From: Bacillota bacterium
GTDB lineage: Bacteria > Bacillota > Sulfobacillia > JAJZYS01 > JAJZLH01
NCBI GenBank assembly: GCA_021850485.1
Contig: JAJZLY010000014.1
Location: 33,526 to 97,525 of the forward strand
Direction: 5' to 3'
DNA length: 64,000 bases
Shown here piece after piece: positions 1 to 64,000 of this stretch (positions within the stretch are counted from its first letter, which is position 1; every line of letters begins with the position of its first letter). The position numbers and the translations under genes are program-made. Under the pieces are notes generated by a model that was given only the letters and a program-made list of their open reading frames with translations, did no database searches and was not told the DNA's origin.

Positions 1-890
1 TTTGCGACCCGGGCGGCGAGTCGGTCCTGATCGCCGGCGTGGCGGCCTACCTGATAGCCCATGACCAGCTTGCTCTGGTCGACCGGCTGAAACTCCTCAA
101 CTCGGCGGACTGTCGACTTCGGCCGCTCCTGTGGCGGCTGATATGGGTCACCTGCGCGCCCTGGCAGGTCGCCAAACAGCCGTTCAATCTGGCGGATCAT
201 GTCGTCTGCGTCCATGTCGCCACTGGCGGCCACCGTGATCGGTGCCTGGGCCAGGAGTTCATGGTAGGCGGCTGCCACCTCTTGGGGCCCGGTCTGGTCC
301 AACTGCTCGATGGTTCCATAGGCCGTCTGGCAGTATGGGTCTCCCTCGAACATCGCTTCCAGCATCCGGATTTGGGCGTACTCGGTCTTATTGTTAAAGA
401 TGCCTTGCAGCTCACTGGAGATGGATCGCCGCTCCTCCTCCAGATAGCCGGCGTGGAAACCGTCGCCGTCTATCAGCGGCTCGCGCAGCACCTCGGCCCA
501 CAGGCCGAGGGCCTTGTCCCAGATCGGTTCAGGCAGGATGCGATCCGATACGCAGCCTAGCCTCAGATGCAACAGATGGGCGTTACCGAGCTTGCTGGCG
601 GCGCCAGTCAGGGACGCCCCGTAGAGGCTGTCCAGGAGTGCGCGCAGCTGCAAGGTCTCCGGGACGCGGCTACTTCCCCGCACCAAGACGGCAGGGACCA
701 ACGCCTGAGCCGCAGTCTGACTTCCCAGCCGCAAGCGGCAGGTGAGCATGATGCTCCGCCGGCGGAACTTACGGCTGGGCAGCAGCAAGATGCGGATGCC
801 ATTGCTCAAGTGGTGGGTCACCAGCCGGCTGGAAATCGCCGATTGGGTCCCCTCTTTGCGTTGCGGGTGAAGGGGTGAGAAAGCGCTCAA
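1..890 (-). CDS. M16-family peptidase-like protein, YfmF type (partial, runs off the left edge)
   Basis: The minus strand is open from just behind ftsH to the window edge, about 296 codons. The reading contains [20 protein letters not shown] and an M16-like mixed alpha/beta pattern, as in Bacillus YfmF, a protein linked by family studies to EF-P modification. The zinc motif HxxEH of active M16 peptidases is absent from the N-terminal part, as in YfmF, so it is probably not a protease itself and may pair with an active YfmH-type partner beyond the window. I placed the start at TTG 890-888 because GGAGAGAAGG lies 4 bases upstream and the TTG overlaps the ftsH stop (TTGA); a GTG about 70 bases downstream is the alternative. 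It follows ftsH in the same direction and is probably co-transcribed. Confidence 0.75.
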
Positions 891-2698
891 CTGGCCTTCT
901 CTCCGACACCCATCAGCTGCTCAAACTCCGGCCCCTCTAGGGTTTCTTTCTCAAGCAACTCGGCCGAGATCTTGTCCAGCTGCTCACGGTGCGCCACCAG
1001 CAGGTCCTTGGCCTTCTGATAGCACTCGCCGACGATGCGCCTGGTCTCGTCGTCAATGGTGGCCGCCACCTTTTCGGAGTAGTTCCGGTCGCGCAGGAAG
1101 TCGCGTCCCATGAACACGGTATCTTGCTTGGTGCCGTAGGTCATGGGGCCCAGCGCGTCTGACATGCCGAACTCGGTAATCATCCGCCGCACCATCTTGG
1201 TCGCCTTGTCGAGGTCGTCGCTGGCACCAGTGGTGATCTCGCCAAACACCACTTCCTCGGCTGCCCGCCCGCCCAGAGCGGCGGTCACCCGGTCGGTGAA
1301 CTCCTCCTTGGAGACCAGATAGCGATCTTCTCTCGGCATTTGCATGGTATAGCCCAGTCCCATCCCGCGCGGAATGATCGTCACCTTGACCACCGGATCA
1401 GCATGCTCCAAGACGGTGGCGACCAGGGCGTGACCGACTTCGTGAAAGGCCACGACGCGCCGTTCTTTCTCGTTCATGACCCGAGCCTTGCGCTGGGGGC
1501 CGGCGATCACCCGCTCCACAGCCTCGCGCAACTCGTCCATGCCGACCCGCTTCTTGCGACGGCGTGCGGTCAAAAGGGCGCCTTCGTTCAGCATGTTGGC
1601 CAAATCGGCACCGGTAAATCCCGGTGTCATCCGGGCGATGTCTCCAAGGTCGACCTCTTTTTCAAGCGGCTTGTTGCGGGCGTGCACGTCCAAAATCTCC
1701 TGCCGGCTCTTCAGGTCCGGCCGGTGGATGACCACCTGGCGGTCGAAGCGGCCGGGACGCAACAGGGCTGGATCCAGCACGTCCGGGCGGTTGGTGGCGG
1801 CCATCACGATGATGCCCTCGTTGACACCAAAGCCGTCCATCTCTACCAGCAACTGATTCAGCGTCTGCTCTCGCTCGTCGTGACCGCCACCGTACCCAGC
1901 ACCACGCATCCGGCCCACCGCATCGATCTCATCGATGAACACGATGCAGGGCGAGCTCCGCTTTGCCTGATCAAACAGGTCGCGGACCCGGGAGGCGCCG
2001 ACGCCCACAAACATCTCGACGAAGTCGGAGCCAGAAATCGAGAAAAACGGCACCCCAGCTTCGCCAGCCACGGCACGAGCCAAAAGCGTCTTGCCGGTGC
2101 CCGGTTCGCCGAACAGCAACACACCCTTGGGGATGCGCGCCCCTACCTCCAGATATCGGCGCGGGTGCTTTAGGAAGTCGATGATCTCGGCCAGCTCTTC
2201 TTTGACTTCGTCGACGCCGGCCACATCCTTAAAGGTCACCCGCGTCTTCTCGTCGTTGTTGTGCATGCGCGCCCGGCTGCGTCCGAACTGCATGACCCGA
2301 TTCCCGCCACCTTGGCTCTGTTGCATCATGAAGAAGAACAATCCGCCGATGACCAGGGTCGGCAGCAGGTAGATGAGGAGCGTGGACCACCACGGGCTCT
2401 GGGCCGGCGTGGCGATCGAAAACGCCACGTGCTTGGCCGCAAGCAGCGAGATCAGGCTGCTGTCGGAGGTGGGAAGCACCGCCTGGAACTGCTGGCCGTT
2501 GACCAGGGTTCCGGTCATGATCTGGGTCTGCTCGTTCAGCTGGGCACTCTTCAACGATCCCGCCTGCACCGCGGTCAACATGTGGCTGTACGACCATGTC
2601 GGCAGGACAGGGGTCGGCGTCGACACGTACTTGGCCAAGGCCAAGAAGAAAACAATGGCCAACAGGGGGACAATCAGGCGCCGGAGCATGTTGTTCAT
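887..2698 (-). CDS. ftsH: FtsH ATP-dependent zinc metalloprotease
   Basis: Membrane-anchored AAA+ protease that degrades misfolded and regulatory membrane and cytosolic proteins. The 603 residues match the family length. Transmembrane helices lie near residues 5-24 and 103-124, flanking a small extracytoplasmic domain. Walker A GEPGTGKT is at 197-204, Walker B FIDEID at 254-259, and the arginine-finger segment RPGRFDR near 314-320. The zinc site HEVGH is at 419-423; most FtsH have HEAGH, and the Ala-to-Val change is unusual but spares the ligands. The ATG overlaps the tilS stop (ATGA), so the two are translationally coupled, the classic tilS-ftsH order. Confidence 0.97.
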
Positions 2699-4071
2699 AA
2701 GCGGGCGGACGCCCCTTTCCTGACGGGCCTACCCCTAGCCACACGGTGTTTCGGCGCAGGTTTCTTAAGATTACCACAATCGCTCGCTGCCGCACCCAGC
2801 CCAACAAGAGGTAGGCGCCTGTCCCTCAGCGTGGCGCGCTCGGCGGAAAACTCCAGTTCGCCCTCGCCCTGCCATGGGCCACGCACGCCCAGCACCGCGG
2901 CCACCCCATGCTCGGTCACGATCAGGGGCACTCTGGTGCGCAGCGGCATCGGCACGCCAGCGCCGTCCCAAACGTCGGCCAGGCCCCCGCCGGAGGTCAG
3001 CCGATCCCCGGGCTGCCAGCCACGGATCCACATCGGCGTAGCGATGTCGGCCAGTTGCATGTCCGCCAGGCCAGGCGGCAACGGCGCCGGAATGCAGATG
3101 GTCTGGCCGGGGCCGGGGGCCGCCTGCAGCGGCAATTCTGGCCGCACGCCGCTAGGTCCCAACCACACGCTGGCGCCCATCTTTCCCACCCAAAGTCCGC
3201 GCCCGCCGCCGCCACCGGTCGCCAGGGCACGGCCAAGCGCCGTCACCTGCCCCTCTGTCGGCCTCCGATTCAGACGTACCAAGAGGGCGTAGGCGATGCG
3301 AGAGACTACTGCGCTGGGCAGCCCCTCGGGCAGATCGAGGACCAAGCCACCGCACACCGGTCGCACCGTGGCCAGAGACCGCTCGGCCTGCTCACCCAAG
3401 GCATCGTCGTCCCATGCGGCCAGCCGAGCCGCCCGCCCCAAAATCCGCTCGATCTGCGGCTGGCGTGTTGCTATCGCCGGCAGCAGTTCCAGCCGGATCC
3501 AATTGCGCAGGCGCACTTGGTCGACATTGGTCGGGTCGTCCTCATAGGGGATGTGTGCGGCATCGGCCCACCGCCGCAACTCGCCGCCGGGGACGTCGAT
3601 CAGGGGACGTAGCCACAAGCCTTCCGACCACTGGCGCATGCCCCGAATGCCATGGCTGGTGGTGCCCTGGATCAGGTGGGCAAGCACCGTTTCTGCCTGA
3701 TCCGACCCATGGTGGGCCAAGATCACGGCCTGGGCGTCCACGACGGCGGCCACATGGGCGAGAAATCGCCTGCGCTCCAGGCGTGCGCGCTCCTCTGTCG
3801 CCGCCCACCTGGCCGGAAGGTGACCGACGCTCAAAGGCAGCCCGAGGAGCTGGGCGCGGGCGGCGACCAGTTGTGGTGCCCGACTTTTCCGCCAGCCGTG
3901 ATCCAGGCAGGCGATATGCAGAAAAAGCCCGATCTGCGGTGCGATCTGGGCCATCGCCTCGAGCAGCGCCATGGAGTCGGCCCCGCCACTCACCGCAACC
4001 ACGGCGTGAGGCTGAATCCTGTCAGCGAAAGCCGCCTGCACCCGCTGACGCAGCGTCAACATCCAGTCCAT
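2695..4071 (-). CDS. tilS: tRNA(Ile)-lysidine synthase
   Basis: Attaches lysine to C34 of the CAU-anticodon isoleucine tRNA using ATP, changing its decoding from AUG to AUA. The N-terminal PP-loop SGGADS is at residues 28-33, and the TilS-specific segment [14 protein letters not shown] follows in the middle of the N-domain; a C-terminal TilS-like region completes the 458 residues. It lies between tRNA-Glu upstream and ftsH downstream, overlapping ftsH by 4 bases. The last roughly 20 residues are basic and may be a lineage-specific tail. Confidence 0.95.
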
Positions 4072-4167
4072 AGTCCGCTGTTCGCCAGCCCTTCTCCGCT
4101 GCCCTGTGCCAGCTCTCGAAAGCAGTCAGGCCGGACCTCTGCGGTCCAGCCTGGCCAAGATGCGCAT

Positions 4168-4243
4168 TGGTGACCCCACCGGGATTCGAACCCGGGTCTT
4201 CACCGTGAAAGGGTGACGTCCTAGGCCTCTAGACGATGGGGTC
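4168..4243 (-). tRNA. tRNA-Glu (anticodon UUC), CCA encoded
   Basis: Read on the minus strand, the acceptor GACCCCA pairs with TGGGGTC, followed by discriminator A and an encoded CCA. The anticodon loop is CTTTCAC with anticodon TTC, and the T-arm GGGTTCGAATCCC is canonical. The length is 76 bases with CCA. It sits in the gap between the MetE-like gene and tilS, in the same direction. Confidence 0.97.
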
Positions 4244-4285
4244 TGGCGGAACATTATAGCATGGTTCCAGAGATCGCCCGTCTGC

Positions 4286-5332
4286 CTAGGCCGCCCCCAC
4301 CTTGCGGACTCCCTGGACCAGGGCCTGTAGCTTGCGCACGGCCTGCCAGCGGGGTGTTTGCGAAAATCCGCAGTCCGTGGTCAGGCTGAGGTCCTCGGCC
4401 GCAACGTGGCGCAGAAGGGTTTGCACCCGCCACGCCACATCGTCTGGGGTCTCGATGTACGAACTCTTGACGTCGACCACCCCGGCTGCCAGGAACAGAT
4501 GCCGGCCAGCCTGATCCAGCCACTGCGGCCACAACTCCACCTCTGCCATCTCTCGGTTGGCGAACTCCAGCACCCACTCGTCTGCCGGGATCTTCACTAG
4601 TTCCCGGACCAGTGGGTCGTAGCGGCGCCAGGCAAACGGCCGCCCCTGATTGTCGCCAAAACAGATGTGGACGGATTTGGCGACGTCGATTCCTGCGAGC
4701 GCTCGCTGAGCGGCCTCCACCGCCAGCAGTGGGTCCTGGTCGCGCGCGATCATCGGTTCATCGATCTGCACGTGGCTGGCCCCGGCCCGGATCAGGGCCT
4801 TCAACTCGCGATTGACCAGATCGGCCAATGCGAGCACGGCGTCGGGGCGGCTGGGGTAGCCGGCCGTGACCTCGATCGGAGTGGCCAGCGTGATCGGGCC
4901 AGCTACGGTCGCCTTCACCGGACGCGATGCAAAGGATTTGGCTACGGTCCAGGTCTCCACGGCGCCCAGCGTGACCTCCGTTGACAGGGCGGCACTCAGT
5001 TTGCGCTGGGGCATCTGGTCGTAGCCAAAGGGGCCCAGCCGACGAGCCACCGGCTGCAACGGCATGCCAAGCGCATCGTAGTACTGACCGAGGAAGCCAC
5101 CGGCAACGTAGATCTCTCCACTGCCGATCTCATCGAGACCTGCTCCCTCCTGGTCGATAACCGCCAGGTGCGTGGCATCGCGGGCGGCCTCAGCCAAATC
5201 TGCCGGGCCGACCGACGGATCCTGTAGCGCCCGCACCCGCAAGGAGATGAGCCAGCCTGGCGCCGACATGCTGCCTACGGCTGTCGTCCTCAGCCCCCCG
5301 AAGGCATGGTTTCCCGGCCGCACTGCGTCCAC
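4286..5332 (-). CDS. Cobalamin-independent methionine synthase C-terminal-type protein (MetE-like)
   Basis: A single UROD/MetE-like TIM barrel of about 348 residues, equal to the catalytic C-terminal half of MetE without the N-terminal half. TTAVGS near the start corresponds to the family TTxxGS motif. HVQIDEPM, HICFGDN and a late cysteine in TTDCGFSQTPR match the metal and homocysteine site of MetE. Stand-alone proteins of this type transfer methyl groups from folates or methylcobalamin-like donors to thiols; the exact donor is unknown. I chose GTG 5332-5330 because GGGAGG lies 8 bases upstream; an in-frame ATG at 5380 would add 16 residues. tRNA-Glu follows downstream. Confidence 0.85.
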   Translation of the reverse strand: MDAVRPGNHAFGGLRTTAVGSMSAPGWLISLRVRALQDPSVGPADLAEAARDATHLAVIDQEGAGLDEIGSGEIYVAGGFLGQYYDALGMPLQPVARRLGPFGYDQMPQRKLSAALSTEVTLGAVETWTVAKSFASRPVKATVAGPITLATPIEVTAGYPSRPDAVLALADLVNRELKALIRAGASHVQIDEPMIARDQDPLLAVEAAQRALAGIDVAKSVHICFGDNQGRPFAWRRYDPLVRELVKIPADEWVLEFANREMAEVELWPQWLDQAGRHLFLAAGVVDVKSSYIETPDDVAWRVQTLLRHVAAEDLSLTTDCGFSQTPRWQAVRKLQALVQGVRKVGAA

Positions 5333-5479
5333 TTGCGTTCCCTCCCGCATTCGTGTGCTGAACGGACCATTCGTGATCAACTGGCTCGATCCCGCGCCGG
5401 CTGTGGCAGATGCCCCACCGAGAGACTATGCTGAGATGTAAACTCTGGCTCGCTAGGGCAACCTGAGGAGGTAGGCGCC

Positions 5480-5947
5480 ATGGCTCAGTTGACCCTCTAT
5501 CAGTTCGACACCTGACCCTATTGCGTATTGGTTCGCCGCCGGCTCGGAGAGCTCGGCCTCGCCTTCCAGGTGATCACCATCCCCCGTCCGCGCAGTGAGC
5601 GTCAAGAGGTTCTGGCCGTGAGCGGACAGCCCACGGTACCAGTCCTGGTCACCGACGATGGCGTCTTTGCTGATGAAAACGACATCTTGGCCTATCTGGA
5701 GCGGACCTATGGCCCGGCGCCCAAACGGCCGCAGGCCAAGGCCGAGCTATGGCCAACCGACTTAGCGGCCAAGCTAGATGCCCTGGCCACACGCCTAGCC
5801 GAGAGCAGCGAAGAGCTTTTGGCCATCTCCCGCGCTGCCCAAGTTCATCAGGCCGTGGACCTCACCAACGTGTTGCAGGTCGCTGGCCAGGCGGCTGCCG
5901 ATGCCGCCCGCTGGACGGCCGGACAGGCGGAGTCAGCGCGCTCCTGA
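5480..5947 (+). CDS. Glutaredoxin / GST-N-domain protein with in-frame TGA (probable selenocysteine) at the active site
   Basis: ATG 5480 has a strong GGAGG eight bases upstream and opens a frame whose twelfth codon is TGA (5513-5515). Read through, the N-terminus is LYQFDTUPYC, so the TGA falls on the first cysteine of the glutaredoxin CPYC motif. The frame then runs 143 more codons with the cis-proline segment TVPVLV and the late DENDILAYLE helix of the fold, then a helical C-terminal extension. Starting after the TGA would delete the first strand and the active site, so read-through as Sec is the simplest reading. A hairpin with bacterial SECIS geometry begins 22 bases after the TGA. A nonsense mutation or sequencing error (TGC to TGA) is the alternative. 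The Sec machinery genes are not in this window. Confidence 0.75.
5538..5557 (+). promoter_or_regulatory. Candidate bacterial SECIS hairpin downstream of the TGA codon
   Basis: GCC GGCT pairs with AGCT C GGC around the loop CGGAG, giving seven pairs (one G-U) and a bulged C. The loop starts 29 bases after the TGA and has G in its second position, matching the known bacterial SECIS pattern of a 16-37 base spacing and a G among the first two loop bases. Confidence 0.5.
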
Positions 5948-6056
5948 GGCCCGGGAGTGGCTATACCGCGACCCAGAAAACCCCTCTCCCCAGTCTTGGT
6001 CCCGAGCCGCCGGCGACGAAGCGCTCCGGCCTCTGGCCTCACCCTGTGGCGCTGAG

Positions 6057-7232
6057 CTAGGCATGTGGGCCTAAGAGCTCGGCGCCGTCATTAGCACATA
6101 GCTGGGCAAGGAGTCGGGCGGCTGGGCGCCAGGAAAAGCGCTGCCCAGCGCTCGGTGGCGGGCAAAGCCCGAAGGCCGGGCCCCAGCCTTCTCGCCACTC
6201 GAAATTGTCCCAAAGCGTCCAGTACAGGTAGCCCGCGACATCCAACCCCTGCTGCCTTGCCTCCAGCAGCACCCGCACGTGGCTGCGCAGATAATCGCAG
6301 CGCAAGTCCTCATCCAGCGTGGCGATGCCGTTTTCGGTGATCAGCACGGGCAGACCCATCGGCTTGAGCCAGGACAAAACGGCAGCCAGATCGGCGCTGT
6401 CCGTCACCCAACCCATCTGGCTGAGTCGTTCTCCCGGCCTGCTGCGGCGCACCTGGGTCAGGCCACGGGCATAACTGCGGGCATAGAAGTTGACACCCAA
6501 GAAGTCATGAGTGCCTGCGGTCCACTGGTAGAAGTACTGGTTGAACACCGCGTCCTGCAGGCGGCTGCCCAGCTGGTCCATCAGGTGGTGCGGGCGATGG
6601 GGCCAGATCCGGGTCAGATGTTTGGCGACACCCACGCGCCTGGCCGGGTCGATCTGATGCAAGATTTGAAAAGCCTGCCGATGGGCCCGTGCCAATGCGC
6701 GCCCTACCCGATTCACCTCGGTCAGAGAGCGACGACCCGGGGGCCACTCACCGAGCAGGTAACCCATCACCGCCAGCACCATCGGCTCGTTGATGGTCAC
6801 CCACCAGGTGGCATCGAGCGCGCTGCCCACCACCTTGCACAGGCGGGCGAAGTGAGTCGTGAAGTTTGGGCTGAGCACGCCGCCCTCTGCCTCCAGCCAC
6901 TTGGGCAGTGTGAAGTGGTGCAGCGTGACCACCGGTTCCAATCCGCAGTTCCTGGCCGTATCCACCATCTGCCGATAGTGGGCCAGGGCCGCCTGGTCCG
7001 TGGCACCAGGCGCCGGCTCGATCCGGCTCCACTCCACCGAAAAGCGATAGGCATTCAATCCCAAGGCCGCCACCTGACGAATGTCGTCCAGTGCATGCAG
7101 GTAGTGCTCGCAAGCCTTCCCCGCACCTTGGAACCCAGGTGTGATCGTCCGCTCGAATCTGGACCAGTCGGCGTGGTCGATGTTGCCTTCTACCTGGTAC
7201 GAAGAGGTCCCGACGCCCCAAAGCACGCCCAC
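6057..7232 (-). CDS. Glycoside hydrolase family 1 beta-glycosidase
   Basis: Hydrolyses terminal beta-linked glucosides or galactosides by a retaining mechanism. The GH1 start pattern WGVGTSSYQVEG is present, the acid/base glutamate lies in TINEP, and the nucleophile lies in ITENG. WTLWDNFEWREGW near the C-terminus is the family aglycone/sugar-binding signature. At 391 residues it is shorter than the usual 440-450, probably from shortened loops in the middle of the barrel, since both catalytic motifs and the C-terminal signature are intact. No signal peptide is visible, so it is probably cytoplasmic. It converges on the glutaredoxin gene and diverges from the dTMP-kinase-like gene. Confidence 0.9.
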   Translation of the reverse strand: MGVLWGVGTSSYQVEGNIDHADWSRFERTITPGFQGAGKACEHYLHALDDIRQVAALGLNAYRFSVEWSRIEPAPGATDQAALAHYRQMVDTARNCGLEPVVTLHHFTLPKWLEAEGGVLSPNFTTHFARLCKVVGSALDATWWVTINEPMVLAVMGYLLGEWPPGRRSLTEVNRVGRALARAHRQAFQILHQIDPARRVGVAKHLTRIWPHRPHHLMDQLGSRLQDAVFNQYFYQWTAGTHDFLGVNFYARSYARGLTQVRRSRPGERLSQMGWVTDSADLAAVLSWLKPMGLPVLITENGIATLDEDLRCDYLRSHVRVLLEARQQGLDVAGYLYWTLWDNFEWREGWGPAFGLCPPPSAGQRFSWRPAARLLAQLCANDGAELLGPHA

Positions 7233-7319
7233 CCCTCCTCGCCGTTGCGCCGACAGGTTTTCGCTTCAGCCAAGGCGAACGCCTTCGCACTTCGCCCAGG
7301 CGCCTGAGGAGGCATCATC

Positions 7320-7928
7320 ACGCCAGGCACCCTGATCGCCGTCGAGGGCATTGATGGCAGCGGAATCAGCACCCAGTCCCAATCCCTGGTCCAGTGGCTG
7401 CAAGGCACGGGGCGTCCCGCCCTTGGCACCAAGGAGCCCAGCGATGGTCCCGTCGGTCAACTGATTCGCCGTGCCCTGCAGGCCCAGGGAGAGGCGGCCC
7501 AGGTCAGCGAGCCGGTCCTGGCCGCCTTGTTCGCCGCCGACCGCATCGACCACTTGCAGCGGGTGATCGAGCCGGCCCTGACCAGTGGCCAGATCGTGGT
7601 CTGTGACCGCTATCTTCTCTCTTCGTTTGCCTACCAGTCCCTGGCCGTGGACATGGATTGGCTACGCCAACTCAACCGCCAGGCCCGGCGCCCGGACCTC
7701 ACGCTGTGGCTCACCGTCTCCCCGGCCACCAGCCGCCGCCGCCGCTGGCAGCGGCCGGCTGACGAACGCTATGAGGCGGACGACCACCTGGCCAGGGTCG
7801 CAGCTCAGATGGGTGACGTCTCAAGGCAGCTGAGGTCCGAGCTCCAGATCGTGGCCGTGGACGGTGAAGGCAGTGCCCAGGAGGTACTCACCCGCCTGCA
7901 AGCGGCGGTGATGGAAAGGCTGCGCTGA
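7320..7928 (+). CDS. tmk: Thymidylate kinase-like protein with altered P-loop and non-standard start
   Basis: The fold and motifs are those of dTMP kinase: LIAVEGIDGSG, the CDRY segment within IVVCDRYLLSS, SFAYQSLA, and a basic lid SRRRRWQ. The P-loop reads GSGIST instead of GSGKST, so the Walker A lysine that binds the ATP phosphates is replaced by isoleucine (codon ATC). There is no ATG, GTG or TTG between an in-frame TGA (7305) and the P-loop. AGGAGG at 7307-7312 is followed at 7 bases by ACG (7320) and at 4 bases by ATC (7317). Either a non-AUG start is used, the gene is decaying, or there are sequence errors. Its 3' end overlaps the end of the facing methyltransferase gene by 41 bases. 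Confidence 0.75.
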   Translation, partial: TPGTLIAVEGIDGSGISTQSQSLVQWLQGTGRPALGTKEPSDGPVGQLIRRALQAQGEAAQVSEPVLAALFAADRIDHLQRVIEPALTSGQIVVCDRYLLSSFAYQSLAVDMDWLRQLNRQARRPDLTLWLTVSPATSRRRRWQRPADERYEADDHLARVAAQMGDVSRQLRSELQIVAVDGEGSAQEVLTRLQAAVMERLR

Positions 7929-8781
7929 TGCGAGCGTTGGCAAGGCGTACGTAGTCCGCATCCGATTCCACGCCCAATCCCTTTCGTCCCCGCCGCATGG
8001 CGGCAATCACAGTCTGGCCACTGCCGGCGAACGGGTCCAGCACCACATCATCGGGATAGGTGTACAGCTCGATCAATCGCCCGGGCAGTTCCTCAGGGAA
8101 GGGTGCTGGGTGGCCGACCCGCCGGGCCGAGACCGATGGGAAGTGCCAAACGCTGCGGGTGAGCTCGGTGAACCGGGCAGCCTCCAGGGTTCCGTCTTGA
8201 TCGCCCTTTCGGCCGTAGCTTTCCTTGGAGAACACCAGCACGTACTCGTGGACATCGCGCAGCGTCGGATTGGCCGGCTGCCGCCAGCTGCCCCAGGCGG
8301 TGGAAACCCCGGCGCTGGCGCCCTTGTCCCACACCACCTCACCGCGCATCAGGTAGCCGATGTCGATCAGGTCGAGGGCGATGTAACTGGCCAATGGGAT
8401 GTACGGCCGTCGGCCCAAGTTGGCAACATTCACCGCCAGCCGGCCACCGGGCACCAACAGCCGATAGATTTGGGTGAAGACCTGCCGCAATAGGAGCCGA
8501 TACTCGGGCAAGGTGAGATCAAGGTCGTAATCCTTTCCAGCGTTGTACGGCGGTGACGTGACGACCAGGTGGCAGCAGCCATCGGGCAAGAAGTCCAGCT
8601 GGCGGCTGTCGGCGGCAATCACTTTGCCGAGGAGTTCAGGAGCGATCTGACCGCCCGGGCCAGATTCCGGTGGTGCCTCGCTGGCGGTAGGACCGTAGAG
8701 CTTGCGCTGATAGAAAGCGGCGGCGTCATGTCCCTGTCGCCCAGGCATGCCAAAGGTCTCCGTCTTGGTCCGCCGTCGCAT
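7888..8781 (-). CDS. Solitary DNA methyltransferase (beta class, SPPY type)
   Basis: S-adenosylmethionine-dependent DNA amino-methyltransferase. The catalytic motif IV TSPPYNAGKDYD is in the first half, and the SAM-binding motif I LDPFAGSGQT is near the C-terminus, the order of the beta class; SPPY is commonest among N4-cytosine enzymes but N6-adenine is possible. ATG 8781-8779 has GGGGAG 8 bases upstream and gives 297 residues; a longer frame to 8955 adds an unlikely basic tail. No restriction endonuclease is adjacent, so it looks like an orphan regulatory or phage-derived methylase. It is divergent from the MFS gene. Confidence 0.85.
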   Translation of the reverse strand: MRRRTKTETFGMPGRQGHDAAAFYQRKLYGPTASEAPPESGPGGQIAPELLGKVIAADSRQLDFLPDGCCHLVVTSPPYNAGKDYDLDLTLPEYRLLLRQVFTQIYRLLVPGGRLAVNVANLGRRPYIPLASYIALDLIDIGYLMRGEVVWDKGASAGVSTAWGSWRQPANPTLRDVHEYVLVFSKESYGRKGDQDGTLEAARFTELTRSVWHFPSVSARRVGHPAPFPEELPGRLIELYTYPDDVVLDPFAGSGQTVIAAMRRGRKGLGVESDADYVRLANARISAAFPSPPLAGG

Positions 8782-8927
8782 GGCCTCATCTCCCCGCTCA
8801 GAAGTTCGCGTCTTAGTGGCTGCCTCCTTGTCCTGCTGTCCTGGCCAAACGGTTTCGCTGAAGGTGCCCTGCGCCGACCTGAATGTGTACAATGTGGGAC
8901 GTGTCCGCAAGGAGGCGTCGGCTGCCG

Positions 8928-10403
8928 ATGGACGCGGTTTCGCACTCCGCCTCACCTACTCCACCTGCTGCACCCCAACCGGTCAACTACTGGCGAGTGG
9001 TTGGTACTGTCTGTATCGGTGCCTTCATGGCCGCTCTCGACGCTAGCATCATCACCGTCGCCATCCCCACCCTGCACACGTACTTCCACGCCCCGGTTGG
9101 CGTAGTCGGATGGGTCGCAATCGCCTACCTGCTCACGCTCAGTTCTCTGCTGATCATCTTCGGCCACTTGGCCGACCGGATCGGCCGGGCCCGCATGTAC
9201 GCCTATGGCTTTACCGTATTCATCATCGGTTCGGCCCTGTGCGGCGTGGCACCGACGATCATGGTTTTGATTATCGCCCGTATCTTCCAGGCATCGGGTG
9301 CTGCGATGCTGCAGGCCAACAGCGTAGCCTTGGTCACGGCCTACACACCGCCTCGTCAACGTGGCCGGGCGATCGGCATTCAGGCCGCCGCCCAGGCGCT
9401 CGGTCTGTCAGCAGGCCCGGCGGTGGGCGGTGGCCTGTTAGCTCTCTTCACCTGGCGGGCGCTATTCTACGTCAATGTGCCGATCGGCATCATCGGCACC
9501 CTGCTGGCCTTGCGCTTTTTGCCCAAGGACCCAGAAGGTACTCCCAGTGAGCCCTTCGATTATGCGGGGGCGGGGTTGATGATTCTGTGTCTGGTGCTAT
9601 TCATGTGGGCACTCAACCAGGGCTACCTCTTGGGCTGGGGATCACTGCCGATCATCCTCAGCTTTCTGGTGTCAGTGGCCGCCGGCTACCTGTTCGTCCA
9701 CCGTCAACTCGGCATTTCCCATCCGATCCTGGACCTGACCATGTTTCGTAACTGGGTGTTCTCCTCCGGGAACGTCTCCGGAATGCTGTCCTATACCCTA
9801 CTTTATGGCACCTTGTTCCTCGGCCCCTTCGAACTTCAACTAGTCCAGCACCTACCGATCTCTCAAGAGGGATTGGTATTGACCGCCGTGCCGGTGGCCA
9901 TGACCGCCTTGTCACCGATCAGCGGGCGACTGGCCGACCGTTGGAGCGCCAAGGACCTGTCTCTTCTCGGCATGGCGATCGGCACCGTTGGTGCCTTTGT
10001 GTTGGCGTTCACTGCCGGCGCCGCCTCGATCGGCGCCACCCTGGCCGGGTTGATGCTGGTCGGCGTCGGCATGGGCCTGTTCACCCCGCCTAACAACTCT
10101 TCGGTGATGGGCGTAGTCCCTCGAGCCCGGCTCAGTTCAGCCGGAGGCTTCTTGAACATGGCCCGCTCGCTGGGCATGAGCATCGGCGTAGCGGTGGCAG
10201 GCTCCTTGTACGCCGGCATGCTGCTCTCCACCATCGGCAACGATAACCCCAGCCGGGCCCAGTCTCCGGCCGTGGGTCATGCGCTGATGATCGCCTTTAT
10301 CGGCATTGGTGTGGCCGCCTTGATCGCCACCATAATTTCTGCCATCAAACCGAACTTCAAGGTGGAACATCATGGCGACGCTGAGCCGCAGGATCTGATG
10401 TGA
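8928..10403 (+). CDS. MFS drug-exporter-like permease, 14-TM DHA2 (EmrB/QacA) family
   Basis: A proton-driven multidrug efflux permease candidate. The 491 residues contain about 14 hydrophobic helices. Motif A-like GHLADRIGRARMY follows TM2, ALDASIITVAIPTL in TM1 is the DHA2 signature, and LSAGPAVGGGL in TM5 is motif C. The ATG at 8928 is preceded by AAGGAGG about 12 bases upstream. A TACAAT at 8888-8893 could be its -10 box. It starts a plus-strand run with arsB and a threonine-dehydratase-like gene, so it may belong to a stress or detoxification unit. The substrate is not predictable. Confidence 0.88.
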   Translation: MDAVSHSASPTPPAAPQPVNYWRVVGTVCIGAFMAALDASIITVAIPTLHTYFHAPVGVVGWVAIAYLLTLSSLLIIFGHLADRIGRARMYAYGFTVFIIGSALCGVAPTIMVLIIARIFQASGAAMLQANSVALVTAYTPPRQRGRAIGIQAAAQALGLSAGPAVGGGLLALFTWRALFYVNVPIGIIGTLLALRFLPKDPEGTPSEPFDYAGAGLMILCLVLFMWALNQGYLLGWGSLPIILSFLVSVAAGYLFVHRQLGISHPILDLTMFRNWVFSSGNVSGMLSYTLLYGTLFLGPFELQLVQHLPISQEGLVLTAVPVAMTALSPISGRLADRWSAKDLSLLGMAIGTVGAFVLAFTAGAASIGATLAGLMLVGVGMGLFTPPNNSSVMGVVPRARLSSAGGFLNMARSLGMSIGVAVAGSLYAGMLLSTIGNDNPSRAQSPAVGHALMIAFIGIGVAALIATIISAIKPNFKVEHHGDAEPQDLM

Positions 10404-10437
10404 GGACAACAGCCGTGGGGCCAGGATTCTGACTCCG

Positions 10438-11712
10438 GTGCTCAGCCTGCTCCTGTTCCTGGCGGTCGTGGTGGCCAGCGTGCTCCGGCCCTGGCGGCTT
10501 TCTCCGGGCTTATTCGCCGGCGCAGGCGCCGTGGTGGCGGTGGCCGCCGGCTTCACTGCGCTGCACAGCCTACCCACCATCTGGTCGTTGATCTGGGACC
10601 CCACCTTGGCCTTCGTGGCCGCAATCGTCATGTCGCTGGTGCTGGATCAGATCGGTGTCTTCGCCTGGGCCGCCCGCCACGTACTTCGCTCCGCCCGCGG
10701 GCATACGGCTTTGGCGTTCGGTGGACTCTTGCTGTTGACTGCGGCAGTCAGCATGCTCTTCAACAACGACGGCGCAGCCCTGATCATGACCCCAATCGCC
10801 CTCGAGCTGGCAGCACTCTATGCACTGGGACCGGGTCCGGCCATGGCGTTGCTCCTGGCGGTCGGGTTCATGGTGGATGCTGCCTCCTTGCCGTTACCGG
10901 TCAGCAATCTGGTGAACATCCTAGCCACCGACGCTGCCCACATCAGCTTTCTAGCGTTTGCCCATATCATGATGCCGGTCGACGTGGCGGTGGTCGCTGT
11001 CAGCGTGGTGCTCTCCTGGGCGCTGCTTGGCCGTAGGCTTCCAGAGGACGTGGCGGCGCAGATCCCTGACCCGGCGGCCACCCTGCCGGACCTTACGCTG
11101 TTTCGCCGCGCCCTGCTCTTGGTGGCAGGGCTGGTGGTCGCCTACGTGGCCAGCGGCGCCCACCCCTTCCCTGTATCCGTGCCGGCGTCCGTGGCCGCCA
11201 TCTTGCTGGTCGCCATGGCCTGGCAGCGCGGCCTGCTCCGCCCCAAGGCACTCCTGGCCACCGGTCCGTGGCAGGTCGTCGTCTTCTCGGTGGGAATGTA
11301 TGTGTTGGTCTTCGCCTTGGCCCAGAGCGGCTGGCTGGGCAGCCTGCAGGCCGCCCTGGCTTGGGCCAGCCGACTTCCTCCCGCTGCCGGTGTGTTCGCG
11401 GTTGGCCTCATCACCGCTACCTTAGCTGCGGTGCTGAACAACTTGCCGGCGATCATGGCGGTGATGCTCAGTCTTGGCCACTTGGCACTGTCGCATCCGG
11501 CCAGCCTATCTTTGACCGCCGCCGCGACCATCGGTGCCGACATCGGCCCCAAGGTCTCGCCCATCGGGTCTCTGGCTACGTTAATCTGGCTGCATCGACT
11601 GGAACGGCACGGGATTTCGATCAACTGGCGGACCTATGTCGGCGTAGGGGTGGTTCTCACGGTGCCGGTGCTGCTGGTGGCCCTGACCACCCTGGCGTCG
11701 ATCCCAGGCTGA
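10438..11712 (+). CDS. arsB: Arsenite/antimonite efflux membrane protein ArsB
   Basis: An ion-transporter-superfamily permease that extrudes As(III)/Sb(III). The 424 residues closely follow ArsB along the whole length: SMLFNNDGAALIMTPI, DAASLPLPVSNLVNI, GPWQVVVFSVGMYVLVF and IGADIGPKVSPIGSLATL are family landmarks. About 11-12 hydrophobic helices are visible. The start is GTG 10438 (weak ribosome site; CTG at 10429 possible). No arsR, arsC or arsA lies nearby, so it is an orphan ars gene, 34 bases behind the MFS exporter and 38 bases before the dehydratase. Confidence 0.92.
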   Translation: MLSLLLFLAVVVASVLRPWRLSPGLFAGAGAVVAVAAGFTALHSLPTIWSLIWDPTLAFVAAIVMSLVLDQIGVFAWAARHVLRSARGHTALAFGGLLLLTAAVSMLFNNDGAALIMTPIALELAALYALGPGPAMALLLAVGFMVDAASLPLPVSNLVNILATDAAHISFLAFAHIMMPVDVAVVAVSVVLSWALLGRRLPEDVAAQIPDPAATLPDLTLFRRALLLVAGLVVAYVASGAHPFPVSVPASVAAILLVAMAWQRGLLRPKALLATGPWQVVVFSVGMYVLVFALAQSGWLGSLQAALAWASRLPPAAGVFAVGLITATLAAVLNNLPAIMAVMLSLGHLALSHPASLSLTAAATIGADIGPKVSPIGSLATLIWLHRLERHGISINWRTYVGVGVVLTVPVLLVALTTLASIPG

Positions 11713-11750
11713 AGCGGTCCGCTGGTAGGCCCCCGAAGGAGGAGCTGGCA

Positions 11751-12725
11751 ATCGACACATCGGCCTGGCCCAGCATAGAGCAGATGCGCGAGGCGCATCT
11801 GGCCTTCTCAGCCGGCGGCGGGCTGCGCACACCGACTCTGTCCGCACCCGGACTGGCCGCCCAATTGCACCTGGACGCGCTCTATCTCAAGGCCGAGTGC
11901 CTGCAGGTGACCGGCTCCTTCAAGTTTCGTGGGGCCTTCACCAAGGTGCATCGGGTGGCGCCGGCCCTAAATGGGCGCGGGGTCGTCACCTATTCGTCCG
12001 GCAATCACGGTCAGGCGGTGGCCGCGGCAGCCCAGCGCCACGGTCTGGCTGCCGTCGTGGTCATGCCGGAAGATGCCGTCGCCGAAAAGGTCGCCGGCGC
12101 CATGGCCCTGGGGGCAGAGGTGCGGTTTTCGGGTACGACTTCGGTGGCGAGGCAGGTTACCGCAGAGGCGATTGCCCAAGAGCGCGACTGGGTGGTCATT
12201 CCTCCCTTCGACGACCCCTGGGTGATTGCCGGTCAGGCCACCATCGGCCTGGAGATCGCCGAAGATGCACCCGATACGGACGCGGTGCTGGTACCGATCG
12301 GCGGCGGCGGCATGGCGTCCGGCATCAGTCTGGCGCTCGCCCAAGTCCGCCCGCACTGTCCGGTGTTCGGGGTCGAGCCCGCTGGCGCAGACGACGCCCG
12401 GCGGTCTCTGGCAGCTGGTGAACTGGTCAGCTTGGACCACCCGGACACGGTCTGCGACGGTCTGCGTACCAGTCGCCTCGGGCAGCTGCCGTTTGCCATC
12501 CTCTGCGCACACCTGCGCCAGGTGCTCAGCGTCTCCGATCAGCAGGTCGGGCAAGCCGTTCTCCGCCTGCTCCAAGAGGCCAAGCTGGTGGTGGAGCCGT
12601 CCGGCGCGGTCGGTCTGGCTGCCCTGTGGGCCGGCTTGGCTGGTCCAACCCGCCGACCGACGGTGGTGCTCTCCGGCGGCAACATCTCCGGGTCTTACCT
12701 GAGCGCTCTGCTCGCCGGCGCCTAA
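11751..12725 (+). CDS. Threonine/serine dehydratase-like PLP enzyme
   Basis: Fold-type II PLP enzyme that deaminates threonine or serine to 2-oxobutyrate or pyruvate. The PLP lysine lies in GSFKFRGAF, SSGNHGQAVA is the substrate loop, the phosphate-binding glycine loop is PIGGGGMASG, and SGGNISG is near the end. There is no C-terminal ACT domain, so it is the short catabolic/biodegradative type (about 324 residues). No ATG, GTG or TTG lies at the proper place: AAGGAGG (11736-11742) is followed 8 bases later by ATC at 11751, the presumed start, reading IDTSAWPSIEQ. The open frame extends upstream inside arsB but without a plausible start. Confidence 0.85.
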   Translation: MDTSAWPSIEQMREAHLAFSAGGGLRTPTLSAPGLAAQLHLDALYLKAECLQVTGSFKFRGAFTKVHRVAPALNGRGVVTYSSGNHGQAVAAAAQRHGLAAVVVMPEDAVAEKVAGAMALGAEVRFSGTTSVARQVTAEAIAQERDWVVIPPFDDPWVIAGQATIGLEIAEDAPDTDAVLVPIGGGGMASGISLALAQVRPHCPVFGVEPAGADDARRSLAAGELVSLDHPDTVCDGLRTSRLGQLPFAILCAHLRQVLSVSDQQVGQAVLRLLQEAKLVVEPSGAVGLAALWAGLAGPTRRPTVVLSGGNISGSYLSALLAGA

Positions 12726-12791
12726 TTCCAGACAGGACATTTTCTGGCTGGTCCGAAAAAGAATGAACAGGGGTCCCACCGGCGGGGGCTC

Positions 12792-15026
12792 ATGCATTCG
12801 GCGCTGACGCCAGAGGAAGCGATGTTGGTGGCCACAGGCTTGGGCCCCCGGGGCCGGCTGAGCGAACTCTCCAACAGCGACCTGCAGACCTTGATCCAAA
12901 CCTGCAGCGAGATCTGCCAGACTGCCACCAGCCTGGCGGCAGGGTTAGCCGCTCTGCGACCAATCCAGACCCTGACGGCTGCCCAGTCTGCTGCGGTCTA
13001 TCTCTACGTGCCGCCGCACCAGCTGTCGGCTCTAGCGGCGAGCGGCGATCCGCCCGCTCTGATCCCGGTTGACGACTCTGCGCCATCACTCGAAGCCGAA
13101 GTGTACAGGACAGGGCGCTCGGTGGTGTGGGGCGGCGGCCCGGATGAGACCCCAGGCCTCAGACCCGCGGCGCCTGGCGCAAGCTCGGCGATCATCACGC
13201 CCTTACAGGTGCAAGATCAGATCTGGGGCGTCCTAGCGGCATACCGGGAACACACCGGGTTCACCGACCGCGACCTGGCTGTTTTGGAAACAGTCGGGCA
13301 GGCGGTCGCGGTGGTGGTGGCGCTGCGGGCCTCGATCAGCCAGCAAGAGAGTTTGTGGGCGGGCGCCCCCTTGGGCATGGCTTCGTTCGACTTGGAGGGC
13401 CGGTTCATCAACGCCAACGACACCCAGGCCAAGATACTGGGCGTGCCGCTGACGGAGTTGATCGGCCGCTCGATGATGGACTTTGTGGGCACCTCAGATG
13501 CAGTGCGCGTTCGCCAGCTCTTCACGGATCAGACGCTCGACACGAACCCGCACAGCCACCTGCTTACGGCGCACCGGGCCGATGGGAGCCCTTTGGTGGT
13601 GGAAGCCTGGACAGCACCGCTGACGGTAGCCGGAGCGACAGTCGGCGTCCAGGTGGCACTGCGGGACCTGACCGCCGAGCGCCATGCCACCGAGCGCCTG
13701 GAGTGGCTGGCCACCCACGACCCGCTCACGGCCCTGGGCAACCGCCGCTGGCTGGAGCATGGCTTTGCCACGATGCTGGCCGACGATGCGCAACGGCGGC
13801 TGACATTGATCTACATCGACGTGCTCAACTTCTCGTACATCAACGAGACCTACAATCACGACATTGGTGACCACCTGTTGGCTGAACTGGGAAGGCGGCT
13901 GACCCGGGTCTTGTCGGATCGTGCCATCTGTGCTCGGGTCGGAAGCGACGACTTTGCGGTGCTGCTGGGCGAGTCCGCCGACGACCCGCCGTTTTTGCAG
14001 CTGCTCGAGGGCATCAAGAGCTGCTTCGAGCAGCCGTTGACCGTCGACGATCAGGTGGTCTCCCTGCGACCGGCCATCGGTGTCGCCCTCTATCCGCGCC
14101 ACGCGCCAGACTGGCACACGTTGTTACGAATGGCTGCGGTGGCCGCGTCCCAGGTCCAGGCCACAGGACCGGCTGTGGTCTTTCATGCCGAGGGTGCCAG
14201 CGGGCATCAGAGCGCAGCCGCTGAGATTGCCCAGCGCCTGCCCAGGGCCCTGGCGGCTGGCTACCTGGAGCCTTTTTACCAGCCGATCGTCGACCTAAAG
14301 ACCTCGAAAGTGGTGGCCGCAGAGGCGCTGTGCAGATGGCACGATCCGGATCTCGGCCTGATCTATCCCTCGCGGTTTATCCCGCTGGCAGAAGAGAGCG
14401 GGCTGATCGTCAGCATCGGGCGCTTCATGTTGCAGGCCGCTTGTCGGCAGCTGAAGCAGTGGCAGACCGAATTCGCTCGGCCAAGCAGAGTGCAGGTCAA
14501 CGTGTCCGCTCGGCAGTTCGAGGAGCCAGATTTCCCGGAATTGGTTGCCGAGATCATCCGAACAGCGGGCCTGCCGCCAGGCTCCGTGGCGCTGGAGTTG
14601 ACCGAGAGCGTGCTGGTGCGCATCCGGGAGTCGACCGTTGACCCGCTCCAAGCCCTAGCCCGGCACCAGGTTCCGGTGATCATCGACGACTTCGGCATCG
14701 GCTTCTCATCGCTGAGTTATCTACACCAGTTCAAGGTGGACGAGCTAAAGCTTGACCGCTCATTTCTCGAGCCAGCTCAAAATGGCATGTCGTCAAGGGA
14801 CCTGCTGACGGCCATCGCCGAGTTTGCCAAGCGCCTGGGCATGCTGATCACGGTCGAGGGCGTGGAGCACTTCGACCAGATCGCAGCCTTGCGTCGACTC
14901 GGCTTCCAGCGTGCCCAGGGCTATGCCCTGGCCCCGCCGGCAAGTGCACCAGCCTGTGCCAGTTGGCTGGAGCAAGGCAAGATCAATCCCGCCAAGCCGG
15001 CGAAAGCCGCCGGAATCGACGCCTAA
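12792..15026 (+). CDS. GAF-PAS-GGDEF-EAL cyclic-di-GMP protein, probably a phosphodiesterase
   Basis: A cytoplasmic signalling protein of 744 residues. A GAF-like domain occupies roughly residues 30-180, a PAS domain 185-300, a GGDEF domain about 310-470, and EAL about 475-735. The GGDEF signature is degenerate (ARVGSDDFAVLLGES), so cyclase activity is doubtful. The EAL domain retains AAEALCRW, a late DDFG loop (VIIDDFGIGFSSLSYL) and the KLD motif (ELKLDRSFL), so c-di-GMP hydrolysis is likely, with the N-terminal domains sensing a ligand or redox cue. No transmembrane segment is seen. The stop overlaps the end of the facing MBL gene. Confidence 0.93.
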   Translation: MHSALTPEEAMLVATGLGPRGRLSELSNSDLQTLIQTCSEICQTATSLAAGLAALRPIQTLTAAQSAAVYLYVPPHQLSALAASGDPPALIPVDDSAPSLEAEVYRTGRSVVWGGGPDETPGLRPAAPGASSAIITPLQVQDQIWGVLAAYREHTGFTDRDLAVLETVGQAVAVVVALRASISQQESLWAGAPLGMASFDLEGRFINANDTQAKILGVPLTELIGRSMMDFVGTSDAVRVRQLFTDQTLDTNPHSHLLTAHRADGSPLVVEAWTAPLTVAGATVGVQVALRDLTAERHATERLEWLATHDPLTALGNRRWLEHGFATMLADDAQRRLTLIYIDVLNFSYINETYNHDIGDHLLAELGRRLTRVLSDRAICARVGSDDFAVLLGESADDPPFLQLLEGIKSCFEQPLTVDDQVVSLRPAIGVALYPRHAPDWHTLLRMAAVAASQVQATGPAVVFHAEGASGHQSAAAEIAQRLPRALAAGYLEPFYQPIVDLKTSKVVAAEALCRWHDPDLGLIYPSRFIPLAEESGLIVSIGRFMLQAACRQLKQWQTEFARPSRVQVNVSARQFEEPDFPELVAEIIRTAGLPPGSVALELTESVLVRIRESTVDPLQALARHQVPVIIDDFGIGFSSLSYLHQFKVDELKLDRSFLEPAQNGMSSRDLLTAIAEFAKRLGMLITVEGVEHFDQIAALRRLGFQRAQGYALAPPASAPACASWLEQGKINPAKPAKAAGIDA

Positions 15027-15640
15027 TCTGCTCTTGGCTGGTGCCAGGGAGGTCCATGGCCGGTCAGCAACCAACTGGGACCAATGGCCATAAGACGTGT
15101 GGCACTAGCTCTGGCCTGCTCTTGATCCTCGTTCAGCCAGGACCGAGGCATGATCGGGCCCTGGCGGCCAACGACCAGGGCATCGCCAGCGATCACCACC
15201 CGATCCGCCAGCCGCACCAGCGACAGGTGCCCAGCCGTATGACCAGGTGTGTGCCAAACTGCGAAGCCGGCTACCTCGGCCCCAGGGTCAAGCCAGCGGT
15301 CGACCGCCACCGGCCGCATCAGCTGAGCCATCACCCGCCGGACCAGGCGCCGCGGCCGCAAGGCGCCTTCCAGAAACGAGCGCTCCTCGCTACCAGCCCA
15401 CACCTGCGCACCTAGGGCTGAGGCCAGTTGCGCCGCCTGGCCTCGATGGTCCACATCACCATGAGTCAAGACCACGGCATCCAGGCGCCATCCGCTCTCG
15501 GACAGCCAGCGACTGATCTCCTGGCGATCGCTGGGCATCCCGGCGTCCACCAGCACGGTCAGCGTCTTGTCGTGAACCAGATAGCAATTCGACTGCCGCA
15601 GGCGGGGACCAGCGAACACCCCGGGCACTAGCTCCACCAC
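15023..15640 (-). CDS. MBL-fold metallo-hydrolase
   Basis: Metallo-beta-lactamase-fold hydrolase with the metal motif THGDVDHRGQA (HxxxDH), a downstream HTPGHTAGHLSL histidine, AGDAL, and a final histidine in LTGHGPP. The substrate is unknown; the pattern is of the glyoxalase II/general hydrolase type. I chose GTG 15640-15638 because GAGGGGGAG lies 5 bases upstream; this places the start 24 bases behind the addA stop, so it is the last gene of the addBA unit. A longer frame to 15727 would overlap addA and is not preferred. Confidence 0.85.
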   Translation of the reverse strand: MVELVPGVFAGPRLRQSNCYLVHDKTLTVLVDAGMPSDRQEISRWLSESGWRLDAVVLTHGDVDHRGQAAQLASALGAQVWAGSEERSFLEGALRPRRLVRRVMAQLMRPVAVDRWLDPGAEVAGFAVWHTPGHTAGHLSLVRLADRVVIAGDALVVGRQGPIMPRSWLNEDQEQARASATRLMAIGPSWLLTGHGPPWHQPRAD

Positions 15641-15663
15641 GCCTACTCCCCCTCGCCCAGTTC

Positions 15664-18600
15664 CTATGCCAGGTCGGCCAGGTCCGGATCGATGATCATC
15701 TGCTGAATCTGGCTGAAATACAGGCACACGGTGACCGTCCGTCCCGGATAAAGCGCCATGACCGCTCGCCGGTAGCTGTGCATCTGCGGCTTGTACTGGC
15801 TGGCACGACGGCTGGCATCTTGGGCGCTGATGCGGTCTGTCTTCAGATCCACCACCAGCACATCATCCATGCCCACCAGCAGGGCGTCGATCTGTCCGTG
15901 CAACAGCGAGCCGGCGAGCGCCACCGGTTCCTCGGCCAGCAGCGTAAACGGCACCTCGCGCTGGACAAGGTGATGCTCCGCCGCCAGCCGTCGGCCGACG
16001 GGGGTGACGAACAGTGCTGCCAGACCCGCAATATCGATATGGCTTGCCTCGTCAGGCAATAATACCTCGGCTGCGACCAGTTCCTGGCACTGCCGGGTGA
16101 TCTCAGCCACGGCATCCGCCTTCGGGTAGCGCAGGTGCCGCAACAGGAGATGGGTGGCGGTGCCGACGGCCGCTGGCTGCAGGGCCGCTGCCCCGGGCAA
16201 GGCCACCACGGACTGGTGGTGGCTTTCAAGTTCCACCTCCAAGTCCCCTTCGGCCAGGGAGGTGGCGGTCACCACCTCTGGTGCACCTGGGTCGGCCAAC
16301 TCGAGTCGTTCGTCCCACAGGTCCTGCGGCCAGGCCGGCGGCGGACTCGCGGCCGGCGCCGAAAAACCGGATGCAGGAGCGGTCGTGGGCCAGGACAAGG
16401 ACACGATGCCAGGGGTCTGCAGCGCCACCGGCGCCACCCAGTCCAGATAGGAGCGGCCGCTCGCCCAGCGTCTGGCAGGCTGCAGGCGGCCGGCCGCCCG
16501 CCAATTGCCGATGGCGCGCATGCGGTCTCGCACCGTGCCCACAACCACCAGCCGATCTTGGGCCCTGGTCATGGCCACGTACAGCAGACGCGCCTCTTCC
16601 TGGCGATCTTCTTGGGCCAATGCCGTCTCGATGCCGGTGGCCAGCGGGGTCAGACGGCGCACCGCTCGCTCGGGATCGGGGGCCAGCAGGCCGATCCCGA
16701 GGTGACGGTGGATGGCGAGATACGGCGCCTTGCGGCGGTGACTCAAAAACGGCAACTCCACGCCAGACGCGGCCAGCACCACCACCGGGAACTCCAGACC
16801 CTTGGCCTGATGGATGGTTAGAATCTGGACGGCGTCAGGCGTCCCGGCCTGTGGCCGGTCATGAAAGACATCACCTGCGCCCTCCCTGCTGGCCTCCACA
16901 AAGGCCTGGGGGCCACCAGGCCATCCCTGACTGAACGCCTCGGCCCAGTCCAAGAATGCCAACAGGTGATGGTGGCGCCTGGGCCCGTGGGCCATGTTCA
17001 GCACCCGGTCGGCGTAAGCGGTCTCGTGAAGCAGACGAGCCACCAGTTCCCCGACCGGCAGCCACCGCCAACTCTGCCAGGTGCGGATGCGGCCGGCGGT
17101 CCGAGCGTCCAGCTCGCTGACACCAGCCGCCAAGCCACCTGGGCCGCCGCTGAGCACCATGGCGGCCAGCTCGTCCAGCCCTACACCAACGATCGGCGAG
17201 CGCAGCACGGCGGCCAGATCTAATTCCGTGTAGGTGTCCGCCGCCACCGCCACCAGGCTCTCCATGGTCTGCCATTCCAGAGACTGCCGGGGCCGCCGCC
17301 CGCTGCGGATCTGGCTGGGGAGTCCCAACTCGGAGAATACTTCCTGAAAGACACCTACCGACTGTGCGCTACGCACCAGCACCGCCACATCGGAGGGCCG
17401 CATCGGCCGCAGACCTACCTGGCGGTCAAAGATCAGCTCGCCGTCCGCGCACCACCGGCCGATGGCGCGGCCGATCACCCCGGCTTCAGCTTCCGGCCGC
17501 TCCAGCACTGCGGCCTGGTCGTCCTCAACCTCGGCGGCGTCGCCGGGTGCGCGCTCCAGTGCCCAGACCTCCACGAACGGCGGCTGCACGTGCGGATAAC
17601 TGCTGGCATCTCGGGCCGGCACGAGTGGAGCCGCGCCCTCGATACCGGGAAAATCACCGGTAACCGCCTGCACTGCGGCCAAGATCTCGGGCCGGCTGCG
17701 GAAGTTCTCAGCCATTTCCAAACGCTGGCCTCGGACTGGCAGGCGCTCGGCCAAGGTCGCCAGCAGTTCGGGCAGGGCATGCCGGAACCGGTAGATGGAC
17801 TGCCGATGGTCCCCCACCACCAACAGTCGTGGTGGGGTGGAAGTGGCTCTCAGAATGCGGTCGAGCAGGGCATCTTGCAGCGGATTGGTGTCCTGGTACT
17901 CGTCGACGAGGACGACATCGAGGCCAGCTGCCAACTCCCTGGCCACCGCCGACGGCGCTCCGTCGGTGGTGAGGATCTGATACGCCAACTGCAATTGGTC
18001 ATCGTAATCGATCAGCCTGCGCTGACGCTTGATGCCCTGGTAGGCCGCGAGCCAGGCCACACTGAGTTCGCTGACGGCGCTGGCGACCGGAGCTAAGGCC
18101 ATGGCCTCGGCCGCCAGCGCCCCCGGCAGGGTCGATGCTCGAAGTCCGCGAGCGGTCTCTCTGGCCGTCTTGGCGATGGCGCGCAGTTGGTCCCACACCT
18201 CGCGGTCGCTTTCCGTCAGGCCAGCGAGCCGCTTGGGCAAGGTGTCTTCTGACACAGCCTGCCAGTTGCCGTCGGCCAGCTCGGCCAAGGCGGCGGCGAG
18301 GCGACTTGTCGCCTGGCCCAGAGTGCGGTCGGCGATCGGAGTGTCCGCCAGTTGTGCGACTTGGCCTTGCCATTGCCCGGCTTGCCGGCTGAGGTCGGTG
18401 GTCAGCACATCGATCAGGGCGTGCAGCCTCTGCTCATCGCTGAACTCACTGCCTAGATGTCCCAGGAAGCCCTCCGGGTCCGGCATCGAACGAGCGAACT
18501 CGATCAGGCGGCGCAGCGCCTGCCGGGTCAGAGGCTGCGTTCGCTCGTCCCAATGCCGGGCCAGCCGCACCCGCTGATCCGGGTGTCTGCTGACCGCCTC

Positions 18601-19017
18601 CTGCCAGGCATCTAGCCACAGCTGGGCCTGGGTCAGGGGATCGACCACCGACAATTGCTGCGGCTGGCCGATGGTATGCCCGTAGCGCCGGATCAGGTGA
18701 TTTCCGAAGGCATGAAACGTCTCCACCTGTGCGTGAGGCAGGAGTTCGAGTTGGCTCTGTGCGATGGCATTGCGGGCCGGGTCGGCCAGCGCGGCGATCA
18801 GCTCTTGGCCAAGGCGCGACCGCATCTCCTGTGCCGCCTTGTCCGTGAACGTAACGATCAGGGCCCGGTTCAAGGACGCGCCCTGACCCTGCTCCAAGTA
18901 GCGCATCACCCTGGCCACCAGCACCGCTGTCTTCCCAGAGCCGGCCGCGGCGGTCAGCACCAGTGCGCCTCGCCTTGCCGCGGCCAGTGCCGCCTCCTGA
19001 TCCGGTGATAAGTTCAT
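15664..19017 (-). CDS. addA: AddA ATP-dependent helicase/nuclease subunit A
   Basis: UvrD-like helicase subunit of the AddAB double-strand-break resection complex. Walker A AAAGSGKTAVL is near residue 25, motif II VLVDEYQDTNPLQ, motif V LTIHQAKGLEFPVVVL and motif VI LLYVAMTRAQDRL follow, and a RecB-type nuclease domain ends the protein with IDALLVGMDDVLVVDLKTDR. The 1117 residues are typical. ATG 19017 overlaps the addB stop (ATGA), showing coupling; the frame extends 31 codons upstream but that part overlaps addB. Confidence 0.95.
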   Translation of the reverse strand: MNLSPDQEAALAAARRGALVLTAAAGSGKTAVLVARVMRYLEQGQGASLNRALIVTFTDKAAQEMRSRLGQELIAALADPARNAIAQSQLELLPHAQVETFHAFGNHLIRRYGHTIGQPQQLSVVDPLTQAQLWLDAWQEAVSRHPDQRVRLARHWDERTQPLTRQALRRLIEFARSMPDPEGFLGHLGSEFSDEQRLHALIDVLTTDLSRQAGQWQGQVAQLADTPIADRTLGQATSRLAAALAELADGNWQAVSEDTLPKRLAGLTESDREVWDQLRAIAKTARETARGLRASTLPGALAAEAMALAPVASAVSELSVAWLAAYQGIKRQRRLIDYDDQLQLAYQILTTDGAPSAVARELAAGLDVVLVDEYQDTNPLQDALLDRILRATSTPPRLLVVGDHRQSIYRFRHALPELLATLAERLPVRGQRLEMAENFRSRPEILAAVQAVTGDFPGIEGAAPLVPARDASSYPHVQPPFVEVWALERAPGDAAEVEDDQAAVLERPEAEAGVIGRAIGRWCADGELIFDRQVGLRPMRPSDVAVLVRSAQSVGVFQEVFSELGLPSQIRSGRRPRQSLEWQTMESLVAVAADTYTELDLAAVLRSPIVGVGLDELAAMVLSGGPGGLAAGVSELDARTAGRIRTWQSWRWLPVGELVARLLHETAYADRVLNMAHGPRRHHHLLAFLDWAEAFSQGWPGGPQAFVEASREGAGDVFHDRPQAGTPDAVQILTIHQAKGLEFPVVVLAASGVELPFLSHRRKAPYLAIHRHLGIGLLAPDPERAVRRLTPLATGIETALAQEDRQEEARLLYVAMTRAQDRLVVVGTVRDRMRAIGNWRAAGRLQPARRWASGRSYLDWVAPVALQTPGIVSLSWPTTAPASGFSAPAASPPPAWPQDLWDERLELADPGAPEVVTATSLAEGDLEVELESHHQSVVALPGAAALQPAAVGTATHLLLRHLRYPKADAVAEITRQCQELVAAEVLLPDEASHIDIAGLAALFVTPVGRRLAAEHHLVQREVPFTLLAEEPVALAGSLLHGQIDALLVGMDDVLVVDLKTDRISAQDASRRASQYKPQMHSYRRAVMALYPGRTVTVCLYFSQIQQMIIDPDLADLA

Positions 19018-21893
19018 GCGTCGATCCAGCTCACAAACTGGGTGCGCGTGACCGACGGCACCTGACGCTCTCCTGTTCCCTCGTACCGGCAGATCGGTTG
19101 CAGCGGGCAACTGTCGCAGGTGAGCGTCCGGCCCAACCGGATCGGATCGGGAGCGCTGGCACCGCTCCTGGCAGCAGCAACGAGATCGGTCAGGCGCAGT
19201 AAAGTCAGGTCAATCAGCCGGGCCAGCTGATCAGGTGCCAGGGCACCGCCGCGCTGGGACACCGTACCATCGGGATTGACCAACCGTTGGCCCTCATGGC
19301 TGCCGAGCACCGCCTCCAGACCCGGGTGTGCGGCATACAACCCAATTCGGCTCAGCGTCTCGTGCACCTCGCCGGCATCTTCGTCATTGCTCCAAGGCGT
19401 GGCCAAAGACACATACTCCAGGGCGAGTGGTATCAGGCCCTGTTGCCTGACGGCCAGTCCATAGGCCAGCAACTGAAGGTCAACCTGGGCGCGCAGCCGG
19501 GTCCAGCGACCGGCGCGCAAGGTGTTCACCGCCGCGCTCTTATAGTCCACCACCCTGGCGGACTCGCCGAAGCGATCCAGCCGGTCGATCCGTCCACGCA
19601 CCCGGACGGCGCTGCCGTCGGCGAGCGTGAGGCTAATTCCGCCACCCTCTTGGTCCGAACCGAAGGCAATCTCCTGAGTGCTCTCGTCACACTGCGAGCG
19701 CTCCAGCTCACGTCTGATCTGCGGCGCCAGTGTACTGATCACCTCAGTGATCCTGGACTGCCAGTGGGCGCGTTCGGCGGGGTCAGTCAGTTCTGGGACG
19801 GCCAGCGTGTCCAGCGCACGGGCGACTTCGGCCACCCAGTCCACGGTCGAAGAACTGGCCGCCTTTGCCAACAGGCCATGCATGACGATCCCCCAGGCTC
19901 GGGCGTCCATGCCGTCTGCGGGTTCTTGCCAGCCCAGAGTGCGCACCAGATGACGGGTGGGGCACTTGGCCCGCTCCTCCAAGTCGGTCACCGAGAATGA
20001 GCCGCCGAACAGGCGCTGCGCCAGGTCGGCCGTGAGGTCCTCGTGGCCCCTGGCGACCTGCGGGCCGAGTCTTAGGCCCCACTCCGCCACCTCAGGCATC
20101 GCTGGCACTGCATCGAGGTCTGGCCCGCTCTCGCTGCTCACTGATCCGCCGCCTTGTAGGGCCATGATCCGCCCCACCTGCTGGACAGACGATACAGTAG
20201 CGGCCCGCCCCAGCGTGCTCGTCTCAGCCACGGCCACGCCTTGCTGGCGCAATTCCTCCACCCACAGGGCCGGCGTGCACTGGGCACCATCGGCGTCACG
20301 CCTGGGGTAGCTGGCCCAGACCTCGCCAGTCGCAGCGGCTAACAGGCGGGCCACCAGCGCCTTCTCTCGCTCTTCTTGTTCGTCGAGCCACGACCGCCAG
20401 CGACCGTCTGCGGCAACGGGCAACTGGCGGTCAGCCGTGGCGGGCAGGGTTCCGGCCACCAAACCGCTGAGCCACAGCAGATCAGACGGCAGGCCCACCG
20501 CCTGGCTCAAGGTCACAAGCTGCACTTGGTGACGGCCGCCAGGCACATCCGCAAGCGCCAGCGCCGGCAGGCTTTCGCGCAGCATATCGGCCCACCTTTG
20601 GCGGGACACGGTATGCGTTCGCGCCACCTGAGCCAGCTGACGCAGCAGTGCCAGATGGTGGTTCAACGCCGAAACCGCCTCCGGCCCAAGGTCTTCGACC
20701 CGGTTCACCAAGTTGGCGTCGCCAAACACCGAAAACAGCCGTTCCATGTGCTGCTCGACCGTGGCCGCAGCCGGCCAGGTCAGCAGATCGGACAAGGAGG
20801 CCGGCGGCGAGCGGAGCCAGCCAGCCAGGGTCAATTTCCGCAGCAGCCGACTGCCAGCCGGTGGCGGCACGTCCGAGGACGCCAGGCCACTATCGGTCAA
20901 CCCCTGCCAGGCATCCACCCGGGTGGGCTCGTGAATCAGACCTGCCACAGCACTCAGCCAGCGCTGTCCTGCCCAGTTCGGGCGCAGGCCGTGGCGGCAC
21001 AGCGGCCGCAAGCCGGCAGCGGTCAACGCCCGAGCCATGGCCGGCAGCTGACTTTCCAGTGCGACCGCCACCACAACCCGTTCCGGATCCATCCCTGCCC
21101 GAACGGCCCGCCGTACCGTGGCCGCCACCAGTTGCGCCTCGGTGCCGACATCATCTGCGGCCAGCAGCGAAAGGTGGTCCGGTGTGCCAGTCGGGCGCCC
21201 AGATCGCAGCTGGTCGGCCAAATTCTCTCCTGGCGTCGGGGCACCGGTCAGCTCGGTTGCGGCCAGGTGCACTGGCAGCGTGAGGGTCTCCATGTTCGCT
21301 CTGGACGCTGCCTGCGCCATCGCCTGCTGACTGGCCGATGTATCGTCCAACATCAGCAGCCGTCCACGCTGGTTGCCCTCCATGGAGATCAGAGCGTCTC
21401 GGCCCAGCCGGTGCAGATCGGCCGGCATCTTCAGTCGCGCCAGGTGCGCGACCGCCGCCTGCTCCAGTTGGAGAGCGCTGGTGCGCCAGGGTTCGGCCAG
21501 TTCTTGCAGCCAGGCAGCGGCCGACGCGCCCAGACTCGCCTCGTGCGCAGACCAGACCAAGTCGGCCGCCACCGGCACCGACCCCGGCCCCTCCGCCGCC
21601 AGCGCCAAGCTGATCACTCGCCAACTGCTGCGGTCCAGGGCCTCCGGGACGGGCCGGCGTGCCTGAGCCAGCCACTCCTGGCTGAGCCGCGTCCCAGAGC
21701 GCAGACGGATTCGGTTTGAGACCGAAATCCCGGCCTTGGCTAAGAGCCACCGCTCCAACGGTGCCTGAGCCGCGGCCGCAGGGTCAACCCACAAAATCGG
21801 CCCGGACTGGGACCCGAGCTCGGTGAGCCACCCGCTCAGCCGCTGGTAGGCCCGCTCTCGGCCCTCTGGCGCTGGCGTGGGCGCTTTTTTCAC
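19014..21893 (-). CDS. addB: AddB/RexB-type helicase-nuclease subunit B
   Basis: Partner of AddA that holds the second nuclease and an iron-sulphur staple. The C-terminal PD-(D/E)XK nuclease is visible as GRIDRLD followed by ARVVDYKSAAV. Four cysteines fit the AddB Fe-S cluster: one in AKCPTRHLV before the nuclease and three in CDSCPLQPICR after it. The N-terminus lacks the GxxGxGKS P-loop seen in Bacillus AddB, a feature of some RexB-like members. Length is 959 residues. addA follows with a 4-base overlap. Confidence 0.87.
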   Translation of the reverse strand: MKKAPTPAPEGRERAYQRLSGWLTELGSQSGPILWVDPAAAAQAPLERWLLAKAGISVSNRIRLRSGTRLSQEWLAQARRPVPEALDRSSWRVISLALAAEGPGSVPVAADLVWSAHEASLGASAAAWLQELAEPWRTSALQLEQAAVAHLARLKMPADLHRLGRDALISMEGNQRGRLLMLDDTSASQQAMAQAASRANMETLTLPVHLAATELTGAPTPGENLADQLRSGRPTGTPDHLSLLAADDVGTEAQLVAATVRRAVRAGMDPERVVVAVALESQLPAMARALTAAGLRPLCRHGLRPNWAGQRWLSAVAGLIHEPTRVDAWQGLTDSGLASSDVPPPAGSRLLRKLTLAGWLRSPPASLSDLLTWPAAATVEQHMERLFSVFGDANLVNRVEDLGPEAVSALNHHLALLRQLAQVARTHTVSRQRWADMLRESLPALALADVPGGRHQVQLVTLSQAVGLPSDLLWLSGLVAGTLPATADRQLPVAADGRWRSWLDEQEEREKALVARLLAAATGEVWASYPRRDADGAQCTPALWVEELRQQGVAVAETSTLGRAATVSSVQQVGRIMALQGGGSVSSESGPDLDAVPAMPEVAEWGLRLGPQVARGHEDLTADLAQRLFGGSFSVTDLEERAKCPTRHLVRTLGWQEPADGMDARAWGIVMHGLLAKAASSSTVDWVAEVARALDTLAVPELTDPAERAHWQSRITEVISTLAPQIRRELERSQCDESTQEIAFGSDQEGGGISLTLADGSAVRVRGRIDRLDRFGESARVVDYKSAAVNTLRAGRWTRLRAQVDLQLLAYGLAVRQQGLIPLALEYVSLATPWSNDEDAGEVHETLSRIGLYAAHPGLEAVLGSHEGQRLVNPDGTVSQRGGALAPDQLARLIDLTLLRLTDLVAAARSGASAPDPIRLGRTLTCDSCPLQPICRYEGTGERQVPSVTRTQFVSWIDA

Positions 21894-21903
21894 CGCCCGG
21901 CGC

Positions 21904-23289
21904 CTACTCGGTCTTGCCCAGCAGGTTGATCACGACGGCCTGGAACAATTTCTCGTAGGTGGCTTCGTCAACGTACTCTGGCACTGCGACCTGACGAATG
22001 GTGCGGCCGGTTGCCAGCACCTTCTTGGCTAATTCGGCGGCCTTCAGGTAGCCGATCACGGGAGCGAGGGCGGTGGCCAGGGCGTTTGACGTTTCGAAGT
22101 AGCGGTGACAGACCTCACGGTTGGCCTCGATGCCTTTGAGACAGCGCTCGGTCAGGGCACTGAGGCCGTTAGCCAAAATCCGCATCGAGAACAACATGGC
22201 GTAGGCGACCAGCGGCATCATCACATTGAGTTCCAGCTGGCCGGCTTCGACGGCAAAGCTGACCGCCGTCTCCTGGCCGATCACCTCAAAACAGACCATG
22301 TTCATCATCTCGAGCATGGAGGGATTGACCTTGCCCGGCATGATCGATGACCCGGGTTGCACGGCCGGAAGTGTCAGCTCGCGCAGGCCCGTGGTGGGGC
22401 CAGATGCGAGCAGCCGCAGGTCCGAACATACCTTCGACACCTCGATCGCCAGACTCTTCAGGGCCGCCATGTAGCGGCCAAAGTCGAGTAGGCTCTGGGT
22501 GATTTGGAAGGGGTTGTCCGCAGGCTGCAGGGGCAAGTCGGTGAGCTCAGCCAGTGCTTTTACCACCGCCTGGCGATATCCCGGCGGCGTGTTCAAGCCG
22601 CTGCCGATGGCGGTTGCGCCCAGGTTTAGCTCCAACAGGCTGGTCCTGGCCTCTTGCAGATGGTTCAGCGCACGTTTCAGAGTTGCCGCATAGCCGCCGA
22701 ACTCTTGGCCAAGTGTCATGGGGACGGCGTCTTGAAGATGGGTGCGCCCGGACTTCAAGATATCCGCGAATGCCTGAGCCCGATCGCCCAGGGCCTCCAC
22801 GGCGTCTGTCACCGCACGCTCCAAGGTGGGGTGCAAGTCCAAACAGGCCAGCCGAATGGCCGTTGGGAAGGCGTCGTTGGTGGACTGCGACATGTTCACG
22901 TGGTCGTTGGGAGAGAGTTCCTCGTACTCGCCGCGCTTATGGCCCAGGATCTCCAGGGCGCGATTGGCCAGCACCTCATTGGTGTTCATGTTGTGAGAGG
23001 TCCCGGCGCCCGCCTGGAACACATCGACGATAAACTGGTCTCGATGGTGTCCGGAGAGGACCTCATCGGCGGCCTTGACGATGGCCTTGCCCTTGTCCTT
23101 GGCCAAGACGCCCAGCGCCATGTGGGTGAGTGCCGCCGCCTTCTTGATCCGGACCATGGCATCGACCATCAGCGGATCGGGGCCTAGTTGACTGATCGGG
23201 AAGTTGGCCTTGGCCCGGGCCGTCTGGATCCCGTACAAGGCCTCGTCCGGCAACTCCATCATGCCCAGTGAGTCTTTTTCTTGGCGCAC
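21904..23289 (-). CDS. aspA: Aspartate ammonia-lyase (aspartase)
   Basis: Reversibly converts L-aspartate to fumarate and ammonia. The superfamily signature GSSIMPGKVNP is at residues 313-323, and SPNDHVNMSQSTND and GRTHLQDAVPMTLGQEF are the other active-site segments. AGQLELNVMMPLV and CLKGIEANREVC favour aspartase over fumarase. Start GTG 23289 has AGGAGGG upstream; 461 residues is normal. It sits 10 bases from addB in the same direction and downstream of the kdp operon. Confidence 0.88.
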   Translation of the reverse strand: MRQEKDSLGMMELPDEALYGIQTARAKANFPISQLGPDPLMVDAMVRIKKAAALTHMALGVLAKDKGKAIVKAADEVLSGHHRDQFIVDVFQAGAGTSHNMNTNEVLANRALEILGHKRGEYEELSPNDHVNMSQSTNDAFPTAIRLACLDLHPTLERAVTDAVEALGDRAQAFADILKSGRTHLQDAVPMTLGQEFGGYAATLKRALNHLQEARTSLLELNLGATAIGSGLNTPPGYRQAVVKALAELTDLPLQPADNPFQITQSLLDFGRYMAALKSLAIEVSKVCSDLRLLASGPTTGLRELTLPAVQPGSSIMPGKVNPSMLEMMNMVCFEVIGQETAVSFAVEAGQLELNVMMPLVAYAMLFSMRILANGLSALTERCLKGIEANREVCHRYFETSNALATALAPVIGYLKAAELAKKVLATGRTIRQVAVPEYVDEATYEKLFQAVVINLLGKTE

Positions 23290-23366
23290 CTCGGGCCCTC
23301 CTCACAGCAGTATTAAGGGCGACAACAACGCTCGCCTTGACCAGTATAGCCGAGCCCTGGGACGAC

Positions 23367-24497
23367 TCAGCGGGCCACGATCAAGACGTCGGCCCGGGTC
23401 GTCTCCTTGAGAATCTTCCAGATCACCGATCCGTGTCGCAACTCTTGCCACCGGCTTTGGGCAGATTCCCCGAGCACGATCTGGGTGGCTTTGGCCTGGT
23501 TGGCGATCTCGACGAGTCGACTAGCCACCCGGACGTCTTGAGCCTGGACCACGGTGGCTCCCAGCTCGTGTGCCAGTTTGAGGTTGAGGTCCAAACCGGT
23601 CGCCCGCTCCAGATCCATCGGGTGGCTTGGGTCGGTGACGGTGGCGACGTAGAAGTCGCCCTTGAGGCGCTGCGCCATGCGATAGCCGCGACGGATCAGG
23701 ACCTGGCCGCTGGGGCTGGGCGTGACACAGACCAAGACGCACTCTTTGGTCCGCCATGGTCCCTGGATGTTCTTGGCCCGCATATAGGCGTCCAAATCTT
23801 CTTCGGCGGTATCGGCCACCGTCCGCAACACCAACTCGCGTAGGGCCGTTAAATTGCCCAGGCGAAAAAAGTTCTGCAAGGCCTGCTTGGCCTGTTCTTC
23901 GCCGTAAATCTTGCCCTGCTTCAAGCGGCTGATCAGAGCCTCAGGCGCCAAGTCAATCAGCCGGATTTCCTGAGCCTCTTGGACCACCGAGTCGGGCACC
24001 GTCTCCCGGACCCGCACGCCCGTGATCTCGAACACGACGTCGTTCAGGCTCTCCAGGTGCTGAATGTTCAGCGTGGAGTGGACGTTGATGCCCGCTTCCA
24101 AGATCTCCTGAACATCCTCGAAGCGCTTGCGGTGGTTGCCGCCAGGTGCATTGGTATGGGCCAGCTCATCGACCAGCACCACGTCCGGTTGACGGCGAAT
24201 CACGGCGGCCACGTCCAGCTCCGGCAGGGTCATGCCATGGTAGGGAACCTGCAAGGTGGGCACCATCTCCAGCCCGGCGAGCAGAGCCTCGGTTTCCGGC
24301 CGGTGGTGCGGCTCGATGATCCCCGCTACCACATCGACGTCGCTGTGCCGCAAGCTTTCGGCCTCGGATAACATGGCGTAAGTCTTGCCCACTCCGGCGG
24401 CCGCTCCCAAAAAGATCTTGTGGCGCGCCTTGCGCAGGCGCTCGATTTCCCGGAGCACCTCTTCTGAGGTTCGCCGACGGTACTGGGTCAGGCCCAT
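23367..24497 (-). CDS. kdpD: Truncated KdpD: sensor domain plus Usp domain without histidine kinase
   Basis: The 376 residues match only the N-terminal half of KdpD. KIFLGAAAGVGKTYAML is the KdpD P-loop near residues 28-40, followed by VDVVAGIIEPHHRPET and DELAHTNAPG; a universal-stress-protein-like domain occupies about 250-376 (VTPSPSGQVLIRRGYRMA ... TQIVLGES). The four membrane helices, the histidine kinase and kdpE are missing. The frame ends with a clean stop, so this is probably the natural short KdpD form seen in some bacteria rather than a deletion. The ATG is preceded by an 8-codon ORF with its own strong ribosome site. Confidence 0.9.
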   Translation of the reverse strand: MGLTQYRRRTSEEVLREIERLRKARHKIFLGAAAGVGKTYAMLSEAESLRHSDVDVVAGIIEPHHRPETEALLAGLEMVPTLQVPYHGMTLPELDVAAVIRRQPDVVLVDELAHTNAPGGNHRKRFEDVQEILEAGINVHSTLNIQHLESLNDVVFEITGVRVRETVPDSVVQEAQEIRLIDLAPEALISRLKQGKIYGEEQAKQALQNFFRLGNLTALRELVLRTVADTAEEDLDAYMRAKNIQGPWRTKECVLVCVTPSPSGQVLIRRGYRMAQRLKGDFYVATVTDPSHPMDLERATGLDLNLKLAHELGATVVQAQDVRVASRLVEIANQAKATQIVLGESAQSRWQELRHGSVIWKILKETTRADVLIVAR

Positions 24498-24498
24498 G

Positions 24499-24525
24499 TC
24501 ACAGCCGCCGGAACTCTAGCGGCAC
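24499..24525 (-). CDS. Possible 8-codon leader ORF before kdpD
   Basis: AGGAGGGG is followed 7 bases later by GTG 24525, encoding MPLEFRRL and a TGA one base before the kdpD ATG. kdpD itself has no comparable ribosome site, so its translation may depend on termination of this ORF. No homology can be judged at this length. Confidence 0.35.
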   Translation of the reverse strand: MPLEFRRL

Positions 24526-24561
24526 CGGCGGTCCCCTCCTCTCGCCCAGCAATACCTGATC

Positions 24562-24648
24562 CTAGATCCGCTCCGGATACAGCAATACGTAAAACAAGTA
24601 GACCACGGCCGCAATGCCGAGCACGCTGCCAATCAAGTCAAGACTCAC
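24562..24648 (-). CDS. kdpF: KdpF, small K+-ATPase subunit
   Basis: A 28-residue single-helix peptide starting at GTG 24648 and ending VVYLFYVLLYPERI. The YLFYVLL-PERF/I ending is the KdpF hallmark; KdpF stabilises the KdpABC complex in the membrane. A ribosome site GAGAAGGTGA lies upstream. It lies downstream of kdpC, whereas kdpF normally precedes kdpA. Confidence 0.85.
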   Translation of the reverse strand: MSLDLIGSVLGIAAVVYLFYVLLYPERI

Positions 24649-24672
24649 CGGGTCACCTTCTCTCCAGTTCCA

Positions 24673-24756
24673 CTAAAGCCGGTCGCAGGCCCGGATGTAA
24701 AGGGCGCAGACGGCGACGAAGGCAACGACGGCCGCCACGCCCAGCAGGTCGATCAT
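24673..24756 (-). CDS. 27-residue single-helix membrane protein between kdpC and kdpF
   Basis: Starts at ATG 24756 overlapping the kdpC stop (ATGA) and reads [13 protein letters not shown] then a second hydrophobic half ending ALYIRACDRL. One membrane helix with a basic/acidic C-terminal end. I recall similar short ORFs ending in a YVRACDRL/ERL-like motif next to kdpF in other bacteria, but cannot verify this here. It is a likely accessory of the Kdp complex; function unknown. Confidence 0.6.
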   Translation of the reverse strand: MIDLLGVAAVVAFVAVCALYIRACDRL

Positions 24757-25367
24757 CCCTGCCCGCCTCCCCCGCCGACCAGCGCCTCCAGCTTGAGGTT
24801 CAACTCCAGCACGTTGACATGCGGTGCGCCGAACAGGCCAAGGAATCGGCCCCGCTCTTGGCTCTTCACCAGCGCCAGAACGATGGCTTGGCTCAGCCCG
24901 TTTTGAGCTGCCACTCGGGGCACCTGGACCAGGGCAGCTTGAATCGAAATGTCAGGGTCGACACCGCTATCCGAACTTTCCACCAGATCGACCGGCACCC
25001 GAGCCACGCTCAGACCCGGATTGGCAGCCAGCACCCCTTGCAAGGCAGCTGCCACATCGCTGATCAAGGTCGGATTGGTAGGTCCGAGGTTGCTTGCCGA
25101 AGAGGCGTTTGCGGCGTAGCCGGTGGCAGACGGCCGCCCCTGGAAGAAGCGGGGGGAGGTGAAGGCCTGGCCGATCAAGGCCGATCCCACGACCTGGCCG
25201 TTTTGAACGATCAGGCTGCCGTTAGCTTGCGCGGGGAACAGCAGTTGGCCAAGCCCGGTGATGACCAGTGGATAGATGAGGCCGGCGATCACCGTGAACA
25301 CCACGGCCAGCCGCAGGGCGGTCCACAGGTGACGGATGACGCCCGCTTGCTTTTGCATGTCGCTCAT
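24753..25367 (-). CDS. kdpC: K+-transporting ATPase subunit C
   Basis: KdpC couples KdpB to KdpA and increases ATP and K+ affinity. One N-terminal helix ([19 protein letters not shown]) is followed by the family patterns [23 protein letters not shown] and SNLGPTNP; the C-terminal half includes a [13 protein letters not shown] motif and HVNVLELN. Length 204. The start overlaps the kdpB stop (ATGA) and the stop overlaps the start of the small membrane ORF. Confidence 0.95.
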
Positions 25368-27421
25368 CGCAGTGCCACCAGGCCAAGCGCCGTGATCATC
25401 ATGTCCAGCAGCTTGATGCCGATGAAGGGCAAGAACAGGCCACCCAATCCATAGACAAATAGGTTGTTGCGCAAGGTGGTGGCGGCGCTCTGTGGCCGAT
25501 AGCGCACACCGCGTAGCGCTAGCGGGATGAGCATCGGAATGATCAGGGCATTGAAGATGACGGCCGACAGCACCGCCGACTCAGGCGAGGTCAGATGCAT
25601 CACGTTCAACGCCTCCAGGCCAGGGAAAATCGGTACGAACATGGCTGGCAAGATGGCAAAGTATTTGGCGACGTCGTTGGCGATGGAAAACGTGGTCAGG
25701 GCACCGCGGGTGATCAGGATCTGCTTGCCGATCTCCACGATGTCAATCAGTTTGATCGGGTTCGAGTCAAGATCCACCATGTTGGCCGCTTCGCGGGCAG
25801 CGGAGGTGCCAGAGTTCATGGCCACCGCCACGTCTGCTGCAGCCAGAGCCGGCGCGTCGTTGGTACCATCTCCGACCATCGCCACCAGGTAGCCTTCCGC
25901 CTTTTGCTGTTCGATATATTCCAGTTTCTTCTCGGGCGTCGCTTGGGCCAGACATTCGTCGATACCCACCTCGTCGGCGATGGTGCGGGCCGTGATCGGG
26001 TTGTCACCGGTGATCATCACCGTCCGGATGCCACTTTTGCGGATGGCGGCGATGCGGTCCCGGATGCCGACCTTGACGATGTCCTTCAGGTGGACGACAC
26101 CGATCACCCGTCCGCCGTCGGCCACCGCCAAAGGGGTGCCGCCTTGATGTGCGATACCCTCCACGATCTCAGTCAGGGCCTTCTCCAACTCGGCCGGCAC
26201 GCCGCCGACGTAGGCGGCCACCGCATCAGGTGCGCCCTTGCGCACCTGATGCGCGCCAAGGTCAACGCCGCTCATCCGGGTCTGGGCCGTGAATGGGTGG
26301 TAGACCGGCGGCTCGCTGCCGCTTTGCGGATCCTCCAGACCAAATTGCTCTTTGGCCAGAGCCACGATCGATCGCCCCTCTGGCGTGTCGTCGGCCAGGG
26401 AGGCGATTAGGGCGCACTGGGCCAGGTCCCTGATCTCGACACCAGGCAGCGGCATGAATTCGGTGGCCATCCGGTTGCCGTAGGTGAGGGTACCGGTCTT
26501 GTCCAGCATGATCACGTTCACGTCGCCAGCTGCCTCAATCGCCCGCCCGCTCATCGCCAGAACATTGTGTCGCAACAGGCGGTCCATCCCGGAGATGCCG
26601 ATCGCCGACAAAAGGCCGCCGATGGTGGTGGGCGCCAGGCAGACCAACAGCGCCACCAAGATCACCAGCTGCAGGTGCAGGCCGGAATACTGGGCAAACG
26701 CCTCGGTGGTCATCACCACCACCACGAAGATCAGGGTCAACCCGGCCAGCAAGATGGCCAGGGCAATTTCATTGGGCGTCTTCTGGCGGACCGCTCCTTC
26801 GATCAGGCCGATCATGCGGTCCAAGAACGTTTCTCCGGGGTTGGCTGTGACCTCAATCCACACCTCGTCGGAAAGGATCCTGGTGCCGCCGGTGACTGCG
26901 CTCTTGTCACCGCCGGCCTCTCGGATCACCGGAGCAGACTCGCCGGTGATGGCGGACTCGTCGATGGCCGCCGCCCCCTTGATCACCGTGCCGTCCGACG
27001 GGATCAGGTCGCCGGCGGAGCACATCACCACGTCGCCACGGCGCAGTTCGGTGGCCGCCACTTCTTCCCAAATCGATCCCTTCTGGCGCTTGGCCGTTGC
27101 ACTCACCTTGGTGCCGCGCAGTGCCGCTGCCTGGGCGTGCCCCCGCCCTTCGGCCAGGGCCTCGGCAAAGTTGGCAAACAGCACCGTCAGCCACAGCCAG
27201 ACGGCGATCTGCATGGTGAAGTCGGCGACCGGGATCTGGCCCTGGGCGTACAGCCGGATCGCCACCACGGTGGACAGTGCCGAGCCCACCTCGACCACGA
27301 ACATCACCGGGTTCTTCACCATCCAGGCCGGGGAGAGTTTGTGAAAGGAATCTCCAAGTGCTCTCCAGATCAACTGGCGGTCGAACGCACTGGCCTTCTT
27401 GCGGGACATTTGCGCACTCAC
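25364..27421 (-). CDS. kdpB: K+-transporting P-type ATPase subunit B
   Basis: The ATP-hydrolysing subunit of the high-affinity K+ pump. The phosphorylation motif [11 protein letters not shown], the actuator loop ITGESAPVI, the hinge [21 protein letters not shown] (only part is needed to recognise it) and KdpB-specific [14 protein letters not shown] are all present. Length 685 is typical. The GTG start overlaps the kdpA stop (GTGA). Confidence 0.97.
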
Positions 27422-29136
27422 TTAGGTACACCTCCGAACAGGTGGCCGGCCTGCATGGCGAACTGCTCGGCCAGTGGGCCAAGGGCGAGGGCCGGGAAGA
27501 AGACCAGGGCACCGACGATCACCACGGTGCCGATCAGGAGCAACCCGAACAACCAGCCGTTGGTCGGGAAAGTACCGATGCTGGGCGGCACCCGTTGCTT
27601 CTTGACCATGGACCCGGCGATGGCCAGGGCAGGGATGTACATCGGGAAGCGGCCGATCAGCATGGCGAAGCCCACTGTCCAAGTGTAAAAGGGTGAGGCA
27701 GCGTTCAGGCCACCCATCGCCGAGCCGTTGTTGCCGACGCCGGAGCTAAAGGCGTAGAGAACTTCAGACAGGCCCTGCGGGCCTGGGTTGAAGATGCCGC
27801 TGACGCCACCTCGGCTGCTCACCGCCCAGGCGGCAAAACCCAAGATCACAAAGGTGGGCACGATCATGGCCAATGTTGCCATCTTGACCTCGTAAGCCTG
27901 GATCTTCTTGCCGAGGTATTCGGGTGTGCGACCGACCATCAGCCCGGCCAGGAAGACGGCCAGGATGGCGAAGGCCAGCATGCCGATCAGTCCAACCCCC
28001 CAGGCGCCGATGATCACCTCGCCGCTCATCATGTTGAACAGCAAGATCAGGCTGCCGATTGGCGTGAAGCTGTCATTAGCTGCTGCTGTCGATCCCCAGG
28101 AGACAGCCGTGGTGCCGGTCTCGAATAGGGACGAGCCAGCCACTCCGAAGCGCGTCTCTTTGCCTGTCATGTTGGGCACGGCGTGTTGCAAGAGGTGAGA
28201 GACGATCGGATTACCCGCCGCCTCCGCCCAGTACGTGACGAACACACCGAACATAAACATGACCATCATCGCCGCAAAGATGGTCCAGCCCTGGCGCGTG
28301 TCCCCGGCCTTCTTGCCGAAATAGTAGGTGAGCCCGACCGGCACCAAAAAGCCAAGGGTTAACTGGAACATCAAAGATGCGGCGTTTGGAGTCTCAAACG
28401 GGTAGCCGGCGTTGGTATTGAAGTAGCCACCGCCGTTGTCGCCGAATTGCATGATCGAGGTCATGCTGGCCACCGGGCCTTGCGGCAGTATCTGCTTGGC
28501 TCCTTGCAAGGTGTGGACGATGGTGTAAGGGGCGAGGTTCTGCGGTGTGCCGAGTGCAATCAGGACCAATGCGGCCACGGCGGCAACCGGAAGCGCGATC
28601 CACAAAAACGCCCGGGTCAGGTCCACCCAGAAGTTGCCGAGCGTGGTCGCATTCTTGCGGGTCAAGCCACGGATCAGGGCGAGCACCATGGCTAGGCCGG
28701 TGATCGGCGACAGGAACTGCTGCACCGTCAGCCACATCTGGGACAGGTAGCTGAGCGTCGACTCGCCACCGTATGCTTGCCAGTTCGTATTGGTCACAAA
28801 GCTGACGGCCGTGTTCCAGGCGACGTGGGCCCCGACCGCCGGCAGGTGCTGGGGATTTAGCGGCAAGACCCCCTGCAGGCGGAGCACCGGATAGAGCAGG
28901 ACAAAGCCCACCAGATTAAAGGCGAGTAGCGCGAACAGGTACTCGGTCCAGCGCATCTCCTTGGCGGGATTGACGCCGCCAACTTTGTAGATGGCCCGCT
29001 CGACAGGGGCTAGGACCGGGTCCAGCCAGGTGCGACCGCCGTCGAACACGTTGTATAGGTAGAGCCCGACCGGCTTTACCACCAGGGTCACGACCACTAA
29101 GAAGAGGACGATGCCACCGATGCCGACAAGGGTCAT
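27418..29136 (-). CDS. kdpA: K+-transporting ATPase subunit A (ion channel)
   Basis: The K+-selective channel-like subunit, with about ten membrane helices. Recognisable filter-type segments include [39 protein letters not shown] and [15 protein letters not shown] chose ATG 29136 (572 residues), where the N-terminus [17 protein letters not shown] begins at the first helix. This ATG overlaps the stop of a 17-codon leader ORF that owns the strong ribosome site. A promoter and c-di-AMP riboswitch lie upstream and should control the whole kdp operon. Confidence 0.95.
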
Positions 29137-29186
29137 CTTCCGCAACCCGCATTCGAGACAAGGCGCGACGCTACAAGGCAAGTCAC
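29133..29186 (-). CDS. 17-codon leader ORF translationally coupled to kdpA
   Basis: AAGGAGG (29201-29195) is followed 8 bases later by GTG 29186. The ORF reads [17 protein letters not shown] and ends in a TGA that overlaps the kdpA ATG (ATGA). kdpA has only a weak ribosome site of its own, so initiation at kdpA may depend on leader translation. Alternatively TTG 29181, in the kdpA frame, extends KdpA by 15 residues. Confidence 0.45.
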   Translation of the reverse strand: MTCLVASRLVSNAGCGR

Positions 29187-29194
29187 TATCGAGA

Positions 29195-29318
29195 CCTCCT
29201 TGGGCTTACGAGGTGAGCTGACGGGCTCGGTTGGAGGTACACCCGGCCACCTGCGGTGGCTTCGCCCCGATTCATGGTTCCCCCGTCCGCCAGATGGCGG
29301 CTCAGCCCTAACAAACAT
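29195..29318 (-). promoter_or_regulatory. c-di-AMP riboswitch (ydaO/yuaA class) upstream of kdp
   Basis: The leader begins at the predicted transcription start and carries the class landmarks: GGGGGAACC at 29284-29276, an AATCGGGGCGAAGCC stretch just after it, and CCCGTCAGCTCACCTCGTAAGC at 29225-29204 right before the ribosome site. The class is known to switch genes off when c-di-AMP is high and to control K+ uptake and wall hydrolases, which fits the kdp operon downstream. Confidence 0.88.
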
Positions 29319-29323
29319 CGGTC

Positions 29324-29351
29324 AGTATACACCCAGCCCGCACCTTGACAA
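29324..29351 (-). promoter_or_regulatory. Sigma-70-type promoter for the kdp operon
   Basis: On the minus strand TTGTCA (29351-29346) and TATACT (29329-29324) are separated by 16 bases, near the consensus. The expected start point, about 29317, coincides with the beginning of the riboswitch. Confidence 0.7.
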
Positions 29352-29489
29352 GACGACGCACAGGGCGGTTTCAGGCCTGCGCTGCCATTAGGAGGTGACG
29401 GCCTGGCCCGACGCCTGATTCATCACATCTTTATTCGTCTAGAGCCTCATTTTCTCCGCATTCCGTTACTTTTCATCGTTCTACCTCAC

Positions 29490-30740
29490 TCAGTTCGCGG
29501 GCGCCTCAAGCGCCGCCCTCAACTGCAAGATCGCCGCCAGCACATCGGAGAAGCTGGTGCACAGGGGGCTGGGACACAAGCGGATGATGTCTGGTGGCCG
29601 AAAATCCCCGACCACTCCCGCAGCTCGCAAGGCGGGGACGAGTTGTGCGGCGTCGACGTGGTGCAGGGCGACGTGGCCACCTCTGCGCTGGGGCTCCCGC
29701 GGTGTGCCAACGGATACGCCATGGCTGGCCAGCAGCGCATCTGTCAGTTCGATTAAGAAGCCGGTCAGGGCCAAAGACTTAGCGCGCACCCGGTCAATGC
29801 CCGCTTCAGCCAACAACCCCAATGAGCCTTTTAACGGAGCCATCGACAACACGTGCGGTGAGCCGATTTGAAAGGCACCGGCACCCAAGGCGGGCGTGAA
29901 GGCTGGCGACATATCGAACTGGCTGGCCTTGTCTCCACCGAACCAGCCCCACAGGGCCGGCCGCTGGTGGTGGTGGCGGGGGCTCAGGTAGAGTGCAGCT
30001 GGTGCGCCTGGACCGCCATTCAGATACTTATAGGTGCAGAAGACGCAGAAATCGGGATCGAGCTCATCCAGGCGATGCGCAACCACGCCTGCTGAATGGG
30101 ACAAATCCCAACCGATCGGGATTCCTCGGGCCCGGGCTGCTTTGGTGATACGCCCCATGTCCAGCAGCTGCCCGGTGCGAAACACCACAGAAGGCAGCAA
30201 CACCAGTGCCACGTCTGGTCCGAGAGCGGCCAAGACGTCGTCTTCCCGGATCAGTCCGTCGGCCCCAGGCGACACCAGCCGGAGCGCCGACTCATCTTGG
30301 CCGTGCAAGGCCAGCTGACTCTTCAGGGCGTACAGATCGGACGGAAAGTTGAGTGGGTCAGCGACGATCAGGCGACGGGTTCCTTGCGGCTTGTAAAAGG
30401 TGGCGACCAGTTGATGCAGGTTGACCGTGGTAGAACCAGCCAACACCAGGTCACCGGCGTTGCCTCCGACCAGCGGCGTGAGCATCTGGCCCAAGGTTTC
30501 GGCCAGGTAGAACCAGCTGGGCTGGCCCTCCTCCCATCCCTGCACCCCCAGGCGCCGCCACGCATCGACCGCTTCGAACAGGCTGCTCTCTGCCCGCCGG
30601 CTGATCAGGCCGAGGGAATTGCCGTCTAGGTAGATCCCCGTAGTCGGTCGATAGAAATCGTCTCGAAAGTCCTTTAACGGATCCGCCTCGTCTCGTTCCC
30701 GAGCTTGGCGCTTCCACACCTCGGTGTCGGTCGCACTCAT
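29490..30740 (-). CDS. kynU: Kynureninase
   Basis: PLP enzyme that cleaves kynurenine to anthranilate and alanine in tryptophan breakdown. The N-terminal YLDGNSLGL and the PLP-lysine region FCTYKYLNGGPGAPA are family signatures; the WDLSHSAG stretch carries the cofactor-binding aspartate. Length 416 is typical. No tryptophan dioxygenase or formamidase is adjacent, so this gene is isolated. It is divergent from an MBL hydrolase gene; start ATG 30740. Confidence 0.93.
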   Translation of the reverse strand: MSATDTEVWKRQARERDEADPLKDFRDDFYRPTTGIYLDGNSLGLISRRAESSLFEAVDAWRRLGVQGWEEGQPSWFYLAETLGQMLTPLVGGNAGDLVLAGSTTVNLHQLVATFYKPQGTRRLIVADPLNFPSDLYALKSQLALHGQDESALRLVSPGADGLIREDDVLAALGPDVALVLLPSVVFRTGQLLDMGRITKAARARGIPIGWDLSHSAGVVAHRLDELDPDFCVFCTYKYLNGGPGAPAALYLSPRHHHQRPALWGWFGGDKASQFDMSPAFTPALGAGAFQIGSPHVLSMAPLKGSLGLLAEAGIDRVRAKSLALTGFLIELTDALLASHGVSVGTPREPQRRGGHVALHHVDAAQLVPALRAAGVVGDFRPPDIIRLCPSPLCTSFSDVLAAILQLRAALEAPAN

Positions 30741-30849
30741 CTGTCACGCCCCTTTGCGCACGGGCTTCCGCACGACTCATCCGGCTCCTTCCGGGAGGGG
30801 CCGAGCGAGACTTCGGGAATGCCTGTGCAGCAATGAGGAGGCGTGGATC

Positions 30850-31743
30850 ATCAGAAGATTGACTCCCGACCGCTGGCAGCACCTCGGCTCCTTGCACCTG
30901 CGCCACTCCGAAGTCTACGCCCTGGTCAGCGCCGTGGTGGTGAGCCGCCGAGCGCTTTGGGTCGTCGACCCGGGGTTCTTGCCCGCCGAGGTAGATGACA
31001 TTCGCCTTCAGGTGAATCGCTTGCTCTCCCGGCTGGCACCTCGTGCCCGCTATCTGCTCCTGACCCATGCCGATTTTGACCACATCGTGGGCGTTCATGC
31101 CTTTTCGGACTTTCAGGTGATCGCCGCTCAGGCGGCGGTGAGGCGCCTCCCCGGTCGCTTAGTGCGAGCCCAGGCGGTCGATGGAGAGTTGTTGGTGAGC
31201 CGTCCGCAAGCGGCCTATGAACCTTTTCCCATCGCCCGCCTGGTCGCCCAGAGTAGCCTTGACATTGCCGGTGCCACCTTGTACCCAGGGGCCGGTCACA
31301 CCACCGACGGGGTGCTCGCTGATCTGACCGCCAGCGATGGTCAACGCCTCGTGGTGGCCGGCGATTACCTATCCGCCCTGGAGGGCCCGCACATCGGCCA
31401 CTGGGCAAGCGTGACCGCGACCTTCGAAACACTCGCCCGGCTGTTGGGCTCCACCGACTGGCTGGTGGTCGGGCACGGCGCGGCGGCCGATCAACCTGAT
31501 GCCTGGCGCCGACTGGGGACAGACGCCGGGTATTTGGCCGACCTGTTGCGCAAGCGGGCAGATGGCTGGCCACGTGACCACGTGCTGGCCGGGCCGCCGC
31601 CGCTTGGCCCAACTCCAGTCGAAGCCGCTCGCTACCACCGCGACAACGTGCACAGCTTGTTTCGCACCGTCCCCCAGCAGGCGGCGCGGGCCTTAGCCGA
31701 GCGGATGACTGGCGTCGCTGAGGTGAGCAGGCGCCGTAGTTAG
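30850..31743 (+). CDS. MBL-fold metallo-hydrolase
   Basis: The metal-binding motif THADFDHIVGVHAF (HxxxDH) is near residue 78, followed by a later GAGHTTDGV histidine, AGDYLSALEGPHIG and VVGHGAAADQ, all in the order of the fold. The substrate is unknown. No ATG, GTG or TTG lies at a normal distance from AGGAGG (30836-30841): ATC codons sit 5 (30847) and 8 (30850) bases away, and the first usual start is TTG 30859 at 17 bases. I therefore mark ATC 30850, giving 297 residues, but TTG 30859 would remove only three residues. Confidence 0.8.
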   Translation: MRRLTPDRWQHLGSLHLRHSEVYALVSAVVVSRRALWVVDPGFLPAEVDDIRLQVNRLLSRLAPRARYLLLTHADFDHIVGVHAFSDFQVIAAQAAVRRLPGRLVRAQAVDGELLVSRPQAAYEPFPIARLVAQSSLDIAGATLYPGAGHTTDGVLADLTASDGQRLVVAGDYLSALEGPHIGHWASVTATFETLARLLGSTDWLVVGHGAAADQPDAWRRLGTDAGYLADLLRKRADGWPRDHVLAGPPPLGPTPVEAARYHRDNVHSLFRTVPQQAARALAERMTGVAEVSRRRS

Positions 31744-31768
31744 CTCCAGCGATCGGATCCGGACGAGG

Positions 31769-32764
31769 CTAGGTGGATGTGTGCGCCTGGTCGTAGATGG
31801 GGGTCAGCCAGCCCAGGCGAGTGGGGTCCAGCCCCCGCACCGCCTTGAAGAACTGCTCTTGCAGGCGCCGGGTGATCGGGCCCACCTGTCCGTCCGCCAC
31901 GGGCCGGCGGTCCACCGATGTCACAGGTGCAACCTGCACGCCTGTCCCGGTCAAAAACAGCTCGTCAGCCATGTACAACTCAGTGCGGTCGACTTCTCGT
32001 TCCAGACACGGAATTGCGAACTGATCGGCCAGTTCGAGCATCATCTGGCGGGTGATCCCCTCCAGGATATCTGCAGTCACAGGCGGCGTGATCAGTGTCC
32101 CTGAACGCACGATGAACAAATTGGCTGCCGACGCCTCCGCCACATGACCGCCCTGATCCAGCAAGATGGCATCGTCGTAGCCGTCGGATTTCGCCTGGTC
32201 GAGGGCCAAAGACGCATTGACGTAGGAACCTGTGGTCTTCGCCCGGCTGGGAATTGCGTTATCAGGAATGCGCCGCCACGACGACACTTGCACGGCCAGG
32301 CCGTCCAGCGGCAGGTAGTCGCCCAACGGCGTTGTGTAGACCGCGACCAAGGGGCGCAGAGGGCGCAGCCCGACCTTGATCGATCGACTGACCTTTAGGG
32401 CAAGCGGCCGGATGTATACATCCTGGCGCACATTTTGGCCCTTGAGCAGGTCACATGTCGACCGCGCCATCTGTTCCGGATCAGCTGGGAGTTCGATCCG
32501 CAACAGGGCAGCGGAACGGGCGAACCGCTCATAGTGTTCCAGAAGTCTCAGCACGTAGAGTTCTTGGTGCTGTTCTTGCCAGTAGCCGCGGATTCCCTCA
32601 AAGCAGCCGGTGCCATAGTTCAACCCGTGTGCCGCCACGCTGACCGAGGCCTCCGCCAGCGGGATGACCTGACCATCGACCAATGCCCAACCCCGCTCAT
32701 CGATCTCTGCTTCGGGGGCTGGCCCTTGGGCTCCCGCTTGGGCCGGCTCTGTGCGCTCCATCAC
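31769..32764 (-). CDS. ilvE: Branched-chain amino acid aminotransferase (class IV)
   Basis: PLP enzyme of fold-type IV that transaminates leucine, isoleucine and valine. Conserved segments: HGLNYGTGCFEGIRGYW, the lysine in SRAKTTGSYVNA, ILLDQGGHVAEASAANLF and ELFLTGTGVQVAPV. Length 331; the first about 20 residues are a variable acidic tail. It follows asnB in the same direction with a 108-base gap and converges on the MBL gene with 25 bases between them. Confidence 0.93.
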   Translation of the reverse strand: MMERTEPAQAGAQGPAPEAEIDERGWALVDGQVIPLAEASVSVAAHGLNYGTGCFEGIRGYWQEQHQELYVLRLLEHYERFARSAALLRIELPADPEQMARSTCDLLKGQNVRQDVYIRPLALKVSRSIKVGLRPLRPLVAVYTTPLGDYLPLDGLAVQVSSWRRIPDNAIPSRAKTTGSYVNASLALDQAKSDGYDDAILLDQGGHVAEASAANLFIVRSGTLITPPVTADILEGITRQMMLELADQFAIPCLEREVDRTELYMADELFLTGTGVQVAPVTSVDRRPVADGQVGPITRRLQEQFFKAVRGLDPTRLGWLTPIYDQAHTST

Positions 32765-32872
32765 CTCACGCCCCTCGCTCCGGCATCAATGCCGCACATT
32801 CTGCGCCACGTATTGGTGCACAGCCCTTTGGTCTCACAGCGCACCGACAGGTCCGGTTTCATCCCGCCCGGA

Positions 32873-34783
32873 TCAGGACAGCCTCTCTCTGCCGGCCGCC
32901 GAGTCCATGGCCGCGCCGACGTCGGCCGGGGACTTCCCACCGATGAACATGTCGTACCACAGGTGGAATACGAGCAGGGTGTATAGACGCCGGGTGTGAT
33001 CGTGTGCGGTGGACTGGTGCTCTTGCCACAGCGCCTCGACGGAGACTCGATCTAAAATGCCGCCGCAGTCGCTGTCCATCAGGGTGGCCCGCACTCGGTC
33101 CCGCAGTTTGGTCTTGAACCACTGCCTGGTCGGTACCGGAAAGCCAAGTTTCGGTCGGGTCCGGGCAGCCTGTGGCACGATTGAGCGCATGGCTTCGCGC
33201 AACACGTGCTTGGTGGTTCCGTCGGCCAGTTTGAGATTGGTCGGCAGGCGGCGGGCCACCTCGAACACCTCACGGTCCAAGAACGGCACGCGCAGTTCGA
33301 TCGAGTTGGCCATCGACATCTTGTCTGCCTTCATCAAGATGTCTCCGGCCAACCAGAAGGACAGGTCCAGCTGTTGCATCCGGGTCGGGCCATCGAGTCC
33401 ACTAAAGCGCTGGTAAATCGGTGCAGTCAGAGCAGTCGAGGCAATCGGTGGTGCCTCTCCCGACCAGTGGATCAGGGCCCGCTTGGCATCCTCCGAAAAC
33501 ATCTTGGCTCCACCCACATACCGTTCCTCGAGGGTCTGTGAGCCGCGCAGCAACAGGCTGCGGCCGCGCATGCCAACCGGCAATCTGAGCCCCAGCTGGT
33601 GGATCTGATGGCGCACGCCAGGCGGCAGACCGGACAGGCGGCTGAGCGAGAGCGGCTCGCGGTAGATCGGATAGCCGCCAAACAACTCGTCAGCGCCCTC
33701 GCCAGAAAGCAGGACCTTGACCTCGGACCGGGCCACCTCGGTCAGAAAGAAGATGCCCGGCGCCGCCGGGTCGGCAACCGGCCCCTCTTGGTACCAGACC
33801 ATGCGCGCCAGGTCATCCGCATAGCGGTCCGGCGAGATCAGCACCTCGTGGTGGTTGGTACCCAGGGCGGCGGCCGTGGCTCGGGCGGCAGCCAGTTCAC
33901 TCTGGGCGTCCGACGCCTCCTCGAAGCCGACGGAAAAGGTGGAAACTGGACCCACTTCGCGCATCAGCGCCACCACGGCACTCGAGTCAATGCCACTGGA
34001 CAAGAAGGCGCCGCAGGGGACGTCGCTCATCAGATGTGCTTGCACCGACCGGCGCATCACATCGCGCACCTCCGTGGCCGCCTCGGCGAGAGGCATCTGC
34101 GGGTTGGGCGCGAAGGTGAGCTCGCCATAGGGGCGCACCGCGGCCGTCCCCTGAGAAACGGTCAGGTAGTGATACGGGGGCAGCGTCCGGACTCCGTCGA
34201 TCAAGGTGCCCGGATCCGGTACGTACTGAAAGGTCAAATAGTGCCACAAACCCTGCAGATCGATCCGGCGGTCGACCAAGCCAGAGGCCAGAACCGCCCG
34301 AATCTCCGAAGCGAACACCACGCCCTGGGCTGTCTCGGCATAGTACAGCGGCTTGATCCCAAATGGGTCTCGCACCACGACAACGCGGTCACGGCGCCGG
34401 TCGGCGATGGCAAAGGCAAACATGCCGCGCAGCCGATCGAACCCGTCCACACCATGTTGTTCATACAAGTGGAGGATGACCTCGGCATCGCTATGGGTGG
34501 CAAAACGGTGGCCCAGGGCCTCCAGTTCGCGTCGCAAGTCATGCTGGTTGTAGATCTCGCAGTTCGCCACCAGCGCCATGGTCCCGTCCTCGTTCACGAT
34601 CGGCTGCCGGCCGCCTGCCACATCAACGATGGATAGACGGCGGGTGCCCAGCCCAATCTCACCCCAGGCCACCTGACCGGCGTCGTCCGGGCCACGGTGC
34701 ACCATGACGTCAGTCATGCGCGTCAGCAGGCCGGTGTCGTCAACGCGCTGGCCTGGCAGGATCAGGCCGCAGATGCCGCACAT
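32873..34783 (-). CDS. asnB: Asparagine synthetase (glutamine-hydrolysing)
   Basis: Makes asparagine from aspartate, ATP and glutamine. The start at ATG 34783 exposes the N-terminal nucleophile cysteine (MCGICGL) and has GAGGAGGGG upstream; the open frame beyond it is not coding. The class II glutaminase domain fills about residues 1-210, and the synthetase PP-loop LSSGIDSSAV follows near 255. The SGEGADELFGGYP segment and late RVPFLDREV are also typical. Length 636. ilvE lies downstream in the same direction. Confidence 0.95.
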   Translation of the reverse strand: MCGICGLILPGQRVDDTGLLTRMTDVMVHRGPDDAGQVAWGEIGLGTRRLSIVDVAGGRQPIVNEDGTMALVANCEIYNQHDLRRELEALGHRFATHSDAEVILHLYEQHGVDGFDRLRGMFAFAIADRRRDRVVVVRDPFGIKPLYYAETAQGVVFASEIRAVLASGLVDRRIDLQGLWHYLTFQYVPDPGTLIDGVRTLPPYHYLTVSQGTAAVRPYGELTFAPNPQMPLAEAATEVRDVMRRSVQAHLMSDVPCGAFLSSGIDSSAVVALMREVGPVSTFSVGFEEASDAQSELAAARATAAALGTNHHEVLISPDRYADDLARMVWYQEGPVADPAAPGIFFLTEVARSEVKVLLSGEGADELFGGYPIYREPLSLSRLSGLPPGVRHQIHQLGLRLPVGMRGRSLLLRGSQTLEERYVGGAKMFSEDAKRALIHWSGEAPPIASTALTAPIYQRFSGLDGPTRMQQLDLSFWLAGDILMKADKMSMANSIELRVPFLDREVFEVARRLPTNLKLADGTTKHVLREAMRSIVPQAARTRPKLGFPVPTRQWFKTKLRDRVRATLMDSDCGGILDRVSVEALWQEHQSTAHDHTRRLYTLLVFHLWYDMFIGGKSPADVGAAMDSAAGRERLS

Positions 34784-34919
34784 CGGGGGATGGATCCCCT
34801 CCTCGTTGCGATTGAATGACTCCGTCGCCCATCCTACCACGCCACCGCCAAGGTGCGCCTGGCCGGATCGGTGCCGCTCCGTTAGACTGACCAGAGCGAA
34901 CCACACTGGAGGGGTCCCG

Positions 34920-36137
34920 ATGGCTGCCGCTCAAGAGACATCGTCCCGGCCCTGGCTGACCCGCGACGTCTTGTCCATTTCGCTGTCCGCCGGATTCGCC
35001 GATCTAGGTTATCAGGGCGTGATGGCCGCGTTCCCGCTGTTCTTGGTGCTGGTCTTGCACGCACCCGTCTGGGCGTTTGGCTTGGCCATGGCACTGAGCT
35101 ACGGCGGCGGCGCCTTGTTCGCCGCTTGGGGCGGCCGCACTGGTGATCGCATCGGTCATCGCCGGACGGCGATCTTGGGCAACAGCTTGATCCCGCTGCT
35201 GTCTCTGACCGGACTCTTTGCGCTACCAGTGGCCGCCGTTTCGTTTCTCTGCGCCGGCTGGTGGGCACGAAACTTTCGTAGTCCGTCTCGTCGGGCCATG
35301 CTGGTCGAAGCGACCGCCGACCAACACCGCAGCGCAGCCTTTGGCTTCTTGCACGGGGTGGACGTCGCCGGCGGCATTTTTGCCGCGGTCTACGTCACCC
35401 TCTTGATCACAGCTAAAGTGGCCTGGAGCTGGGTGTTTTTGGTCTCGCTTCTCCCGCTCGCTGCCTCCACCTTGATGCTGACCCGGGCCCGTACCGGCCG
35501 TGCACCGGATCCAGAGGTAAGCCCGCCGCCACCGCCGCCGCTGGCCCCCGCCCGCCAGAGTGCGTTACGGAACCTGCTGTGGGCCACCGCCGTCTACGGA
35601 TTTAGCTCCTACAGCACCGGGTTTCCGGTGCTGACCGCGGCCATCAAAACCGGCTCGCTGATCGGCGGATTGCTCGCTTTTTTTGTCCTGCAGGTCGTTT
35701 CGTCTCTGACCGGTCTGTTTCTGGGCGGCTCGTTCGGCCAGACGCTGATCAGCCGTTTCCAGCATCTGTCGGTTTATGGCTATGGCTCGGCTGCTGTTGG
35801 CTCTGTGTTGTTAGCGGTCGGGTATGGATCGAACCAACCGACCTGGCTGGTCTTTTTGGGCGTCGCCATCATCGGCTTTGCGCTTGCCGTGATCGAAACA
35901 CTGGAGCCAACCCTAGTCAGCACCCTCAATCGGGCAGGTATGGCCGGACGCGGCTTCGGCGCCCTGACTGCCTACCGCTCTGTCGGGTTGCTGGCCGCCA
36001 ATGTGGTCCTGGGAGTGCTCTATTCAGTCGGTGCTGACTACTCCTACGGCTACGCCGCCCTGCTGGCCGCCCTGGCTGCCGTCTTGATCCTGACTGGCCT
36101 TCCCGCCCTGCGCCGGGAGGCATCGCTCCTCACCTGA
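34920..36137 (+). CDS. MFS transporter (12 TM)
   Basis: A 405-residue permease with about 12 hydrophobic segments. The motif A region reads GGRTGDRIGHRRTAILGN after TM2, and ARNFRSPSRRAML follows TM4. A proline-rich cytoplasmic loop (ASPPPPPP-like, within about residues 200-212) joins the two halves. ATG 34920 has GGAGGGG 5 bases upstream. Substrate not predictable. It is divergent from asnB and convergent with another MFS gene. Confidence 0.85.
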   Translation: MAAAQETSSRPWLTRDVLSISLSAGFADLGYQGVMAAFPLFLVLVLHAPVWAFGLAMALSYGGGALFAAWGGRTGDRIGHRRTAILGNSLIPLLSLTGLFALPVAAVSFLCAGWWARNFRSPSRRAMLVEATADQHRSAAFGFLHGVDVAGGIFAAVYVTLLITAKVAWSWVFLVSLLPLAASTLMLTRARTGRAPDPEVSPPPPPPLAPARQSALRNLLWATAVYGFSSYSTGFPVLTAAIKTGSLIGGLLAFFVLQVVSSLTGLFLGGSFGQTLISRFQHLSVYGYGSAAVGSVLLAVGYGSNQPTWLVFLGVAIIGFALAVIETLEPTLVSTLNRAGMAGRGFGALTAYRSVGLLAANVVLGVLYSVGADYSYGYAALLAALAAVLILTGLPALRREASLLT

Positions 36138-36163
36138 GCCGCCGGTACGATGATCGCACGCGC

Positions 36164-37570
36164 TCAGCTCTGACCGCGCAGTTCCTTGCCGCGCAGAACA
36201 GAAAGTGCCAAAGCCACGGCGATCAGGATCGCCGCCAGGATCAGTGCGTTGTGCATGCCTGACACGAAGGCCGTCGCCAGGGCTCCATTCAGCTGGCTCA
36301 CGCCCAGAAAGATGGCGAACACGTAGGCTCTCGGAATGGCGGCCGTGGCGGCGACCAAGGCAACGGCAAAGCTCGCCACCATGCCGACGTTGGAGAACGT
36401 CCTGAGCAGTCCAGACGCCACACCGTACTGATGGGACGGCGCGTTGGCCATCACTGCACTGTTATTGGCCGGGAAGAAAAAGCCGCTGCCGACCCCATTG
36501 GCCAGTGCAGCGACCACCACAACCACCAGCGGCGTGGTCAGTCCCAGCGTGCTGTAGATCACAAAGGCCACGATTTGTAGCGCGAGTCCAATCGAGGCTG
36601 GGGTGCGCGCCCCCAAGCGATCTGATAGGCGACCGGCGTAGGGAGCGATCACGCCTCCCAGCACGTATCCGGGCACCAGCAGCAAAGAGGCGTCGAACGG
36701 GCTGAGGCCCCGCACGCCCTGCAGGTACATGATCACCAGGAACAGCACGGCGAACCCGCCCAAACCCTGGAAAAATGCCGCTAGGACAGAGGCAGCAAGG
36801 ACGCGCTGGCGCAAGATCGCCAACTGCAGAACCGGCTCAGGGATCAGCCGCTCCCACAGAGTAAAGCCAACGAGAGCCAAGACACCGCCTGCCAGCTCCA
36901 ACACACCCGCTGAGGTCCAGCCGCTACTCGCCGACTGGGTCAGCGCCAAAAGGGCCAGAAACAGACCGCCGCCAAGCAGGACGACTCCTGGTACGTCCAG
37001 TTGGTGCGATGCCGTGCGTCCCTTCTCGCGCAGTGTCCTGATCGAAATCCATAGTGCGATCGCCCCAAGCGGCACATTGATGAAGAAAATGTCCCGCCAG
37101 CCAAAGAAAGTGATGATCACACCGCCGAGCAAAATCCCCAGCACAGCGCCGACATTCCAGCCAATACTGGTGATGCCGTACGCGCGGCCGCGACTCGCCG
37201 GCGGCACCGCGTCGGCGATGATGGCGCCGCTGTTGGATGCGATCAAGGCGCCTCCAACGCCCTGCACGACGCGAAATACGATCAACTGAGGGGCCGATTG
37301 GGACAGACCGCACAATAACGAGCCAATCGTGAAGACCAAAAAGCCAAGGTTGTACATCCGCACTCGACCGTAGATGTCTCCCAGCCGTCCGACCTGGGTG
37401 GACAAGACGGTCACAGTCAGGAGATACGCCATGATCACCCAGATCAAACTTGCCATACCCGTATGCAGCGCGCCGCGCATCACCGGCAGGGCGAGTACGA
37501 CGATCGTGGTGTCAACGGCTGCAAGCATGATCCCAAGCAGCACGACGATTAGTACGAGCGTAGTGCGCAC
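36164..37570 (-). CDS. MFS drug-exporter-like permease, 14-TM DHA2 family
   Basis: A 468-residue permease with about 14 helices. TM1 carries LAAVDTTIVVLALPVM, motif A is GRLGDIYGRVRMYN, and the TM5 region contains WNVGAVLGILLGG, as in EmrB/QacA-type exporters. The GTG at 37570 opens directly into TM1 and has no ribosome site. AAGGAG at 37634-37629 is followed 10 bases later by ACG 37618 in frame, which would add a 16-residue hydrophilic tail (ADRTQSAGTEPDPAP), so a non-AUG start is possible. Substrate unknown. Confidence 0.87.
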   Translation of the reverse strand: MRTTLVLIVVLLGIMLAAVDTTIVVLALPVMRGALHTGMASLIWVIMAYLLTVTVLSTQVGRLGDIYGRVRMYNLGFLVFTIGSLLCGLSQSAPQLIVFRVVQGVGGALIASNSGAIIADAVPPASRGRAYGITSIGWNVGAVLGILLGGVIITFFGWRDIFFINVPLGAIALWISIRTLREKGRTASHQLDVPGVVLLGGGLFLALLALTQSASSGWTSAGVLELAGGVLALVGFTLWERLIPEPVLQLAILRQRVLAASVLAAFFQGLGGFAVLFLVIMYLQGVRGLSPFDASLLLVPGYVLGGVIAPYAGRLSDRLGARTPASIGLALQIVAFVIYSTLGLTTPLVVVVVAALANGVGSGFFFPANNSAVMANAPSHQYGVASGLLRTFSNVGMVASFAVALVAATAAIPRAYVFAIFLGVSQLNGALATAFVSGMHNALILAAILIAVALALSVLRGKELRGQS

Positions 37571-37618
37571 AGGTGCCGGGTCGGGTTCGGTGCCTGCGCT
37601 CTGGGTGCGATCAGCCGT

Positions 37619-38120
37619 GGTTGGTCAACTCCTTGCGCCTGCTGGGTAGCGATCACAGCCAGCGGGAAATCTCTGCGGCCCCGAAAACTCGTGCCAGAAC
37701 GGGTGCTGGTCCTCTCAATCGACCGCGCCGACAGGTTCAGCGATACGGAGCGTCGGCGGCTCGTTCCCTGGCAACGGCAGCCTCGAGCATCCGGCTGATC
37801 TTGAGCCCCAGAGCCCCTTCGCTAGCCCAGCCTCGGCCCCAGGAACAGCCGCGTGGTGCCCACCTGCAACGGCTCATCGGCTAGCCGACGGGTTTGAGAA
37901 ACTTCCCCGATGATAGGCGAGTTTGATGCCGCTGTCACGGAGACCCGTGGTAGCGAAGCGCCGGAAATCATGCTCTGACAACCCAGCACCAGCGGTTCAG
38001 CTTGGCCGCCTCTAGACCCTCGCACCGAAGCGGTGGTGGCTCGGCTTCGGCGGCGTCTTCGACGGTCCCCTTGGAGCCTCGGCTCAACGCTCAACTCTGA
38101 TCGGTTCACATCCGTCGGAA
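37619..38120. other. Intergenic region without a supported gene
   Basis: About 500 bases between the MFS gene and the M23 terminator. Several frames stay open on both strands, including a minus-strand stretch reading LGLKISRMLEAAVARERAAD, but none has a convincing start or recognisable family. It may hold decayed coding sequence; I see no RNA gene. Confidence 0.4.
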
Positions 38121-38164
38121 AGGAGGTCCCCTGCAGCCACTGCGGTGGCCGCAAGGGACCTCCT
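38121..38164 (-). terminator. Long two-stage hairpin terminator of the M23 peptidase gene
   Basis: On the minus strand AGGAGGTCCC pairs with GGGACCTCCT over 10 bp, and inside it GCGGCCAC pairs with GTGGCTGC around CGCA. A short TTTCC follows. It begins 17 bases past the M23 stop. Confidence 0.6.
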
Positions 38165-38180
38165 GTTACCATTGATTGAC

Positions 38181-39215
38181 CTAGGGGAAAATGGCAGAAT
38201 CCGCTGGTACCAAGGGCTGTATCGCCTTCGAGCCGTGGCTCAGCGTGGTTGTGACCTTGGCGGCTGTGGCAACCCGCACCCGGCTCGTCCATTCCGCCAC
38301 CAGGCCAGATTCATTGGCGGCGAGCCACCCTTTGAACGCCTGCAGCGGCGAGACAGAGAGAAAGGTTCCCGGATCAACCCAGGCCCCGTTCACCATGATC
38401 CCGAAGTGCACGTGGGGACCAGTGGACATGCCGGTGCTGCCGGAAAGGGAAAGCACCTGACCGCGCACCACGTGCTGCCCGACCTTGACCAGAATCTTTG
38501 AGTTGTGAGCATAGACGGTGGTGACCCCAAAACCGTTGTTCAAGACAACGAAGTTACCATACCCATTGTATTTTCCAACGCCCCACGAGGCGTACACGAC
38601 GGTGCCCGCTCCCGTTGCATGCACCGGTGTCCCAATCGGAACCCCGATGTCGAATCCATAGTGAAATTCCATCCCATGGCCCGTCATCGGGTTGATCCGC
38701 CACCCATAACCGGAGGTCAGGATGCCGTGCACCGGTAGCATATCCGGTCTCGAAGCCAAGAAATTAGCCTCAAGAAGTGCCGCCTGCTGCAACACCGGCA
38801 CCAAGGTGGTCACGTTCTGGAGAAGTTGGTTGAGACTCGCCGCACTCTGCGGCTGGGAGAGAGCAGCCACCGGCAGTGATACCTTGGCGGCTGCCTGGGT
38901 CACGGCCTTGGTGATCGTCGGCGCCGTGCTCACCAGGACCTTAGCGGCGTGGCCGGCCTTCTGGTAGGCGAGTACCTGGTGCTTGGCCGCGTCTGCCGTC
39001 TGTTGCAGGTGGACGATGGCCTGCTGGCGAGCAGCCAGGGCGGCGTGGGCGTTGAGGTAGCCACCGATTGCCGCCATTCCCAGCGAGATTGAGAAGGCAA
39101 TGCCCACCAGGGCAACGACTAGGCCTGTCTGGAGGCGCGGCGGGAGACGAACTTCTGCCTGCTGTCCATCGTGCTCCGACATGAACACCAGTCTGTAGCC
39201 TGTCGTGTCGCTCAA
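38181..39215 (-). CDS. M23-family (LytM) peptidase, membrane-anchored
   Basis: A cell-wall endopeptidase or amidase regulator. One N-terminal membrane helix (about residues 29-52) is followed by an alanine-rich coiled-coil-like region (about 55-150) and a C-terminal LytM domain. The zinc ligands are visible: FHYGFDIGVP (HxxxD) and GPHVHFG (HxH), with SGYGWRINPMTG preceding them. The intact ligands suggest an active enzyme. Length 344. A strong hairpin follows the stop. Confidence 0.92.
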   Translation of the reverse strand: MSDTTGYRLVFMSEHDGQQAEVRLPPRLQTGLVVALVGIAFSISLGMAAIGGYLNAHAALAARQQAIVHLQQTADAAKHQVLAYQKAGHAAKVLVSTAPTITKAVTQAAAKVSLPVAALSQPQSAASLNQLLQNVTTLVPVLQQAALLEANFLASRPDMLPVHGILTSGYGWRINPMTGHGMEFHYGFDIGVPIGTPVHATGAGTVVYASWGVGKYNGYGNFVVLNNGFGVTTVYAHNSKILVKVGQHVVRGQVLSLSGSTGMSTGPHVHFGIMVNGAWVDPGTFLSVSPLQAFKGWLAANESGLVAEWTSRVRVATAAKVTTTLSHGSKAIQPLVPADSAIFP

Positions 39216-39367
39216 TCACGAACCCCCTAATCGGCATACAGCTGCATCTGGCAAGAGAATATGCAGGCACCGGACAGCGTGGTTCGGTGGTTGGAGTGTT
39301 TGCCGTCTGGACCGCCGGCGGCAGTGTATCAGATTCTACTGACGCTGTCTCGGCCAATTTCTGGCAT

Positions 39368-40561
39368 TCAAGGATCAGCCTGATAGGCGCCCACAGCAGC
39401 AGTCTGCGCCTGCATCGCGTCAGATGCCCAGTGCAATGCCGCTCCCAGTCGCTCCTCATATCCCTCATTCAGTGGAGAATTAATGGGACTCACCGGCACT
39501 TCCCATCCGCGACTCAGACAGATCACACGCACGGCGGCCAAGTCTTCGCCATCGGCGACAGCCAGTAGCGACCGGAACTGCTCCAGTGTCTGATCCACGG
39601 GCTCATCACCAGGCAGCATGACCTGGCATAACAGCATCTCTGCGAGCGTGCCTGCCAGTGCCGCCTGCCCGTCGCACCATGTCTCAGCCAGGCTCTCCTT
39701 CAAGAGCGCAACAGAAGTCTTTACGTCACCCAGCTGGCGGTGGAGGACGGCCAGATTGTGTCGCGTACGCTGCCGCTGGGCGACGTCAGACGCTCGCTCG
39801 AGCAGGTGCCTAGCCATCGGAAGGGCTGCCTGCGGTCCCCTCCAGGCCCAGGTTGCTACCATCTCGCCCAGGCGGCTTTCGAAGCCAGCACCCTGCCAGC
39901 CCAATAAGTGCCCAGCCTTGCGATACTCACTGACCGCTTCCTGATACGAGCGCAGGCGACTGAGCAGATGGCCGCGCGCATAGTGAACCATGGCCCGATC
40001 CTTCGGCAACCGACGGCAAAGGCGCTCGGCCCTGTCCAGCCTGTCCAGAGCTGCATGGTATCGGCCGACGCCGGCCAGGGCCAGCGCATGATTGAAGGCG
40101 CCGCGCAGTCGGCGCTCGGGGCTACCTTGGCGCTGGTACGCCCGCTCCATGCGTGCGAACCACAGGCAGGCCTGTCTGGCTCGGCCCTGCTTGAACCTCA
40201 TGATGCCTGCCAGCCGGCACAGCTCGCCGGTATATCGGCCACGGTAGGATTGCCGGGCCATGGCGACGACCCGGCCCAGCACAACACCCGCTTCCGGGAG
40301 CCAGCCAGCGTTGATTAACTGCTCTGCCAACTCCAAAAGCGAGTGGCAGCGCGACTCACCGGCCAAATGAGCCGTCAGCCAGTGGTTCGGGTCCAGCGCG
40401 AACAATCGCGTCGCTTCCACCTGCAGCCGTGCACTGGGCAGGCGAATCCCGGCCTCAATGCTTTGCACATAGCGTTGGCTGACCCCCAGCGCCCGTGCCA
40501 CATCCGAGGTTGTGAGGTGGTGCCCTTGCCGAGCCTGCTTCCACCAACCGCCGCCACTCAT
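39368..40561 (-). CDS. HTH (XRE-type) regulator with TPR-like helical repeats
   Basis: The N-terminus holds a helix-turn-helix: LTTSDVARALGVSQRYVQ then SIEAGIRLPSARLQVEATRLF at about residues 15-60. The remaining 330 residues are all helical and TPR-like (GRYHAALDRLDRAERL, RSYQEAVSEYRKAGHL, RQRTRHNLAVLHRQLGD). The layout is that of peptide-responsive RNPP regulators such as Rgg, PlcR and AimR. ATG 40561 has a weak ribosome site; TTG 40579 with GGGAGG 12 bases upstream is an alternative. It is transcribed away from a gene for a small secreted peptide, 102 bases away. Confidence 0.85.
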   Translation of the reverse strand: MSGGGWWKQARQGHHLTTSDVARALGVSQRYVQSIEAGIRLPSARLQVEATRLFALDPNHWLTAHLAGESRCHSLLELAEQLINAGWLPEAGVVLGRVVAMARQSYRGRYTGELCRLAGIMRFKQGRARQACLWFARMERAYQRQGSPERRLRGAFNHALALAGVGRYHAALDRLDRAERLCRRLPKDRAMVHYARGHLLSRLRSYQEAVSEYRKAGHLLGWQGAGFESRLGEMVATWAWRGPQAALPMARHLLERASDVAQRQRTRHNLAVLHRQLGDVKTSVALLKESLAETWCDGQAALAGTLAEMLLCQVMLPGDEPVDQTLEQFRSLLAVADGEDLAAVRVICLSRGWEVPVSPINSPLNEGYEERLGAALHWASDAMQAQTAAVGAYQADP

Positions 40562-40663
40562 CGATTGGGAAGCGAACAAAGCGGTCGTCTGCCTCCCTTG
40601 AGCACTCAGTCGGTGGTGGTCGACGCTGGGTGACGGCATCGAAATGGACGAGGAGGTTATCCA

Positions 40664-40828
40664 TTGAGACATCGGCTGGTGCGCTCCCTCGGATGGTTCT
40701 TAGTGCTGTTGTCGGCGCTTGGTTCGGTGGCGACCGCTCCGCATCCTGTCATTCCCGCCAACTCTCACCAAATCGCGACGGTCATGACCACCGAGCCCAA
40801 CGGTCCCCTGCCGCCGCAGCCGATGTAG
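40664..40828 (+). CDS. 54-residue secreted small peptide precursor
   Basis: AGGAGG (40651-40656) is 7 bases before TTG 40664. The product begins MRHRLVRSLG with a hydrophobic core WFLVLLSALGSVA and an ATA-P signal peptidase I-like site near residue 24, leaving a mature peptide of about 29 residues ending EPNGPLPPQPM. It contains no cysteine. It is divergent from an HTH-TPR regulator, and its TAG is immediately followed by the TTG of a flavoprotein gene. Charge layout, ribosome site and context support a real gene, and a signalling peptide or modified-peptide precursor is the likeliest role; this is inference. Confidence 0.65.
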   Translation: MRHRLVRSLGWFLVLLSALGSVATAPHPVIPANSHQIATVMTTEPNGPLPPQPM

Positions 40829-41404
40829 TTGGCATTGAACGTCCTCCTAGGCGCCAGCGGTGCCATCAATACAGTCAACTTGCCGCATTACGTCAGCGAG
40901 CTGACCCGGCGCGGACACCGGGTCAAGGTCATCCTGACTAAGTCCGCCGAGTCGTTCGTCCCACCGGCTGTCCTGCGTGCCAGCACAGGCGTCGAGGTGT
41001 TCACAGACCGAGACTTTGTACCGGAATTGGTGCCGCACCACGTGGCGCTCGCCCACTGGAGCGAGGTGGTGGCGCTGGCACCGATGACGGCCAACACTCT
41101 TGCCAAAGTGGCACTGGGCATCTCTGACAATCTGCTGCTGGCCACCGCACTGGTCGAGCCTCCGGCCGTGGCCGCCCCTTGCATGAACGTTGCCGCCTAC
41201 CAGCATCCGGTCGTGCGCGCCCATCTGGCCGAGTTGGCGTATCGGGGAACTGTGGTGTTGGCACCGGTGATCGCCGCCTCTGAGCAGGGTGACCGTTTGC
41301 GGATGATCGGGCCGCGCCAGTTGCGGCGAGCCATCGAAGGGGGTGGCCGGGCAACACCGCGTCTGGCCACTGTTGGGGCCCGCAGAATTGAGGACAGCCA
41401 CTAG
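40829..41404 (+). CDS. HFCD-family flavoprotein (EpiD/PPC-decarboxylase-like)
   Basis: A 191-residue Rossmann-like flavoprotein of the homo-oligomeric flavin-containing Cys decarboxylase family. The N-terminus VLLGASGAINTVNLPHYVSE resembles LanD/EpiD enzymes more than CoaC or UbiX. The catalytic histidine region is HVALAHWSEV, the flavin motif is APMTANTLAKVALGISDNLL (PASANT type), and the substrate clamp is APCMNVAAYQHP. Such enzymes oxidatively decarboxylate C-terminal cysteine of peptides or phosphopantothenoyl-cysteine. The TTG start abuts the stop of the secreted-peptide gene, so the pair is translationally coupled. Confidence 0.82.
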   Translation: MALNVLLGASGAINTVNLPHYVSELTRRGHRVKVILTKSAESFVPPAVLRASTGVEVFTDRDFVPELVPHHVALAHWSEVVALAPMTANTLAKVALGISDNLLLATALVEPPAVAAPCMNVAAYQHPVVRAHLAELAYRGTVVLAPVIAASEQGDRLRMIGPRQLRRAIEGGGRATPRLATVGARRIEDSH

Positions 41405-41464
41405 TGCGAAGGACCGGCGACATGCAGGCTGATGATCCAAGCGGTCGTAGGCGCCGGCTTGAAT

Positions 41465-42415
41465 TTAAGGGAGTCCGATCACGGCCATGGCGACGTATCC
41501 CAGGGCGTGGATGATCGCCAGGGATTTGAGCAGGATATCCCGGCGCAACTCGTCGCCATGGTCACCAGTCCGAGTGCGATGGATGATGACGACACCGACT
41601 GCGACCACCAGCACGGACCACCAGATGCGCGAGGCAACCAGCCACGCCGCACCTACAGATAGCGCCAGCCCGACCACTTGGTAGCCAAGGGCTACCTCGC
41701 GTCCCGGTCGGCCAACCTGGCGCTGCCAGAAGGCAGGCGATGTTCGCTTGCGGGGGTGGGCCGCCCAATCGCTGTCGATATCCACCAGGTGGTGTTCCAT
41801 CACCGAGGCTACGCATACAACTCCCTGGATCACAGCGACCGCCAGCAGCTGCACCGACCATCGCTCGCTGACCGCAAATCCGGCGGCAAGCGTCCCGCAC
41901 ACCAAGGCCGGGAAGATGCCCAGCCACTCACCAGTCAACGGCCGGTAGCAAAGGCGCAACGGCGGTACGCTGTAGGCGGCGGCCGTGATCAGGGCGATGC
42001 CGCCCAGGGCCGCCAGGATACCGCCGCGCCAGCTGGCGAGCCAGATCAGCAAGATCACGCTGGCCAAGGTGGTTGCGAGGACGACGCGCCACATCTGTCC
42101 GGTGGTTAGCAGACCTGCACGCAGCACATGGGACCCCCCTGAAATGACTCCCGGGGTGGTTTGATCGGTGCCGGAATGCCAGTCGTAAAGATCATTTAGA
42201 CCGTGGGTGATATATCCTTGGAGTAAGATGCCACCGGCCAACACCATGATCAGCGCACCTGGCCAACCGGATCGATAGTCAGGCGCGTTCGCCCAGCCCA
42301 AAGCCACCGATGTGGCGCTCCAGGTCAACAGAGGTAGCGGTCTCGCCAACTGGAGCACGCCCTTGAGGTATCCCTGCACGGCATTCGCAACTCCCCGCCG
42401 CCCAGTGGCGCTCAT
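41465..42415 (-). CDS. UbiA-family prenyltransferase
   Basis: A membrane prenyltransferase of 316 residues with about 8-9 helices. The first aspartate motif is GLNDLYDWHSGTD (NDxxDxxxD) and the second region HHLVDIDSDWAAHPRKRT holds the DxDSD cluster, both on the cytoplasmic side in the family. It resembles MenA-like 1,4-dihydroxy-2-naphthoate prenyltransferases, but the acceptor cannot be fixed. It converges on the flavoprotein gene and diverges from the PH-like gene. Confidence 0.85.
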   Translation of the reverse strand: MSATGRRGVANAVQGYLKGVLQLARPLPLLTWSATSVALGWANAPDYRSGWPGALIMVLAGGILLQGYITHGLNDLYDWHSGTDQTTPGVISGGSHVLRAGLLTTGQMWRVVLATTLASVILLIWLASWRGGILAALGGIALITAAAYSVPPLRLCYRPLTGEWLGIFPALVCGTLAAGFAVSERWSVQLLAVAVIQGVVCVASVMEHHLVDIDSDWAAHPRKRTSPAFWQRQVGRPGREVALGYQVVGLALSVGAAWLVASRIWWSVLVVAVGVVIIHRTRTGDHGDELRRDILLKSLAIIHALGYVAMAVIGLP

Positions 42416-42560
42416 TCCTAGCTGACTGGAAAGAGATTCCTCCCGTTATCTACAAGTCCTGGCAGGGTCTGTGCTCCTGTGGACCGACCGACACCATGGA
42501 GGGGGCCAAGCGCCGCCAGCGAAATCTCGCTCGGGTTCCCAAATTGAGAGGGGCGATACC

Positions 42561-42923
42561 ATGGCCCATGTTACCGTCGAGACGACTGGCGTCAGTGTGC
42601 ATCTGAGTCTCGGCGACGAGATTTTGGCCATGCACGGTTCCTTGCACATCCCCTTGACCCACATCAGCGCCGTGTCTACCGACCGGGTTCCGGAAGCCTT
42701 CTTCCGTGGTTTCAAGATCGGAACCAATGTGCCCGGAGTGAAGACGGCGGGTAGCTTCATTACTGGCGACGGCATGATCTTCTATGACTTCCACGACCCC
42801 AGCCGCTGTCTTACCCTTGCGCTCACTCACGAAAAATACGGGCAGGTCGTGGTCGAGGTGGACAGAGACCAGGACCTTACGGCTTTGGCCCAAGACATCC
42901 GTGCTCGACTCAGCGCCACGTAG
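42561..42923 (+). CDS. Bacterial PH-like domain protein, hypothetical
   Basis: 120 residues, start ATG 42561 with GAGAGGGG upstream. The beta-rich pattern VPLTHISAVSTDRV ... FKIGTNVPGVKTAGSF ... FYDFHDPSRCLTLAL ... VVEVDRDQDL resembles the short single-domain PH-like proteins common in actinobacteria and Bacillota. No signal peptide or membrane helix. Ligand unknown; I infer the fold only from the strand pattern. Confidence 0.6.
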   Translation: MAHVTVETTGVSVHLSLGDEILAMHGSLHIPLTHISAVSTDRVPEAFFRGFKIGTNVPGVKTAGSFITGDGMIFYDFHDPSRCLTLALTHEKYGQVVVEVDRDQDLTALAQDIRARLSAT

Positions 42924-43009
42924 CATCTGGCTGTTTGCAGGCGCGACGGTGCCGGTTTGCCAAGAGCTCTCACCCAGCGCCAACAGTCGCCAGAACCCCA
43001 TCATGAAAG

Positions 43010-44509
43010 CTGGTTTTCGCAACGGCCAAGGCTGAGTTCAACCGATCCGGCGACGGCGATGGCCAGGTTGAAGGAGTAGCCTTCGACGGCCATCGTCTGA
43101 TCGGCCCGGCTCGGATCACCTGGCGGACCGGGGTGATCACGGCGGTCGAGGCCCTACCCCGCAGTCCTCAGCGCCGAACTGTCCTGCCTGGTCTGATCGA
43201 CGCCCATCTGCATCTGACGTCCTACGCCGAATCGCTGATGGATCTGGACCTTACCAACCTAGATGGTCCCGCGATCCTGGCGGCGATCGCCGCCGAGGAC
43301 ACTAAGGCAGCCGGCGGGCAGTGGATTCGGGCACGCCACGTTGCCGCTTCTAGTTGGTCTGCCATCGCCGATCGGCGGGTGCTGGATCGGGTGACCCGCC
43401 GCCCGCTCGCCCTCTGGGCGACGGACCTGCATCGGCTCGCGCTGAATACCACGGCCCTGTCCCAACTTGGCGTCGATGCATCGCCAACGCCGCCAGGCGG
43501 CACGATCGTTCGTGATTCCCATGGCTTTGCGACGGGGGCACTGGAAGAAAGGGCGGCAGAAGAGGCTGCCCGCCGCATCCCCCCACCCTCTGGCGATCAG
43601 ATACGCCACGCCATCGGCCTTGCCATCCGCAAGTGCCAGGCGGTCGGGTTGGTCGGTGCCGCATCTTATGAGACACCGTCCGGCCTGGAACACCTGACCG
43701 CCTACGGCACCGACCCGACCTTCGCGCTGCGGCTGTTTCAGTACGGACAGGACCTTGCCCCCGCCGATCGCCCAGGCAACATTGCGCCAGGACTGCCGAT
43801 CATTGGTGCCAAATTCTTTTTGGACGGTACCCTGGGGTCTCGCACCGCCTGGATGAAAGAGCCATTTTCCGACCGTGGCGGCTGTGGAACCTGCCGCATG
43901 TTGCCTGACGCCATCTCGGTGGTGGCTGGCCTGCGCGCCCGCGGTTATGTAGTTTCTCTGCATGCCATCGGCGACGCCGCCTTTGCGGCGGCGCTCACAC
44001 TCCTACAAGGCCAGCCCGGCCGAGTCGAACACATTCAGGTCATCGATCCGGTTGACCTGGATCGAGTCTCGCCCCACCTGATCGCCAGCGTACAGCCCGC
44101 CCATCTGGTCGGCGACCGACACGAGGCCGCCAGCGCTTGGGGAGAACGCATCCGGCACGCCTACCCCTACCGCTCCTTATGGGAGCGGGGGGCAACGCTG
44201 GTGTTCGGCTCGGACGCGCCAGTGGTGTCGCCCGATCCGCTGGTCGGCTTACAGATGGCCATAGACCGTCGCTTGGGCGACGAGGCCGCCTTCGGACCGG
44301 AGCAGGCCCTGCCATTAGAAGTGGCTCTGGCCGCCTACACCAGCGGTCCCGCCCGCACTTTGGGCATCGGTCTGGGCCAGATCGCGCCAGGGGCACCGGC
44401 CACCTTGACCGTGGTCGATGGCGATTTCAGCCGGCGATCGGAACGGCGCACCGCCACCGTCGCGGCGACCGTGGTGGCCGGAGAGATCGTCTACGGCCAA
44501 TTAGTCTAG
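43010..44509 (+). CDS. YtcJ-like amidohydrolase (amidohydrolase family 3)
   Basis: A metal-dependent hydrolase with the TIM-barrel metal motif GLIDAHLHL, a later VSLHAIGDAA histidine, HIQVIDPVDL, FGSDAPV aspartate and a C-terminal strand pair GQIAPGAPATLTVVDGDF. Substrate unknown. The beta-sandwich N-terminus (GVAFDGHRLIGPARITWR) lies upstream of the first ATG/GTG/TTG (GTG 43133), so translation must begin earlier; the frame is open back to CTG 43010 with no good ribosome site. The start is therefore uncertain. Tail-to-tail with the cyclophilin gene, 3 bases apart. Confidence 0.83.
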   Translation: MVFATAKAEFNRSGDGDGQVEGVAFDGHRLIGPARITWRTGVITAVEALPRSPQRRTVLPGLIDAHLHLTSYAESLMDLDLTNLDGPAILAAIAAEDTKAAGGQWIRARHVAASSWSAIADRRVLDRVTRRPLALWATDLHRLALNTTALSQLGVDASPTPPGGTIVRDSHGFATGALEERAAEEAARRIPPPSGDQIRHAIGLAIRKCQAVGLVGAASYETPSGLEHLTAYGTDPTFALRLFQYGQDLAPADRPGNIAPGLPIIGAKFFLDGTLGSRTAWMKEPFSDRGGCGTCRMLPDAISVVAGLRARGYVVSLHAIGDAAFAAALTLLQGQPGRVEHIQVIDPVDLDRVSPHLIASVQPAHLVGDRHEAASAWGERIRHAYPYRSLWERGATLVFGSDAPVVSPDPLVGLQMAIDRRLGDEAAFGPEQALPLEVALAAYTSGPARTLGIGLGQIAPGAPATLTVVDGDFSRRSERRTATVAATVVAGEIVYGQLV

Positions 44510-44512
44510 TTC

Positions 44513-45058
44513 CTAGACAGGCGGCTTTTCATGAATCTCCACACTCTGCAGCACCACATCTTCGATGGGGTGCGACCGTTCGCCCGACGGACCGGGCCGG
44601 ACAGCCACATGATCGATCGCTTGGACCGTGTCGTGGCCAGCGGAAACAACACCGAACACGCTGTAGTTGGGGTTTTGGTTCAGTCCCTTGGCGCTGGCGC
44701 CAGAGCAGATGAAAAACTGCGATCCGTTGGTGTTCGGCCCGGCGTTGGCCATCGCCACCACACCCACGTCATACGGGCGTACCGGTGGCAGCTCATCGGC
44801 AAACCGATAGCCCGGACTGCCGGCCCCGGTGCCGGTGGGATCGCCGGTTTGCACCATGAAGCCGGACACCACCCGGTGAAACGTGATGTTGTCGTAAAAG
44901 TGGTCTCGCGCCAGGGCCACGAAGTTGTTCACGGTCTGCGGCGCCTCTGCAGCCAGCAGGTCAACTGTGACGTCCCCTTTAGACGTGTGCAAGATGGCCT
45001 GATAGGTCGCTCCAGGAACCAGCTGCAGCGGGTGCGGAGCTGGGTATGACTTGGCCAA
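44513..45058 (-). CDS. Cyclophilin-type peptidyl-prolyl cis-trans isomerase
   Basis: Accelerates proline isomerisation during folding. FYDNITFHRVVSGFMVQTGD, GTGAGSPGYRFADE and NGSQFFICSG are the cyclophilin catalytic segments, although the usual QGGD appears as QTGD. A 181-residue protein from TTG 45058 (AAGGGG upstream); no signal peptide, so cytoplasmic. An upstream in-frame start at 45106 adds 16 unlikely residues. Confidence 0.9.
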   Translation of the reverse strand: MAKSYPAPHPLQLVPGATYQAILHTSKGDVTVDLLAAEAPQTVNNFVALARDHFYDNITFHRVVSGFMVQTGDPTGTGAGSPGYRFADELPPVRPYDVGVVAMANAGPNTNGSQFFICSGASAKGLNQNPNYSVFGVVSAGHDTVQAIDHVAVRPGPSGERSHPIEDVVLQSVEIHEKPPV

Positions 45059-45283
45059 GGATCTGTCCCCTTTCGTAACATCAGCGCTCAAAATGGCTCG
45101 CCCCACCGTACCAGAAACAAGGCGGCCAGGGCGACCCGCAGAGGCCGACGATGCGGCAGCCCTCCGCGCGCCAGGCGGATGAGCGTTGGCATCCGTTTCC
45201 GGGAGAGATTCTGTTGCCTGCTGCCGTCAGGTAAGATCAGCCTTCTACTCCATTTGAGGGATTCCATGGTAATTCGTAGTCGC

Positions 45284-45289
45284 TACAAT
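45284..45289 (+). promoter_or_regulatory. Possible -10 box of the aldolase-dehydrogenase operon
   Basis: TACAAT lies 88 bases before the chosen TTG start. The matching -35 is poor (TTCCAT, 16-base spacing). No other promoter-like sequence was seen in the 300-base gap. Confidence 0.3.
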
Positions 45290-45376
45290 CTGGGAGTCGA
45301 GGAGTCGTGCGGAGCCAGGCGGTCGCGACGGGTTCCAACATACCGCACCGCCGGCACTCGAGAGGAAGGAATACTC

Positions 45377-46477
45377 TTGCGATTCGCCTTCCAGGATCCG
45401 GCGGACGAGCCAGTTTGGTATGGCAGCTTTCGCCGCCAGCTTGAGCACGAGTTCACTGACCATGGCCATCTGCTCACCGGGCCAGAGGACCCCGATCTGG
45501 GTCTCGTCTTTCATGTCGTAGATCCCGCCGCTCCTCACCCTTTCCTCCGAAAGCACCGGGCCACCTTCTCCGTCGGCGTGGTCGCCGTCTCGGGGAGTAC
45601 GGGCGACGACCTGCTGAAGGAGGTCTATCCCTACTTGGTCCGGACCATCTCAAATGGCCTGGTGGCTCTGGATACAGGCACGCCCGTGCATCCGTGGCTG
45701 ATCACCCCGGAGCTCGGGTGCTACCGGTTGGGTGATGGGCCAGGGGAGCAACCGTATCCGGCCCTCTATCAGGCCCTTGCGCCAATGGCCATGTCCAGGC
45801 TCGTCATCGACAACCGCTTCCTCCCCGACCTTCCAGCGGACCTGTGGGCAGGCACCGATGAAACCCGCGAACTCACCTGGGCCAGCCGCGTCGTCGATGA
45901 CTGGGGGCTGCTGCCGAGTCCCTTCCCCATCCAGAACCTGCTCTCTGCTGCCGATTGGAGATATCTCAAACATCTCTACGGCATCGGCGGGCTCAGTTAT
46001 GGCAACTTCAGTATCCGACACGACGACTCCCGATTCTGGATGAGCGCCAGCGGTGTCAACAAGGGCAATCTGGTGGACATTGGGCGGGACATCCTATTGG
46101 TCACAAACTACGATGCCGAGGCGGAGGTCATGGTCCTGAGCGTTCCTCCTCAGGTGCAGCCGCGGCGGGTCAGCGTCGATGCCGTTGAGCACTGGATGAT
46201 CTACCAACGCTTCCCAGAGATCAGGGCCATGATGCATCTGCATGCCTGGGTGCCGGACATCCCGGTAACTAGCTTCAACTATCCCTGCGGAACCCGAGAG
46301 GTCGGGGAGGAGATGTCAGGCTTACTGGCCCGAGAACCGGATCCCGGGCGGGCCGTGATCGGCCTCCGCAACCACGGGATCACCGCCACCGGTCCAAGCT
46401 TCCGCGACATTATCTCCCGCCTCCAGGGTAAAGTCCGCCCCCAAGTCCCGATGGCTGCCGTCGGGACTCACAGTTGA
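45377..46477 (+). CDS. Class II aldolase/adducin-fold protein with an unknown N-terminal domain
   Basis: The C-terminal part (about residues 195-366) is a class II aldolase/adducin domain: GGLSYGNFSIR, FWMSASGVNKGNL, HLHAW with the zinc-type histidines, and GLRNHGI. The first about 190 residues are a domain I do not recognise, containing FHVVDPAAPHPFLRKHRATF. TTG 45377 has AGGAAGGA 6 bases upstream (366 residues); an in-frame ATG 45266 with GAGGG would give 37 more residues. It is the first gene of a six-gene operon, and the next ADH starts inside its stop (TTGA). Confidence 0.8.
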   Translation: MRFAFQDPADEPVWYGSFRRQLEHEFTDHGHLLTGPEDPDLGLVFHVVDPAAPHPFLRKHRATFSVGVVAVSGSTGDDLLKEVYPYLVRTISNGLVALDTGTPVHPWLITPELGCYRLGDGPGEQPYPALYQALAPMAMSRLVIDNRFLPDLPADLWAGTDETRELTWASRVVDDWGLLPSPFPIQNLLSAADWRYLKHLYGIGGLSYGNFSIRHDDSRFWMSASGVNKGNLVDIGRDILLVTNYDAEAEVMVLSVPPQVQPRRVSVDAVEHWMIYQRFPEIRAMMHLHAWVPDIPVTSFNYPCGTREVGEEMSGLLAREPDPGRAVIGLRNHGITATGPSFRDIISRLQGKVRPQVPMAAVGTHS

Positions 46478-47616
46478 AAACACGGGCCGCCGTCCTTCGG
46501 GAGTACGAGGGTCCGATCGAAGTGACACAGTTGGAACTGAGACCGCCTCAGTTGGGGGAGGTCCTGGTGGAGATTGCTGCCAGCGGCGTCTGCCACTCTG
46601 ATCTGCACGTCGTCAATGCCGACCTGCCACTGCCCGTCCCGATGGTTCTCGGACATGAGGGGGCGGGGGTCGTTCGAGCCGTCGGTCCGGGCGTGCAAAG
46701 ACCTAAGGTCGGCGACCAGGTGGTGCTCTCCTGGATTCCCGCTTGCGGCATCTGCCGCTTTTGCCGAGAGGGGGCTCCTCACCTTTGCGTCGAGGCTGCG
46801 GATGCCACTCGGGAGGGACGGCTACTCACCGGTGAAACCCCCTTTTCCGACCAGGCGGGCAAGGTTTATCCCTTCAGCATGACCGGAACCCTGTCCGAGT
46901 TCACGGTCGTACCCGCCGTCGGTGCTATCCCGCTGCCGGACGGCATCCCCCTGTACATGGCAGCTTTATTTGGATGTGCAGTCATGACCGGTGTGGGAGC
47001 TGCGCTGCGCACGGCTCCCGTCCGCCCTGGCGACCGGGTGGCTGTGTTCGGGGCAGGAGGTGTCGGTCTCAACATCGTGCAAGGGGCGCGCATCGCCGGC
47101 GCCTCATCGATCATCGTGATCGACCGATTACCGGCTAGACTCCAACTGGCCCGCACCCTGGGAGCCACCGCCACCGTCAACGTACACGACGAGGAACCGA
47201 TTCAAGCTGTGCTCGACCGCACCGGCGGCTTCGGGGCAGACTTGAGCTTCGAGGCTATAGGCTCACCGGAAACCATCGCCCAGGCCTTCAACGCCGCCAG
47301 GCGCGGCGGAACAGCTGTGATCGTGGGCGTGGCACCACCTCACGAGGAAGTGAGTCTGAACGCCTTCGCCTTCCCCTCACAGGAGAAGACGCTCAAGGGT
47401 TGCTGGTACGGCAGCGCCAATGGCCCCCGCGACATCTTGCTGTTGGCGGACCTCTTCCTCTCAAGTCAGCTGTTGTTGGCGCCATTCGTCACCCGCACCT
47501 ATTCCCTAGACGATGTCGCTACTGCCTTCGACGACCTTGCCATGGGCCGGGTGGGACGTCCATTGGTCATCATGCCCCTGGGCCAGAAGGAGGAATCCCC
47601 AGATGGCACGCTTTGA
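46474..47616 (+). CDS. Zinc-dependent alcohol dehydrogenase (MDR, class III-like)
   Basis: NAD(P)-dependent oxidoreductase of 380 residues. The catalytic zinc cysteine is in GVCHSDLH, followed by GHEGAGVV; four structural-zinc cysteines lie in CGICRFCREGAPHLC. The Rossmann nucleotide motif is VFGAGGVGLNIVQ with a late IDRLPARL acidic end, pointing to NAD. It resembles mycothiol- or thiol-dependent formaldehyde and aromatic alcohol dehydrogenases. TTG start overlaps the previous stop; the next gene begins 14 bases before its stop. Confidence 0.92.
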   Translation: MKTRAAVLREYEGPIEVTQLELRPPQLGEVLVEIAASGVCHSDLHVVNADLPLPVPMVLGHEGAGVVRAVGPGVQRPKVGDQVVLSWIPACGICRFCREGAPHLCVEAADATREGRLLTGETPFSDQAGKVYPFSMTGTLSEFTVVPAVGAIPLPDGIPLYMAALFGCAVMTGVGAALRTAPVRPGDRVAVFGAGGVGLNIVQGARIAGASSIIVIDRLPARLQLARTLGATATVNVHDEEPIQAVLDRTGGFGADLSFEAIGSPETIAQAFNAARRGGTAVIVGVAPPHEEVSLNAFAFPSQEKTLKGCWYGSANGPRDILLLADLFLSSQLLLAPFVTRTYSLDDVATAFDDLAMGRVGRPLVIMPLGQKEESPDGTL

Positions 47617-48019
47617 GAGTACGGAAGAGCTGGAAGAGGTCCTGGGCGGCTTTTTCGACAGGGTCACTCGGACTCCGCAGGCCCACCTCATCCATCAAGT
47701 GGGAGGCGTCATCGACTTCATCTATCACCGACCGGAGGCTAGGTTGAGATGGGTCCCTGCGCCCGGCGCCCCGCTGCCGTTCTATGTAGAGAAGGGAGCT
47801 GGAAGTGGCGCCCCTCTTCTCGTCTTTGAGCAAGACGGGGACACTGCGCATAGGTTCTGGCTGGGCAGGCTGAATCTTCAAGACGCCCTGGCCCGCCAAC
47901 TGGTTCGTGCCAGGGGCCCGCTCTCCCGGGCCATGAAGCTCATCCCCAACCTCGACGACGTCTATCCGATCTACGCTGCATTCCTCCAAGAGACGGGTCG
48001 AGAGAGCTGGCTGGAGTGA
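47603..48019 (+). CDS. SCP2-like small protein
   Basis: 138 residues from ATG 47603 (AAGGAGG upstream). A possible sterol-carrier-protein-2-like fold is suggested by IDFIYHRPEARLRW, VFEQDGDTAHRFWLG and a RGPLSRAMKLIPNL-type C-terminal helix. Such proteins bind lipophilic molecules and sit beside dehydrogenases in degradation operons. The assignment is weak. Coupled to ALDH through GTGA. Confidence 0.55.
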   Translation: MARFESTEELEEVLGGFFDRVTRTPQAHLIHQVGGVIDFIYHRPEARLRWVPAPGAPLPFYVEKGAGSGAPLLVFEQDGDTAHRFWLGRLNLQDALARQLVRARGPLSRAMKLIPNLDDVYPIYAAFLQETGRESWLE

Positions 48020-49503
48020 GCCCTGACATTTTCTCCCGGGCCGAAGGCCAGATCTGGCTGGCCGGCCGCTTGACTCCCGCCACTGGCGGCCTCAGGGACA
48101 TCGTTTGCCCGGCCACCGGCGAGGTGGTCGGACGTAGCGGTATCACCGATCTGCAGGATCTGGATCAAGCCGTGCTCGCCGCCCAGCAGGCGCACGATAG
48201 CCACCTCTGGTCGTCGATCCCCAGCCTGGAGCGGGGGCGGATTTTGTCCCGGGCGGCGACTGGCATCCGCGCCCAGGAGCTGGCATTCCAGTCCGTTATC
48301 TCGGCAGAAAACGGCATGCCTCCTTCGGCCGCCCGTTTCATCGAGATAGCGATGGCGGCGGACGTGCTCGACTATTATGGCGGGGCCACCAGCCGTCCTT
48401 ACGGCGAGGTGCACCCGTTCAACCTGCCCGGGGCGACCACCAACTACCTTGTCCTGACCATGCGGGAGCCGATTGGTGTTGTTGGCCTCATCACGCCGTG
48501 GAATTTCCCGCTCCTGATGCCCACGTGGAAACTAGCCGCAGCCCTGGCGGCTGGCTGCTCGGTGATCCTGAAACCAGCTCCCGAGACCCCATTCACGGCG
48601 CTGCTGCTGGCAAAGGTGCTGGCTGAGGCCGGTCTGCCGGAGGGCGTGCTCAGCGTCCTGCCAGGAGGAGACGATGTCGGCGAGGCGATTGTGTGCCATG
48701 AGGGCATCCCCCAAGTGGCCCTGACCGGCGGCCTCGCTGCCGGCGCTCAGGCCAGAGTGGCCGCCGCCCAGTGCGGCAAACGGCTGAGTCTGGAACTGGG
48801 CGGCAAGTCGCCGCTCATCTTATTCGAAGACGTCGACTTGGAGGCCGCTGTCGACGCCGCCTTGTTCGGGATCTTTCTGAACGCCGGACAGGTCTGTCAG
48901 GCGTCCAGCCGGGTCTTGGTTCAGGCCTCCATCCACGACCTCTTCCTGGCCCGTTTCTCAGAGCGGGCCCGGGCCCTGCGGGCGGGGCCCCCTTCGGACA
49001 CGCTGGCCGACATCGGGCCGGTGATCAGCGGCGAGCGGCTGGCGACGATCGATGCCATGGTTCAGGCAGCGCGGCAGGCTGGCGCTACGGTCCATACTGG
49101 CGGCTCACCGCTTGCCGGGCCAGGCTTCTTCTACCCACCGACCGTGATCTCGGGCATCGCCGTCGACATGCCGCTGGCCCGCGAGGAGGTGTTCGGCCCC
49201 GTGGTGGTCGTGATGCCCTTTGACGACGAGGAGTCGGCCATCCGGTTGGCCAACGATACGCTCTATGGCCTGACCGCGGCGGTGTGGACCAAAGACATCA
49301 AACGGGCCCTTCGCGTGGTCCGCCAGCTGGCGGCGGGAACAGTCTGGGTCAACGCGGTCCAGGTGCTCACTCCAACGGCTCCCTTCGGTGGCTTCAAGGG
49401 CAGCGGTGCGGGACGCGATCTGGGAATAGAGGGCATGGCCCAATTCCAAGAGACAAAGACAGTGATCGTCGATCTGAATGACTGGCCGATGGCCTTCTTC
49501 TAG
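48016..49503 (+). CDS. Aldehyde dehydrogenase
   Basis: NAD(P)-dependent aldehyde oxidation to the acid. The general base is in LELGGKSPLILF and the catalytic cysteine in NAGQVCQASSR; PWNFPLLMPTWKLAAALAAG is the cofactor segment and EVFGPVVVVMPF is also typical. 495 residues, GTG start overlapping the SCP2-like stop. It probably oxidises the product of one of the adjacent alcohol dehydrogenases. Confidence 0.95.
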   Translation: MSPDIFSRAEGQIWLAGRLTPATGGLRDIVCPATGEVVGRSGITDLQDLDQAVLAAQQAHDSHLWSSIPSLERGRILSRAATGIRAQELAFQSVISAENGMPPSAARFIEIAMAADVLDYYGGATSRPYGEVHPFNLPGATTNYLVLTMREPIGVVGLITPWNFPLLMPTWKLAAALAAGCSVILKPAPETPFTALLLAKVLAEAGLPEGVLSVLPGGDDVGEAIVCHEGIPQVALTGGLAAGAQARVAAAQCGKRLSLELGGKSPLILFEDVDLEAAVDAALFGIFLNAGQVCQASSRVLVQASIHDLFLARFSERARALRAGPPSDTLADIGPVISGERLATIDAMVQAARQAGATVHTGGSPLAGPGFFYPPTVISGIAVDMPLAREEVFGPVVVVMPFDDEESAIRLANDTLYGLTAAVWTKDIKRALRVVRQLAAGTVWVNAVQVLTPTAPFGGFKGSGAGRDLGIEGMAQFQETKTVIVDLNDWPMAFF

Positions 49504-49513
49504 GATTGCCAGC

Positions 49514-49600
49514 ATGCCGGTCCTGCTCATGGTGCCGATCGGCCGACCGGGGCAAGATCGCCTCACCCTCGTTGATGACACCCGTGCGGCCCGTTTCTGA
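49514..49600 (+). CDS. Possible 28-residue ORF behind the aldehyde dehydrogenase
   Basis: ATG 49514 lies 10 bases after the ALDH stop with a weak AGGA site and reads MPVLLMVPIGRPGQD then a mixed tail ending DDTRAARF. No family recognised; it may be only a coupled or spurious ORF. Confidence 0.25.
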   Translation: MPVLLMVPIGRPGQDRLTLVDDTRAARF

Positions 49601-49631
49601 GCCTTCGTGCCGGGAGCTTAGGAGGCAGGTC

Positions 49632-49694
49632 ATGGGGGTGGAGCCTGAACCAGCCGCCGAGCCGTGCCCACTGCCTGCCCTAAGGAGGAAATGA
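49632..49694 (+). CDS. 20-codon leader ORF before the second alcohol dehydrogenase
   Basis: TAGGAGG sits 6 bases before ATG 49632; the product is MGVEPEPAAEPCPLPALRRK. Its last codons contain the AAGGAGG ribosome site of the next gene, and its TGA ends one base before that GTG, so the two are coupled. It could be a leader or attenuator; function unproven. Confidence 0.4.
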   Translation: MGVEPEPAAEPCPLPALRRK

Positions 49695-49695
49695 T

Positions 49696-50964
49696 GTGAG
49701 TGGACCGCTGACCGACGGTGATGTGGAGGGGACGATCGGGTCGCTCAGCTACCGCTTCTCGCTGCTCAGCTACGCCCGCAGCCTGTTCTTGCAAAAGATC
49801 GGCTATCCAGCCCTGGCCGTGACCTCAAGCCCCCTGGTCTATCAACGCACGCCTCGTCCCTCACTTCCGGGGCCGGACTGGGTGCGGGTTCGCATGCACC
49901 TGATGGGCATCTGCGGGTCGGACATTGGCATGCTGAAGGCGACGCTCTCCCCTCAGTTGAGCCCCTTCGCATCGTTTCCGGCCATCATGGGCCACGAGGG
50001 AGTGGGCGAGATCGTGGAGGCGGGGCCAGCCAGTGCTTTTGCCGTCGGCCAGCGGGTGGTGGGGGATCCCTTCCTCGGTTGTGCCGTCCGCGGTCTCGCG
50101 CCCTGTCAGCCTTGTTCAGCAGGAGTCCCGGCCCTCTGCGAGCACACAACAGAGGGCCGCTTTTCACCGGCGATGCTCCTTGGCACCTGTCGGGATCTGC
50201 CCGGAACCTGGTCCGAGGAGACCCTCTACCACGACAGCCAACTCCACGTGGTTCCCGATGGGGTGGCGGATGATCAAGCCGTTTTGGTCGAGCCGCTGGC
50301 CGTGGCGGTTCATGCCGTCCTATCTACGCCACCGGGTCCCGGCGATCAGGTCTTGGTGGTGGGCGATGGCACCATCGGCCTTCTGACGGTGACGGCCCTC
50401 AGGCTCCTCGGCTTCGATCACCGCGTGACGCTGGTTGCCCACCACGCCGAACGGGCCGACGAGGCCCGACTGCTAGGAGCCAGCGACGTCCTGCTGGCGC
50501 AGGGTGGGCTGTCCTCCCTGGCCTCTCATCTGGGCGCCCGGCTGGTACGGGCCGTGGACCGCTCTGAGGTCATGATCGGCGGCGCCGACGTGGTGTACGA
50601 CGCCGTTGGTACCAGGACCGGACTTGATCTGGCGCTGCGCTCAGCCCGGGCCTGGGGCCGGGTGTGTCTGGTCGGATCGCCTGGCAATCTAGGGCATCTG
50701 GACGTGACCGCCGTCTGGTCCCGGAACGTGGAGGTAAGGGGAACCTTGGCTTACGGCCGCGAGGCTGCCTACGGCGGTCTCCATACCTTCGATCTGGTCA
50801 CCAGGCTGCTCCAAGATGGCCCCTCGCCTCCGGTCCAGCGCCTAGTCACCCACCGGTTCCCTCTATCCGAGGTGCGTCAGGCACTCGCCACCGTGTGTGG
50901 CAAGGGAGCGGGACGTCCCGGGAAAGTGGTTTTTACAGCCGTGCAGGGAGGAACTTCAGTATGA
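49696..50964 (+). CDS. Zinc-binding alcohol/polyol dehydrogenase-like protein (MDR)
   Basis: 422 residues, GTG 49696 with AAGGAGG upstream. The catalytic zinc cysteine is in MGICGSDIG and GHEGVGEIV follows; the structural zinc loop has a shifted cysteine set (GCAVRGLAPCQPCSAGVPALC). The Rossmann motif is VVGDGTIGLLTV. It resembles threonine/sorbitol-type dehydrogenases and extends about 40 residues at the N-terminus. The next gene starts inside its stop (ATGA). Confidence 0.85.
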   Translation: MSGPLTDGDVEGTIGSLSYRFSLLSYARSLFLQKIGYPALAVTSSPLVYQRTPRPSLPGPDWVRVRMHLMGICGSDIGMLKATLSPQLSPFASFPAIMGHEGVGEIVEAGPASAFAVGQRVVGDPFLGCAVRGLAPCQPCSAGVPALCEHTTEGRFSPAMLLGTCRDLPGTWSEETLYHDSQLHVVPDGVADDQAVLVEPLAVAVHAVLSTPPGPGDQVLVVGDGTIGLLTVTALRLLGFDHRVTLVAHHAERADEARLLGASDVLLAQGGLSSLASHLGARLVRAVDRSEVMIGGADVVYDAVGTRTGLDLALRSARAWGRVCLVGSPGNLGHLDVTAVWSRNVEVRGTLAYGREAAYGGLHTFDLVTRLLQDGPSPPVQRLVTHRFPLSEVRQALATVCGKGAGRPGKVVFTAVQGGTSV

Positions 50965-51677
50965 TCGACGCCGTGTTTTTCGATCTCGACAACACCCTTC
51001 TCCAAAGCGACGGTGATCAGTTTTTGGAGGACTTCCTCGGCGTCCTGGGACAGCGTCTGGGGGTCGCCTCGGACCGCTTTTCCGAGGCCTCCATGGTGGC
51101 TGGTGCAGCGGTCATGAGCGACCACCCAGATGCGACCAACCATGAACTGCTCGTCAGCACCTTGGCCGGTGAACTCGGCCTGCCAGTCAAACAGATAGAT
51201 GACTCCGTCAGGCATTTTGAGGCGGCGGAGATGGGCAACCTGGGACTCCCCTGGGTCCTGCTCCCAGAAGCGCGCCAAGTGGTACAGGCTGTGATAGCCC
51301 AGGGCAAGCAGGTGGTCCTGGCCACCTCACCGATCTATCTGGAAGGTCCGATTCGAGAACGTATGCGGCGCGCCAACGTGGACGACCTGGACTGGACTCT
51401 GGTCACCACATCCGATCGCCTGCACAGTGCCAAGCCGCACGCTCGGTACTTCACGGAGGCCGCACAGTTGATCGGGTGTTCGCCAGCAGCATGCGTGATG
51501 GTGGGGGACAATCCTTTCCAAGACCTGCCTGCACGCAAGGCAGGGTTTCTCACCTATTTTGTAGGGCAGGCTCTGCCTGGGCTCGACACCGGTCCCTCCG
51601 GCCACCTCAAGGACTTCCCTGAGTGGCTGCAGGCACAGGATATCAGGCAAGCATCAGGTACGTACAAGCCGCTGTGA
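50961..51677 (+). CDS. HAD-superfamily phosphatase-like hydrolase
   Basis: Start ATG 50961 overlapping the dehydrogenase stop. The catalytic DxDxT motif is FFDLDNTLL, the second motif is VLATSPIY, the lysine lies in SAKPHARYF, and the acidic loop is MVGDNPFQDLPARK. Length 238. It probably removes a phosphate from a pathway intermediate; substrate unknown. Confidence 0.85.
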   Translation: MIDAVFFDLDNTLLQSDGDQFLEDFLGVLGQRLGVASDRFSEASMVAGAAVMSDHPDATNHELLVSTLAGELGLPVKQIDDSVRHFEAAEMGNLGLPWVLLPEARQVVQAVIAQGKQVVLATSPIYLEGPIRERMRRANVDDLDWTLVTTSDRLHSAKPHARYFTEAAQLIGCSPAACVMVGDNPFQDLPARKAGFLTYFVGQALPGLDTGPSGHLKDFPEWLQAQDIRQASGTYKPL

Positions 51678-51718
51678 CTTGTTAAGCCTTCGGGAGTTGC
51701 CCCGTCGCCCGGCCGCCG

Positions 51719-52252
51719 TCACAGGTGCAGCAGGCTGACGGCCTGAAGACGGCTTTTGGCTCCCAGTTTAGCCATCAGATTGCGCACGTGGGTGCGCACG
51801 GTGGAAGCCCTGATCCTCAGCTCCTCGGCGATGCGCTGCGTGGATGCCCCCTGATCCAGGTGGGCGAGCACCCGCACCTCTTGCGGCGTCAGTTGGTCGA
51901 GCACCGGTAGCGGTCGCAGGAAGTGCACCACAGTGCCGCGTTGGTCGCCTCCCGTCGGTACGCTGACCGTGGTAAGCAGCATGGGACGGCCGCCCTGAGC
52001 ACTCAGCCAGACCAGGGTGCGGTTGCACTCTGACTGGCCGCAGCGGGCGGCTTGCAGCATGGGACAACCAACATAGCAAAGCGGCGTGGCGTTGGTCGCC
52101 TTCCACATCTGCATGGTCAGCTCGCAAGAGCCTGTCCGGACCTTCTCCGAGGGCCGATGGGTGAGTCCGGACAGGGCCTCGTCCCAGACCACGATGCGGC
52201 CGTCGTCTGCGACCGCAAAAACATGTCCTGCGCTTGGCGATTCCACACCCAT
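51719..52252 (-). CDS. LuxR-type regulator with a PAS-like, cysteine-rich N-terminus
   Basis: The C-terminal LuxR HTH is LTPQEVRVLAHLDQGAST followed by QRIAEELRIRASTVRTHVRN. The N-terminal half looks PAS-like (HVFAVADDGRIVVWDEALSGL) and carries four clustered cysteines in CYVGCPMLQAARCGQSEC, which could bind a metal or Fe-S centre. ATG 52252 with GGGGAG gives 177 residues. It converges on the dehydrogenase operon and may regulate it. Confidence 0.82.
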   Translation of the reverse strand: MGVESPSAGHVFAVADDGRIVVWDEALSGLTHRPSEKVRTGSCELTMQMWKATNATPLCYVGCPMLQAARCGQSECNRTLVWLSAQGGRPMLLTTVSVPTGGDQRGTVVHFLRPLPVLDQLTPQEVRVLAHLDQGASTQRIAEELRIRASTVRTHVRNLMAKLGAKSRLQAVSLLHL

Positions 52253-52800
52253 CTCTCCCCTCACTGTCGTCGACCGCCGCCTGTCAGCGGACCACGGTGG
52301 TCCTCATCCAGCGGTCAGGCGGCGCCTACGCCGCATGGGTAGGATCCCCTCTCCGTCCCTGGTCTCAGTATCGACCGGATCCAGCGTCGCTCTCCTTCTC
52401 TCATCCGACTCATCAATGATCGGTTGATCTTGGTCGGCCCCACCACATCTCCCTGCGTGCCAGGGCCTATGGTCGGTCCCTGGCGGACCAACTCCGAGGA
52501 GGAAGCCCGCTCCCGGCTCACTTCTCATTTCGCCAACATCAACTGACAACACCTCTCCCGGTGTGGGAGTGCGTTGCATACGACCGTCCGATCGCCAGAC
52601 CTACCGTGACCGCAGCGGTACCATGACCAGACCAGTGCACGAGCCCCGAGTGTGCAGCGATCTAGCTGAAGGGCTTCCAACTATGAGCCGCATGTCGAAG
52701 GATGGGTCTACCTCGGCGCTGACGTGGAGCTCAAGGTGTTCACTCCGGCTTGCTCTCCCATCTTCATGCCCCAGGTTTCACCAGGACCTGCGCCAAAACA
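52253..52800. other. Intergenic region without a supported gene
   Basis: Open stretches on both strands have poor starts and read as low-information arginine/serine-rich protein. The ATG-initiated plus frame at 52563-52934 runs across the tRNA-Lys remnant and carries the typical spurious RTYDPLIKR translation of tRNA DNA, so it is rejected as a gene. Confidence 0.5.
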
Positions 52801-52826
52801 AAGGATCGGGGCTAACCTCGATCCTT
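52801..52826 (-). terminator. Terminator-like hairpin behind the tRNA-Lys remnant
   Basis: AAGGATCG pairs with CGATCCTT (8 bp) and, read on the minus strand, is followed by TTTGTTTTGG. It is probably the original terminator of the tRNA-Lys gene. Confidence 0.55.
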
Positions 52827-52843
52827 GTAACCCTTGGTATATC

Positions 52844-52889
<46 letters not shown>

Positions 52890-53209
52890 TCCCCGGGCGG
52901 TGCTGGCCCCTCCCAGTGCCCCTCTGGAACTTAGAATACACGCGCATTCCCAGGACTCGGAATGCCGACCTGCTTGTCAGCGCCAGTCATGCCGAGAGCC
53001 GAGGACTACCATAGATGTCCGCTATTGGGGCAACTCGGGCCGCAACCAGCAGTCCGGCTCACGGCGTAGGAACGAGACACCATCCGTCAGCTTACTACCG
53101 GCCTTGCCACAACTGGGCCCGGGATGGTCTGCTAATCTCGCACCGTCTCTGCCAGTATCTGGCTGCTTGCTCTTTCCAAACCGACGTGATCTCCCGCATG
53201 TGACGTCGC
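52890..53209. other. Intergenic region, probable island edge
   Basis: No gene, RNA or clear repeat seen between the tRNA-Lys remnant and hicA; this is the first sequence inside the putative element. Confidence 0.45.
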
Positions 53210-53437
53210 CTATAAGAGCGCAATGAATTCGTCAGTCGAGATGCCCGCTTGTCGCAGTATGCTGCCCAGCGTCCCTGAAGGCACGACCTGTCCGGCGTGA
53301 ACCGGAACGGTGACGATGCCGGGAACGCCAACCTTATGAAGATGATGGTGGCTACCTGTAACACGCACGGCGCCGAAACCAATCTTTTCAAGGGCCCGGA
53401 CGATCCGAAGTCCGCTTACTCGCGGAAGGCGGCTCAC
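53210..53437 (-). CDS. hicA: HicA-family toxin (mRNA interferase)
   Basis: A 75-residue dsRNA-binding-like toxin. VSGLRIVRALEKIGFGAVRV, GSHHHLHK with the catalytic-type histidine, TVPVHAGQVVPSGTLGSILRQAGI are all HicA landmarks. It should cleave mRNA and block translation unless bound by HicB. The ATG overlaps the hicB stop (ATGA); hicB is transcribed first. Confidence 0.92.
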   Translation of the reverse strand: MSRLPRVSGLRIVRALEKIGFGAVRVTGSHHHLHKVGVPGIVTVPVHAGQVVPSGTLGSILRQAGISTDEFIALL

Positions 53438-53679
53438 TTCGAGACGGCTACCTGCACTGTTTCTACAGATGCCTCTCCGGGTCCACGAGGCATCAACTCG
53501 CCAATGTCCCGCAGAGCCTCAAGATGGCCTGAGATGGCTTCTTCTGCACGCTCCATGGCCTCTGCGCGAGTCGCCCCAAAGGTGAAGCACCCGGGTAGCG
53601 CAGGGACGGTGACACTCCACGCCCTGCTGTCTTCGTCCCACTCCAGCACGACGCGGTACGTGACCGTTGTTTTTGCCAT
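53434..53679 (-). CDS. hicB: HicB-family antitoxin
   Basis: 81 residues with the partial RNase H-like HicB fold: VVLEWDEDSRAWSVTVPALPGCFTFG then ATRAEAMERAEEAISGHLEAL. The usual C-terminal DNA-binding part (RHH or HTH) is not evident, so operator binding may need HicA or a dimer. The module lies in accessory DNA right after the tRNA-Lys remnant. Confidence 0.92.
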   Translation of the reverse strand: MAKTTVTYRVVLEWDEDSRAWSVTVPALPGCFTFGATRAEAMERAEEAISGHLEALRDIGELMPRGPGEASVETVQVAVSK

Positions 53680-53726
53680 GATGGTCGGCCCCCCTCATCA
53701 CCAAGTAAAGTTAGTATAGGCCAGTC

Positions 53727-53744
53727 GGGCGCCACATGGCGCCC
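53727..53744. promoter_or_regulatory. Perfect palindrome upstream of hicBA, candidate operator
   Basis: GGGCGCCA-CA-TGGCGCCC is 18 bp with an 8-bp perfect arm. A minus-strand TATACT (53718-53713) lies 9 bases downstream and may be the hicBA -10 box, so the palindrome would overlap its -35 region. Confidence 0.5.
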
Positions 53745-54067
53745 TTCTGTCACGGCCCTGAGACGGTGTATGCGCCCAGCAGATTCTAGTGATGTAGTGA
53801 CGCTCGCAGGCATGTCCGCCAGCCGTGCGTCAATGCTCGCACCGAGAGAGTCAGGAACTCAAGCGCGAGAGGCAGGCACCACAAGACCAGACTTGCGGTA
53901 CGCGAGACCCCGGTGTCAGTCGGCTTCGACACGGTGTTCGGACCTGCACCAAGGGCCGAGCGATCTCACGGACTGATCCCCTACATTCCCCTTAGGCAGC
54001 CCCTTCTCCGCCAAAACCAGGGCCTTTCCGGCATCTCTCACCATCTAGTCTTGACGGCCCGTTCAAA
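53745..54067. other. Intergenic region, no gene seen
   Basis: No supported ORF, RNA or repeat between the hicBA promoter and the methyltransferase remnant. Confidence 0.4.
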
Positions 54068-54420
54068 TTAGGAGCGGCGCGCCCGAAAGACGGAGTGCGC
54101 TCCTTCTCCCTCAGGCATCGTAGTCTCCTCAACGACCTGCATTCCTGCTCCGACCAGCCAGTCCTCCTCGGACCCCGTCCACGACTGCTCTCCAGCAGTC
54201 AGTAAGAGCCACCCTCCTAGCCGCAACCACCAGCCGATCCGGCCGAGCAGCGGCGCCTGGCTGTCCAGGGGCAGATGAATGATGGTATACAGGCAGACGA
54301 TGGCGTCAAAGCAACTTTCCCTGCACTCGATCGCCGTCACATCGGCGTTGATGAACGTGGCGTCTAGTACACGCTTGCGGGCACGCTGGATCTGGACGTC
54401 GCTCAAGTCTACTCCGGCTC
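54068..54420 (-). pseudogene. C-terminal remnant of a class I SAM-dependent methyltransferase
   Basis: The frame reads GVDLSDVQIQRARKR, INADVTAIECRESCFDAIVC and PLLGRIGWWLRLGGWLLLTAGE, the middle and end of a small-molecule methyltransferase, but motif I (the GxGxG loop) is missing and a TGA lies immediately upstream of GVDLS. It is a 5'-truncated gene. The sequence just upstream carries the reverse-complement CGGGACAC/CGGGACGC repeats described next. Confidence 0.7.
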
Positions 54421-54784
54421 AAGGTTGGGTGTCCCGAAAAGGGGGTCCTCCTCCGTCGGCTGAAACCCGCTCTGGTGGCGAGGCCTTATCTCAGAGAACG
54501 GGCGTCCCGAAAAGAAGTCCTTTTGATAGGGACGGATCATGGCATGACACCTGGCTGGATCAAGGTCGGCATCTCTTCCTCGTGGTGATATCAGCCCTCG
54601 GGTGAAGAGAGCACCGAAGCCCTGGCAATCAACACGAAGGAGGCGATGGTCCCAATGTCCAAGATCGCCGTCGTAGCCCCGAGACACGCTGGAGACGGGT
54701 ACCCCGTCGGCCCTCACAGCTTAGAACGGCCAACGAGAACCAAGGCCGTTATTCGTCTACTCCTGCGCCATGTTGCCGCTTCTC
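54421..54784. other. Non-coding region with a hairpin repeat
   Basis: Two related segments, gggtgtcccgaaaag (54426) and gggcgtcccgaaaag (54503), lie 77 bases apart; the second forms a hairpin GTCCC/GGGAC with AAAAG/CTTTT. Similar aagtc-(c/g)tttcgg sequences occur near 56240, 57790 and 61360. A short plus ORF from ATG 54646 with AAGGAGG reads SKIAVVAPRHAGDG and ends at 54822 inside the MFS gene; I treat it as a fragment. Confidence 0.35.
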
Positions 54785-56032
54785 TTATTGGCCCGTTGCG
54801 GGAGTCTCTTGCAGCGAGGTGACCTCTCCCCAGTCGAGTCCTCCGGCAGGCAGTCTCCATGTACGGAACGTTGCGGCGATGAGGGGAACGCAACACAGGG
54901 CTCCCCAAAACGCGAAGGCTCCGCCAAGAGACCACACGTGCGCCACAACCCCGGTTACGGCCGCTCCGAAGGGATAGAAGACGCTTCCGATCATGGACAT
55001 TCCGCCTTCTACTCTGCCCATCGCCTCCTGAGGAACTCTCGTCATGATGTGAGAGCCAAGAGCGATGACGGGTGGCTGACTCAGTGCACCGGCCACGGCC
55101 GCTAATCCAATGACGATCCATGGTGTGTATGATACAAATCCGACAAAACCTACGAGGGCAAACAGTGCGGCGTAAGAAGCCATCATCAGTTGGTAGCGAG
55201 TTGACTTAAGTCGCACCGCCATGAGAGATCCCAACAGGGACCCCACGCCAAGAATGGCAAAGCCCACCCCGACAGACACCCCTCCGAGCGCCGTCATCCA
55301 AAATATCGCGGCGTAGATGATTCCCTCCGAGGCAACGTTGACCAGGGCGTTGGTCAACGAATAGACGCGCAGAAACCGACTTTTGAGCACTGCCCTGATC
55401 CCCAGTGTCACCTCTCCGGCCCCGCTGGGCAGGTCATACCCACCGCCGAGACTGCTTCGCAAGGACGCCAAAACCAAAAACTCTACCAGGAAGGAAACGG
55501 CGTCCAGAGCGAATGGGAGCACCGGAGATACGGTGTAGAGTAGCCCCCCGACCAATGGTCCGACCAGCATGGTGCCCGCATACTGCGACTGCCACGCGCT
55601 CATCCCCTGTTGGACCTCATCGTCAACAAGAGTGCTGCGGAGGGCAGCGCTTTGCACGGGGCTCAGACCGGCTCCCACAAATCCAAGAAGCGTCCACGCG
55701 ATGCCGATCAACCAGTACTGCGCTGACGGGTGCCAGAGCACAGACGCGGCCACCACAGCCATCAGAATTGAAGCGATGATCGCGCCAGACATAAGCAGCG
55801 GACGGCGGGTCCACCGATCGGCTACGTATCCGGCAGGTCCCCTGACCACCAGGTGCCCGATCATGCCGGCCGAGACGACGATCCCTGCCAAGGCGTAGGA
55901 ATGCGTAGTGCCCATCACGTACAAAGGAAGCGCCACCATACTGGTGGCAGTTCCGGTCTCAGAAAGGATGGACGCCAGCCAGAGCTTGCGGAAGTTCTGG
56001 TTCCTTCCGAGGATGTCACCGATCTCTTTCAC
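54785..56032 (-). CDS. MFS exporter, EntS/macrolide-efflux (MFS_3) type
   Basis: 415 residues, GTG start 56032, about 12 helices. The pattern RNQNFRKLWLASILSETGTA at the N-terminus and GPAGYVADRWTRRPLLMSG are MFS_3 features, as is LSPVQSAALRSTLV in TM4-5. Substrate unpredictable. It lies on the putative island in the same direction as the lipoprotein array. Confidence 0.85.
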   Translation of the reverse strand: MKEIGDILGRNQNFRKLWLASILSETGTATSMVALPLYVMGTTHSYALAGIVVSAGMIGHLVVRGPAGYVADRWTRRPLLMSGAIIASILMAVVAASVLWHPSAQYWLIGIAWTLLGFVGAGLSPVQSAALRSTLVDDEVQQGMSAWQSQYAGTMLVGPLVGGLLYTVSPVLPFALDAVSFLVEFLVLASLRSSLGGGYDLPSGAGEVTLGIRAVLKSRFLRVYSLTNALVNVASEGIIYAAIFWMTALGGVSVGVGFAILGVGSLLGSLMAVRLKSTRYQLMMASYAALFALVGFVGFVSYTPWIVIGLAAVAGALSQPPVIALGSHIMTRVPQEAMGRVEGGMSMIGSVFYPFGAAVTGVVAHVWSLGGAFAFWGALCCVPLIAATFRTWRLPAGGLDWGEVTSLQETPATGQ

Positions 56033-56264
56033 TCAAGCGTCGCCGTCCTCTTCGACGAGCCAGCATCCACCCAAACCACGATAGCAGTCGCCGCCTCCTC
56101 AGGGTCCGGGAACGCGATACCTTCGGCTGGTTCAACGACAGCCACTAGGACCAAGAGACGAAGGCTGGGCCAATATTCCCGGGCACGCGGACCTCCACCT
56201 GCCACGGTGCCTGTGCGGTCACTGCCCGTAACGGAAGGAAGTCGTTCCGGGACACCTGTGACGG

Positions 56265-57665
56265 TTAGGGCGTGATCCGGAGGAAGGCGGCCCCGTATGT
56301 GCACCAGATGTATCCGCCCCGGCTGACCACAAGGTGACTTGGGAGATGTCCGATCGTTTGCATGATGGAGCTGGCAATGCGATAGAAGGGCAGGGCCTTG
56401 GTGGATGTGGTGACCACCCCGGCAGGCGAGATCCGGCCGAGCGAGGCGCCACCTGTCCGAAACCAAGGGTTCCCGCCTGGGCTCAATAGGAGCTGATAGG
56501 GCTGGTAGCCGGAGGTATTGGTGAAAGTAATGTCACCTGCGGATGTGATCCGACCGATCGCACCGGAACCATCGCTGAGGGCTACGGAGAACCAGAGGCT
56601 GCCGTCCGATCCTCGAACCATGCTCCCCATTGCGGCCCCGTCCGGAATAAGACCCTTGCCAAAGAGAGTGATAGTGCCAGATGGAGTGATTCGGCCAATT
56701 CCTATCAGGATGGGTGGCCAACCACTAGTTGGGCCCGTTTCGAACCAGATGTTTCCCTCAGGACCGGCCACCATTCCTCCCAGAGAGCTCCCTGCGGGAA
56801 GACCCTTGGTGAACAGAGTGATCGTCCCCGAGGGGGTGACCCGGCCAATGGCGCCGCCGCGGTTGGTCTGAGCAGTGAACCAGAGATTTCCGCCCGGGCC
56901 GACAACGGGGCCCCCCAGGGATGCGCCCGCGGGAAGACCCTTGGTGAACAGGGTGATCGTCCCCGAGGGAGTGACCCGGCCAATGGCGCCGCCGCGGTTG
57001 GTCTGAGCAGTAAACCACAGGCTCCCGTCTGGAGACCTTGCCATCGTCATCCCCGGGATAGTCCCTGGGGGCAGACCTTTCGTAAAGAGGGTGATGATGC
57101 CTGAGGGCGTGACGCGGCCAATCGCCCCGCTGGTGTACGAATTGGTGGTAGGGTCCAGAACGGAGTTGGTAAACCAGATGTTACCATCTGGGCCGACGGC
57201 AAGGCCGCTCGGAGAGCTACCAGCGGGCAGACCGTTGGTGAACCAGGTGATCATCGCCGCATTGGGTGCAGCGATGATCGACACCACCGTAGTGGCGGAG
57301 GACGCCACAGCCTTTCCGTTGGTGACCAAGACGGCCCTCAGGCTGTAGGAGCCATCAACCAGGGCGAGGGTGGTAGAAGGTGCAGAAAGTCGGGCCACCA
57401 AGGTGCGGTTTTCGTAGAGCCACACCTTCCCAGTGCCCGGTTTGTCGCCGCTTGCGGCAGCGACCAGGGTGAAGTTCGAGATTGCCAACCGGACAGTAAT
57501 GGTGCCGTTGCCTGAGCCTGTGCTCACTACTGAGCCGCTCGCAGGCGAGGTGATGCGCACCGTCGGGTGGGCGGTGCTCTGGGCGCTCGATGCCGATCCA
57601 CAGCCAGCGACCGCCAGCAGCACGGCGGTGATCAAGCAGGGGCGGGTCACAAGGGTCAGTCGCAT
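56265..57665 (-). CDS. Secreted lipoprotein with Vgb-like beta-propeller (copy 1)
   Basis: ATG 57665 opens a lipoprotein signal: LVTRPCLITAVLLAVAGCGS with the lipobox LAVAGC. An Ig-like domain (about residues 30-140; VRITSPASGSVV, GKVWLYENRTLVARL, VLVTNGKAVASSA) is followed by about seven blade repeats of the type GPDGNLWFT ... AIGRVTPSGTIT, the streptogramin-lyase (virginiamycin B lyase) propeller pattern. No catalytic residues could be verified, so I call it a Vgb-like surface protein. It is the shortest of a tandem family. Confidence 0.8.
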   Translation of the reverse strand: MRLTLVTRPCLITAVLLAVAGCGSASSAQSTAHPTVRITSPASGSVVSTGSGNGTITVRLAISNFTLVAAASGDKPGTGKVWLYENRTLVARLSAPSTTLALVDGSYSLRAVLVTNGKAVASSATTVVSIIAAPNAAMITWFTNGLPAGSSPSGLAVGPDGNIWFTNSVLDPTTNSYTSGAIGRVTPSGIITLFTKGLPPGTIPGMTMARSPDGSLWFTAQTNRGGAIGRVTPSGTITLFTKGLPAGASLGGPVVGPGGNLWFTAQTNRGGAIGRVTPSGTITLFTKGLPAGSSLGGMVAGPEGNIWFETGPTSGWPPILIGIGRITPSGTITLFGKGLIPDGAAMGSMVRGSDGSLWFSVALSDGSGAIGRITSAGDITFTNTSGYQPYQLLLSPGGNPWFRTGGASLGRISPAGVVTTSTKALPFYRIASSIMQTIGHLPSHLVVSRGGYIWCTYGAAFLRITP

Positions 57666-57696
57666 CGGATGCCCTCCCAGGTTCGGCGCCAGCCTC

Positions 57697-57775
57697 GTGA
57701 TCAAGAGACCAGGACTGGACTAAATGGTTCCCGGGTGCAGATGTGTCGGCCTGCCAACGCGATTTCCCGGTCACG
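57697..57775 (-). repeat. Shared upstream element of propeller gene, copy 1
   Basis: Plus-strand gtgatcaagagacc ... taaatggttcccg ... gtcggcctgcca, just upstream of copy 1 start. Probably a shared promoter/leader. Confidence 0.6.
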
Positions 57776-57807
57776 GTCTGTCTCGAAAGCAAGTCGTTTC
57801 GGGACGC

Positions 57808-59379
57808 TTAGGGCGTGATCCGGCCAATAGCAGATCTATCCGTTAACCACAAGGTTCCCCCCGGACCCGCCACTAGGCACGCACCGATGACTCCGGTAGG
57901 CAGCCTCTCACTGAGCACTGAGATCTTCCCTGACACAGTGATTCGGCCGATACCGCCGGCAGTGTTTCGGTCGATGCCTGTAGTGAACCAGAGGTTCCCC
58001 CTTGGGCCGGCCACAACACAGGATGGAGAACTCAACGGGGGGAGTCCCTTGGTAAACATAGTGATGGTCCCAGAAGGCGTGATCCGACCGATGCCTCCGA
58101 AGTCGTCTGCGAACCAGAGGTTGCCATCGGGACCGAGTACTACGCTTGACAGCTGGGCTGGAGAGAACTCGCCACCGGGAGGCAGACCTTTAGTGAATAG
58201 GGTAATGGCACCAGACGGGGTGATCCGACCGATCGCGTTGGTGCCAGTCGTGGTGCCGGTGTTGCCATAACCGGTTGACAGCGTGAACCAGAGGTTGCCA
58301 CCCGGTCCAAGAACGATGGCCGTGGCGAGGCTACCAAGTGGCAACCCCTTGGTAAATAGCGTGATCTTCCCAGATGGAGTGACCTGCCCGATGGCGGCGC
58401 CTGATGCAGTGTCAGCGGTAAACCACAGGTCTCTATTCGGGCCGACCAGGAGGCCGCCGTACAGCTGAGTACCGGCGGGAAGGCCCTTGCCGAACAGGGT
58501 GATGGTCCCTGACGGCGTGATCCTGCCGATCGCACCCGTGCCACTCGTGCCATTGTGGACCGGACCCGAAACGGTGAACCACAGGTTGCCGTCTGGTCCC
58601 GCCACCAGGTTGCCCGGAGCACCACCATTCGGAAGTTCGCCCTTGTCGAACATGGTGATCACCCCGGCCGGCGTGATCCGCCCGATGCCTCCTGGTTCAA
58701 AGACGAAACAGCCGCCGGTCCCGAACCAGAGGTTTCCATCGGGTCCGGCAACGATCTCCAAGGTTCCAGAAGTGGATGGCAGGCCCTTTGTAAACATGGT
58801 GATCACCCCTGCTGGCGTGATCCGCCCGATTCCGGACCCGTCCGTGAACCAGAGATTCCCATCTGAGGCTGCCGTGATCTCTTCTAGACAAGGGCTAGTG
58901 GGCAGGCCCTTGCTGAACAGCGTGACACTTCCGACAGAAGACCTCGCAGTACCTCCAGGGACGCCGGTCGTCGGGTTGGGTGCAGCGACGACCGATATTA
59001 CGGTCGTGGCTGAAGATGCCACAACCTTACCGTTGGTGACCAAGACGGCTTTCAAGGTGTGGGTGCCTTCACTCAGGGTGAAGGTGGTAGAAGGTGCCGA
59101 AAGTCGGGCCACCAAGCTGCGGTTTTCGTAGAGCCACACCTTCCCAGTGCCCGCCTTGTCGCTGGTTGGGGCAGTGACCAGGGTGAAGTTGGCGATGGTC
59201 AGCCGGACCGTGACAGAGCCGGTGCCCGATGCTGTACTTACCACCAAGCCACTGACTGGCGAGGTGATGCGCACCGTCGGGCGTGCGGTCGTCTTGGCAG
59301 GGGCCGCGGTGCCGCAGCCGGCGATCGCCAGCAGCAAGGCGGCCAGCACACAGGTGCGGGTCACAGCAGCAAGTCGCAT
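57808..59379 (-). CDS. Secreted lipoprotein with Vgb-like beta-propeller (copy 2)
   Basis: ATG 59379 starts MRLAAVTRTCVLAALLLAIA before the lipobox AGCGTAA. The same Ig-like module (PTVRITSPVSGLVV ... GKVWLYENRSLVARL) and about eight blades (DGNLWF ... GRITPSGTIT) follow. 523 residues. Some blades have variants such as AAIGQVTPSGKIT. Tandem paralogue of the neighbouring genes, with a shared upstream sequence. Confidence 0.8.
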   Translation of the reverse strand: MRLAAVTRTCVLAALLLAIAGCGTAAPAKTTARPTVRITSPVSGLVVSTASGTGSVTVRLTIANFTLVTAPTSDKAGTGKVWLYENRSLVARLSAPSTTFTLSEGTHTLKAVLVTNGKVVASSATTVISVVAAPNPTTGVPGGTARSSVGSVTLFSKGLPTSPCLEEITAASDGNLWFTDGSGIGRITPAGVITMFTKGLPSTSGTLEIVAGPDGNLWFGTGGCFVFEPGGIGRITPAGVITMFDKGELPNGGAPGNLVAGPDGNLWFTVSGPVHNGTSGTGAIGRITPSGTITLFGKGLPAGTQLYGGLLVGPNRDLWFTADTASGAAIGQVTPSGKITLFTKGLPLGSLATAIVLGPGGNLWFTLSTGYGNTGTTTGTNAIGRITPSGAITLFTKGLPPGGEFSPAQLSSVVLGPDGNLWFADDFGGIGRITPSGTITMFTKGLPPLSSPSCVVAGPRGNLWFTTGIDRNTAGGIGRITVSGKISVLSERLPTGVIGACLVAGPGGTLWLTDRSAIGRITP

Positions 59380-59419
59380 GGTTTCTCCTTCCGATTCCCT
59401 CGGTCCCGAAGACAGGTAC

Positions 59420-59476
59420 CGTGATCAAGAGACCAAGACTTGAGCAAGTGGCTCCCGAATGCGACCGTGTCGCCCT
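59420..59476 (-). repeat. Shared upstream element of propeller gene, copy 2
   Basis: Plus-strand gtgatcaagagaccaagact ... agtggctcccga, at the same distance before copy 2 start; shorter match than the others. Confidence 0.55.
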
Positions 59477-59581
59477 AGCGGAGAGGGTGCGGGGGCACTT
59501 CATCGCCAAGGTGGCGGCAAGTGGCCTCAACGGTGCCTACTCCACTCAGGCGGAGGCCAGCGAGCACAGCAAGGGTGGCGA

Positions 59582-61231
59582 TCACGGGGTCAGCCTTACC
59601 GATCCAGACGCAATGGAAACGGTGCCCGACGCCCCACCTGTAGTTCTGAACGCCACTGTGGCCAGTGGCTGCTCAGATACTGACATCGTCAAGATGACCG
59701 CACCTGTGTGGCCAGGGACGAGATATACCTTCTGGAGCCCGTGCCAGTAGTCAAAGATAATCACCCCCTGCGATGGATCGTTACCTAGTGCGCCAGCCAA
59801 GATGGTGTATCCGGCCGGATCCAGAAGGTAGTCGGTGATCGAGTACTGACCTGGCGCCCCAAACTCGGGAGGCAGCACCTCGGCACCTGGCGGTGGGGCC
59901 ACTGGCGAAGTGTTCGACCAAACGAGGCGCGCCGGAGCTAGCTTAGGGTATGTTGCTGCTGGAGTGAAGATAGGCTTGATCCGGCCAATGGCAGATCCAT
60001 CCGTGAACCAGATGTCTCCGCCAGGTCCCACCGCAAGCTTTCCAGGCACACTGCCCGCCGGCAGACCGTGGGTGAACAGCGTGATCACTCCGGACGGCGT
60101 GATCCGTCCGATCGCTCCACGGGTACCACCGGCCGACGCGACCGTAAACCACAGATTGCTATCAGGGCCAGCCACCAACCCTTCAAGGAAGCTTCCCGCT
60201 GGCAGTCCTTTGGTGAACATCGTGATCGCACCCGAGGGCGTGATCCGCCCGATTGCTCCACCAGTTCCCCGGGCCAGTGTGGTTGTGAACCACAGATTCC
60301 CGTCCGGGCCAACCGTGATGCTCCATGGGGTGCTGCCAGGGATAAGCCCCTTCGTGAACAGGGTGATCACCCCTGATGGCGTGATCCGCCCGATCTCGCC
60401 CCCGGTGCCACCTGCCCCGACTCCGTCGGTGAACCACAGGTCGCCATCGGGTCCGACTGCGATAGAAGACGGTGAGTAACCGGGGATCAGGCCCTTGGTG
60501 AAGAGGGTGATCACGCCGGAAGGTGTGACCCGTCCGATTGCCGGGGTGGCGTGGTCCACGTTGCCTCCAGAGGCAAACCAGATGGCACCGCCTGGGCCGA
60601 GGACCATGGAACTAGGCCGCGCCCCACCGAGACCCTTAGTGAACTCGGTGATCACTCCAGACGGCGCGATGCGGCCGATCGCCTCAGCCGTCGTAGTCAC
60701 ACTGCTGGCCGTGAACCAGAGGGTGCCGCCCGTGCCGACAGTGAGACCGCTGGGATGGCGCGCCGCACTTAGGCCCCTCGTGAACAAGGTGACCGTGCCG
60801 TGAGGCGTGATCCTCCCAAGCGCCCCTCGGGAAAAGGTGCCTGTGGCGAAGTAGGTGAACCAGAGGTTGCCGTCCGGGCCCCCGACGAGCTCGTTGGGTG
60901 TGGCCCCGGCGGGCAGGCCCCTGGTGAAGAGGGTGATTACACCGGATGGTGTGATTCGTCCGATGGCCACAGACGTACAGGGGCTGTTGGAAGGCGGACA
61001 CACTGAGTTGATAAACCAGAGGTTTCCGTCCGGACCTGTGGCCAGACTTCCGGGAGAACTGCCAACAGGCAGCCTCTTCGTAAACGTGGTGATGGCTCCG
61101 GTTTTGAGGCTGTTAGGTGCCTCGGTGGAGCTAGGCTTTACCTTCGTGGTCAGTGGCGTAGCGCCACAGCCTGCAACCGCTAGGAGCAGAACGATAATAA
61201 GGAAGGTCCGAATCGTGGTTGTCGGTCGCAT
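59582..61231 (-). CDS. Secreted lipoprotein with Vgb-like beta-propeller and extra C-terminal domain (copy 3)
   Basis: ATG 61231 starts with a lipobox LAVAGC near residue 20. The Ig-like module is missing; about eight blades (ITPSGVITLFTKGL) follow a short linker. The last about 130 residues are a unique region (SITDYLLDPAGYTILAGALG, IIFDYWHGLQKVYLVPGHTG) not found in the other copies. 549 residues. Function unknown. Confidence 0.8.
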   Translation of the reverse strand: MRPTTTIRTFLIIVLLLAVAGCGATPLTTKVKPSSTEAPNSLKTGAITTFTKRLPVGSSPGSLATGPDGNLWFINSVCPPSNSPCTSVAIGRITPSGVITLFTRGLPAGATPNELVGGPDGNLWFTYFATGTFSRGALGRITPHGTVTLFTRGLSAARHPSGLTVGTGGTLWFTASSVTTTAEAIGRIAPSGVITEFTKGLGGARPSSMVLGPGGAIWFASGGNVDHATPAIGRVTPSGVITLFTKGLIPGYSPSSIAVGPDGDLWFTDGVGAGGTGGEIGRITPSGVITLFTKGLIPGSTPWSITVGPDGNLWFTTTLARGTGGAIGRITPSGAITMFTKGLPAGSFLEGLVAGPDSNLWFTVASAGGTRGAIGRITPSGVITLFTHGLPAGSVPGKLAVGPGGDIWFTDGSAIGRIKPIFTPAATYPKLAPARLVWSNTSPVAPPPGAEVLPPEFGAPGQYSITDYLLDPAGYTILAGALGNDPSQGVIIFDYWHGLQKVYLVPGHTGAVILTMSVSEQPLATVAFRTTGGASGTVSIASGSVRLTP

Positions 61232-61263
61232 CGGTTGGCCTCCCCGACTCAGAGACAGGCACC

Positions 61264-61343
61264 GTGATCATGAGACCAAGACTGGAGTAAATGGTTCCCG
61301 AGCACAGAGGTGTCGGCCTGCCAGCGTACTCTCGCAGTCACGG
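61264..61343 (-). repeat. Shared upstream element of propeller gene, copy 3
   Basis: Plus-strand gtgatcatgagaccaagact ... taaatggttcccg ... gtcggcctgcca, before copy 3 start. Confidence 0.6.
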
Positions 61344-61429
61344 CCGGTGCCAGAAGGAAGTCCTTTCGGCGCGGGCCGGGTCAAGGGCTTGGCATGGGCG
61401 GACGATGGGCAACAGAGGGCCGCTGGCGG

Positions 61430-63058
61430 CTAAGGGACGATACGGCCGATGGCATTGGTGGTGGCGACACCGCAACCAGACACGGGAGGCACCAGGAACC
61501 ACAGGTTGCCGTCCGGGCCTGTCACCAGGTTACCTGCGCCACCGCCAGCGGCCAGAGCCTGACTATTGAACACGGTGATGGCGCCAGACGGCGTGATCCG
61601 ACCGATCTCGCCGTTCACAAGGAACCACAGGTCGCCACCCGGGCCTGTCACCAAGTTTCTGACGAAACCGCCAGAGGGCAGGCCGTGGCTGAACACGGTG
61701 ATGACCCCAGACGGCGTGATCCGACCGATGGCACCGGTACCGAAGCCGCGGTTCACAGTGAACCACAGGTTTCCATCCGGGCCGGCTACGAGGCTGTACA
61801 GCTGACTGCCAGCAGGCAGGCCGTGGCTGAACACGGTGATGGTACCCGACGGCGTGATCCGACCGATGCCGTTGGCGCCGTTGCTGCCGGTATTCGTCGG
61901 GGTCGCGGTGAACCATAGATTGCCGTTCGGGCCGACCACGAGGTGGCCTGCGCCCGTCTTCCTGCCATAGTTCGAATCGCCTCCCGCCAGGCTACCAGCA
62001 GGCAGGCCGTGGCTGAACACGGTGATGGAGCCAGACGGCGTGATCCGGCCGATGCCGATGGCGCTGCCGCCGCTGGCGTTCGTCGGGGTCGGATAGACAG
62101 GAAACCACAGGTCGCCGTCCGGAACCGTCACCAGACGACCTACGACACTGCCAGCGGCCAGAGCTGGACTATTGAACACGGTGATGGCGCCAGATGGCGT
62201 GATCCGGCCAATGCCCCCGCTCACAGGGAACCACAGGTCGCCACCCGGGCCGACCAGGAGTTGGGTGTCCCAAGGCAGGCCGCCAGCGGGCAGGCCGTGG
62301 CTGAATACGGTGATGGCGCCAGACGGCGTGATCCGGCCAATGGCGCCGGCGCCGTTGGCACTCGTCGAATTCATAGTGAACCAGAGATTGCCGTCCGGAC
62401 CCGTCACCAGTTTAACTGGCCAACCGCCAGCGGCCAGAGCTGGACTATTGAACACGGTGATGGCGCCAGACGGCGTGATCCGGCCGATACCGAAGTAGGC
62501 GACGTTGGCATTCGTAAACGCCTCCACAGTGAACCATAGGTCGCCACCCGGACCGGCCACGAGACCTAGGACCGCATCGCCAACGGGCAGGCCTCGGCAG
62601 AACAAGGTCATGGTTCCCGCCTTGAGGCCTCTGCTGGGTTGCGGGGTGGGGGCACAGGAGACGGGATTCGGAATCGACACCACGATCGGAGCGGAAGATG
62701 CCACTGGTTTTCCGTTGGTGGCTAGGACGGCCTTCAACGAGTAGCTACCGGGGGTTAGGGCCAAGGTGGCAGTGCTGCTTCCACGGTGCGACACGATGTG
62801 CCCGTTCACATAGATCCACACTTGGCCACTCCCCGCCTTTTCGGGCCCTGCCGGGCCCGGTACCAGGGTGAAGTGGGAGATGGCCACACGGACCAATACA
62901 TTGGCCATTGACGGGGTGAGCTGAGTGCGGCTGATCGGTGAGACGATGCGTACCGTCGGGTGTGCGGTGCTGTGGGCAGTGGAGGCCACCCCACAGCCAG
63001 CGACCGCCAGAAGCAAGGCGGCGATCAGGCAGGTGCGGATCACCGTGGTCAGTCGCAG
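61430..63058 (-). CDS. Secreted lipoprotein with Vgb-like beta-propeller (copy 4), CTG start
   Basis: Same plan as copy 1: lipobox LAVAGCGVAS, Ig-like module, eight blades with HGLPAG and NSPALAAGG linkers. In alignment with copies 1 and 2 (MRLTLV, MRLAAV) the equivalent codon is CTG 63058 reading LRLTTV, and GGGAGGGA lies 6 bases upstream, so the start is probably CTG; GTG 63043 is a fallback. It is very similar to copy 5 at the DNA level. Confidence 0.78.
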   Translation of the reverse strand: MRLTTVIRTCLIAALLLAVAGCGVASTAHSTAHPTVRIVSPISRTQLTPSMANVLVRVAISHFTLVPGPAGPEKAGSGQVWIYVNGHIVSHRGSSTATLALTPGSYSLKAVLATNGKPVASSAPIVVSIPNPVSCAPTPQPSRGLKAGTMTLFCRGLPVGDAVLGLVAGPGGDLWFTVEAFTNANVAYFGIGRITPSGAITVFNSPALAAGGWPVKLVTGPDGNLWFTMNSTSANGAGAIGRITPSGAITVFSHGLPAGGLPWDTQLLVGPGGDLWFPVSGGIGRITPSGAITVFNSPALAAGSVVGRLVTVPDGDLWFPVYPTPTNASGGSAIGIGRITPSGSITVFSHGLPAGSLAGGDSNYGRKTGAGHLVVGPNGNLWFTATPTNTGSNGANGIGRITPSGTITVFSHGLPAGSQLYSLVAGPDGNLWFTVNRGFGTGAIGRITPSGVITVFSHGLPSGGFVRNLVTGPGGDLWFLVNGEIGRITPSGAITVFNSQALAAGGGAGNLVTGPDGNLWFLVPPVSGCGVATTNAIGRIVP

Positions 63059-63098
63059 CGATGGTCCCTCCCACTCGCTCGGTTAACAAACAGATACC

Positions 63099-63180
63099 GT
63101 GACAAAGAGGCCAAGGCTGGAGCAAGTGGTTCCCGAACACTCAAGCGGCAGCCTGCCAACGCGCTTTCCCGGTCAAGGGC
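63099..63180 (-). repeat. Shared upstream element of propeller gene, copy 4
   Basis: Plus-strand gtgacaaagaggccaaggct ... agtggttcccga ... cagcctgcca, before copy 4 start. Confidence 0.6.
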
Positions 63181-63221
63181 TTGGCATGAACGGACGATGG
63201 ACAACAAGAGGCCGCCGGCGG

Positions 63222-64000
63222 CTAAGGGACCATCCGGCCGATGGCGTTGGTGACGGCGGCACCGCAACCAGACACCGGAGGCACAAGGAACCACAGGTTG
63301 CCATCCGGGCCTGTCACCAGGTTGCCTGCGCCACCGCCAGCGGCCAGAGCCTGACTATTGAACACGGTGATGACGCCAGACGGCGTGATCCGGCCGATGG
63401 CGCCGTTCACAAGGAACCACAGGTCGCCACCCGGACCCGTCACCAGGTTGCCTACGAGACCGCCTGCGGGCAGTCCGTGGTGGAACACGGTGATGACGCC
63501 AGACGGCGTGATCCGGCCGATTCCGCCGGCGCCGTTGACGCTCATCGAATTCATGGTGAACCAGAGATTTCCGTCCGGGCCCGTCACCAGGAGGTTACCT
63601 AGGAAACTGCCAGCGGGCAGGCCGTGGCTGAACACGGTGATGGCACCAGACGGAGTGATCCGGCCGATGCCAGTGGTGCCGGTGCTGCCGGCACTCGTCG
63701 GGGTCGGATACACAGGAAACCACAAATTGCCGTCCGGGCCGACCAGGAGTTGGCCTACGCCTGTCTTGGCGGCGTTCGAATTGCCTCCAAACAGGCTGCC
63801 AGCGGGCAGGCCGCGGCTGAACACGGTGATGACGCCAGACGGCGTGATCCGGCCGATGCCGATGGCGCCGTTGCCGCCGGGAGTCGTCGGGGTCGGGTAC
63901 ACAGGGAACCACAGGTTACCGCCTGGACCCGTCACCAGGTTTCCTGCGCCACTGCCGGCGGGCAGGCCGTGGCTGAACACGGTGAGGGTGCCAGACGGCG
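63222..64000 (-). CDS. Vgb-like beta-propeller lipoprotein (copy 5, partial at window end)
   Basis: Only the C-terminal blades are in the window, ending SGCGAAVTNAIGRMVP. Blades such as HGLPAGSFLGNL and NSQALAAGGGAGNLVTG are nearly the same as in copy 4, so this is a recent duplication. The N-terminus and signal peptide lie to the right. Confidence 0.75.
   Translation of the reverse strand, partial: PSGTLTVFSHGLPAGSGAGNLVTGPGGNLWFPVYPTPTTPGGNGAIGIGRITPSGVITVFSRGLPAGSLFGGNSNAAKTGVGQLLVGPDGNLWFPVYPTPTSAGSTGTTGIGRITPSGAITVFSHGLPAGSFLGNLLVTGPDGNLWFTMNSMSVNGAGGIGRITPSGVITVFHHGLPAGGLVGNLVTGPGGDLWFLVNGAIGRITPSGVITVFNSQALAAGGGAGNLVTGPDGNLWFLVPPVSGCGAAVTNAIGRMVP

What the first reader, a model, noticed from the sequence alone, without database searches (positions are those of the whole stretch)
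5480..5947. Glutaredoxin with selenocysteine-type TGA at the first active-site position
Seen: a strong ribosome site, ATG 5480, then an in-frame TGA exactly where the first cysteine of CPYC belongs, followed by an intact glutaredoxin frame and a 7-bp hairpin with a GG-containing loop at SECIS distance. Known: bacterial Sec glutaredoxin-like proteins exist, and UGA at a redox cysteine is the usual sign. Inference: this is a selenoprotein that automatic annotation would start after the TGA and misname.
Basis: partly seen in the sequence, partly recalled or inferred. Interest (0 to 1): 0.85.

Follow-up and report, generated by a model that had tools for sequence, protein, structure and literature searches.

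The report
Selenocysteine glutaredoxin with helical-hairpin tail
This bacterial gene encodes a glutaredoxin-type redox protein with an in-frame TGA codon at its active site, conserved in related species and predicted to be read as selenocysteine, so databases that treat the TGA as a stop list the protein cut short, without what is likely its most reactive residue.

Summary
A strong ribosome site precedes ATG 5480, and an in-frame TGA at 5513-5515 replaces the first Cys of CPYC in an otherwise intact 155-aa glutaredoxin/GST-N protein. The genome carries selA, selB, selD (itself with an in-frame TGA) and a tRNA-Sec with anticodon UCA. Both other held species of the genus keep the TGA; in a sister family three genomes have TGA and six have TGC at that codon. 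The hairpin at 5538-5557 is present in all six TGA genes, its stem fixed at synonymous sites (0 of 12 codons vary, 53 of 101 outside) while its loop codon varies, and it is lost in the Cys genes. I conclude this is a selenoprotein (Sec12/Cys15). Sec-glutaredoxins are known; what is new is the architecture, a Grx fold plus a predicted two-helix hairpin, found only in this order among the genomes searched. Also, all eight glutaredoxin-domain genes over the Pfam cut-off in three genomes of this genus carry TGA at the active site. Reductant and substrate are unknown; selenium incorporation is predicted, not measured.

The parts
5465..5471 (+). Shine-Dalgarno-like GAGGAGG, 8 nt before ATG 5480
   Evidence: direct reading
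5480..5947 (+). predicted selenoprotein gene, 155 aa, UPYC glutaredoxin/GST-N domain plus C-terminal helical hairpin; stop TGA 5945-5947
5513..5515 (+). in-frame TGA, predicted Sec12, first position of the UPYC active site
5522..5524 (+). TGC, Cys15, predicted resolving cysteine
   Evidence: role inferred from the Grx family
5528..5947 (+). truncated ORF (TTG start, 139 aa) as listed in protein sets; no Shine-Dalgarno before it and it lacks the active site
5538..5557 (+). SECIS-like hairpin: stem 5538-5545/5549-5557 with bulged T5553, loop GGA 5546-5548, 30 nt after the TGA
5480..5719 (+). glutaredoxin/GST-N fold, residues 1-80
5762..5845 (+). predicted C-terminal helix 1, residues 95-122
5855..5941 (+). 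predicted C-terminal helix 2, residues 126-154

Best explanation
The gene at 5480-5947 has an in-frame TGA exactly where the first active-site cysteine of a glutaredoxin belongs, and this TGA is predicted to be read as selenocysteine, with the hairpin at 5538-5557 as the likely SECIS element. Inferred steps: SelB with Sec-tRNA(Sec) binds the hairpin and inserts Sec at codon 12. The selenolate of Sec12 would attack disulfides (or mixed disulfides with a small thiol), and Cys15 would resolve the adduct as an intramolecular selenenylsulfide, reduced in turn by a low-molecular-weight thiol or by thioredoxin reductase. The predicted C-terminal helical hairpin would serve for dimerisation or substrate binding, in the place of the larger helical domain of Grx2 and GST proteins. 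In related species the same protein exists with Cys instead of Sec.
For: Sec machinery in the same 1.61-Mb, 97% complete genome: selB 353 bits over 1-575 of 581, selA 487 bits, selD 348 bits with one in-frame TGA, tRNA-Sec 72.7 bits with anticodon TCA. TGA conserved in 3 of 3 held genomes of the genus (76-80% identity). Sec/Cys exchange at the same codon: TGA in G005, G008, G010; TGC in G006, G007, G009, G012, G013, G014. The hairpin has the same place and a GGN loop in 6 of 6 TGA genes. Its mean stability is -11.5 kcal/mol against -4.2 (sd 1.5) for synonymous recodings, reached by 0 of 1000 (gene by gene, 2-6% of recodings reach it); in 5 Cys genes the forced hairpin averages +0.1, and 998 of 1000 recodings do as well. 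Stem codons: 0 of 12 vary synonymously, against 53 of 101 outside the hairpin region (Fisher p 2.8e-4, codons of related genes taken as independent), while the loop codon varies in both genera. The fold with Cys12 is predicted at pLDDT 93.8. Thioredoxin reductase is present (358 bits, cut-off 343).
Against: No selenium measurement and no reads. The generic SECIS criteria are permissive: 4 of 5 Cys genes also yield some passing hairpin, and for G001, G005 and G010 the best generic hit was not this hairpin. In wider 60-nt folds the lower pairs differ in G001 and G002, and in G010 the stem shifts register to a 4-nt loop. The hairpin's energy is ordinary for its base composition. No Rfam family matches it. 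Codon differences in the tail (codons 95-150) are 15 synonymous to 16 nonsynonymous between G000 and G001, so the helical part is only loosely constrained in sequence. Substrate, reductant and the role of the tail are inference; glutathione synthesis was not searched for.
Confidence: 0.93

Rival explanations
1. The TGA is a real stop: the gene is a pseudogene or starts downstream at TTG 5528, making a shorter protein without an active site.
For: Protein sets list exactly this 139-140 aa form. TGA ends the gene itself and 5 of 8 other window ORFs examined, so it is a working stop codon here.
Against: There is no Shine-Dalgarno before 5528 and a strong one before 5480. Residues before the TGA (LTLYQFDT) are the same across the genus, though those ten codons alone hold too few differences to test selection. 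The TGA itself is kept in all three species, the codons after it (13-75) differ by 26 synonymous against 5 nonsynonymous changes between G000 and G001, and orthologues have Cys there.
Confidence: 0.03
2. UGA is read as Cys or Trp at this codon by a suppressor or variant tRNA, not as Sec.
For: The chemistry needs only a Cys-like residue; the column is Cys in relatives.
Against: A canonical tRNA-Sec, SelA, SelB and a TGA-containing SelD are present, a SECIS-like hairpin is kept in TGA genes and not in Cys genes, and TGA is otherwise used as a stop. No search for variant tRNAs over the whole genome was made.
Confidence: 0.02
3. The TGA is a sequencing or assembly error for TGC/TGT.
For: One base would turn it into a Cys codon; reads were not available.
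Against: The same TGA is in two other species of the genus and in three genomes of a sister family, together with the hairpin.
Confidence: 0.01

Closest known systems
Bacterial Sec-glutaredoxins (PF00462, UxxC), e.g. C. oremlandii Grx1
   Same: Sec in place of the first Cys of a glutaredoxin CPxC motif. PMC7642778 (passages seen) describes a U(or C)PXC motif and a native catalytic Sec; PMC13188914 (passages and section 5 seen) lists Grx UxxC among prokaryotic selenoproteins; a table in PMC1794560 (passages seen) gives 3 Grx among 285 selenoproteins.
   Different: This protein has about 70 more residues, forming a predicted helical hairpin, and scores higher against GST_N_3 (61.7) than Glutaredoxin (49.1). 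I did not compare it residue by residue with known Sec-glutaredoxins.
NCBI Uxx-star glutaredoxin-like (seleno)proteins (NF041212)
   Same: Small Grx-fold proteins with Sec at the first active-site position.
   Different: Score 37.2, below the cut-off of 66; the Uxx-star model is 70 positions long, without the tail. The genome's two other Sec-Grx genes come closer (57.7 and 58.7, still below 66).
Glutaredoxin 2 (GrxB) and GST-fold proteins
   Same: Grx/GST-N domain followed by a helical domain; GrxB structures 4kx4 and 3ir4 are among the Foldseek matches.
   Different: GrxB model 32.9 bits, cut-off 186.65; here only two helices are predicted; no GST_C family matched; predicted Sec instead of Cys.
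Short CPYC glutaredoxins of the same order (about 80-90 aa)
   Same: 39-58% identical over the matched part.
   Different: Cys active site (CPYC, one CPCC); no helical tail.

Membership tests
bacterial selenoprotein gene | in-frame UGA aligned with a conserved Cys of homologues | tested here: met
   TGC in 6 of 6 full-length g5 homologues
bacterial selenoprotein gene | Sec machinery selA, selB, selC, selD in the genome | tested here: met
   all over the curated cut-offs
bacterial selenoprotein gene | SECIS hairpin: loop 3-9 nt with G in the first two, stem 4-16 bp, 16-37 nt from UGA, at most -7.5 kcal/mol (PMC13188914, section 5 read) | tested here: met
   loop GGA, 8 bp with one bulge, 30 nt, -12.2 kcal/mol; the criteria alone are permissive
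bacterial selenoprotein gene | selenium in the protein | not testable with these tools
   needs 75Se labelling or mass spectrometry
Glutaredoxin (PF00462) | profile over gathering score | tested here: met
   49.1 bits against 22.9, with codon 12 read as Cys
Glutaredoxin (PF00462) | glutathione-dependent disulfide reduction | not testable with these tools
   needs an enzyme assay; glutathione synthesis genes not searched
NCBI Uxx-star (NF041212) | curated model cut-off 66 bits | tested here: not met
   37.2 bits
GrxB (TIGR02182) | curated model cut-off 186.65 bits | tested here: not met
   32.9 bits
glutathione S-transferase | GST N-terminal domain | tested here: met
glutathione S-transferase | all-helical GST C-terminal domain | tested here: inconclusive
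   no GST_C Pfam match at E up to 0.1; two long helices predicted; the tail was not searched on its own

The most novel reading that the evidence does not exclude
A small-genome Bacillota genus has gone over to an all-selenocysteine glutaredoxin system: every glutaredoxin-domain gene found over the Pfam cut-off (UPYC, UPWC, UGSC) carries Sec, and the UPYC protein is a new two-domain 'mini-GST' selenoprotein class that switches between Sec and Cys among close relatives at a syntenic locus.
Probability: 0.5. Interest if true: 0.6.

Novelty: new variant of a known kind. Interest (0 to 1): 0.5.

Why it matters
It adds a clear selenoprotein that gene finders truncate, with its SECIS-like element visible at synonymous sites, and natural Sec/Cys pairs at one orthologous locus. 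Such pairs allow direct tests of what selenium buys in a dithiol glutaredoxin. A genus whose detected glutaredoxins are all predicted Sec forms is a good place to ask why some lineages rely so heavily on selenium.

Tried and rejected
Rfam scan of 5300-6100: two chance-level matches only. Energy z-scores of the single hairpin: not significant. Generic SECIS scan: passes in 4 of 5 Cys genes, so it was not used as evidence. Phylum sample (398 genomes drawn from a larger group): 9 with a match, of which four are G000, G001, G002 and G005 and five new genomes hold only short Grx matches. Plasmid collection: one distant short Grx hit. Neighbourhood: in this genus the gene lies between a MetE-like and a beta-glucosidase-like gene (these names are my own reading of the protein sequences, not from a family search). 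In the sister family a HAD-like gene (likewise my reading) lies beside it in G005, G007 and G008, 3 of the 5 f4 stretches looked at; the ORF lists for G009 and G010 do not show it, but overlapping ORFs may hide it. No partner conserved across both families was found. Tree: Sec and Cys forms intermix (P0018 Cys beside G010 Sec, 93/81), but only 6 of 24 inner branches are well supported and the truncated rows have no known residue in the column, so the direction of change is not claimed.

Rows dropped: G013 was left out because its stretch equals that of G014, so 5 of 6 Cys genes were tested there. In one search the SelD motif pattern was found in 11 of 13 loci scanned (not in L063, L075). One search listed the best 120 of 657 proteins and scored only part of the candidates; I took single proteins from it, no counts. 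Literature: searches (the last showing 15 of 567 papers) turned up Sec-glutaredoxins as a kind but no paper on this two-domain form among those listed; subscription journals are mostly not held.

Full report
Observation. The window reads GAGGAGG at 5465-5471, ATG at 5480, and an in-frame TGA at 5513-5515 (codon 12) followed by CCC TAT TGC, then an open frame to a TGA stop at 5945-5947. Read through, the product matches GST_N_3 (61.7 bits, cut-off 22) and Glutaredoxin (49.1 bits, cut-off 22.9). The TGA stands at the first cysteine of CPYC; Cys15 is intact.

Can the organism insert selenocysteine? The parts are all there. The genome in which the window lies (1.61 Mb, 33 contigs, 97.2% complete) has selB (353 bits, nearly full length), selA (487 bits), selD directly next to selA (348 bits, with one in-frame TGA) and a tRNA-Sec (72.7 bits, anticodon TCA). 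The SelD TGA lies in the motif SGUGCK, so SelD is itself a predicted selenoprotein. Among 14 relatives, selA matched in 13 (12 over the cut-off; G006 only a piece, G013, 78% complete, none), and selD matched in 14, 13 of them over the cut-off; all 16 over-cut-off copies carry one TGA. TGA is also a normal stop: it ends this gene and 5 of 8 other window ORFs examined.

Conservation. A protein search of 61 genomes found the full-length protein in both other held species of the genus, 76% and 80% identical, each with one TGA, at the same codon. G001 is the record 'Bacillota bacterium isolate MAS3.bin100' judging by its contig of equal length. In family f4 of the same order, full-length homologues have TGA in G005, G008 and G010 (genus g4) and TGC in G006, G007, G009, G012, G013 and G014 (genus g5); G011 (82% complete) has only a short paralogue. 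A HAD-like gene, by my reading, lies beside it in G005 and G008 (Sec) and G007 (Cys), so there the exchange is at one locus. A profile search of 154 genomes of the class found full-length members in 12, all in f1 and f4; a sample of 398 genomes of the phylum added none. A metagenome protein, P0018, is a Cys form that groups with the Sec form of G010; its DNA was not seen.

The hairpin. In all six TGA genes a hairpin with loop GGN sits 30 nt after the TGA: 8 bp with one bulged T in genus g1, 7 bp in g4 (27-nt segments). It meets the published bacterial SECIS model (PMC13188914, section 5 read: loop 3-9 nt, stem 4-16 bp, G in the first two loop positions, 16-37 nt from UGA, -7.5 kcal/mol or lower). 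Taken alone it is not unusual for its base composition (z -0.65 and +0.56); generic SECIS criteria are met somewhere in 4 of 5 Cys genes too; and in 60-nt folds the lower pairs differ in G001 and G002 and the register shifts in G010. Comparison separates the two groups. With the loop held at the same codon, the six TGA genes average -11.5 kcal/mol against -4.2 for synonymous recodings (0 of 1000 as low; 2-6% for each gene alone). Five Cys genes average +0.1, and 998 of 1000 recodings of those do as well or better. Among codons with a conserved amino acid, stem codons vary in 0 of 12 cases and codons outside the hairpin region in 53 of 101 (p 2.8e-4), while the loop codon varies in both genera. 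These tests treat related genes as independent, so the numbers overstate certainty, but the pattern is that of a constrained stem with a free third loop base, present only where Sec is needed.

Annotation. Protein-set entries for this gene and its nearest relatives (P0002-P0005) are 139-140 aa and start just after the TGA. P0022, whose longest contig has the same length (358,721 bases) as the G008 contig that holds the Sec form, is 140 aa, starts after the TGA, and is called 'glutathione S-transferase N-terminal domain-containing protein [Thermaerobacter sp.]'.

The wider glutaredoxin set. A Glutaredoxin-domain search of the window's genome gave three genes over the cut-off, all with a TGA, each at the first active-site position: UPYC (here), UPWC (C25:87121) and UGSC (C15:42867). 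G001 has 3 of 3 and G002 2 of 2 such genes with TGA, at the active site. So 8 of 8 Glutaredoxin-domain genes over the cut-off in this genus are predicted Sec forms. The fourth, sub-threshold row in the window's genome (19.1 bits, cut-off 22.9) has no TGA and a CQLC motif, so a more distant thiol protein exists. The sister family f4 mixes Sec and Cys forms, including UPHC against CPHC relatives within one genus; of the two rows each in G003 and G004, one and none have a TGA.

Mechanism. Shown: the gene anatomy, the Sec machinery, the conserved TGA, the Sec/Cys exchange and the constrained hairpin. Inferred: SelB-driven Sec insertion; Sec12 as nucleophile and Cys15 as resolving residue, as in dithiol glutaredoxins (PMC7642778, passages seen, describes this for C. 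oremlandii Grx1); reduction by a small thiol or through thioredoxin reductase, which the genome has. Glutathione synthesis was not searched. The role of the helical hairpin (dimer or substrate contact) is a guess from GST-like proteins.

Known or new. Sec-glutaredoxins are an established kind (PMC13188914, passages and section 5; PMC1794560, passages). This protein is outside the curated Uxx-star (37.2 bits against 66) and GrxB (32.9 against 186.65) models. The two-domain form, confined to one order among the genomes searched, is a new variant of that kind.

Noticed in passing
L110 1501-1677 (genome C25:87121-87297): A second predicted Sec-glutaredoxin, active site UPWC, with an 8-bp hairpin (loop GTT) 23 nt after the TGA, also in G001 (L125).
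   Followed up: partly
L111 1501-1677, minus strand (genome C15:42867-43043): A third predicted Sec-glutaredoxin, active site UGSC, also in G001 and G002.
   Followed up: partly
L010 (genome C20:57266-58189): selD with an in-frame TGA (SGUGCK), adjacent to selA; all 16 over-cut-off selD copies in 13 relatives also carry a TGA, and G005, G007 and G010 have two each.
   Followed up: partly
L096 7084-7254 and L097 1904-2068: In G005 and G008 another TGA-containing Grx-like gene (GPGUHEC / GAGUNEC) lies 2-3 kb from the UPYC gene.
   Followed up: no
L122, L123 against L115, L117: Very similar glutaredoxins of genus g5 differ as UPHC (G007, G014) or CPHC (G006, G009): apparently a second Sec/Cys switch within one genus.
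   Followed up: no
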